From positions 1 through 39,220 of the forward strand of contig JAJYUP010000016.1 of assembly GCA_021792455.1 (NCBI GenBank): DNA of 39,220 nt, read 5' to 3'. The stretch's first letter is position 1; each line of letters begins with the position of its first letter. Below the pieces are notes generated by a model that was not told the DNA's origin, did not search any database, and saw nothing but the letters and a program-made list of their open reading frames with translations. This document shows, one piece after another, positions 1 to 39,220 of the stretch. The stretch comes from Actinomycetes bacterium. GTDB taxonomy: Bacteria; Actinomycetota; Thermoleophilia; Solirubrobacterales; Solirubrobacteraceae. Position numbers and translations under genes: made by a program.

Positions 1-380
1 GCGGGCACCTCGAACTCGATGCCCGCCGGAGCTCGGATCGGCACCGGGTGCGAGTATCCGACCGCGAGCTCGAGATCCCTGCCCTTCAGCTGCGCCCTGT
101 ATCCGACGCCCTGGATCTCGAGACGCTTCTCGAAACCGGCGGTGACACCGAGCACCATGTTTGCGACAAGCGATCTGACGAGGCCGTGCAGCGCGCGGTG
201 CTCGCCCCGATCGGTTGGCCGTCGGACGAGGATCTGTTCGCCCTCCTGGACGATCTCGATGTCACGTGGCACGCGCTCAGAGAGCTCGCCCATCGGGCCC
301 TTGACGATCACCGACTCGGGCTCGATTGCAACGGTCACGCCCGCAGGTATCTGGACCGGCTGTCTTCCGATTCTCGACAT
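1..380 (-). CDS. rplF: 50S ribosomal protein L6, N-terminal part (cut by window edge)
   Basis: The minus-strand frame from the ATG at 380 reads MSRIGRQPVQIPAGV, the usual L6 start, and continues to the window edge without a stop. About 126 residues are visible, including the GVGYRAQLKGRDLEL segment typical of the L6 family. L6 binds 23S rRNA near the sarcin-ricin loop in the large subunit; that role is family knowledge. The ATG lies 3 bp after the rpsH stop, so the two are probably translated together as part of the spc operon. The C-terminal part lies outside the window. Confidence 0.95.
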   Translation of the reverse strand, partial: MSRIGRQPVQIPAGVTVAIEPESVIVKGPMGELSERVPRDIEIVQEGEQILVRRPTDRGEHRALHGLVRSLVANMVLGVTAGFEKRLEIQGVGYRAQLKGRDLELAVGYSHPVPIRAPAGIEFEVP

Positions 381-383
381 CGC

Positions 384-791
384 CTACCAGACCTGCGCAA
401 GCACCTCGCCGCCGACGCCGGCAGTGCGCGCGTCGTGGCCGGTCATCACGCCGTTCGAGGTGGATACGATCGCTGTGCCCATGCCGCCAAGGACCTTCGG
501 GATGCTCTTCGCATCGACATAGGTCCTTCGACCCGGCCGCGAGACCCGCTTCAGCCCTGAGATCGCAGAGCGGCGCTCATCCGTGTACTTGAGACGGATC
601 TCGATCACCTCGCCGAACCCGCCATCGCGGCGTGGATGCACCGAGAAGGACTCTATGTAGCCCTGCTCGACGAGTATCCTCGCGAGCTCCGCCTTCAACT
701 TCGAAGCTGGAATCTCCACCGACTCGTGGGCAGCGTGGATCGCGTTGCGCATGCGCGTGAGGAAGTCGGCTATGGGGTCGGTCATCGGCAT
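384..791 (-). CDS. rpsH: 30S ribosomal protein S8
   Basis: This 135-residue product matches S8 along its length. It starts with MTDPIADFLTRMRNA and ends with the family-typical GVGGEVLAQVW. S8 binds helix 21 of 16S rRNA during small-subunit assembly and is a known translational regulator of spc operons in other bacteria. Two in-frame ATGs lie 6 bp apart (791 and 785). Homologues usually begin at the second, so the true product may be 133 aa. No clear Shine-Dalgarno is seen. A 126-bp gap separates it from rpsN and 3 bp separate it from rplF. An S8-binding mRNA site was looked for and not recognised. Confidence 0.96.
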   Translation of the reverse strand: MPMTDPIADFLTRMRNAIHAAHESVEIPASKLKAELARILVEQGYIESFSVHPRRDGGFGEVIEIRLKYTDERRSAISGLKRVSRPGRRTYVDAKSIPKVLGGMGTAIVSTSNGVMTGHDARTAGVGGEVLAQVW

Positions 792-917
792 TGTTCGTGG
801 TGACAGCTGGGGTTGATGGTTGCGGTGCGTGGGGTTGTTCGAGCGTGAAGTGTGCTGACTGATTGATCGTCTCAGGAGAAGCGGAGCTGCAGTCGCAGAA
901 ATGGCCTGCTCGCCTCT

Positions 918-1103
918 CTACCAGGAGGACTTCGTCATTCCTGGAATCTGGCCGTTGTGGGCGAGCTCACGAAGGCAGATGCGACAGAGGCCAAACTTGC
1001 GGTAGACGGCGCGCGGGCGTCCGCAGCGCGTGCACCGAGTATACGCACGGGTCTTGAACTTCGGCGCGCGCGTCTGCTTGACTCGAAGCGATGTCTTTGC
1101 CAT
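918..1103 (-). CDS. rpsN: 30S ribosomal protein S14, zinc-binding (type Z)
   Basis: This short 61-residue S14 carries a four-cysteine zinc site (C24, C27, C40, C43; CTRCG and CRICL). That marks the C+ form, as opposed to the longer zinc-free paralogue some actinobacteria also carry. It ends with the typical [12 protein letters not shown]14 sits in the head of the 30S subunit. The ATG directly follows the rplE stop codon (1104) with no intergenic base, so translation is probably coupled. Confidence 0.96.
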
Positions 1104-1715
1104 CTAGCTCTCGCTCTCCTTCTCGTCCGTGACCTCATCGAAACCAGCGGGCCTGCCGCCGCGCGCGAACGGCAGCCCCAGCCCGTAGAGAAGAGCGAAC
1201 GCCTCGCGGTCCGTCTTCGCGCTCGTCGTGATCGTGATGTCGAGCCCACGCACCTGGTCTATCGAGTCGTAGTCGATCTCAGGGAAGATGATCTGCTCGC
1301 GAACGCCCATCGAATAGTTTCCGCGCCCGTCGAAAGAGCGCGGGTTCAGCCCCCTGAAGTCCCTTATCCGTGGGATCGCGATCGAGGTGAGCCTGTCGAG
1401 GAACTCATAGCTTCGCTCACCGCGCAAGGTCACCGAGACGCCCACTGGCATGCCCTCCCGCAGCTTGAAGGCGGCGATCGACTTGCGAGCGCGACGTACG
1501 CTTGGCTGCTGCCCTGCAATCGTCGCGAGTTGGTCTTGAGCAGACTTCAGCGCCTTGCTGTCCTGCTTTGCGTCGCCTACTCCCATGTTGAGGACGATCT
1601 TCTCTATCTTCGGCACCTGCATCACCGTCGCATAGCCGAACCTCGATGCGAGCCGCGGGCGAACCTCTTCGAGGTAGCGCCTCCGCAGACGCGACGGCGT
1701 CGTCTTCGCGCTCAT
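1104..1715 (-). CDS. rplE: 50S ribosomal protein L5
   Basis: The 203-residue protein carries the L5 signatures [19 protein letters not shown] near residue 30 and [18 protein letters not shown] near residue 130. L5 binds 5S rRNA and forms part of the central protuberance. It is slightly longer than the usual 180 residues because of a short N-terminal basic stretch (residues 1-20) and a C-terminal tail ending [11 protein letters not shown]. Its ATG overlaps the rplX stop in a TGATG arrangement at 1715, a sign of translational coupling. Confidence 0.97.
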
Positions 1716-2080
1716 CAGTCGATCCTCGTGCCCGATCTTCTCGCGATGCGGAACCGCCTGCCGCCCTCGAGCTCAGAGCCGATCCGGGTCGGCTTGCCGT
1801 CCTTCGGGTCGAGCACCATCACGTTCGAGACGTGGATCGGCCCCTCCCGCTCGATCACTCCGCCGATCGCCCTTTCGCCCTGACCGTCGCGAACCTGCTG
1901 GGGGCGCATGTGACGCTTCACCATGTTCAGCCCCTCGACGTAGACGCGCTCCCCTCGACGATCGACCCTCAGGACCTTGCCGCGCTTGCCGCGGTCCTTG
2001 CCCGCGATCACCTCGACCTCGTCGCCAGAGCGAACGTTCAGCTTCGAAGGAGATCTCTTCACCTGAGCGCCTGATGCCAT
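1715..2080 (-). CDS. rplX: 50S ribosomal protein L24
   Basis: This 121-residue protein contains the KOW-type motif ([19 protein letters not shown], residues 18-36) and the following [11 protein letters not shown] segment that defines L24. L24 is an assembly initiator that binds near the 5' end of 23S rRNA. The ATG overlaps the rplN stop (2080) and its own stop overlaps the rplE start (1715), so rplN-rplX-rplE form a tightly coupled block. Confidence 0.96.
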
Positions 2081-2448
2081 CAGATCACCTCCGGTGCGAG
2101 CGAGACGATCTTCATGAAATTGCGGTCGCGCAGTTCTCGCGCCACGGGGCCGAACACGCGTGTGCCACGTGGATTGTTCTGATCGTCGATGAGCACGGCG
2201 GCGTTGTCGTCGAACGCTGTGTAAGTGCCGTCCTCACGGCCGAATGGCTTCTTCGTGCGTACGATGACCGCGGTGACGACATCGCCCTTTTTCACGGAGC
2301 CGTGTGGGCTCGCCTGCTTCACAGTCGCCGTGATGACGTCGCCGACATGCGCGTAGCGTCTCCGGGAGCCGCCCTTCACCCGGATGCAGAGGATCTCGCG
2401 GGCGCCAGTGTTGTCGGCAACCCTCAGCCTCGTCTCGTTCTGAATCAT
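2080..2448 (-). CDS. rplN: 50S ribosomal protein L14
   Basis: The 122-residue L14 begins [20 protein letters not shown], exactly where the family normally starts. The frame stays open upstream to 2532, but the added residues do not resemble L14. A strong Shine-Dalgarno (AAAGGAGG) lies about 7 nt before the ATG at 2448, which settles the start. L14 binds 23S rRNA at the subunit interface. The gene follows rpsQ after a 73-bp gap and overlaps the rplX start in TGATG form. Confidence 0.96.
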
Positions 2449-2521
2449 CGACGGCCCTCCTTTCGCACGCCGATCCACGCAGGCGCACCTGCCCGCGGCC
2501 GGCACAGGCGCAGCTGAGCTC

Positions 2522-3190
2522 TCATTGAGCACGCTCCAGCACGTCGATCAGCCGCCAGCGCTTCGTCCGCGACATCGGTCTGCTCTCGACGAGCCGCACG
2601 AGATCGCCCTCGCGCGCCTCGTTGCCCTCGTCGTGGGCGTGCAGCGTAGTCGAGCTGCGGACGATCTTCTCATAGCGCCTGTGCTGGCGGGCGACATCGA
2701 TCCTCACCGTGATCATCTTGTCCGTCTTGTCTGAGACGACGATTCCCTGGCGCTCCTTTCGAGCTCCCCGCTTCGGCGCATGCACCGAGGCAAGCTCAGG
2801 CACGCCAGCTGACGGCTGGCGCCGAGCGACGGCGCGCTCGCGTTCCCGGCGCCTGCGGGCCCTCCGCGCAACCGCCTTGCCCCGCCGCTGCTCGGCGCGC
2901 TTCGCGCGCCTCTCCTCTGGCGTGCCCGGAGGCGCAGCCCGCCCGGCCTTCGCTGCGCCGCGGCTTCGCGCTCGCTGAGCGAGCTCCCCCTGTGGTGGAG
3001 CCTGCGCCGCCGCACCCTCATCGGCCTCGCGCACCACCTCAGCTGATTTCTGCTCAGCTGCCGCGACCTCCGCTGGGGCATCAGTCGCCGCAGCCTGCTC
3101 CGCAGCCGCCCCCTCCGCCGCAGGCTGATTCGCGGGTGCCTCCTGCACGGAGGCCGCCTGCGTCTCATCGGTTTGTTCGCTTTCTGCCAT
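2522..3190 (-). CDS. rpsQ: 30S ribosomal protein S17 with long N-terminal extension
   Basis: The last 80 residues (about 144-222, starting [19 protein letters not shown]) are an ordinary S17, which binds 16S rRNA early in assembly. The 222-residue ORF adds about 143 residues in front. Residues 1-70 are Ala/Glu/Gln-rich and acidic, and residues 72-145 are Arg/Lys/Ala-rich and strongly basic. The ATG at 3190 is preceded by AGAGGAAAG about 12 nt upstream, and no convincing internal start with a ribosome-binding site is seen next to the core. The extension is therefore probably translated, though this is unproven. rpmC ends 45 bp upstream. Confidence 0.9.
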
Positions 3191-3235
3191 CTGAATGTTC
3201 GACTTTCCTCTGCGAGATGATTGCTGAACCGCGAC

Positions 3236-3442
3236 TCAGTGCACAGCGGAGCTCTGCATCCCACGCTCTTTGGCAAGCGTGAGAGCGCGTGCGAGATCTC
3301 TCCGGGCACGACGGATGCCGGCGGTGTCCTCGAGCTCACCCATCGCATTCGCAAAGCGCAGTCCGAGCAGGTCCCTGCGCGCCTTTGCGATGTGATCGGC
3401 GAGCTCGTCGTCGCCCATGTCGCGCATTTCCTTCGCCCGCAT
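3236..3442 (-). CDS. rpmC: 50S ribosomal protein L29
   Basis: This 68-residue product has normal L29 length. It shows the two-helix layout: KEMRDMGDDELADHIAKARR, then LLGLRFANAMGELEDTAGIR with the conserved LRF motif, then the final basic helix. L29 lies near the exit tunnel of the large subunit, where chaperones and targeting factors dock. It starts 4 bp after rplP, so it is coupled to it. Confidence 0.94.
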   Translation of the reverse strand: MRAKEMRDMGDDELADHIAKARRDLLGLRFANAMGELEDTAGIRRARRDLARALTLAKERGMQSSAVH

Positions 3443-3446
3443 CAGA

Positions 3447-3856
3447 TCAGTCCTCCCGCATGACGAACTTCGCCTTCACGGGCAGCTTGTTCGCTGCAAG
3501 GCGGATTGCGTCGCGCGCAAGCGGCTCTGGTACGCCTGCGAGCTCGAACATCACGCGCCCTGGCTTCACGACGGCGACCCACCCCTCCGGCGAGCCCTTG
3601 CCGGAGCCCATCCGCGTCTCTGCGGGCTTCTTCGTGACGGGCTTGTCTGGGTAGACGTTTATCCACACCTTGCCGCCACGCTTGATCTTCCTCGTCATCG
3701 CGATACGAGCAGCCTCGATCTGACGGTTCGTCAGCCACCCGTGCTCGAGAGACTTCAGGCCGTACTCGCCGAACTGGACCTTCACCTGGCCACGCGAGAT
3801 TCCATCGCGTCGGCCGCGATGCTGCTTGCGATGCTTGACTCGCTTCGGAGAGAGCA

Positions 3857-3857
<1 letters not shown>
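3447..3857 (-). CDS. rplP: 50S ribosomal protein L16
   Basis: The 136-residue protein begins [16 protein letters not shown] and contains [20 protein letters not shown] near residue 80; both are diagnostic for L16. L16 helps place tRNA at the A site and completes the peptidyl-transferase region. The ATG at 3857 shares a base with the rpsC stop (TGATG), and rpmC follows after 4 bp. Confidence 0.97.
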
Positions 3858-4696
<839 letters not shown>

Positions 4697-4787
4697 GTTC
4701 TCGTGGAAGTCCTTTTGCCTCTTGGAGCTCTCGCTCGCCTCGTGCCTACGGTCGATTCGTTGCCTTGATCCAGATGCCCTGAGTCGC

Positions 4788-5552
4788 TCAGCGCCGCGGG
4801 CTGAGCGTGATCGTGAGATGAGATGTGCGCTTGAGGATCGGCGTCGCCCTGCCTCTCGCGCGAGGCTGGAAGCGCTTTATCGTCGGCCCTTCGTCGGCGT
4901 ACGCCTCACGGACGACGAGATCTTCCTCGAGCAGCTCGTGGTTGTTCTCCGCGTTCGCAACAGCGGACTCGAGCAGCTTGCTCCAGTCGCGCGCCACTGC
5001 ACGCGGCGTGAACGCGAGGATAGCGCGTGCTTCCGCTACGGACTTGCCACGCAGATGCACGCAGACCATCCTCGCCTTGCGCGCCGAGGTCCTCACGTAT
5101 CTCGCCTGCGCCCTGACGAGAGTGCGGGAGCCCGCATGTGGGCGATGGGGACGTGGCCCCGCGGATGGCCCCGCCCCTGCCGATCGCCGCTGCTCAGGTT
5201 CTGTCGCCTTCGACTCGCCCTTGCGCCGAGCTGTCCGGCGCCGAGAGGAGGGAGTCGGCCGCTCTGCATCAGGCGCGGCCTGGGGAGGCATCTCGTCTCG
5301 AGAGGTCTCGCCTCGAGGCTCCTCACCCTGAGCGACACCGACATCAGGGAGCTCAGCATCAGGAGCCTCGCCGTCGGACACCTCACCCTGAGGGGCATCG
5401 TCCTTAGGCCTCTCGGCGTCAGGCGTGTCAGCCTCGCGCGAGGCAGGGTCGGGCGACCCGTCCTCGTCACGCTCTACAGCGGCGTCCCCGCTGCGCTCGG
5501 CAGCAGCATCATCGAGCTCCCGCGCGACCTCGTCGCGGTCCTCAGTGCTCAT
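4788..5552 (-). CDS. rplV: 50S ribosomal protein L22 with long acidic N-terminal extension
   Basis: Residues about 146-254 are normal L22 ([19 protein letters not shown], then [16 protein letters not shown] and the tunnel-lining loop region [19 protein letters not shown]). L22 lines the peptide exit tunnel. In front lie about 145 extra residues: 1-100 are rich in Asp, Glu, Pro and Ala, and 101-145 are rich in Arg, Ser and Pro. The ATG at 5552 overlaps the rpsS stop as TGATG, which supports use of this distal start. L22 is usually about 110-120 residues, so this is more than double. The encoding DNA has degenerate repeats, for example CCTCACCCTGAG at 5321 and 5381. Confidence 0.92.
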
Positions 5553-5824
5553 CAGCGCACCTTGCCTGAGCCTGCATGCCCACGAAACACGCGCGTTGGT
5601 GCGAACTCGCCAAGCTTGTGCCCGACCATCGACTCCGTCACGAACACAGGCACGTGCTTGCGACCGTCGTGAACAGCGATCGTGTGCCCGACCATCTCAG
5701 GGAAGATCGTCGAAGCGCGCGACCAGGTCCTTATCATCTGACGTCTGTTCTCGGCGTTCAGCTTTTCAATTCGCGCCAACAGGCGGTCTTCCACCCATGG
5801 GCCCTTCTTGCTCGAGCGGCTCAT
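5552..5824 (-). CDS. rpsS: 30S ribosomal protein S19
   Basis: This 90-residue S19 starts [20 protein letters not shown] and contains [20 protein letters not shown] and [19 protein letters not shown], all hallmark blocks of the family. S19 binds the 30S head near the A-site finger. It follows rplB after 48 bp and overlaps the rplV start by one base. Confidence 0.97.
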
Positions 5825-5872
5825 CGCTTCGCTTGCCTCATAGCCTCGCTTGCCTCATCCTGTTCACGAGCC

Positions 5873-6718
5873 TCAGCGTCCTCTGCCCTTGCCGCGCCGG
5901 CGGCCTCGCACTATGTACCTGTCAGATGCCTTGTGCTTCTTGCGGGTGCGGTACCCAAGCGTCGGCACCCCCCACGGGGTGACGGGGTGACGTCCAGGAG
6001 TTGTCGATCCCTCCCCTCCGCCATGCGGATGGTCGACGGGGTTCATCGCCGTTCCTCTCGTCTGCGGCCGCACCCCCATGTGTCGCTTCCTTCCAGCCTT
6101 GCCGACCTTCACGTTCTGGTGCTCAGCGTTGCCGATCACCCCGACGGTCGCCCTGCACTCCGCGCGCACGAGGCGCATCTCGCCGGAGGGCAGGCGCAGC
6201 GATGCCATTGCCCCATCCTTTGCCATCAGCTGGACAGAGGCGCCTGCTGAGCGCGCCATCTGACCGCCGCGGCCTGGCTGCAGCTCGACGCAGTGGACGA
6301 CGGTGCCGACGGGCATCCGCGCCAGAGGCAGGCAGTTGCCGAGGGCGATCTCCGCCTGCTCGCCGGAGGCGACCGTCATTCCCACGCGCAGGCGAGCTGG
6401 AGCGAGGATATAGCTCTTCTCGCCGTCGGCGTAGTGCAGCAGGGCGATGTAGGCGGAGCGGTTCGGGTCGTACTCGATCGCTGCGACCTTCGCAGGTATG
6501 CCGTCCTTGCGCCGCTTGAAGTCGACACGGCGGTAGAGCCGCTTCGCGCCGCCGCCGCGGTGCCGCGAGGTCTTGCGACCGTTGACGTTGCGCCCGCCGC
6601 TCTTGCTCATCCCTTCGACGAGAGACTTCTCTGGCCGGCTCTTCGTGATCTCCGCGAAGTCCGGATATGACACGAAGCGCATGCCTGCGCTCGTCGGCTT
6701 TGGCTTGCGTATCGGCAT
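5873..6718 (-). CDS. rplB: 50S ribosomal protein L2
   Basis: The 281-residue protein has normal L2 length. It shows the start [15 protein letters not shown], the block [19 protein letters not shown] near residue 42, and the C-terminal [13 protein letters not shown] motif with the conserved histidine next to the peptidyl-transferase centre. L2 bridges the subunits and is essential for peptide-bond formation. It begins 3 bp after the rplW stop. Confidence 0.97.
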
Positions 6719-6721
6719 CGA

Positions 6722-7021
6722 TCAGCCCTCCAGCCCCTCGAGCCCTTGGAAGACGGGGATGCTCTGCCCCGCGCGCACCTGCACGATCGCCTTCTTCCAC
6801 GTGCGCGTGCGTCCCTTTATCGTCCCCCTGCGCTTCGGCTTGCTCTTCACGCTCAGCGTACGCACCGTCACGACCTCGACGTCGAAGAGCGCTTCGACCG
6901 CCTGCCGTATCTGCGTGCGGTGAGCACCCGGGTGAACCCTGAAGGTGTACCTGCCTGCAGCTGAGAGCACATAGCTCTTCTCAGAGACGACTGGGCGTAT
7001 CAGGACCTCAGAGTGATCCAT
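6722..7021 (-). CDS. rplW: 50S ribosomal protein L23
   Basis: The product (99 aa from the ATG at 7021) begins MDHSEVLIRPVVSEKSYVL and contains YTFRVHPGAHRTQIRQAVE and VKSKPKRRGTIKGRT, as in L23, the exit-tunnel docking site for SRP and trigger factor. A GTG one codon upstream (7024) is also open. The ATG is preferred because it forms a TGATG overlap with the rplD stop. No separate Shine-Dalgarno is seen, so translation is probably coupled to rplD. Confidence 0.95.
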   Translation of the reverse strand: MDHSEVLIRPVVSEKSYVLSAAGRYTFRVHPGAHRTQIRQAVEALFDVEVVTVRTLSVKSKPKRRGTIKGRTRTWKKAIVQVRAGQSIPVFQGLEGLEG

Positions 7022-7797
7022 CACGCGCCCCCGCGGTCCTGCGCGACCTCGTCCTGCGCGACCTCGTCCTGCGCGACCTCGTCCTCAGCTTCTCGCGCGA
7101 CTTTGGCGCCCTCGCCGCCCTTCGCGACCGTGCTCACGGCTCTGCGATCATCGCGATCGTTCACAGCGTTGCGCGCAACTTTGCCAGCGCGCGCGATCAA
7201 CGAGTCCAGGGCGGCCTCCGAAAGCAGCAGCGATGCGGCACCGACGATCTCGAGCACGCCGACGCTCTCGGCCGTCAGCACGGCGACATGCTTCAGGTTG
7301 CGAAACGACAGAGCCGCGTTGCGCTCGCTGCCGTCGAGCACGAGCAGCGTCGGCGATGGCTGGCCCCAGTGGCGCAGCAGCGCTTCCGCATCTTTCGTCT
7401 TCGGCGCAGGCAGCGCAGCGACGTCGATGATCGCAAGCGAGCCCCGTTGCGCGTGCAGAGAGAGCGCGCTGCTCAAGGCTGCGCGCCGCTCCTTCCGGTT
7501 CACCTTGAAGGTGTAGGAGCGCGGCTGCGGCCCAAACACGGTGCCACCGCCTGTCCACAGTGGCGACCTGCTCGATCCCGCCCGGGCACGACCTGTGCCC
7601 TTCTGGCGCCACGGCTTCACGCCGCCGCCGGAGACCATGCCCCTCGTCCGTGTCGCCGCGGTGCCCCGACGTCGCGCAGCCCGCTCGGCGCGAACGCCTT
7701 TGTGAACGAGCGGCTCGTGGAAGCGAGCCCCGAAGACGGTGTCGTTCAGTGTCACCGTCTGCGGCTCTGAACCTCCTATCACAGGCGCCTCAGCCAT
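7021..7797 (-). CDS. rplD: 50S ribosomal protein L4
   Basis: The 258-residue protein includes the L4 tunnel-loop signature RTRGMVSGGGVKPWRQKGTG, followed by RAGSSRSPLWTGGG, at about residues 50-87. L4 lines the exit tunnel and is the autoregulator of S10 operons in enterobacteria; no such regulation is shown here. The last roughly 45 residues are a non-canonical charged tail that ends in three DEVAQ units encoded by a 15-bp tandem repeat. The ATG overlaps the end of rplC by 8 bp. Confidence 0.96.
   Translation of the reverse strand: MAEAPVIGGSEPQTVTLNDTVFGARFHEPLVHKGVRAERAARRRGTAATRTRGMVSGGGVKPWRQKGTGRARAGSSRSPLWTGGGTVFGPQPRSYTFKVNRKERRAALSSALSLHAQRGSLAIIDVAALPAPKTKDAEALLRHWGQPSPTLLVLDGSERNAALSFRNLKHVAVLTAESVGVLEIVGAASLLLSEAALDSLIARAGKVARNAVNDRDDRRAVSTVAKGGEGAKVAREAEDEVAQDEVAQDEVAQDRGGA
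7036..7080 (-). repeat. 15-bp tandem repeat (3 copies) at the 3' end of rplD
   Basis: The plus-strand unit GTCCTGCGCGACCTC occurs three times back to back (7036, 7051, 7066), followed by a partial GTCCT. Because 15 bp is five codons, the copies add DEVAQ units in frame to the L4 C-terminus. They look like slippage products. Confidence 0.95.
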
Positions 7798-8416
7798 CGC
7801 TGCGCACCTCGACGATGCCGCCCTTCGGGCCAGGAACCGATCCGCGCAGCAGCATCAGGTTCTTGCCTGCATCGACTGCGACGATCGTCAGACCCCGCTG
7901 CGTCACCCTCACGTTTCCCATCTGCCCAGCGGCACGCAGTCCCTTGAAGACGCGCGCCGGGAACGCGGAGGCGCCGATCGATCCTGGGGCCTTGATGTTG
8001 TGGGACCCATGCGTCTTTGGGCCGCGATTGAAGCCGTGCCGTTTCACCGTGCCCTGAAAGCCCTTCCCCTTTGAGATCCCTGAGACCTTCACTTTTGCGC
8101 CCTGTTGAAAGTCCTGCACGCTCACCGTCTGCCCGACCTTCAACTCTGCCGCCTCGCCCTCTGCGAGCCTGAACTCCGCGAGATGGCGCATCGGCGGCGC
8201 ACCCGCCTTCTTCAGGTGGCCGAGCTCTGGCCTGCTCAGCCGCTTCTCTCTCGTCTGCCCAAAGGCGAGCTGCACAGCTTCGTAGCCGTCGCGCTCGCGC
8301 GTGCGCACGCCGGTGATCGGGCAGGGCCCCGCCTCGAGGACGGTGACGCGCGCGACGTTGCCGTCCTCGAGGAACAGCTGTGTCATGCCAAGCTTCTTCG
8401 CAAGGATCGCCGCCAT
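7790..8416 (-). CDS. rplC: 50S ribosomal protein L3
   Basis: The 208-residue L3 begins MAAILAKKLGMTQLF and has the conserved VSGISKGKGFQGTVKRHGF and GPKTHGSHNIKAPGSIGASAFP-like central loop that reaches the peptidyl-transferase centre. L3 is an early assembly protein. It starts 18 bp after the rpsJ stop and overlaps rplD by 8 bp. A GAGG sequence about 10 nt upstream may act as a ribosome-binding site. Confidence 0.97.
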   Translation of the reverse strand: MAAILAKKLGMTQLFLEDGNVARVTVLEAGPCPITGVRTRERDGYEAVQLAFGQTREKRLSRPELGHLKKAGAPPMRHLAEFRLAEGEAAELKVGQTVSVQDFQQGAKVKVSGISKGKGFQGTVKRHGFNRGPKTHGSHNIKAPGSIGASAFPARVFKGLRAAGQMGNVRVTQRGLTIVAVDAGKNLMLLRGSVPGPKGGIVEVRSDG

Positions 8417-8434
8417 CGTCTCTGCCTCAGCCAG

Positions 8435-8761
8435 CTAGTTCGTGAGACGGATCTCGATGTCGACGCCTGCCGGCAGGTGGTCGAGCCGCTGCAGCGAGTC
8501 GACCGTCTTCGGCGTCGGCTGATGGATGTCGATCAGGCGCTTGTGCGTTCGGATCTCGAAGTGCTCCCTCGAGTCCTTGTCCTTGAAAGGGGACCTGATC
8601 ACGCAGTAGACGTTCTTCTCTGTCGGCAGAGGCACCGGTCCAGAGACGCTTGCACCTGTGCGCGTCGCTGTGTCGACGATCTCCTTCGCGGCCGACTCGA
8701 TCGCCGAGGTGTCATACGCCTTCAGTCGGATCCTGATCTTGTTCTGGGTGGCTGCTGCCAT
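8435..8761 (-). CDS. rpsJ: 30S ribosomal protein S10 (NusE)
   Basis: The 108-residue S10 contains [20 protein letters not shown] and the block [19 protein letters not shown], both diagnostic. It is slightly longer than usual by a few residues at the N-terminus (MAAATQN). Besides its ribosomal role, S10 (NusE) binds NusB and NusG in transcription antitermination and coupling. It is the first gene of the S10 block. A 201-bp gap separates it from tuf and holds a GC-rich stem after tuf and further small hairpins. Confidence 0.97.
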
Positions 8762-8934
8762 CGAAGCCTGTCTGTGTGTTGTCGTTGTCGGTGCTGCGCC
8801 GTTGGGCCGGCTCCTTCGAGGAGGGAATGCCCTCTGCGCCGCGGAAGAGCAAGGTGCCCTCAGGCGCCGAACCGGCTCATGCCTCTTGTCGTATCTGACT
8901 GCTCGTTGGGCGCGGAGCTCGTCCCGCGCGAAGA
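8762..8934 (-). promoter_or_regulatory. structured leader upstream of rpsJ
   Basis: The minus strand in this gap shows several short inverted repeats in a row: GCCG-GTT-CGGC, GAGGG-CATT-CCCTC and CTCC-TCGA-GGAG (overlapping). No convincing promoter was identified, although GATACGAC-like AT-richer sequence occurs near 8890. S10 operon leaders are regulatory in some bacteria. Whether this one is regulatory is inference. Confidence 0.35.
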
Positions 8935-8962
8935 CAGGGCGCCTCTGCCGCGCCCCGCCCTG
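8935..8962 (-). terminator. GC-rich hairpin directly after tuf
   Basis: On the minus strand CAGGGCG (8962-8956) pairs perfectly with CGCCCTG (8941-8935) around a 14-nt loop, immediately after the tuf stop codon. Only a weak TCTT follows, with no U-tract. It could be a U-less terminator or an mRNA 3'-end stabiliser between the tuf and S10 units. Confidence 0.45.
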
Positions 8963-10147
8963 CTACTCGATGATCTCCGTCACGACGCCTGACCCGACGG
9001 TCCGACCACCCTCGCGTATAGCGAACCGCAGGCCCTGGTCCATCGCGATCGGCTGGATCAACTCGATCTGCATCGTGACGTTGTCGCCTGGCATCACCAT
9101 CTCAACGCCCTCTGGCAGGTTCGCAACGCCAGTCACGTCCGTCGTGCGGAAATAGAACTGCGGCCTGTACCCGGAGAAGAACGGCGTGTGGCGTCCGCCC
9201 TCCTCCTTCTTCAGCACATAAACCTCAGACTTGAACTTCGTGTGTGGGGTGATCGAGCCAGGCTTGCAGAGCACCTGACCGCGCTCGATCTCCTCACGCT
9301 TCGTGCCCCGCAGCAGACACCCGACGTTGTCTCCCGCCTGGCCCTCGTCGAGGATCTTGCGGAACATCTCAACGCCAGTGACAACAGTCGATGCGGTCGG
9401 GTGGATGCCGACGATCTCGACTGTTTCACCCGTTTTGATCACGCCCTGCTCGATGCGGCCGGTCGCGACGGTACCGCGACCGGTGATCGAGAAGACGTCC
9501 TCGACGGGCATCAGAAACGGCTTGTCCAGCTCGCGCACGGGCTCAGGGATATAGGTGTCGAGCGCGTCCGCGAGCTCGACGATCTTCTCCTTGTATGCCT
9601 CGTCGCCTTCGAGCGCCTTCAGGGCGGAGCCTGTGATGAACGGAATGTCGTCGCCTGGGAAGTCGTATTCGGAGAGCAGCTCCCGCACCTCGACCTCGAC
9701 GAGTTCGAGCAGCTCCTCGTCATCGACCATGTCCGCCTTGTTCAAGAACACGACGATGTAGGGGACGCCGACCTGCCGGGCGAGAAGGATGTGCTCCCTC
9801 GTCTGCGGCATCGGCCCGTCCGCAGCGGATACGACGAGGATCGCGCCGTCCATCTGGGCTGCACCGGTGATCATGTTCTTCACGTAGTCGGCGTGTCCAG
9901 GGCAGTCGACGTGAGCGTAGTGGCGGTTGGTCGTCTGATACTCGACGTGGGAGGTCGCGATCGTGATGCCGCGCTCCTTCTCCTCCGGGGCGTTGTCGAT
10001 TTCCTCGAAGCTGCGGGCCTGCCCGCCGAGCCTCTCTGCGAGCACGGTCGTGATCGCGGCCGTCAGCGTCGTCTTGCCATGGTCGATGTGACCAATCGTG
10101 CCGACGTTGACATGGGGCTTGTCGCGCTCGAACTTCTCCTTCGCCAC
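8963..10147 (-). CDS. tuf: elongation factor Tu
   Basis: The 394-residue EF-Tu delivers aminoacyl-tRNA to the ribosome with GTP hydrolysis. Visible G-domain motifs are GHIDHGKT (residues 19-26), DCPGHADY and [10 protein letters not shown]; domains 2 and 3 follow with [13 protein letters not shown] and [15 protein letters not shown]. The start is GTG at 10147, giving [19 protein letters not shown]. An AGGAG Shine-Dalgarno lies 10 nt upstream. It is 124 bp downstream of fusA; that gap contains a GCTCGA/TCGAGC stem and an AT-richer GATAGATT stretch that might be a promoter. Confidence 0.98.
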
Positions 10148-10271
10148 TTTACTTTCGCTCCTGTATCGACTTGTACGTCCGCCCTGTTGGAGGCGAACCG
10201 GGAAAATCTATCTGAATCGGGACTTTCGTGATTGCTGATTCGGGGCTCGATCGACAGTCGAGCGCGCGGGC

Positions 10272-12374
<2,103 letters not shown>

Positions 12375-12683
12375 GTCAGGGTCTCAGGTTTGGCGTCGGG
12401 CTTTACTTCGCGGTGTCTGGGCTTGGATCGGCGGCTCGAGCCCGCAAGGCTCAGTTGAGTGCAGTCGCTCAGATCGGCTGGTCTACCGTCGCTCGCGAAG
12501 CTCTGTCGTCGACGCCGCTTTGGATCAGGCGCCGTCCGCTCCTCAGCTGAAGCGAGTGCGTCTCGAGGTCGGGTGGATGTGTTCTGTCGTGATGAAGGGT
12601 TTCGTGATGGAGAGCTCGTCTTGCTGCATGCGGGGAGCACATGTGCGTCGCAGCGGCGCACGATCGAGAGGGGGTGCAGCGGC

Positions 12684-12708
12684 AAAAAAATGGGCCGCCT
12701 TCGGCCCA
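12684..12708 (-). terminator. intrinsic terminator between rpsG and fusA
   Basis: On the minus strand TGGGCCG (12708-12702) pairs perfectly with CGGCCCA (12697-12691) around an AAGG tetraloop, followed directly by seven T residues (12690-12684). This is a textbook rho-independent terminator and the clearest one in the window. It lies about 175 bp after the rpsG stop and about 310 bp before the fusA start. Confidence 0.9.
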
Positions 12709-12828
12709 CGCGCGCTACTGGCCTTTGTCGGGCCGGTCAGCGTCGCTGTCTGCTCGAGGGCTCCATGTCGTCTGTTGCCCGATGACCGAGCCCAGTCCCA
12801 CAACGGAGGCTCCGGCATCGAGCGCTGC
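12684..12828 (-). ncRNA. candidate short terminated transcript upstream of fusA
   Basis: A TATAGT hexamer on the minus strand (12839-12834) would place a transcription start near 12827. The strong terminator ends at 12684, defining a possible RNA of about 145 nt. It could be a small RNA or an attenuated fusA leader. The -35 region is weak and there is no comparative support, so this is a hypothesis. Confidence 0.25.
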
Positions 12829-12882
12829 CGCGACTATAGCAGAGCACCACAGCCTCCAGAGCGCCTTCAGGCGTCTGCGAGA

Positions 12883-13353
12883 CTACCAGCGATAGTGGGC
12901 GAACGCCTTGTTCGCCTGAGCCATCCTGTAGATGTCGTCCTTGCGCTTGTACGCGCCGCCCTGCTGAGAGATCGCCTCCATCAGCTCGTTGGCGAGGCGC
13001 TGCGACATCGACTTCTCGCGCCGCTGCCGCGCGAACTGCACGAGCCAGCGGACCGCGAGGGTGCGCGCGCGGCGAGCGGGCACCTCGACAGGGACCTGAT
13101 AGGTCGCACCGCCGACGCGCCTCGAGCGAACCTCGAGGGTCGGCGTGAGCGACTTCACCGCCGCCTCCAGGACCTCCAGCGGCTCCTTGTCCGAGCGCTC
13201 AGCGATGATCGAAAGCGTGTCGTAGACGATGCGCTCCGCTGTCGCCTTCTCGCCGTCGCGCATCACCTTGTTGACGATCTGCTGAACGAGCTTCGAGTGG
13301 TGGACGGCATCCGGCTCGAGCGGACGCACCTGAGCTGCTGCGCGTCTTGGCAC
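12883..13353 (-). CDS. rpsG: 30S ribosomal protein S7
   Basis: This is a 156-residue S7, the normal length. It initiates at GTG 13353 with [20 protein letters not shown] and contains GGATYQVPVEVPARRARTLA and the C-terminal GGAYKRKDDIYRMAQANKAF. S7 nucleates assembly of the 30S head and contacts E-site tRNA. The frame is open further upstream (to 13623) but overlaps rpsL. The GTG is chosen because it matches family length and overlaps the rpsL TAG stop as TAGTG. A U-tract terminator lies downstream. Confidence 0.95.
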   Translation of the reverse strand: MPRRAAAQVRPLEPDAVHHSKLVQQIVNKVMRDGEKATAERIVYDTLSIIAERSDKEPLEVLEAAVKSLTPTLEVRSRRVGGATYQVPVEVPARRARTLAVRWLVQFARQRREKSMSQRLANELMEAISQQGGAYKRKDDIYRMAQANKAFAHYRW

Positions 13354-13748
13354 TACTTCCTCTTCACGCCGTACTGGCTTCTTGCCTTCTTGCGGTCGCT
13401 GACGCCAGCGGCATCGAGCGCCCCCCTCACCACCTTGTAGCGCACCCCTGGCAGGTCCTTGACACGGCCGCCTCTCACGAGCACGACGGAGTGCTCTTGG
13501 AGGTTGTGGCCCTCGCCGGGGATGTAGGCGGTCACCTCGATCGACCCAGAGATGCGGACTCGTGCGACCTTGCGCAGCGCGGAGTTCGGCTTCTTCGGCG
13601 TCGTCGTGTACACGCGGGTGCACACTCCGCGCCGCTGCGGTGCAGCGACCTTCTTCTTGCGGCCCTTCCCTGACTTCAGTCCGGGGGTCGCAAGCTTTTT
13701 CTTCGGCGCAGCACGACCCTTGCGCACGAGTTGGCTCGTCGTCGGCAT
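13353..13748 (-). CDS. rpsL: 30S ribosomal protein S12
   Basis: The 131-residue S12 includes [20 protein letters not shown] and [20 protein letters not shown], the decoding-centre loops. The lysines at the sites of classical streptomycin resistance are wild type. Compared with the usual spacing between MPTxxQLVRKG and RGVCTRV there are about 9 extra, mostly basic residues (around [15 protein letters not shown]). The ATG has no Shine-Dalgarno. A TAGCAT -10 hexamer lies 10 nt upstream, suggesting a very short leader. Its stop overlaps the rpsG start. Confidence 0.97.
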
Positions 13749-13758
13749 GAGATCGCAG

Positions 13759-13764
13759 ATGCTA
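13759..13764 (-). promoter_or_regulatory. -10 element for rpsL
   Basis: The hexamer TAGCAT on the minus strand (13764-13759) is separated by 10 nt from the rpsL ATG, implying a 5' leader of only a few nucleotides. No good -35 is seen. GC-rich direct repeats lie just upstream. Confidence 0.5.
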
Positions 13765-13775
13765 GCAGCGCGAGG

Positions 13776-13873
13776 GGCAGCGGCGCATCGGCGCGACGGG
13801 CAGCGGCGCGGCAGGGGCGGGGCAGGGGCGCATCAGCGCGACGGGCAGCGGCGCATCGGCGCGACGGGCAGCG
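13776..13873. repeat. direct repeats upstream of rpsL
   Basis: A 30-bp sequence starting GGCAGCGGCGCATCGGCGCG occurs at 13776-13805 and again, identical, at 13844-13873. A diverged copy starts at 13821. They fill most of the 161-bp gap between rpsL and the upstream membrane-protein gene, next to the -10 element. Confidence 0.9.
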
Positions 13874-13909
13874 CCACCAGATGAGGCCACGGCGGGCAGG
13901 CGGCGACGC

Positions 13910-14800
13910 TCAGGCGGCGGTCGTCGCGCTGCGCAGGCCTGCGGAGCGGACAGGCGCAGGCATCAACGCGGATGCGACGATCACGAGCACGAACGCAAGC
14001 GACTCCATCACGATCCCGACCGCGCTTCCTGGCAGAGGGTCACCGAATACGATCAACCCTGAGGCGATCCCTGCGATGTTCATCGCCGTCCCTGTCACCG
14101 CGATCACTGGCACTGCTTCGCCTTCCTGGAAGGCGCGCGCTGAGGCATAGAAGGCGACGACGGATGCGAGAACCGCGACGCCGAGCCAAGGGCTCGTGAT
14201 CAGCCCGAGGACGCCGTGGGCGCCGAGTATGCCGGTGAGCGCCTTTATCGCCGAGTCAGAGACTCCGAACAGGATCCCTGAGGAGGCGGCGAGCATCACG
14301 CCGTGGTGCTCGCGACGCCCGCCGACGCTTGGGCCCATTATCAGCAGTCCGCCGACGCCGAACAGACCCGCCTCGAAGGCGATCATCGCAACTGAGGAGA
14401 AATGCGAATGCGCTCCGTGCATTCCTGGCAGCGTCAGGCCAAGCATCACCAGCCCTGCGGCGGTCAGCCACAGGCCGATCCACTGCTTCAGGCCGACGGC
14501 GTATCCGAACATTCGATCAGCCATCACCGCGATCAGCACGACGCCTGCGGCGAGCGCGACCTGGACCACAGACATAGGCGCAAGCGCAAGCGCCGCGACG
14601 TGCATGCCCCAGCCGATCGTCGCGACGACCATTCCAAGCGCGAACACCTTCGAGCCGAACAGGTCTCTCACGGTCCGCAGCGGATGCCGGACGCTCACCG
14701 CAGCCACGGAGTTCGCGCCCTTGTACTTCATGAAGTAGGAGAGGTTCGCGACGAGCGCGCACGCGACCGCGAGAAGGATGCCTGGCAGGAGGTTGACCAT
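13910..14800 (-). CDS. DMT-superfamily (EamA/NIPA-like) membrane protein
   Basis: The 296-residue protein consists of nine or ten hydrophobic segments with short loops and a central His-rich loop (MHGAHSHFSS, about residues 128-137). The layout of two similar halves and glycine-rich helices is that of the drug/metabolite transporter superfamily, closest in feel to EamA or NIPA-like proteins. The substrate cannot be told. It starts MVNLLPGILLAVACAL with no clear Shine-Dalgarno. It sits alone between rpoC and rpsL, interrupting the usual rpoBC-rpsLG order. The flanking 304-bp and 161-bp gaps suggest a separate transcription unit or an inserted gene. Confidence 0.75.
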   Translation of the reverse strand: MVNLLPGILLAVACALVANLSYFMKYKGANSVAAVSVRHPLRTVRDLFGSKVFALGMVVATIGWGMHVAALALAPMSVVQVALAAGVVLIAVMADRMFGYAVGLKQWIGLWLTAAGLVMLGLTLPGMHGAHSHFSSVAMIAFEAGLFGVGGLLIMGPSVGGRREHHGVMLAASSGILFGVSDSAIKALTGILGAHGVLGLITSPWLGVAVLASVVAFYASARAFQEGEAVPVIAVTGTAMNIAGIASGLIVFGDPLPGSAVGIVMESLAFVLVIVASALMPAPVRSAGLRSATTAA

Positions 14801-15104
14801 GTGCTCTGTTCTTGGAGCGTGTGCGAGTGGAAGAGCAGCGCCCCAACCCTCACATCGTCGGCGGCGGCGTCAAGCTTGACCGCGCGATGCCCTTCTCGGC
14901 AGAGTACCTGATCGAACCTGTGCGGAACCTAAAAATTCGGTTGCGCCCTTTCGTGGCCCAGGGGGCACGCTGTCGTCCGTCGCCCTCGCGGGCAGCCTCT
15001 CAGCTCGGAGGGCAGCGCGCTCTGGGCGCGACCGCGGCTCGCCTCGGATCGATGGGGTCGGGGCAGGGAGCGGGCGGCCCGTGGGCGGGCCGCCGCAGCC
15101 CGCA
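14801..15104 (-). other. 304-bp gap between rpoC and the DMT gene
   Basis: No gene is seen. Just after rpoC is a GC-rich hairpin (separate entry). Further down on the minus strand is an AT-rich TTTTTAGGTTC followed by a second AGGTTC 11 bp on (14938-14915), and a TACTCT hexamer that might be a -10 for the membrane-protein gene. The direct repeat could be a regulator site, but the evidence is weak. Confidence 0.35.
15073..15094 (-). terminator. GC-rich hairpin after rpoC
   Basis: GGCGGCCCG (minus strand 15094-15086) pairs perfectly with CGGGCCGCC (15081-15073) around a 4-nt loop, starting 10 nt after the rpoC stop. No U-tract follows. It probably marks the end of the rpoBC transcript as a U-less terminator or exonuclease barrier. 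Confidence 0.55.
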
Positions 15105-19223
<4,119 letters not shown>

Positions 19224-19254
19224 GTGCTTCGCTTTCGCTCGCTGGTGACTGTCG

Positions 19255-22200
19255 CTAGTCCTGTTCGCCCGTCGGCTGCCGCTCTTCACCGAGCAGCAGG
19301 TCGTCCTGCTCCTCCTCCTCCACGCCCGTCCCGTCGAGCATCTCCCCCCGGTCGAGCAGCGCCTCCACGTCCGCGTCGAGCTCTTCAGCGTCGATCTCCT
19401 CATCGTCCTCCGCAGCCGCGATCAGATCCTCCGCCTCCTCGTCCTCTTCGCTTTCCTCGGCGTCCTCAGCCTGCTCGGCCTCCTCGGCATCTTCGGTCTC
19501 GAGCGCCTCGTCGGCCGCGCCGGCTGGCACCCTCACGCCGGCGAGATCGAGCCCGAGCTCCTCTGCGGCACGGAGCAGATCGTCCTCCTCCTCTCCGATC
19601 TCAGCCTCCTCGCCCTCTTCGGAGACGACCCTCACGTCGAGCGCGAGCGACTGCATCTCCTTCAAGAGGACCTTGAAGGACTCTGGGATCGACGGCTCCG
19701 CGATGTTCTCGCCCTTCACGATCGCCTCGTATGCCTTCACGCGGCCGACCGTGTCGTCGGACTTGATCGTCAGCATCTCCTGGAGGGTGTATGCCGCCCC
19801 GTATGCCTCGAGCGCCCAGACCTCCATCTCGCCGAACCGCTGGCCTCCGAACTGGGCCTTGCCGCCGAGCGGCTGCTGGGTGACGAGCGAGTAGGGGCCT
19901 GTCGAGCGGGCGTGGATCTTGTCGTCGACGAGATGGAGCAGCTTGAGGATGTACATGTAGCCGACGGTCACCTGCTCCTCGAACGGCTCGCCTGTGCGGC
20001 CGTTGTAGAGGGTCATCTTCCCGGAGGCCTGCTCGCCCTTTCGCCTGCTCTTGTCGACGTCCATCCTGATCGCGCCCTCGTGTTCGTCCTGCCAGCGCAC
20101 GAGCGCCTCATCGACGTCGGCGACAGTCGCGCCGTCGAACACAGGCGTGGCGATGAACACCTTCTCGCCGGAGCCGTCCTCACCGGCGTGAGCCCGCTTG
20201 TACGCCTCGCTGTCGTCGTCATACCAGCCGTTCGCCGCGACCCAGCCGAGATGCGTCTCGAGGATCTGGCCGACGTTCATCCGGGACGGAACGCCAAGGG
20301 GGTTGAGGATCACATCGACGGGAGTTCCATCCTCGAGGAAGGGCATGTCCTGCTCATCGACGATCTTCGAGATCACGCCCTTGTTGCCGTGCCTGCCGGC
20401 GAGCTTGTCCCCCTCGGAGATCTTGCGCTTCTTCGCAACGAACACGCGCACGAGGTCGTTCACTCCGGGCGGCAGGTCGTCGCCCTCCTCCCGCCTGAAG
20501 GTCATCACATCGATGACGACGCCGCCCTCGCCGTGGGGCACCTTCAACGAGGTGTCGCGCACCTCACGGGCCTTCTCCTTGAAGATCGCCCTTATCAGCT
20601 TCTCCTCCGCGGTCAGCTCAGTCTCGCCCTTTGGCGTCACCTTGCCGACGAGCAGGTCGCCAGAGGACACCTCCGCGCCGACGCGGACGATGCCCCTGTC
20701 GTCGAGGTTGCGCAGCGACTCCTCCGAGCGGTTGGGGATGTCCCTCGTGATCTCCTCGTCGCCGAGCTTCGTCGTGCGGGCGTCGATCTCATATTCCTCG
20801 ATGTGGATCGAGGTGAGCTCATCGTCCTTCACGAGCCGGTTGCTGAGGATGATCGCGTCCTCGAAGTTGTATCCCTCCCAGGACATGAAGGCGACGAGCA
20901 GGTTCTTGCCGAGCGCCATCTCGCCGCGGTCGGTCGAGGAGCCGTCGGCGAGCACGTCGCCGGCGTGCACCTGTTGACCGCTGTGAGCACGCGGCTTCTG
21001 ATGAATGAGGGTGCCCTGGTTGGAGCGCATGAACTTCTGCAGCTCGTACTCGTCCTTCTCGCCGGGGCCGACCTCGACATCGATCCGCGTCGCGTCGACG
21101 TAGGAGACCGTGCCATCTCGCCGCGCAAGCAGCACGTCGCCGGTGTCGAGCGCGGCCCTGCGCTCCATGCCTGTGCCGATCAGCGGAGCTTCGGTCTTCA
21201 GCAGAGGCACGGCCTGGCGCTGCATGTTCGAGCCCATCAGTGCCCTGTTTGCATCGTCGTGCTCGAGAAACGGGATCATCGCCGTCGCAACGGACCAGAT
21301 CTGCCCTGGCGACACATCGAGCAGATCGACGTCCTCCGGGCCGACGGTGAGGTACTGGCCGGCCTGGGTGCGACAGAGGATCTCGCTGCCGAGCAGCCTG
21401 CCGTTCTCGTCGGTGGGCGTGTTCGCCTGAGCGATGAGCAGCTGCTCCTCCTGTGTCGCGTCGAGCTTCACCACCTCGTCGGTGACGACCCCATCCTTCA
21501 CGACCCTGTAGGGGGTCGTGACGAACCCATGCTCTGAGACCTCCGCGTAGGAGGAGAGCGAGCCGATCAGGCCGATGTTCGGCCCCTCTGGAGTCTCTAT
21601 CGGGCACATCCGCCCGTAGTGCGTCGGGTGCACGTCGCGGACCTCGATCGGCGCCCGCTCGCGCGTCAGCCCGCCCGCCCCGAGCGCGGACAGACGGCGC
21701 CTGTGGGTGAGGCCTGCGAGCGAGTTCGTCTGGTCCATGAACTGGGAGAGCTGGCTCGAGCCGAAGAACTCCTTCAGCGCCGCGACGACGGGCCTTATGT
21801 TGATGATCGTCTGCGGCGTGATCGTGTCGGCATCCTCGGTCGTCAGCCGCTCCCTCACGACCCGCTCCATCCTGTACAGCCCGATCCTGAACGCCTCCTG
21901 GATCAGCTCGCCAACCGTCCTCAGGCGGCGGTTGCCGAAGTGCTCGTACTCGTCGAGGTGCTCAGCGATCGGCTCGCGCGGCATCGAGGCCGCCTCGGCG
22001 GCGTAGTCCTTGATCTCGGCCTCAGGGTTCTCTGGCATGCTGAGTCGCTTCGGCAGCAGCACGAGCTCCCTCACGAGGGCGATCATGTCCTCGTGGGTGA
22101 GCGTCCTCGTGTCGAGGTCTATGTCGAGGCCGAGCCGGGAGTTCAGCTTGTAGCGTCCGACGCGAGTGAGGTCGTAGCGCTTCGGATCGAAGAAGAGCTG

Positions 22201-22968
22201 GTTCAGCAGAGCCTTTGCGTTCTCGACGCTTGGCGGCTCGCCGGGACGCTGCTTCTTGAACAGCTCTATCAGCGCGCCCTCTTCGGTGCGAGTCGCCTCC
22301 GTGTCCGCTTCGAGCGTGTTGCGGATGTAGAGGGAGTTGTCGAACAGGGCGAGTATCTCCTCATCGGAGGCGTAGCCCATCGCCCGCAGCAGGACGCTCA
22401 CAGGCAGCTTCCGCTTGCGGTCGATTCGAACGTGGACCCTGCCCTTCTTGTCGATCTCGAGCTCGAGCCAGGAGCCGCGGGCGGGCATCAGGTTCGCGAC
22501 GAACACCTGCTTCTCGCGGTCCTTCGGCTCCATCAGGTAGGCGCCAGGCGAGCGGACGAGCTGCGTGACGACGACCCGCTCAGTGCCGTTGATGACGAAC
22601 GTGCCCCTGTCCGTCATCCAGGGGAAGTCGCCCATGAACACCGACTGCTCCCTTATCTCGCCCGTCTCGCGATTGATGAACGCGACGGTGATCGTCAGCG
22701 GGCGGGCAAAGGTCAAGTCCTTCTCGCGGCACTGCTCGAGCGAGGCGACTGGGTTGTCGAAGGTGAGCTCGCCGAACTGCACGGCGAGGTTGCCTGTGTA
22801 GTCCTCGATCGGCGAGATGTCATCGATCGTCTCGCGCAGACCGCCCTTCTCGGGGTCCGTCAGCCACTCGAAGGAGCGGCGCTGGATGTCGATGAGGTTT
22901 GGGACGTCATGCGGCTTGGTCAGGCGCGCGAAAGACCGGCGCGTCCGGAGAGCATCGGCTGCAGCCAA
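19255..22968 (-). CDS. rpoB: DNA-directed RNA polymerase subunit beta, with acidic C-terminal tail
   Basis: The 1237-residue subunit has the expected blocks, including the rifampicin region [20 protein letters not shown] near residue 400 and [12 protein letters not shown] further on. The open frame reaches 23076, but a GAAGGAG Shine-Dalgarno (22983-22977) lies 8 nt before a TTG at 22968, which is taken as start ([16 protein letters not shown]). After the family-typical end ([20 protein letters not shown]) about 120 further residues follow, extremely rich in Glu, Asp and Ala. In the rifampicin region the E. coli N518, P520 and P535 equivalents are Thr, Ser and Ala. Confidence 0.96.
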
Positions 22969-23311
22969 GGAAACGACTCCTTCGGAGAGCGAGAAAACGG
23001 GGAGAGCGCGTGGAGACGCGCGACGCAACAAGATAGCACAGTGGACTGATGCCCCAACCGGGCAGCCAGCGCTCACGGACCCCGCCTGCGACCTGCGTAT
23101 GTGGCGCAGGCCGCTTCATCAGGCGGCTTCGGCTATCGGCCAGCGGACGAACTCTACAGGAAAACGAGCTCCGCGACAAGCGTCGCAGACACGTCGAGGT
23201 GGCGGGCTTCGACAGGGCTGCCCCGCGCCCAATCGCCGCCGGGCGTCTCGTCGGCGCGAAGAACGCGGGGCGCGGCCCTCTCGACAGGGCTGCCCCGCGC
23301 CCGCTTTCGCC
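22969..23311 (-). promoter_or_regulatory. 343-bp rplL-rpoB gap with competing repeats
   Basis: No gene is visible. The 22-bp sequence TCGACAGGGCTGCCCCGCGC + CC occurs on the plus strand at 23209-23230 and again, identical, at 23281-23302. Between them lies a complementary arm (23264-23279) that can pair with either copy. Such rplL-rpoB gaps carry attenuators or RNase processing sites in enterobacteria. A regulatory role here is inferred from layout only. Confidence 0.5.
23264..23299 (-). terminator. attenuator-like hairpin after rplL
   Basis: CGCGGGGC...GCCCT on one side (23299-23286 read on the minus strand) pairs with AGGGC...GCCCCGCG (23279-23264), giving 5 + 8 base pairs with a small 1/3 internal loop and a 6-nt loop. 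It begins about 12 nt after the rplL stop. No U-tract follows, so partial termination or RNA processing is more likely than full termination. Confidence 0.5.
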
Positions 23312-23695
23312 CTACTTCACCTCGACGGTCGCGCCAGCCTCCTCGAGCTCCTGCTTCAGCTTCTCCGCCTCCTCGCGGTCGATCCCCTCCTTCACCGGCT
23401 TCGGCGCCTCGTCGACGAGCGCCTTCGCCTCCTTCAGGCCGAGGCCCGTCGCGGCGCGCACGACCTTTATCACCTGGATCTTCTTGTCGCCGGCGCCTGC
23501 GAGGATCACATCGACGGTCGAGCTCACTTCCTCTTCGGGAGCGCCCGCCTCCGCGCCGCTTGGCGCGGCGACTGGCGCAGCGACCGCCGCTGCGGAGACT
23601 CCAAACTCCTCCTCGAGCGCTTTGATCCGCTCAGCGAGCTCGAGCACAGAGATGCTCTTCAGCTCCTCGATCCACTCCTTCGTGCTGGTTGCCAT
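23312..23695 (-). CDS. rplL: 50S ribosomal protein L7/L12
   Basis: The 127-residue stalk protein has an N-terminal dimerisation helix ([20 protein letters not shown]), an Ala/Pro/Glu hinge (about residues 35-58) and the C-terminal factor-binding domain with [20 protein letters not shown]. It recruits translational GTPases as part of the L10-L12 stalk. An AAGGAGG Shine-Dalgarno lies about 8 nt before the ATG, inside the end of rplJ, whose stop is 3 bp away. This allows the high L12:L10 ratio typical of the pair. Confidence 0.97.
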
Positions 23696-23698
23696 TGC

Positions 23699-24619
23699 TC
23701 AGTCCTCCTTGCTCGCTTCGGCGGCGCCGGCCTCAGCCGAATCGTCCGCCACGTTGTCATCTGCGGGTTGGTCGCTGCTTCGGACCGGAGCCGCGCCCTC
23801 GTCCGCTGGAGCCGCATCGCCTGAGGCCGTCTCCTGCTCAGACGCTTGCGCCGCCCCATCAGCGCCTGCAGCCTCCTCCTCAGGACCGGGGGCCTGCTCC
23901 TCCCCAGCGGCTTCGGACTGCTGCTCAGACGCTTGCGCCGCCCCATCAGCGCCTGCAGCCTCCTCCTCAGGACCGGGGGCCTGCTCCTCCCCAGCGGCTT
24001 CGGACTGCTGCTCAGACGCTTGCGCCGCCCCGTCAGCCGCCGTCTCCTCATCGGCGGCGAGGACCTCCGCCCTCGCGGGTGGGGGCGCGCTTGCCAGCTC
24101 GCCAGACTCCATCTTCTCCTTCACGGCTCCAAGGGCGAGTGCGAGGCCGCCAAGCAGAGCCGAAAGCGTGCGGACCAGTCCGCTCACAGGTGATGCGACA
24201 ACGCCTGCGAGCTGTCCATACAGGACTTCCCTCGATGGCAGCCGGGAGATCGCCACGACGTCCTCTGCGGCGAGCGCTTCAGCGCCCAGCAGGCCTCCCT
24301 TGAAGGGCAGCAGCGAGGTGAGGCGGGCAAAGTCCGCAATCGCCTTCGCAGCGACGGCGACATCACCACGCACGAACGCAAGTGCCGTAGGGCCTGTCAG
24401 CAGCGGCTTCAGAGCCTCAGCGCCTGCCTGCTCAGCAGCCCGTTCGGTCAGCGAGTTCTTCACGACTTTCAGGCTCGCCTCAGCGTCCCTCAGCTTCGCA
24501 CGCAGCTCCGCTGCCTGGGCGACGCTCAAGCCCCTGTAGTCGACGGCGAAAACCGCGTCTGACGCTTCGATGTCTGCTGCGATCTGTCCGATCGCAGCAC
24601 CCTTCTGCTCTCTGTTCAC
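23699..24619 (-). CDS. rplJ: 50S ribosomal protein L10 with long repeat-containing acidic tail
   Basis: Residues 1-170 are L10: start VNREQKGAAIGQIAADIEAS, AVFAVDYRGLSVAQAAELR, then KVVKNSLTERAAE. The GTG at 24619 matches the family start (MNREEK type) and has AGGAG just upstream. L10 anchors the L12 dimers to 23S rRNA. Normal L10 is about 165-180 residues. Here about 135 more follow, mostly Ala, Glu, Gln, Asp and Pro. Residues 195-223 and 224-252 are two exact copies of a 29-residue unit (beginning ADGAAQASEQQSEAAG), with a partial third. Confidence 0.95.
   Translation of the reverse strand: MNREQKGAAIGQIAADIEASDAVFAVDYRGLSVAQAAELRAKLRDAEASLKVVKNSLTERAAEQAGAEALKPLLTGPTALAFVRGDVAVAAKAIADFARLTSLLPFKGGLLGAEALAAEDVVAISRLPSREVLYGQLAGVVASPVSGLVRTLSALLGGLALALGAVKEKMESGELASAPPPARAEVLAADEETAADGAAQASEQQSEAAGEEQAPGPEEEAAGADGAAQASEQQSEAAGEEQAPGPEEEAAGADGAAQASEQETASGDAAPADEGAAPVRSSDQPADDNVADDSAEAGAAEASKED
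23835..24031. repeat. 87-bp perfect tandem duplication inside rplJ
   Basis: Copies at 23835-23921 and 23922-24008 are identical at every base read. A third copy runs for 23 bp (24009-24031) before diverging. The unit is 29 codons, so frame is kept. Identity at silent sites indicates a recent or continually homogenised duplication. Confidence 0.95.
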
Positions 24620-24949
24620 AAGGCTCCTGTTCCGGTCTTCTGCATCAGCCGCCGGAGGTCTTCGGTCGCCGCTGGCTGTTTCGATGAGGCACGCAGCATA
24701 GCGACGAGGGCGAGGCTTCGCGGCCTGCACCACCACCCTCAGAGCGTTCGCAGCATCGCAGCCGCTCTTCGCCTGCGGACCAAGCCAAGCCGCCCTCACA
24801 CGGGATCTGCACCGTCAGCGCGCCGCATCCACGTTCCAGCGCAGCGACGTCACCGCCGCTCGTCCTCACTCACTCGTCGTCATCAGGCGATCCACCGCAG
24901 GCGGCCCTCAGGTCATTCGCGGCGGGGTGACTCCGAAGGCCTGCTGCAT
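24620..24949 (-). promoter_or_regulatory. 330-bp rplA-rplJ gap (site of L10 leader in other bacteria)
   Basis: No gene is supported here; the open frame upstream of rplJ does not resemble L10. In many bacteria this interval carries the L10(L12)4-binding autoregulatory leader. GC-rich inverted repeats are present close to rplJ (around 24640-24680), but I could not align them to the known kink-turn structure. No clear promoter was seen. Confidence 0.35.
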
Positions 24950-25681
24950 CTAGGCGGCGACGCTCTGCGACTGCTGCTCGAGGATGTCCCTCACCCGCGT
25001 TGGATCGACCTTCACGCCTGGGCCCATCGTCGAAGCAAGCGTGATGCTCCGCAGGTAGCGGCCCTTCGCCGCAGCCGGCTTCGCCCTCACCAGCTCCTCG
25101 ATCACGGCTGCGTAGTTCTGGAGCAGCTTCTCCTGCTCGAAGCTCGCCTTGCCGATCAGCAGATGCACGATCGCGTTGCGATCGGTCCTGTACTCGACCT
25201 TCCCCGACTTCGAGGCTTCGACGGCACTCCCGACCTCCATCGTCACCGTGCCGACCTTCGGGTTCGGCATCTTGCCCGCTGGCCCGAGGATCCGGCCCAA
25301 TCTGCCAACGAGCCCCATCATGTTTGGCGCAGCGATCACGACGTCGAACTCGTCGAACCCCTCCTCGATCCGCTTCGCGAGGTCTTCTGCCCCGACGACG
25401 TCAGCCCCAGCCTCCTTCGCCTCGCTCGCCTTCTCGCCTTCGGCGAACACCGCGACCCTCACCTCCTTGCCGAGCCCATTTGGCAGGGCGATCGTGCCGC
25501 GCAGCTGCTCATCGGCGTGGCGCACGTTCAGGCCCGTCTTCACGTGCACCTCGATCGACTCGTCGAATTTCGCGCTGCTCAGGCTCTGCACGAGGGCCAT
25601 CGCCTCTGCCGGCTCATACTGCCGCTCGCGATCGACCCTGCTCAGTGCCTCCCTGTGGCGGCGTCCATGCAAGGGCCTCAT
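24950..25681 (-). CDS. rplA: 50S ribosomal protein L1
   Basis: The 243-residue L1 carries the family blocks [38 protein letters not shown] and [21 protein letters not shown]1 forms the mobile stalk that moves E-site tRNA and represses the L11 operon in several bacteria. Its ATG overlaps the rplK stop as ATGA (25678-25681), so it is translationally coupled to rplK. Length is normal. Confidence 0.97.
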
Positions 25682-26103
25682 GCCTCCACCTCGACACCCA
25701 TCGAGCGCGCTGTCCCAGCGATCGTCTTCATCGCCTCATCGACATCGTGCGCGTTCAGATCGGAGAGCTTGCGCTCCGCGATTGCCCTCAGCTGCTCTCT
25801 CGTCAAGGTTCCAACCTTTGTCCTGTTCGGCTCGCTCGAGCCTTTCGCAACCCTCAGCGCCTGCTTGATCAGCACCGCTGCAGGCGGGGTCTTCGTAACG
25901 AACGTGAACGACCGATCCTCATAGACCGTGATGACGACGGGGATGATCGTGCCCGTTTCGCTCTGGGTCTGCGCGTTGAACGCCTTGCAGAACTCCATGA
26001 TGTTGATGCCATGCTGCCCTAGGGCGGGCCCCACCGGCGGCGCAGGAGACGCCTGGCCTGCGTTCGCCTGCAGCTTTATCGTCGTGAGAATCTTCTTCGC
26101 CAT
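25678..26103 (-). CDS. rplK: 50S ribosomal protein L11
   Basis: The 141-residue L11 starts [20 protein letters not shown] and includes [20 protein letters not shown], the N-terminal proline-rich domain linked to thiostrepton binding and stringent response. The C-terminal rRNA-binding domain follows ([19 protein letters not shown]). There is no good Shine-Dalgarno. A TAGGCT hexamer ends 8 nt before the ATG, compatible with a leaderless rplK transcript in addition to read-through from nusG. The triple palindrome lies 38 bp upstream. Confidence 0.97.
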
Positions 26104-26111
26104 CGCCTATC

Positions 26112-26117
26112 AGCCTA
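26112..26117 (-). promoter_or_regulatory. candidate -10 element for rplK
   Basis: TAGGCT on the minus strand (26117-26112) with 8 nt to the rplK ATG. The same hexamer at nearly the same distance precedes clpP. The region that would hold the -35 box overlaps the sequence between this element and the palindromes. Confidence 0.4.
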
Positions 26118-26222
26118 TCTCTCAGCTCTTGCATGTTGTTGCCAGCGGCGCATGCGCCGCTGGCTGGTCGGGCGCATGCGCCCGACCACGGGTCGGTGCA
26201 TGCACCGACCCGGCCCTTTCAT
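26115..26222 (-). CDS. possible 35-residue leader peptide through the palindromes
   Basis: An ATG at 26222 opens a 35-codon frame (MKGPGRCMHRPVVGRMRPTS, then QRRMRRWQQHARAER) ending at TAG 26115-26117. It runs through all three palindromes without a stop because each is 24 bp. A GGAGGAG sequence abuts the ATG, too close for a good ribosome-binding site. The peptide is very basic and has no recognised family. The palindromic origin of the sequence explains the open frame equally well, so this is weak. Confidence 0.15.
   Translation of the reverse strand: MKGPGRCMHRPVVGRMRPTSQRRMRRWQQHARAER
26141..26212. repeat. three abutting 24-bp perfect palindromes centred on GCATGC
   Basis: 26141-26164, 26165-26188 and 26189-26212 are each perfectly self-complementary 24-mers with no base between them. 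Left halves are GCCAGCGGCGCA, TGGTCGGGCGCA and CGGGTCGGTGCA. The inner 12 bp are GGCGCATGCGCC twice and GGTGCATGCACC once, while the outer six bases differ but stay fully paired. In RNA they give three consecutive 10-bp stems with CAUG loops. They lie between nusG (stop 26267) and rplK (start 26103). Confidence 0.97.
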
Positions 26223-26266
26223 CTCCTCCGTGAACCTCACGCGCATCTCGCTTCAATCGCCCTCGC

Positions 26267-26788
26267 CTAGAGCTTCTTCACCTGGTCGAAGCCGACCTCC
26301 ACTGGGGTCTCACGGCCGAAGATCGAGACGAGCACCTTCAGCTTCGCAGCATCGTCGTTGATCTCCGCTATCTCGCCAGAGAAGTCGGAGAGCGGCCCTG
26401 AGACCACCTTCACCGTCTCGCCGATCGCGAACTGAGCGCGCGTGCGAGGAGCGCTCGCCACCTCCTTGTGCAGCAGGCGGTCGACCTCACCCTGAGTGAG
26501 CGGCACAGGCTCGTTCGCGGCACCAACGAAGCCAGTGACTCCAGGCGTCCCCTTCACGACGCCCCAGGAGTCCTCGTTCAGCTCCATGTTCACGAGCACG
26601 TACCCTGGCATCGTGCGCTTCTCGACGGTGACCTTCTGGTTGTCCTTCATCTCGGAGACCGATTCAGTGGGGACAACCACCTGACGCACGTTGCGTTGCT
26701 GGCCGAGGGACACGACCCTGTGTTCGAGATTCTGCTTCACCTTGTTCTCGTGCCCCGAGTAGGTGTTCACTACGTACCAACGAAACAT
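26267..26788 (-). CDS. nusG: transcription termination/antitermination factor NusG
   Basis: The 173-residue NusG has the NGN domain (FRWYVVNTYSGHENKVKQNL at the start, MPGYVLVNMELNEDSWGVVK near residue 60) and a C-terminal KOW domain (FAIGETVKVVSGPLSDFSGE near residue 120). It binds the RNA polymerase clamp and links transcription to Rho or to S10 of the ribosome. An AGGA sequence lies about 7 nt before the ATG. It follows secE after 139 bp, the common secE-nusG order. Confidence 0.97.
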   Translation of the reverse strand: MFRWYVVNTYSGHENKVKQNLEHRVVSLGQQRNVRQVVVPTESVSEMKDNQKVTVEKRTMPGYVLVNMELNEDSWGVVKGTPGVTGFVGAANEPVPLTQGEVDRLLHKEVASAPRTRAQFAIGETVKVVSGPLSDFSGEIAEINDDAAKLKVLVSIFGRETPVEVGFDQVKKL

Positions 26789-26927
26789 TGAGTATTCCTG
26801 GCTGGTGGGAGTTGACGGAAGATGAGGGCGCCGCTGAAGCCCGCCTCAGCGTGCAGGCGCACTGAAGAGCAGGCGGCAGGGACCGCCCTGCGGCCCGCGA
26901 AGTGTTGCGCACCGCATCAGGCGATGC

Positions 26928-27401
26928 TCAGAGGATGAGTTTGATGATGTGTTCTGCGACCCAGTCCGCAAGTCCGAGGTAGATGCCCGCGACGAGGACG
27001 AAGCCGAGAACGACCGCCGTCGCCTGCCAGACCTCTGGGCGATCTGGCCATTGAACTCGCTGCAGCTCCGCCCAGCTCGCGCGCAGGAACGCGATCGCCC
27101 TGCTGCCGGGGCGACCACCGTCGGAGCGTGACGTTGCAGACCGGTGCGAGGTGTGATCAGAAGGACGAAGCGAGCCTTCGTCAGGAGCACCCTCACCGAG
27201 CTCCTCGTCGTCGCGAAGCGGGCGCTCAACCCCTGCGGCCCCTCTGACAAGCGCGGCGTCGAACTCATCGACGTCAGCTGAGGCGTGCGTGAGCGCAGCC
27301 GGCAGGTCAGCCCTGACGAGCTCACCTGAGAGCAGCTCACCTGCCCCTGAGCCCGCCACCTCTCGACGTCGCTGCCTCGCATGCCTTCGTTCACGGCTCA
27401 C
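26928..27401 (-). CDS. secE: preprotein translocase subunit SecE
   Basis: The C-terminal 60 residues are SecE: an amphipathic helix (SWAELQRVQWPDRPEVWQAT) followed by one membrane span (AVVLGFVLVAGIYLGLADWV). It stabilises SecY in the inner-membrane export channel. The N-terminal part (about 95 residues) is charged, low-complexity and without recognisable motif; extended SecE proteins are known in actinobacteria. The frame is open to 27455, which would overlap rpmG. The GTG at 27401 with GGAG about 8 nt upstream is preferred, 14 bp after the rpmG stop. The exact start remains uncertain. Confidence 0.88.
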   Translation of the reverse strand: MSRERRHARQRRREVAGSGAGELLSGELVRADLPAALTHASADVDEFDAALVRGAAGVERPLRDDEELGEGAPDEGSLRPSDHTSHRSATSRSDGGRPGSRAIAFLRASWAELQRVQWPDRPEVWQATAVVLGFVLVAGIYLGLADWVAEHIIKLIL

Positions 27402-27415
27402 TTCAGCGCTCCGCG

Positions 27416-27580
27416 CTAGCGAGTCTCCCTGTGGCCGGTGTGCCTGCGGCACCAACGGCAGTACTTGCGCAGCGTGATCCTGTCAGGGTTGTTTCGCTTG
27501 CTCTTCTTCGTCTGATAGTTGCGGCGCTTGCACTCCTCGCAGGCGAGGGTGACAGCGATTCGAACGTCTCCGCGAGCCAT
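27416..27580 (-). CDS. rpmG: 50S ribosomal protein L33 (zinc form)
   Basis: This 54-residue L33 begins [20 protein letters not shown] with four cysteines (C14, C17, C41, C44) for zinc and ends [16 protein letters not shown]. It is the first gene of the rpmG-secE-nusG group. The open frame extends upstream to 27796, but homology fixes the start at 27580. No Shine-Dalgarno is seen. Between gene and candidate promoter lies a terminator-like hairpin. Confidence 0.95.
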
Positions 27581-27621
27581 GTCGTCGGCGCCCCTGTCTC
27601 GTCGTTGCCGTCTGAGCGAAG

Positions 27622-27644
27622 AAAAACCCCGCCCAGACGCGAGG
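27622..27644 (-). terminator. terminator-like hairpin upstream of rpmG
   Basis: On the minus strand CCTCGC (27644-27639) can pair with GCGGGG (27632-27627), including one T-G pair, around a GTCTGG loop, followed by five T residues (27626-27622). It may end transcription from the upstream antiporter gene or attenuate transcription into rpmG. Confidence 0.5.
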
Positions 27645-27653
27645 TTGGAGGCA

Positions 27654-27659
27654 AGTCTA
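27654..27659 (-). promoter_or_regulatory. candidate -10 of the rpmG-secE-nusG unit
   Basis: TAGACT on the minus strand (27659-27654), identical to the hexamers before tRNA-Tyr and the LOG-family gene. It is 73 nt from the rpmG start and almost touches the terminator-like hairpin downstream. No good -35 is seen. Confidence 0.35.
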
Positions 27660-27743
27660 GCGCGCCTGAAGGCTGCGCGCATGGGATCGCTGCCGTCGCA
27701 GCGAGAGCTCGCAGGCCCTTTCGCCGGCGAGACGGGGCTGCAA

Positions 27744-27802
27744 ACGCCAAAGGGCCGCAGCAGCGCACGCCAAAGGGCCGCGGCAGCGCACGCCAAAGGG
27801 CC
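27744..27802. repeat. 23-bp tandem repeat upstream of rpmG
   Basis: ACGCCAAAGGGCCGC(A/G)GCAGCGC occurs at 27744 and 27767, with a shortened third copy at 27790-27802. It lies between the antiporter stop (27816) and the rpmG promoter region. 23 bp is not a codon multiple, in agreement with a non-coding location. Confidence 0.9.
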
Positions 27803-27815
27803 ATGACAGGGAGCG

Positions 27816-28865
27816 TCAGAGAGCCGCGAGCACCGCGACGATCACGTAGATCGAAATCAAGGCGAGGCCCTCGAACGCGCTCGCCTCGCCGTCGCCTGCG
27901 ACCTGCCAGACGATCAGCGTCATCAGGCCCAGCGCACCGATGTAGACGGGTTGCAGCGAGAACGTCAGCGCAGTTGGCAGCAGAAGCGAGATCAGCACGA
28001 GCGCGGGGTAGAGGAACGCGGCGATCTGGGCGACGGAGCTCTTCACGACTGAGATCGCGAGATCGAACTTGCCCTGTGCAGAGAGCACGACGCTCGAAGC
28101 ATGCTCGACAGCGTTGCCTGCGATCGCGACGATCACGAGGCCGGCGAAGGCCTTCGAGAGATGCAGCCTCAGGATCGCAGGACGCAGCGCGTCTACGAAC
28201 CACGCTGAGACGAAGCCTGATGCCACCCCAGCGAGCAGGAGCAGCAGCAGGCTGCCTGCAAGCGGCAGCCGCGCAAGCCCTGTCGACGCAACGCCGCCTC
28301 GATCGAACACGCTGCGCGCGATCCAAGCGCCATACACGACGAGCAGGCATGCAGCGGCGACGATCGAGACCGTCCTCGGCTGCGTCGTGCGTGGCGCAAG
28401 CCCAAGCGATCGACTCGACAGGACGATCGCGAACAGCATCACGAGCAGAAGCGTCACCGTGTCTCTCGGAAGGCCCTTCGCGAAGCGCATCCTGCCGCCC
28501 TTGGAGCGTGCGCTGCCGACGAGGATGACGATGCCGAGGAGCAGCAGGGCATTCGCGAGCAGTGACCCGACGATCGCCGTCTCGGCGACGATGAGCTCGT
28601 TCGCACCAAGCGCGAACACGATCACGAGCAGCTCAGGAAGGTTCCCAACCGTCGCATGAAGAAACCCTGTGACCGGTGCACCGAGGTGCTCGCCCACCTC
28701 GTCAGTCGAGAAGCTGAGGACCCAAGCGAGCCCAGCGAGGGCGAGTGCGGCGAGCAGGAACTGCGGCACAGGCGCGAAGCGCTCACCGTGGGCGACGGCG
28801 GCGAGCACGAAGGCCGCCGCGACTGCGAGTAGTGATGCACGCTGCAGCGGACTGAGGTTCGCCAT
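27816..28865 (-). CDS. CaCA-family Ca2+(cation)/H+ antiporter
   Basis: The 349-residue protein from ATG 28865 ([20 protein letters not shown]) has about 10-11 membrane helices in two halves. Each half carries an alpha-repeat of the CaCA superfamily: [20 protein letters not shown] near residue 70 and [20 protein letters not shown] near residue 243, with the acidic residues that bind the cation. This resembles Cax/ChaA antiporters that expel Ca2+ in exchange for protons; ion specificity is inferred. Start codons further upstream are open but non-homologous. A TATCGT hexamer 12 nt before the ATG and no Shine-Dalgarno suggest a very short leader. Confidence 0.88.
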
Positions 28866-28877
28866 CGGTTCGGCGCG

Positions 28878-28883
28878 ACGATA
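28878..28883 (-). promoter_or_regulatory. candidate -10 of the antiporter gene
   Basis: TATCGT on the minus strand (28883-28878), 12 nt before the ATG. The -35 region is not recognisable. Confidence 0.35.
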
Positions 28884-29066
28884 CCCGCTCTGGAGGGGGA
28901 GATGAGGCGAAGGCGAGCGCCTCGAGACAGACGGAGGCGACACGCATCGAGCGGCGGTGCACATCGAGAGGCGACCGACTGCGATCGGCGGTGTGCACCG
29001 GCGCGCGAGCACTTCGATGCGCGCAGAGCGCCTGCGGCGAATCAGACCAAGTACGCTTGCGTTGGA

Positions 29067-29852
29067 GTGAGGCTTGCGCGGTTCACTGTCGAAGGTGGTG
29101 TCAGGCCCCTCACTGGCGAGGTGAGAGGAGGTCGGGCGATCACGTTCGAGGAGCAGCGGCCCATTGAGGAGCTGATCGCATCTCGCTGCCTTCACCCTGC
29201 AAACGGCCGCTCCTTCGACCTGGCGGAGGTGAGGCTGCTCGCGCCGATTCAGGCCCCGCGCGCGATCTTCGGCATCGGCCTCAACTATGAGGATCACATC
29301 GCAGAGACAGGGTCGAGCCGCCCTGCGGAGCCGCTCGTGTTCCTCAAGCTCCCCTCCTCAGCATCACCAGGCAACGGCGAGATCCGCTGCCCTGCCGTCG
29401 TCAAACGCCTCGACTATGAGGGTGAGCTCGCCGTCGTGATCGGAGCCGGAGGCTCCGTGGCAGGGTATGCGATTGCCGACGACCTCACGGCGAGAGATCT
29501 GCAGAAGAGGGAGTCTCAGTGGACGAGGGCGAAGGGCGCTGACGGGTTCTGCCCATATGGGCCCTGGATCACGACCGTCGATGAGGTGCCAAACCCCCAT
29601 CAGCTCGCACTCCGCACGTGGGTGAATGGACAGCTGCGCCAGAACTCGAGCACCGCGAACATGCTCTTCGCAATCGACGAGCTGATCGAGTTCATCTCGC
29701 AGACCTGCACTCTCGCCCCAGGCGACCTGATCCTCACAGGCACCCCATCAGGCGTCGGCATGGCCTATGACCCTCCGCGCTTCCTGCAGTCAGGCGACGT
29801 CGTCAGGATCGAGATCGAGCGGCTCGGCTCGATCGAGCATCGCATCGCCTGA
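29067..29852 (+). CDS. fumarylacetoacetate hydrolase (FAH) family protein
   Basis: The 261-residue product from GTG 29067 (VRLARFTVEGGVRPLTGEV) matches the FAH superfamily of metal-dependent C-C hydrolases, isomerases and decarboxylases. Visible are IFGIGLNYEDHIAE (residues 68-80), the metal-binding RLDYEGELAVVIG with E118 and E120, GYAIADDLTARDLQ with D139, the lysine-containing RAKGADGFCPYGPW, and the C-terminal PGDLILTGTPSGVG. The exact substrate cannot be told; homologues act in aromatic catabolism or as oxaloacetate decarboxylases. A TACGCT hexamer 9 nt before the GTG suggests a leaderless start. It converges on clpP with only 7 bp between stops. Confidence 0.88.
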   Translation: MRLARFTVEGGVRPLTGEVRGGRAITFEEQRPIEELIASRCLHPANGRSFDLAEVRLLAPIQAPRAIFGIGLNYEDHIAETGSSRPAEPLVFLKLPSSASPGNGEIRCPAVVKRLDYEGELAVVIGAGGSVAGYAIADDLTARDLQKRESQWTRAKGADGFCPYGPWITTVDEVPNPHQLALRTWVNGQLRQNSSTANMLFAIDELIEFISQTCTLAPGDLILTGTPSGVGMAYDPPRFLQSGDVVRIEIERLGSIEHRIA

Positions 29853-29859
29853 GCGCGAC

Positions 29860-30459
29860 TCAGTGGCTTGCGAGGACCCTGTCGATCAGGCCGTACTCGA
29901 GCGCCTGCTCAGCGGTGAAGAAGCGGTCCCGCTCCATGTCTTCGTGGACCTCCTCGATGCTCCTGCCTGTGTGGTGCGCGTAGATGCGGTCGATCCGCTC
30001 GCGGATCGAGATGATCTCGCGAGCATGGATCTCGATGTCGCTCGACTGGCCTTCGAAGCCGGCGGATGGCTGGTGGATGAGGATGCGGCTGTTCGGCAGC
30101 GCTGCGCGCTTGCCCTTGGTGCCGCCCGCGAGCAGAAGCGAGCCCATCGACATCGCGATCCCAACGCACATCGTCTGGATCTCTGGCTTCACGAAGCGCA
30201 TCGTGTCGTAGATCGCAAGGCCAGAGTAGATCGATCCCCCTGGACAGTTGATGTAGATGGAGATGTCCTTGTCTGGCGCCTCCGCCTCGAGGTGCAGCAG
30301 CTGCGCGACGACGAGGTTCGCGACCTCGTCGTCGATCGGGCTGCCAAGGAAGATGATCCGCTCGTTCAGAAGGCGCGAGTAGATGTCGAATTCCCGTTCG
30401 CCTCTAGCGGTGCGCTCGATCACCATCGGCACGAGCTGATTTGCAGGCGATGAGCTCAT
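29860..30459 (-). CDS. clpP: ATP-dependent Clp protease proteolytic subunit
   Basis: The 199-residue ClpP has the full catalytic triad: S104 in [11 protein letters not shown]129 in RILIHQPSA and D178 in [18 protein letters not shown]. It forms a tetradecameric barrel that degrades proteins unfolded by ClpX or ClpC. The N-terminal segment is short ([20 protein letters not shown]). The ATG at 30459 lies 7 nt after a TAGGCT hexamer with no Shine-Dalgarno, so the mRNA may be leaderless. No clpX or second clpP is adjacent; many actinobacteria have two clpP genes. Confidence 0.96.
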
Positions 30460-30466
30460 GCTCGCC

Positions 30467-30472
30467 AGCCTA
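30467..30472 (-). promoter_or_regulatory. candidate -10 of clpP
   Basis: TAGGCT on the minus strand (30472-30467), 7 nt from the clpP ATG. It lies inside a short sequence that duplicates the 3' end of the upstream aldo/keto reductase gene. Confidence 0.4.
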
Positions 30473-30552
30473 CAGGTTCACGATGCGAATCCTGGATGTG
30501 AGGCAGCCGTTCGCGGAGGTTGGCGCGAGCCTAGAGGTTCACGGTGCGCATG
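30467..30552. repeat. imperfect direct repeat of the aldo/keto reductase 3' end
   Basis: On the plus strand AGCCTACAGGTTCACGATGCG (30467) and AGCCTAGAGGTTCACGGTGCG (30529) differ at two positions and lie 62 bp apart. The second encodes the MRTVNL-stop end of the aldo/keto reductase; the first would read IRIVNL-stop. Confidence 0.85.
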
Positions 30553-31514
30553 CCCTGCTCGTCGTAGCGGTCGCCAGCGGGGGATCCGACAGCCTCCGCG
30601 AGCTGCTCGAGCTCGGCCTCGCTCAGCGTCATCTCAGCCGCTGCGAGGTTCTCCTCCAGGTATGAGACCCGCTTCGTCCCTGGGATCGGAATGATGTCCT
30701 GCCCCCTGCTCAGCACCCAGGCGAGCGCGAGCTGGGCGGGCGTGACGCCCCGCTGCTCCGCGAGCTCGCGCACCACCTGCGCGATCTTCGAGTTGTGCTC
30801 GAGGTTCTCGCCACTGAAGCGGGGGGCGCTCCTGCGGAAGTCCCCCTCATCGAGCTCCTCCGTCGAGGAGAACCGTCCCGCGAGAAACCCCCTTCCCAGC
30901 GGCGAGTAGGCGACGAGACCCACGTTCAGCTCCCTCAGCGTCGGCAGGACCTCCTGCTCGACTTCCCTGCTCCACAGGGAATACTCCGTCTGGACAGCGA
31001 CGATTCGGTGCGTGGCGTGCGCCCGTCGGATCGTCTGAGCGCTCGCCTCTGAGAGACCGAGGAAGCGAACCTTACCCTCCTCGACCAGCTCTGACATCGC
31101 TCCGACGGTCTCCTCGATCGGGACCTTCGGGTCCACGCGGTGCTGGTAGTAGAGGTCGATGTGGTCGACGCGAAGTCGCTTCAGCGAGCCCTCGCACGCC
31201 TCGCGCACGTACTCAGGGCGCCCATCGATCGTGCGCCCTCCTTCAGCGCGAGGCGCAAGCTTTATCCCAAACTTCGTCGCGAGGAACACCTCATCCCTGC
31301 GTGAGGCGATCGCCTCCCCGACGAGCTCCTCGTTCGTATGCGGCCCGTACATGTCGGAGGTGTCGAGGAAGGTGCACCCGAGATCGAGCGCGCGCCTGAT
31401 CGTCGCAATCGATTCAGCTTCGTCTGCTGATCCGTAGAAGGCGGACATGCCCATGCAGCCAAGCCCGATCTCTGAGACCTCAGGCCCGTGAAGCCCAAGC
31501 GCACGTGTCTTCAT
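30531..31514 (-). CDS. aldo/keto reductase
   Basis: This 327-residue NADPH-dependent oxidoreductase has the (alpha/beta)8 family layout: start [20 protein letters not shown], catalytic residues D51 and Y56 (DTSDMYG), K81 (ATKFGI) and H125 (YYQHRVD), and the C-terminal cofactor block [19 protein letters not shown]. It resembles the AKR13 / YajO-like group found widely in actinobacteria; the substrate is unknown. A GAGAGG sequence about 10 nt before the ATG may be the ribosome-binding site. It precedes clpP by 71 bp on the same strand. Confidence 0.92.
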
Positions 31515-31621
31515 CGGTCGATCCTCTCGGTCGCTCGTTGCCAGATCGTCTCGCCCGCTCGCTGCGGCACCAGCGAAAGCTGTGCCGAAGATGTGAGCAG
31601 CGACATAATGCCATTCACGCG

Positions 31622-32200
31622 ATGTTCCCCGTCACGCTGCCGAACCTGCTCACAGTCGCAAGGATCATGCTCGTCCCTGCGCTCGTCGTCGCGCTGCTCG
31701 GCAACAGCTCCTCTTCGGACGTCGTCGCGGCGGTCATATTCGCGCTCGCCTCTCTCACCGACCTCCTCGACGGCTGGATCGCGCGAGCCCGTGCATCGGT
31801 CACGACGTTCGGCAAGCTGATGGATCCCCTCGCAGACAAGCTGCTCGTCGTTGCCGCGCTCGTCTCGCTCGTCTCGCTTGGACGGCTGCCAGCGTGGGTT
31901 GCGATGGTCATAATCGCAAGAGAGCTCGCGGTCACAGTGCTCCGCCTCAGTGCAAGCCAAGCGGGCGTCGTCATCGCCGCCTCACCGCTTGGGAAGATAA
32001 AGACGGCGATGCAGATAGCAACGCTGCTCACCTTGATCGCCGTGCATTCACAACCGCTCGCAGTCCAGCTGCTGCTCTACCTCACCGTCGCGGTGACCGT
32101 CATCTCTGGCCTCGACTACTTCTTCGGACTGAGGCGCAGGCTGAGCGAAGCGGGCTCGCAGGGCGAGCCTCAGCTCGTCGAACCGGCTGAAAGCCACTGA
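31622..32200 (+). CDS. pgsA: CDP-alcohol phosphatidyltransferase (PgsA-type)
   Basis: The 192-residue membrane protein carries the full CDP-alcohol phosphotransferase motif D47-x2-D50-G51-x2-A54-R55-x8-G64-x3-D68-x3-D72 ([20 protein letters not shown]...). It begins [18 protein letters not shown] as in phosphatidylglycerophosphate synthase, which makes PGP from CDP-diacylglycerol and glycerol-3-phosphate. Another acceptor alcohol cannot be excluded. The ATG at 31622 has a CATAAT hexamer 12 nt upstream and no Shine-Dalgarno. Its last 31 bp overlap the convergent GTP cyclohydrolase gene. Confidence 0.88.
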
Positions 32201-33207
32201 TGCAGGGACGTCTGCTGATCAGACGGCTCCCCTGAGGCGATCTCTGCGCGCAGCTCGCCGAGCAGGCCGTGGCGCTCTGCGAGGACGTTGTGCTGATGGA
32301 TCGTCTCGAGGTTCTCCTGACGCGCGAGCAGAAAGCAGCGATCATCGAGGTCCGCGAACGCTGCTAACGCCCCTGCAATCATCTCGCGCACGCAGTCCTC
32401 GACGAACCGGGGGCGAAAGTGCGCCTTCTCGACCACGCTCACCTCATCGGATCGCTTCATCAGCTCATAGATCTCAGAGGACATCGAGCTCTCGACGATC
32501 TCGAGCAGCGTCGACGCCTCCACGTCGATGTCCATCTCCTCGCAAAAGCCGAGCTGAAGCGTGCCGATCCCGCGCTGGTTGTGTGTCGCGACGGGCACCT
32601 GCGTGAGGATCACGTCGATCTCGCGCGAGGAGAACCCCTCCGCGAGCAGCCGCTCCCTCGCCCGCCCCGCGACGAGCTCCTGGGCACAGGGGCAGGCGGT
32701 CATCCCTGTCGCTGAGACGCCGACGAGCCGGCGGGTGCCCTGCTGCGAAGCGACCGCCCTGCCGTGGAGGGTGTAGATCTCCTGGGTTTGGACCCCTGAC
32801 AGCGGCGCTGGCTTGTACTCTGGGTAGCGGGCGCTGATCGTCACCTCCGCGCGCCGCGCCCGCTGCCTGTCCCGAACGAGCTCAGCTATCTCACAGGCGA
32901 GGCTCTCCGCGCGGAAGGGCGCCTCGCCGAGGACTATCTCGCCGATCGTGTCGTTCACGACCTCCTCGAAGCGGGACATGTGCGCACCCTTCTGATGCGA
33001 GCCGAGATCGACGACGCACTCGATGCGAGCTGAGAACAGCTCGTCGCGGATGCGCACGACCTTCTCCACTTCAGTCACGCCCACATGCGAGAGCGAGATG
33101 CGGATCGACGGCGAGCGCGCCTGGACGTCTCCAGCTGGAGCGGACCCGATCAGGCGAGCCGCCTGCCCCGCAGGCTCAGAGGTCGTCGATTCAGTTGTGC
33201 TCCGCAC
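32170..33207 (-). CDS. GTP cyclohydrolase, MptA/FolE2 family
   Basis: The 345-residue product matches the FolE2/MptA (type IB) family that opens GTP to start folate or pterin synthesis. It shows GDVQARSPSIRISLSHVGVT (about residues 26-45), VDLGSHQKGAHMSRFEEVVN, VGVSATGMTACPCAQELVAG with the likely metal-ligand cysteine (C172 or C174) and VPVATHNQRGIGTLQLGFCE. The H-V-G-V style of the N-terminal block looks closer to archaeal-type MptA than to FolE2 of proteobacteria (by eye). The frame opens at 33318. GTG 33207 is chosen because TACCCT lies 8 nt upstream, suggesting a leaderless start. Confidence 0.85.
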   Translation of the reverse strand: MRSTTESTTSEPAGQAARLIGSAPAGDVQARSPSIRISLSHVGVTEVEKVVRIRDELFSARIECVVDLGSHQKGAHMSRFEEVVNDTIGEIVLGEAPFRAESLACEIAELVRDRQRARRAEVTISARYPEYKPAPLSGVQTQEIYTLHGRAVASQQGTRRLVGVSATGMTACPCAQELVAGRARERLLAEGFSSREIDVILTQVPVATHNQRGIGTLQLGFCEEMDIDVEASTLLEIVESSMSSEIYELMKRSDEVSVVEKAHFRPRFVEDCVREMIAGALAAFADLDDRCFLLARQENLETIHQHNVLAERHGLLGELRAEIASGEPSDQQTSLHQWLSAGSTS

Positions 33208-33350
33208 CTGCGCTAAGGGTATCGATCCTGGGGCATCGACCGGAAGCGGGTCCCCCAGCGTCGATCGTGGGTGGCACCAAGCCCTCCCAGCGGACGATTC
33301 TGGTGGCAGGCCGCACATGCACCGATGTTGGGCAGGTGCAGTCGGGCCGG

Positions 33351-33443
33351 CAGACGGTCGCGCCCGGGGGTCAGGGTCACGCTCGTGTGGGTGGTCGTAT
33401 CGCCGGAGCGACAGGGCGACAGACGGTCGCTCCCGAGGGCTAG
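33351..33443. repeat. 24-bp imperfect direct repeat upstream of tRNA-Tyr
   Basis: CAGACGGTCGCGCCCGGGGG (33351, continuing TCAG) and CAGACGGTCGCTCCCGAGGG (33420, continuing CTAG) are 69 bp apart. The second copy ends within the tRNA promoter's TAGACT element. The first copy may be a promoter-region duplication whose -10 has decayed (TCAGGG). Confidence 0.8.
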
Positions 33444-33446
33444 ACT
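33441..33446 (+). promoter_or_regulatory. -10 element of tRNA-Tyr
   Basis: TAGACT at 33441-33446, 13 nt before the first tRNA base, placing transcription start about 7 nt before the mature 5' end. No -35 consensus is recognised. Confidence 0.55.
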
Positions 33447-33459
33447 TCCGATTCCAGGC

Positions 33460-33541
33460 GGCGGGGTTCCCGAGCGGTCAAAGGGGACGCGCTGTAAACG
33501 CGTTGGCTCTGCCTTCGCAGGTTCGAATCCTGCCCCCGCCA
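33460..33541 (+). tRNA. tRNA-Tyr (GTA)
   Basis: The 82-nt class II tRNA folds cleanly. The acceptor stem is GGCGGGG with CCCCGCC, and the discriminator is A33541. The anticodon stem ACGCG/CGCGT holds the loop CTGTAAA with anticodon GTA at 33494-33496. A long variable arm and a T-arm with GGTTCGAATCC follow. The genomic sequence lacks the 3' CCA (ACTG follows), so it is added by enzyme. It stands alone between the divergent GTP cyclohydrolase gene and the LOG-family gene on the opposite strand. Confidence 0.97.
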
Positions 33542-33569
33542 CTGCCTGCGCTCTGTCGAATCGTGCTCC

Positions 33570-34151
33570 TCACTGCTCGAGCCTCGAGGCTGCAGGCAAG
33601 CCGTCGACGGGGGCCCAGGACGCCATCTCATCGAGCAGCGATGCCGGCTCCGCTGAGGCGATCGGCAGCCGTTCAGACTCGCGGCCCGTGAAGGACTGCT
33701 CCTGTGCGCGACGCAGCTGAAGCAGCACTGGGTCGTAGTAGCCACCGACGTTCAGCAGCCCGCACGGCTTCGCATGAATTCCGAGCTGGGTCCATGTCAT
33801 CGCCTCGAACAGCTCCTCGAGAGTGCCGAGCCCACCTGGCAGCGCAAGGAAGCCGTCTGCGAGCTGCGCCATCGTCGCCTTTCGCTCGTGCATCGTCTCG
33901 ACGACCCGCAGATCTGTGAGCCCGTCGTGGGCGATCTCCCGCTGCATCAACGCGCGGGGGATGACGCCGATCACCTCGCCGCCGCCCTCGAGCACCGCGT
34001 CGGCGAGTACGCCCATCAAGCCGACCTTCCCACCGCCGTAGACGACAGCTGTTCCACGGCTGACGAGCAGTCGCCCAAGGGCGCCCGCCGCCTCAGCGAA
34101 GGCGCGGTCGGCCCCCAAGCGTGCTCCCGCGAATACACACAGCCGGCGCAT
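33570..34151 (-). CDS. LOG-family protein (nucleotide 5'-monophosphate nucleosidase)
   Basis: The 193-residue protein has the lysine-decarboxylase-like / LOG fold: VYGGGKVGLMGVLADAVLEG (residues 38-57), the ETMHERKATM motif (85-94) and the signature PGGLGTLEE (105-113). LOG proteins release free bases from nucleoside monophosphates, such as cytokinin ribotides in plants. The bacterial substrate is often unknown. The ATG at 34151 has TAGACT 8 nt upstream (34165-34160) and no Shine-Dalgarno, again a leaderless pattern. Confidence 0.9.
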   Translation of the reverse strand: MRRLCVFAGARLGADRAFAEAAGALGRLLVSRGTAVVYGGGKVGLMGVLADAVLEGGGEVIGVIPRALMQREIAHDGLTDLRVVETMHERKATMAQLADGFLALPGGLGTLEELFEAMTWTQLGIHAKPCGLLNVGGYYDPVLLQLRRAQEQSFTGRESERLPIASAEPASLLDEMASWAPVDGLPAASRLEQ

Positions 34152-34159
34152 CAGCGGTC

Positions 34160-34165
34160 AGTCTA
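34160..34165 (-). promoter_or_regulatory. candidate -10 of the LOG-family gene
   Basis: TAGACT on the minus strand (34165-34160) with 8 nt to the ATG, placing the start of transcription at or next to the start codon. Confidence 0.45.
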
Positions 34166-34336
34166 TGTCCGGGCGCCAGACGATCCCAGCCCAGGCGGCT
34201 GCTTTCATTCGCTCATCGCGCTGAGCGGACAGGGCAAGCGCGGCGGCGGCGGCAGGAGCGCTTGAACGCGACAGCGACCTGACTCACGCGCCAGGAGACG
34301 ATCGGCGATGGATGCATCGCAGAACAAGAGTCGAGC

Positions 34337-34591
34337 ATGGACAGTCCAACGGACACAGAGCCTCAGAGTCAGACACCGACGCCCACCGCGCTTCAGCGCG
34401 CGATCATGTGCATCCTCCTGTCCTCCGAGGGCTGCTGGACGGTTGCGGAGGTTGAGCGGCAGCTCGCCGCTGCCCCCTTCACGATCGCAGACGCGCTCTC
34501 AGAGCTCAGGGCAGCGGGCCTGCTCAACGCCGAGGGAGGGCTCGTCTTCGCGTCGGCGGCAGCTCGCGCGTTCGATGCGCTTGGCATCTGA
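34337..34591 (+). CDS. small winged-helix-like hypothetical protein
   Basis: This 84-residue protein has a polar N-terminus (1-17, Thr/Pro/Gln-rich) followed by a compact helical region, LQRAIMCILLSSEGCWTVAE, then VERQLAAAPFTIADALSELRAAGLL and a short beta pair. The pattern is that of a stand-alone winged helix-turn-helix domain. No catalytic residues are present. Similar small proteins occur in actinobacteria, as far as I recall, without known function. The gene is isolated between divergent neighbours. It could bind DNA or act as a protein adaptor; this is inference. Confidence 0.6.
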   Translation: MDSPTDTEPQSQTPTPTALQRAIMCILLSSEGCWTVAEVERQLAAAPFTIADALSELRAAGLLNAEGGLVFASAAARAFDALGI

Positions 34592-34716
34592 GCGAGCCTG
34601 CACCAACAGCTCGAAGTGGCGCTCCGCACCTCGGCGAGCGCCGCCCGCTTCAAGCACGCCCGCGCCGACCGCCGCCCCGGAAAACGCGCGACAGCGGGGC
34701 TAGGATGTCAGCCAGG

Positions 34717-35094
34717 ATGACTCGGCATGCGCAGGAAGATCCCCAAGGAACAGTCGGAGCGCACTCCAGCCCCGCTTACAGCCTTTCGCTCCAGGCAGAT
34801 GAGGCACAGACAGCGGAGCGGGCGGTGCGCCTGCTGCTCACAGATGAGTCCCATGAGCCGACGATAAGGGCGATCGCGAGGCAGACGCTCGCACAGCTTC
34901 AAGAGCGCCTGCCAGGCGAGGACCAGCCGCAGCCGCTTCACCTCACTGAACCTCAGCTCAAGATCTTCCACACCGCCGTGAAGATCCTGCTCGACGACCT
35001 GCAGCGCGACCAGGCGGAGCAGCGGCAGACGCTCATGCAGATTCTCCGCAAGCTGCCTGATGAGCACGCGATCAGAGCGATAGCGATCCGATAG
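34717..35094 (+). CDS. hypothetical protein, helical, no recognised family
   Basis: The product is 125 residues from ATG 34717, or 129 from ATG 34705. A TAGGAT hexamer (34701-34706) overlaps the earlier ATG, so the later one, 10 nt downstream, is preferred. The sequence is charged and helix-forming: ADEAQTAERAVRLLLTDESH, then PTIRAIARQTLAQLQERLPG and LKIFHTAVKILLDDLQRDQA. There is no signal peptide, membrane segment or motif. Coding status rests on an intact frame with start and promoter-like context and on codon choice like its neighbours. It precedes the convergent LysR gene by 54 bp. Confidence 0.5.
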   Translation: MTRHAQEDPQGTVGAHSSPAYSLSLQADEAQTAERAVRLLLTDESHEPTIRAIARQTLAQLQERLPGEDQPQPLHLTEPQLKIFHTAVKILLDDLQRDQAEQRQTLMQILRKLPDEHAIRAIAIR

Positions 35095-35148
35095 CCGCCG
35101 GACCTCGCAGCCTACCGCTGCTGAGATCGCGCTCGCAGGCCGCGACCA

Positions 35149-36168
35149 TCATGCCATCTGCTCGGTGGTGTCGGTCGCCCTCTCCGCAAGCCAGCGCCAG
35201 AAGCGACGTGCGGGCCCTTCGGGGGCGGGCCTCCTCCGTCTCACCGCGCGCAGCTCACGGGCGAGGCTCACGCCGCGAATCGGCAGCGCGACGTGCGTGC
35301 CTGCACGCCGCTCCTCCTCGATCGCGAGGGAGGAGATGATCGTGAACCCTTCGTCGCTCAGCGCCCGCTTCAAGGCCTGCGTGCTCGCCGCCTCGAAGGA
35401 TGGCACGAGCTCCACGCCTGAGCTCAGGAGTCTCGCGGCCGCAACCTCGCGAGTGCCTGAGCCCCGCTCACGCGTCAGGTATCGCTCGCGCAGCAGCTCG
35501 GCCGCGCTCAAGCTGCGTCGCGATGCCCAGCGGTGCCCTGCCGCGACGACTGCGACCAGGGTGTCGTGCGCGATCACCGTCGTCTCGAGATCATCGAGCT
35601 CACCCTCGGCCTCGACGAAGCCGACGGCGGCGCGCCCGCTGCGCACCGCATCGAGCGCCCCCTGCGAATGGACTATCTCGAGCTGCGGCTGCACCTCGGG
35701 GGCGAGCCGCCGGAACATCGACAGCCACGGCGGAAGCAGGAACTCCCCGATCGTGTGGCTCGCGCTCAGCTGCAGCTGCTGCTGCTGACGCCTGCTTGCC
35801 TGCGCGGAGAGGAGCGCAAGACGCTGCAGCTCGGAGAGCGCCTGCTTTGCTCCTGGATAGATCGCCTGGCCAAACGCGGTCGGCCTCGCCCCGTGCCGAC
35901 CCCGCTCCAAGACCCGCGCGCCAAGTCGCCGCTCGAGCGCTTGGATGCGCTTGCTCACCGCTGACTGTGTGAGCGAGAGCGCATCCGCTGCGCCCTGGAT
36001 CGAACCTGTCTCGTAGGCGGCGAGAAACGCCGCGAGCGGAGCGCTCGCGATCGGCTCGAGCGTCTCTGCGAACGCGCCGGCTCGAGCCTCGTAACCGGTC
36101 CTCACGCCGCGAGCAGTCGCCGCGCCGCTCAGCAGATCATTGCGGCCATCGCCTTCCACCTTTCTCAT
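35149..36168 (-). CDS. LysR-type transcriptional regulator
   Basis: A typical LysR protein. The winged helix-turn-helix spans about residues 43-100 (LAAFLAAYETGSIQGAADAL, then SLTQSAVSKRIQALERRLGA) and the effector domain follows (QLQLSASHTIGEFLLPPWLS onward). From ATG 36168 it has 339 residues, with about 40 before the DNA-binding helix, longer than usual. A GTG at 36105 would give a more normal length. It is divergent from a YeiH-family gene; LysR-yeiH pairs are common in bacteria, where the regulator often controls the transporter. A palindrome fitting a LysR box sits just upstream of its ATG. Confidence 0.88.
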   Translation of the reverse strand: MRKVEGDGRNDLLSGAATARGVRTGYEARAGAFAETLEPIASAPLAAFLAAYETGSIQGAADALSLTQSAVSKRIQALERRLGARVLERGRHGARPTAFGQAIYPGAKQALSELQRLALLSAQASRRQQQQLQLSASHTIGEFLLPPWLSMFRRLAPEVQPQLEIVHSQGALDAVRSGRAAVGFVEAEGELDDLETTVIAHDTLVAVVAAGHRWASRRSLSAAELLRERYLTRERGSGTREVAAARLLSSGVELVPSFEAASTQALKRALSDEGFTIISSLAIEEERRAGTHVALPIRGVSLARELRAVRRRRPAPEGPARRFWRWLAERATDTTEQMA

Positions 36169-36173
36169 AATTG

Positions 36174-36190
36174 CATTCCTTGCCGGAATG
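36174..36190. promoter_or_regulatory. putative LysR operator between LysR and YeiH genes
   Basis: CATTCC-TTGCC-GGAATG is a 6-bp inverted repeat with a 5-bp spacer and contains the T-N11-A layout of LysR boxes. It lies 5 nt from the LysR ATG (36168) and 56 nt before the YeiH ATG, well placed for control of both. The surrounding TAATTG is one of the few AT-rich spots in the area. Confidence 0.5.
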
Positions 36191-36246
36191 GATCGGCGCT
36201 GAAGAAGACTGGTGCAGGGAGGGATCGGCGGCGATCCTGTCTGTCG

Positions 36247-37632
36247 ATGTCTCTACGCACACAGGACACAGCGTCCGCACGAATCAACCCCTCAGCACAG
36301 GAGGGCCTCTCAGAAACCGACACCTCCGAGGCCCACGGAGCCTCCTCCGCGCGCCCTGCACGCGACGACTCCGCCGCAGTCCTTCCCCCAGGGGCGGGCA
36401 GCGACTCGAGGGCGGTCCTCCCCTCAGGCGCCCGCAGCGCCTCTGCAGCGCACTCACCCTCAGCCGCAGGTGGCGTGGCGGCCACAATCGGCTCCCAAGT
36501 GCCGCTTGCGACGCTGTCATCGCGCGCTGCAGACAGGCTCAGTGGCCTCGCGCCCTCATCGCGCTTTGCGAGCAGGCTCCCTGGCTTCGCGCTTTCAGCA
36601 GCCGTGGCCGCAGCCGCAACTGGCCTCGCAAGCATCGTCCCGCTTGGCTCAGGCCCAGTGCTCGCGATCCTGCTTGGCCTGCTCGTCGGCAGCATCGTCG
36701 GGTCACGAGACAGCCTCTCAGCGGGCATCTCCGGCTCGAGCTCCTTCCCGTTGCGCGCGGCGGTGGTCGTGCTCGGCGCGCAGCTGCCACTTCAGACTGT
36801 CGTCACGGAGGGTGTTCGCTCGCTTCCCGTCATCGCCCTCACACTCGGAGCCTGCCTCTTGGCTGCGAGGGCACTTGGCAGGGCGCTCTCGATCCCGAAC
36901 CCGCTGCGCACGCTCGTCGGAGTGGGGACTGGCATCTGCGGCGCGTCGGCGATCGCAGCCGTCACACCTGTGATCGAGGCCGGAGAGCTCGATGTCGGTT
37001 ACGCGGTCGCAACGATCTTCCTCTTCAACGTGCTCGCCGTCCTCACCTTCCCGCCCCTTGGCCACCTCATCGGTATGAGCGCAGGCGCGTTCGGCCTGTT
37101 CGCCGGCACCGCGGTGAACGACCTCTCCTCCGTCGTCGCGACCGCGAGCGCATACAGCGGATCCCTGCACACCGCGGTGATCGTCAAGCTTGCGCGCACG
37201 CTCATGATCGTTCCGATCTCCATCGTGCTCGGCATGCTCCACAGGCGGGGCAGCCAGCTGAGCGCTCGCGCTCGCACAGACGGGGAAACCCCCGCATCGA
37301 GGAGGCGGCCGGCAAGCAGGAGACTCCTCCGCGAGTCCCCTGGAGACAGGCTCGCCGCCGTCGGCGAGAGCCTTCAGCTGATGCCTCGCTTCCTCATCGG
37401 CTTCCTGCTGCTTGCGGCACTGCGAAGCGTCAACCTCATCCCACACGCCGTTGCGCCGGCGAGCGGCGAAGCGGCGACGCTGCTGATAACCATCGCGCTC
37501 GCCGCAGTCGGCCTCTCGATCGACATCAAAGCGCTGCGAGACACGGGGCCACGACCGATCCTGCTTGGAGCGGGCCTGTGGGTGACGGTCACAGCAGTCA
37601 GCCTCACCGCACAGGGCCTTGGGCTCGGCTGA
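36247..37632 (+). CDS. YeiH/UPF0324 family putative sulfate exporter
   Basis: The 461-residue membrane protein from ATG 36247 matches YeiH/UPF0324 from about residue 110: GSGPVLAILLGLLVGSIVGS, then VVVLGAQLPLQTVV, GTGICGASAIAAVTPVIEAG near 225 with its conserved cysteine, FAGTAVNDLSSVVATASAYS near 290, and C-terminal helices. The family has about 10 helices and is proposed to export sulfate or other oxyanions; the substrate is unproven. The first 105 residues are a Ser/Ala/Pro-rich extension, and a 45-residue basic loop (about 340-385) interrupts the helices. Divergent to the LysR gene and convergent with DUF302. Confidence 0.85.
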   Translation: MSLRTQDTASARINPSAQEGLSETDTSEAHGASSARPARDDSAAVLPPGAGSDSRAVLPSGARSASAAHSPSAAGGVAATIGSQVPLATLSSRAADRLSGLAPSSRFASRLPGFALSAAVAAAATGLASIVPLGSGPVLAILLGLLVGSIVGSRDSLSAGISGSSSFPLRAAVVVLGAQLPLQTVVTEGVRSLPVIALTLGACLLAARALGRALSIPNPLRTLVGVGTGICGASAIAAVTPVIEAGELDVGYAVATIFLFNVLAVLTFPPLGHLIGMSAGAFGLFAGTAVNDLSSVVATASAYSGSLHTAVIVKLARTLMIVPISIVLGMLHRRGSQLSARARTDGETPASRRRPASRRLLRESPGDRLAAVGESLQLMPRFLIGFLLLAALRSVNLIPHAVAPASGEAATLLITIALAAVGLSIDIKALRDTGPRPILLGAGLWVTVTAVSLTAQGLGLG

Positions 37633-37663
37633 CGGCACTCTGCGGACCGAGCTGGCCCATCGG

Positions 37664-37809
37664 GGACCGCCCCCCTCGGAAACCGCCCCACGCTCGGGGA
37701 CCGCCCCACGCTCGGGGACCGGCCCACGCTCAGGGACCGGCCCACGCTCAGGGACCGGCCCACGCTCGGGGACCGCCCCGCGCTCGGGGACCGCCCCACG
37801 CTCGGGGAG
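37664..37809. repeat. 18-bp minisatellite, about 8 units
   Basis: A unit close to GGGGACCGCCCCACGCTC repeats with an exact 18-bp period. The A of GGGGAC/GGGA falls at 37700, 37718, 37736, 37754, 37772, 37790 and 37808, with a shortened first spacing from 37666 and 37682. Variants swap CGCC for CGGC and TCGG for TCAG. It fills most of the 231-bp gap between the convergent YeiH and DUF302 genes and can form GGGG/CCCC stems. Confidence 0.95.
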
Positions 37810-37863
37810 CTCGCGCGCCGCGCCCGCCCTGCGCCGCAGACGCTCGCGCGCCGCCCGCCTCCC

Positions 37864-38271
37864 TCACTGTCCAGTCGCGCGGTCCACGACGAGCCGAAGC
37901 AGGCGCTGCACTTCGTCCGCAATCGGCGACACTGCGTCATTCTCGACGATCGAGAGCATCCGTTTCGCATCGATCGCCGCAACGTGGGTCTGCCCTGCCT
38001 CGACGAACACGACGACGTTGCAGGGGAGAAGCGCGCCGAGCTCCGGCTCGGCCTCGAGCGCCTCGTGGGCCAGAGGAGGATTGCAGGCCCCAAGGATCAG
38101 ATACGGCTCCCGGCTCACGCCGAGCTTCTGCTGCAGCGTCGCCTGCACGTCGACCTCGCAGAGAACTCCGAAGCCCTCCCTCGCCAGCTCCTCACGCACA
38201 CGTCTCACCGCCTCGGCAAAGGGCAGCTTCGTGCTCGCGCTCAGTGTGTATGCGTTTCCCGTTCTCGACAT
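37864..38271 (-). CDS. DUF302 domain protein
   Basis: The 135-residue protein shows the DUF302 pattern: an N-terminal strand-helix (LPFAEAVRRVREELAREGFG), CEVDVQATLQQKLGV, PYLILGACNPPLAHEALEAE (about residues 56-75) and the closing GALLPCNVVVFVEAGQTHVA. DUF302 proteins are small, often found near thioredoxin-like or heavy-metal genes, and their biochemical role is unknown. The start at 38271 lies within the end of the glutaredoxin-like gene (31-bp overlap), so the two are translated from one message. Confidence 0.9.
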   Translation of the reverse strand: MSRTGNAYTLSASTKLPFAEAVRRVREELAREGFGVLCEVDVQATLQQKLGVSREPYLILGACNPPLAHEALEAEPELGALLPCNVVVFVEAGQTHVAAIDAKRMLSIVENDAVSPIADEVQRLLRLVVDRATGQ

Positions 38272-38585
38272 GCCTGCTCCAGTTCCTTTCGCTTTGCCCT
38301 GCTTGCCATCTGCTGATGCAAGATCGCCTCTGGACTCTCCTCGCAGCTGCGCTCGAGGAAGGCGAATATCGCCTCCTCGCCGCAGTAGACCTGCTCGCCT
38401 GCGACCAGGACGGGGATCGCACTCTGGCCGCTCATCGCCTCGAGCTCAGCCCGCTGCTCGCGCGCAGCTGGCACTTGGCGTGCGATGAACGAGACGCCAA
38501 GCTCTGTGAAGCGCTGGCGCACCCGGCGGCACGATGGACACCACTCAGCCTGCCACAGCTCGAGCAGAGGATCGTGGCCCGTCAT
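38241..38585 (-). CDS. glutaredoxin-like protein
   Basis: The 114-residue protein has a thioredoxin fold with an active-site pair C16-P-S-C19 (LWQAEWCPSCRRVRQRF) and a cis-proline region SGQSAIPVLVAGEQVYCG. The C-terminal 30 residues form a charged helix (AILHQQMASRAKRKELEQAC). It probably performs thiol-disulfide exchange in the cytoplasm; no signal peptide is seen. AGGTGG about 9 nt before the ATG may be its ribosome-binding site. It lies between an MMPL gene (15 bp upstream) and DUF302, forming a three-gene unit. Confidence 0.85.
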   Translation of the reverse strand: MTGHDPLLELWQAEWCPSCRRVRQRFTELGVSFIARQVPAAREQRAELEAMSGQSAIPVLVAGEQVYCGEEAIFAFLERSCEESPEAILHQQMASRAKRKELEQACRERETHTH

Positions 38586-38600
38586 CTGCTGCGCACCACC

Positions 38601-39220
38601 TCAGTGACCGAACCGCACATCGGGGAGCACCTCGCGCAGCCACCTCGGGAGATGCCAGGCCCGCGCCCCCATCAGGCGCAACAGGACGGGGAGCAGCAGC
38701 AGGCGCACGAGGAACGCGTCGAGCAGCACCGCGACGCCGAGGATGATGCCCATTTCCTTTGGCGGCAATGGCCCAGAGAGCGCGAACGTGAAGAACACGG
38801 CGACCATCACGCCTGCGGCGGCGAAGATCACTCTCCCTGAGTGCGCGATACCGCCCACCATCGCCTCTCGAGCATCGTGGCTGCGGTCCCAGTGCTCCTT
38901 CGCGCTCGAGAGCAGGAACACCGTGTAGTCCATCGAGATCGCGAAGATCATCGCGAAGAAGAAGATCGGCCCCCAGGCGTCGAGGAAGCCCTGAGGCTCG
39001 AAGCCGAGCAGCGAGTGCAGCGCGCCATTCTGGAAGATCCACTTCGCGACGCCGAACGCTGCGCCGGTCGCGAGCAGATTCGTCAAGACTCCGGCGGCGG
39101 CGATCAAAGGCGCCTGCAGCGCGATCAGCAGCAGCAGGAACCCAAGCGCGATCACGACGCCGATCACAACCCAGGTCTTCGCCTGAAGCGCCTTCTCGAG
39201 GTCGTGGTCTTCGGCAACGG
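38601..39220 (-). CDS. MMPL/RND-family transporter, C-terminal part (cut by window edge)
   Basis: About 206 residues of the C-terminal membrane domain are visible, open to the right edge. They contain five helices and the RND/MMPL signature IFFFAMIFAISMDYTVFLLS with the conserved Ser-Met-Asp-Tyr, followed by GRVIFAAAGVMVAVFFTFAL. Such proton-driven transporters move lipids or other hydrophobic compounds across the membrane in actinobacteria; the substrate cannot be told from this part. It ends ARAWHLPRWLREVLPDVRFG, a common MMPL end. The glutaredoxin-like gene begins 15 bp downstream. The start lies outside the window. Confidence 0.9.
   Translation of the reverse strand, partial: VAEDHDLEKALQAKTWVVIGVVIALGFLLLLIALQAPLIAAAGVLTNLLATGAAFGVAKWIFQNGALHSLLGFEPQGFLDAWGPIFFFAMIFAISMDYTVFLLSSAKEHWDRSHDAREAMVGGIAHSGRVIFAAAGVMVAVFFTFALSGPLPPKEMGIILGVAVLLDAFLVRLLLLPVLLRLMGARAWHLPRWLREVLPDVRFGH

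Follow-up and report, generated by a model that had tools for sequence, protein, structure and literature searches.

Tandem CATG-centered palindromes between nusG and rplK probably form one copy of a REP-like DNA element dispersed in the genomes of a family of Solirubrobacterales

The analysis presented here indicates that a tandem array of perfect palindromes located between nusG and rplK, in a 39,220-base stretch of Solirubrobacteraceae DNA (the window, meaning the whole stretch that was analyzed), is probably a copy of a REP-like DNA element that occurs dispersed in the genomes of a single family of Solirubrobacterales. Each copy consists of perfect palindromes, mostly three to four, strung together in the order A-B-C-D, most of them exactly 24 bp long and with CATG at their center. 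Copies are found for the most part downstream of stop codons, with no fixed orientation, and in some cases within genes, in frame with the coding sequence. The arrays are dispersed, keep a fixed unit order and are balanced in orientation; at nusG-rplK they are limited to one clade, their arms covary under near-strict Watson-Crick pairing, and some of them are inserted in coding sequence. The element is an unusual kind of small repeat of soil bacteria.

Direct reading of the letters at positions 26141-26212 confirmed what the earlier note had claimed for this region, namely three abutting perfect 24-bp palindromes with no spacer, each centered on GCATGC. Unit 1 (26141-26164, unstranded), assigned to class A by a hidden Markov model, reads GCCAGCGGCGCATGCGCCGCTGGC, that is, GCCAGCGGC-GCATGC-GCCGCTGGC; unit 2 (26165-26188, unstranded; TGGTCGGGCGCATGCGCCCGACCA, or TGGTCGGGC-GCATGC-GCCCGACCA) and unit 3 (26189-26212, unstranded; CGGGTCGGTGCATGCACCGACCCG, or CGGGTCGGT-GCATGC-ACCGACCCG) both belong to class B. 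The class-A end has the trinucleotide GTT (26138-26140, forward strand) at its foot, corresponding to a boundary motif that is weakly marked in the flanks of oriented arrays. Both flanking genes, named by Pfam, lie outside the element on the reverse strand: the stop codon of nusG (26267-26788) is 54 nt from the array, and the start codon of rplK, encoding ribosomal protein L11 (25678-26103), is 37 nt from it. Perfect palindromes with arms of at least 9 bp are otherwise absent from the window, and ten first-order Markov shuffles of it yielded 0-2 of them, without any reaching arms of 12. The hexamer GCATGC shows no enrichment in the window, with 17 occurrences vs 20.8 expected. Relative to the corresponding arrays of two relatives, unit 1 has the same letters in G014, unit 2 differs at three pair positions from the G014 unit and at two from the G021 unit, every one of them two-sided, and unit 3 shows one compensated difference from G021, its core being damaged in G014. 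Folded computationally as single-stranded RNA, the nusG-rplK gap reproduces the three 10-bp stems with CAUG loops that had been claimed for the mRNA (-80.1 kcal/mol, z -4.85, with 0/200 shuffles equally good). Among Rfam families tRNA alone matched in the window, at a tRNA gene (33460-33541) identified as tRNA-Tyr by ARAGORN, and no family matched in stretches L320, L270, L257 or L323.

The earlier note had named scattered copies at unrelated loci as evidence against a leader, and such copies were found at many unrelated genes, both in the genome of the window and in its relatives. The window's own genome (G000; 3.15 Mb, 242 contigs, 83% complete) contains 24 pairs of GCATGC cores whose starts are 20-30 bases apart, vs 0 for a reversed control, and at six places palindromes adjoin, or nearly so, to form arrays. 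Two-core matches were present in 36 of 41 genomes (the window's own and 40 relatives); in other families of the order such matches are not evidence for the element, because they number 0-4 vs 0-9 for the control. In a sample of the class, a three-core pattern was detected in 12/399 genomes and 3/128 genera, all in the family of the window, with a patchy presence among close relatives; among the matches listed, that of G298:C67 is not palindromic. A scan of the named genome collection returned at least 118 stretches, 20 of which are flagged palindromic among the matches listed: 19 come from Solirubrobacterales (17), Solirubrobacteraceae (1) and Actinomycetes (1), and the remaining one (L073), from Bacteroidetes and with arms of 7, is of another type. 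The window array had no match among 72,556 plasmid records and the L320 array none among 50,697 phage records, and a phage or plasmid origin was rejected on these results. Viral contigs contributed 33 stretches, the one flagged being an AT-rich look-alike. No printed description of such an element was recognized among the open-access PMC matches listed or in an inverted-repeat survey (PMC13155455).

To describe the element, arrays were seeded by at least one perfect palindrome and adjoining units were admitted at 8/12 matching pairs, giving 102 arrays in stretches that total 1.35 Mb and come from 21 genomes. These stretches were mostly picked for pattern hits, and hence are no random genome sample; they include three nusG-region controls (G020, G009 and G012) and an array-free G024 stretch. 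Perfect units number three in 46 arrays, four in 22, two in 16, one in 9, five in 7 and six in 2. The 1.35 Mb hold 350 perfect palindromes with arms of at least 10 and any center, 314 of them CATG-centered, vs a mean of 7 palindromes of any center and 0 CATG-centered ones in two Markov replicates of the same stretches. Arms are exactly 12 bp long in 249 of the 314, the core is GCATGC in 261 and ACATGT in 51, and the center-to-center distance is 24 in 147/212 steps. An in-register 24-bp unit within L269:9735-9879 of G005 has the core GTATAC, a compensated change of the otherwise near-constant core, and a 26-bp perfect palindrome of a different sequence type, centered on CCATGG, lies near an array in G022 (L297:4651-4676).

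A four-state hidden Markov model resolved the units into classes A (CCGGnCGGC), B (CGGGgcCGC), C (GGCAGGGCC) and D (GGCCncGCC), which follow one another in the cyclic order A-B-C-D. The log-likelihood of the real order was -2627.1 vs -2670.0 for the best of 30 within-array order shuffles, both figures being from a rerun with equal effort after a first test with fewer restarts for the shuffles. Among the first 47 arrays, identical half-arms shared across loci not then known to be orthologous numbered 24 vs 4.3 expected from column shuffles, and half-arms with one mismatch 159 vs 55.8; eight same-locus pairs then known were left out of these counts, and later flank grouping linked a few more. 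With one odd palindrome of L297 left out, 82 of the 102 arrays could be oriented with confidence. In the A-B-C-D direction, the first unit of these 82 is preceded by G at -3 (72%), T at -2 (44%) and T at -1 (54%), and the last is followed by C at +3 (60%).

Covariation analysis bore out the proposal of the earlier note that it is structure, not sequence, that has been maintained. When 12 three-unit arrays (taken from 41 gapless ones, of D-A-B or A-A-B order, from genera g2 and g25) were aligned, two-sided changes occurred at 19 of the 30 pairs, and no pair varied on a single side; of the 360 cells, 99.2% are paired, with three unpaired cells and two G-U pairs, the latter in outermost pairs, and 0/500 shuffles reached any of these pairing measures. 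Comparison of units within the same group, paired by left-arm similarity, gave 293 compensated pair positions vs 14 inner and 28 outer one-sided ones and 13 others, counted over genome pairs that are not independent and groups some of which are paralogous. The 1544 stem pairs of the 193 units in codirectional arrays include three G-U in the sense RNA, seven A-C (each a G-U pair in antisense RNA) and 14 mismatches of other kinds, and the 1176 stem pairs of the remaining arrays include one G-T and seven other mismatches. Across all arrays, G-T or A-C mismatches on either strand amount to 11/2720, and ten tRNAs from the same stretches, used as a control, show 19 G-U among 212 stem pairs. Because G-U is nearly absent despite strong covariation, the constraint appears to act on DNA rather than RNA: together with near-strict Watson-Crick pairing on both strands, this near-absence suggests a DNA-level constraint or arm-from-arm copying, and it argues against the regulatory RNA element that had been considered plausible.

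Compensatory change is usually regarded as proof of structured RNA, and here it occurs with almost no G-U and extends into the coding frame of a gene for a tRNA synthetase. Template switching has been argued to be a source of compensatory changes (PMC8794818). On the main reading, the element would spread as DNA, and its single-stranded hairpin, with a CATG loop and a 10-bp stem, would be the substrate of a putative enzyme supplied in trans. The arms would be kept perfect by selection for the DNA hairpin and by arm-to-arm template switching during replication, which could rewrite both arms in a single event. As a bolder model, which we regard as possible but short of probable, the arrays may be a mobile element inherited by shape, in which a string of perfect 24-bp CATG-centered palindromes is conserved while the arms are rewritten pairwise, each time in one event, through arm-from-arm copying in extruded DNA hairpins; a putative enzyme would read the CATG-loop hairpin and move the string as a whole. 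If this is true, the arrays would present textbook covariation without RNA and would fool covariation tests, the missing G-U being the signature. The pairing of strong compensatory change with almost no G-U makes the arrays a test bed for the proposal that DNA template switching creates and maintains stems, as well as a warning for covariation-based RNA discovery and a lead to a putative hairpin-handling enzyme in a little-studied soil family.

The placement of the arrays relative to genes was assessed with gene calls from a simple in-house script. Gaps with an array comprise 51 codirectional, 23 convergent and 7 divergent ones, vs 491, 97 and 174, respectively, among gaps of at least 10 nt without an array; relative to divergent gaps, arrays are thus enriched in convergent ones (odds ratio 5.9, p = 2e-5), in statistics that cover at most 81 of the 102 arrays (51+23+7), the others overlapping a called gene or sitting at a contig edge. 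Between codirectional genes the A end of the array points downstream 24 times and upstream 21 times. The median distance is 24.5 nt from the upstream stop codon and 70.5 nt to the downstream start, with 39 of 54 codirectional arrays closer to the stop than to the start. Groups of arrays often lie beside housekeeping genes, such as clpX, ftsZ, rpsG, lysS and groES (named by eye from translations).

Arrays were also found in frame inside genes that Pfam identifies as leucyl-tRNA synthetase, an ABC ATPase and a pyridoxal-dependent decarboxylase; many open frames over arrays are non-genes, and only recognized conserved proteins were used. In leuS, CATG-centered palindromes are present in 4/20 loci, those of the window's own genome (L380, G000:C117), G014 (L252), G021 (L347) and, partly decayed, G008 (L381), where they occupy one variable loop and encode PHA/AHA/AHV motifs. 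The ABC ATPase gene, which its two ABC_tran stretches with ABC_tran_Xtn would place in the ABC-F group, carries an array in 6/19 loci of relatives (L244, L270, L294, L342, L410 and L412), a count in which weak matches of G006 and G001 may be paralogs. Of these loci, 14/20 for leuS and 10/19 for ABC-F were parsed, and all were then checked for CATG-centered palindromes. The decarboxylase array lies at L282:4454-4525. In the genes examined, the arrays are read as CAT-GCN or CAT-GTN, giving His-Ala or His-Val.

These observations bear on a reading in which the tandem hairpins act at the RNA level, as intrinsic terminators or by protecting the 3' ends of mRNA, with selection maintaining the stems as RNA. 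The bias toward 3' ends, with arrays close behind stops and enriched between convergent genes, would fit such a role, the RNA fold is very stable, and clusters of adjacent hairpins downstream of stop codons have been described as terminators for which poly A/U trails are reported not to be necessary (PMC8355165). We nevertheless consider this reading unlikely. G-U in the sense RNA (3/1544) is no commoner than A-C (7), against 19/212 in tRNA stems, and arrays covary almost without G-U, sit in frame inside genes and are scattered among relatives, all of which sets them apart from clustered-hairpin terminators. Arrays differ from intrinsic terminators in having no U-tract: at least five T in 10 nt were found at 2/104 array ends, and a U-tract terminator was rejected on this count. 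A terminator would, moreover, be costly at nusG-rplK, since the two genes are 0-2 nt apart in 6/18 relatives. Because arrays occur in frame inside genes, leuS and ABC-F among them, a role as strong terminators is hard to reconcile with the data, and it is unlikely that the arrays are either strong terminators or regulators of rplK.

Returning to mobility, two genomes from another genus of the family (G171 and G407) match the 72-bp L320 element many times. In G171 it matches at least six other places with 89-97% identity over 64-76 nt, and in G407 there are 39 matches to a 1261-base query, most of which, among the matches listed, are array-only and weaker; we take these matches as recent spread, in support of the dispersed DNA element. 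Relatives also differ between filled and empty sites, as seen in leuS (4/20), in ABC-F (6/19), through one change at nusG-rplK, and at a locus with arrays in G171 and G407 and an array-free site in G024. At the G024 site the flanks have diverged and no target-site duplication is readable, and array ends carry the weak motif only. The sole enzyme family searched, Y1_Tnp (PF01797), was found in 1/24 genus genomes and 1/9 others, all of them incomplete, and Y1 mobilization was rejected on this basis. Flanks of loci not known to be orthologous, in the first 47 arrays, share matches of at most 22 nt with two exceptions, a 53-125 nt stretch at arrays a26, a35 and a40 that by eye is part of a permease-like gene, and the overlapping flanks of two neighboring arrays at one locus. 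A larger mobile unit carrying the arrays was rejected, as no long common flanks were found beyond these two exceptions. The 19 groups with homologous flanks in at least two genomes, some across genera, take in 57/102 arrays, which could represent retained function or hot spots instead of free movement; part of this grouping reflects paralogy, a few groups holding two loci of one genome. Arrays differ strongly within many of these groups. Counted over stretches rather than whole genomes, copy numbers per genome appear low compared with REPs.

Copies of a REP family share sequence, which is a defining trait of these elements; the arrays show four recurring unit classes, yet their arms drift with compensation. 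They differ from REPs in being mostly exact 24-bp perfect palindromes with a CATG center and drifting arms that abut in a fixed class order, in having the foot motif GTT without an unpaired GTAG or CGTC tag, and in that the Y1 transposase (RAYT, GTAG type) was not found in 23/24 genus genomes, which are incomplete. The likeness to REP, BIME and REPIN sequences of the GTAG and CGTC super-families lies in their being small, dispersed, intergenic palindromes, often grouped and sometimes inside genes (PMC3733652, PMC3116915), and array placement resembles that of intergenic REPs, in codirectional and convergent gaps near stop codons (PMC3733652). Although placed like REPs, the element is not filed as one, because the tag and the transposase fail. 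Rickettsia palindromic elements (RPE) insert in frame. With these and with intragenic REPs the arrays share the trait of palindromic inserts within coding genes (PMC3733652), and by description they differ from RPE as tandem 8-codon units with near-strict pairing and a CAT-GCN or CAT-GTN frame. Mitochondrial double-hairpin elements and organelle palindromes of Allomyces, Volvox and Fusarium likewise consist of hairpins that are putatively mobile and have a recurring loop sequence (PMC2670323, PMC7218506), whereas the arrays are GC-rich, built of constant 24-bp units and located in a bacterial chromosome.

It is improbable that the arrays are a pure mutational relic, that is, palindromes born in place and kept by template switching alone, with neither mobility nor function. 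Template switching predicts compensated changes such as these, with few intermediates altered on one side alone (PMC8794818), and the unit whose core changed to GTATAC with compensation fits the same process. This reading, however, leaves unexplained the CATG core (314/350) and the 12-bp arms (249/314), as well as the fixed class order and the unit types common to different loci.

In E. coli, a gyrase or IHF role has been proposed for REP/BIME sequences. A comparable chromosome-structure or protein-binding site, domesticated and kept at chosen loci, would agree with the homologous loci across genera, the independence of orientation and the near-constant core of the arrays. We judge it to have little likelihood, given that the arms vary and leave little constant duplex sequence for recognition beyond CATG, and that the arrays are patchy among close relatives.

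The nusG-rplK gap was followed across the genus, in which rplK was matched in 20/24 genomes and 18 nusG-rplK gaps were readable, that of G023, which is unreadable, being outside the 18. An array is present in two of these gaps (G000 and G014) and absent from the other 16; in G021 an array lies behind nusG at a contig end, and the upstream stretch of G020, with no recognized nusG end, has none. In a nusG tree built from 19 rows, the three genomes that carry the array (G000, G014 and G021) fall on one side of a branch with support 97/94, corresponding to one change. The proposal of a leader for rplK-rplA, or of an L1- or NusG-binding element, has the position between nusG and rplK in its favor and nothing more, and it is very improbable and was rejected, since 16/18 readable gaps, an absence that the earlier note had named as refuting, lack the array, whose three occurrences at nusG-rplK fall in one clade, and the same kind of array sits at unrelated genes and inside coding sequences. 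Arrays also depart from structured regulatory RNA leaders in conservation upstream of orthologous genes, in G-U tolerance and in Rfam match. The array is probably not a switch for rplK, and any effect on rplK expression would be incidental.

Two minor features were noted in array-free gaps. That of G002 (L209) contains a 14-bp ACATGT-centered palindrome, which may be a relic, and the gaps of G002 (L209), G022 (L213) and G007 (L217) have in common, by eye, a different hairpin-like stretch around TGTGC-GCACA and repeated GCGTCC motifs.
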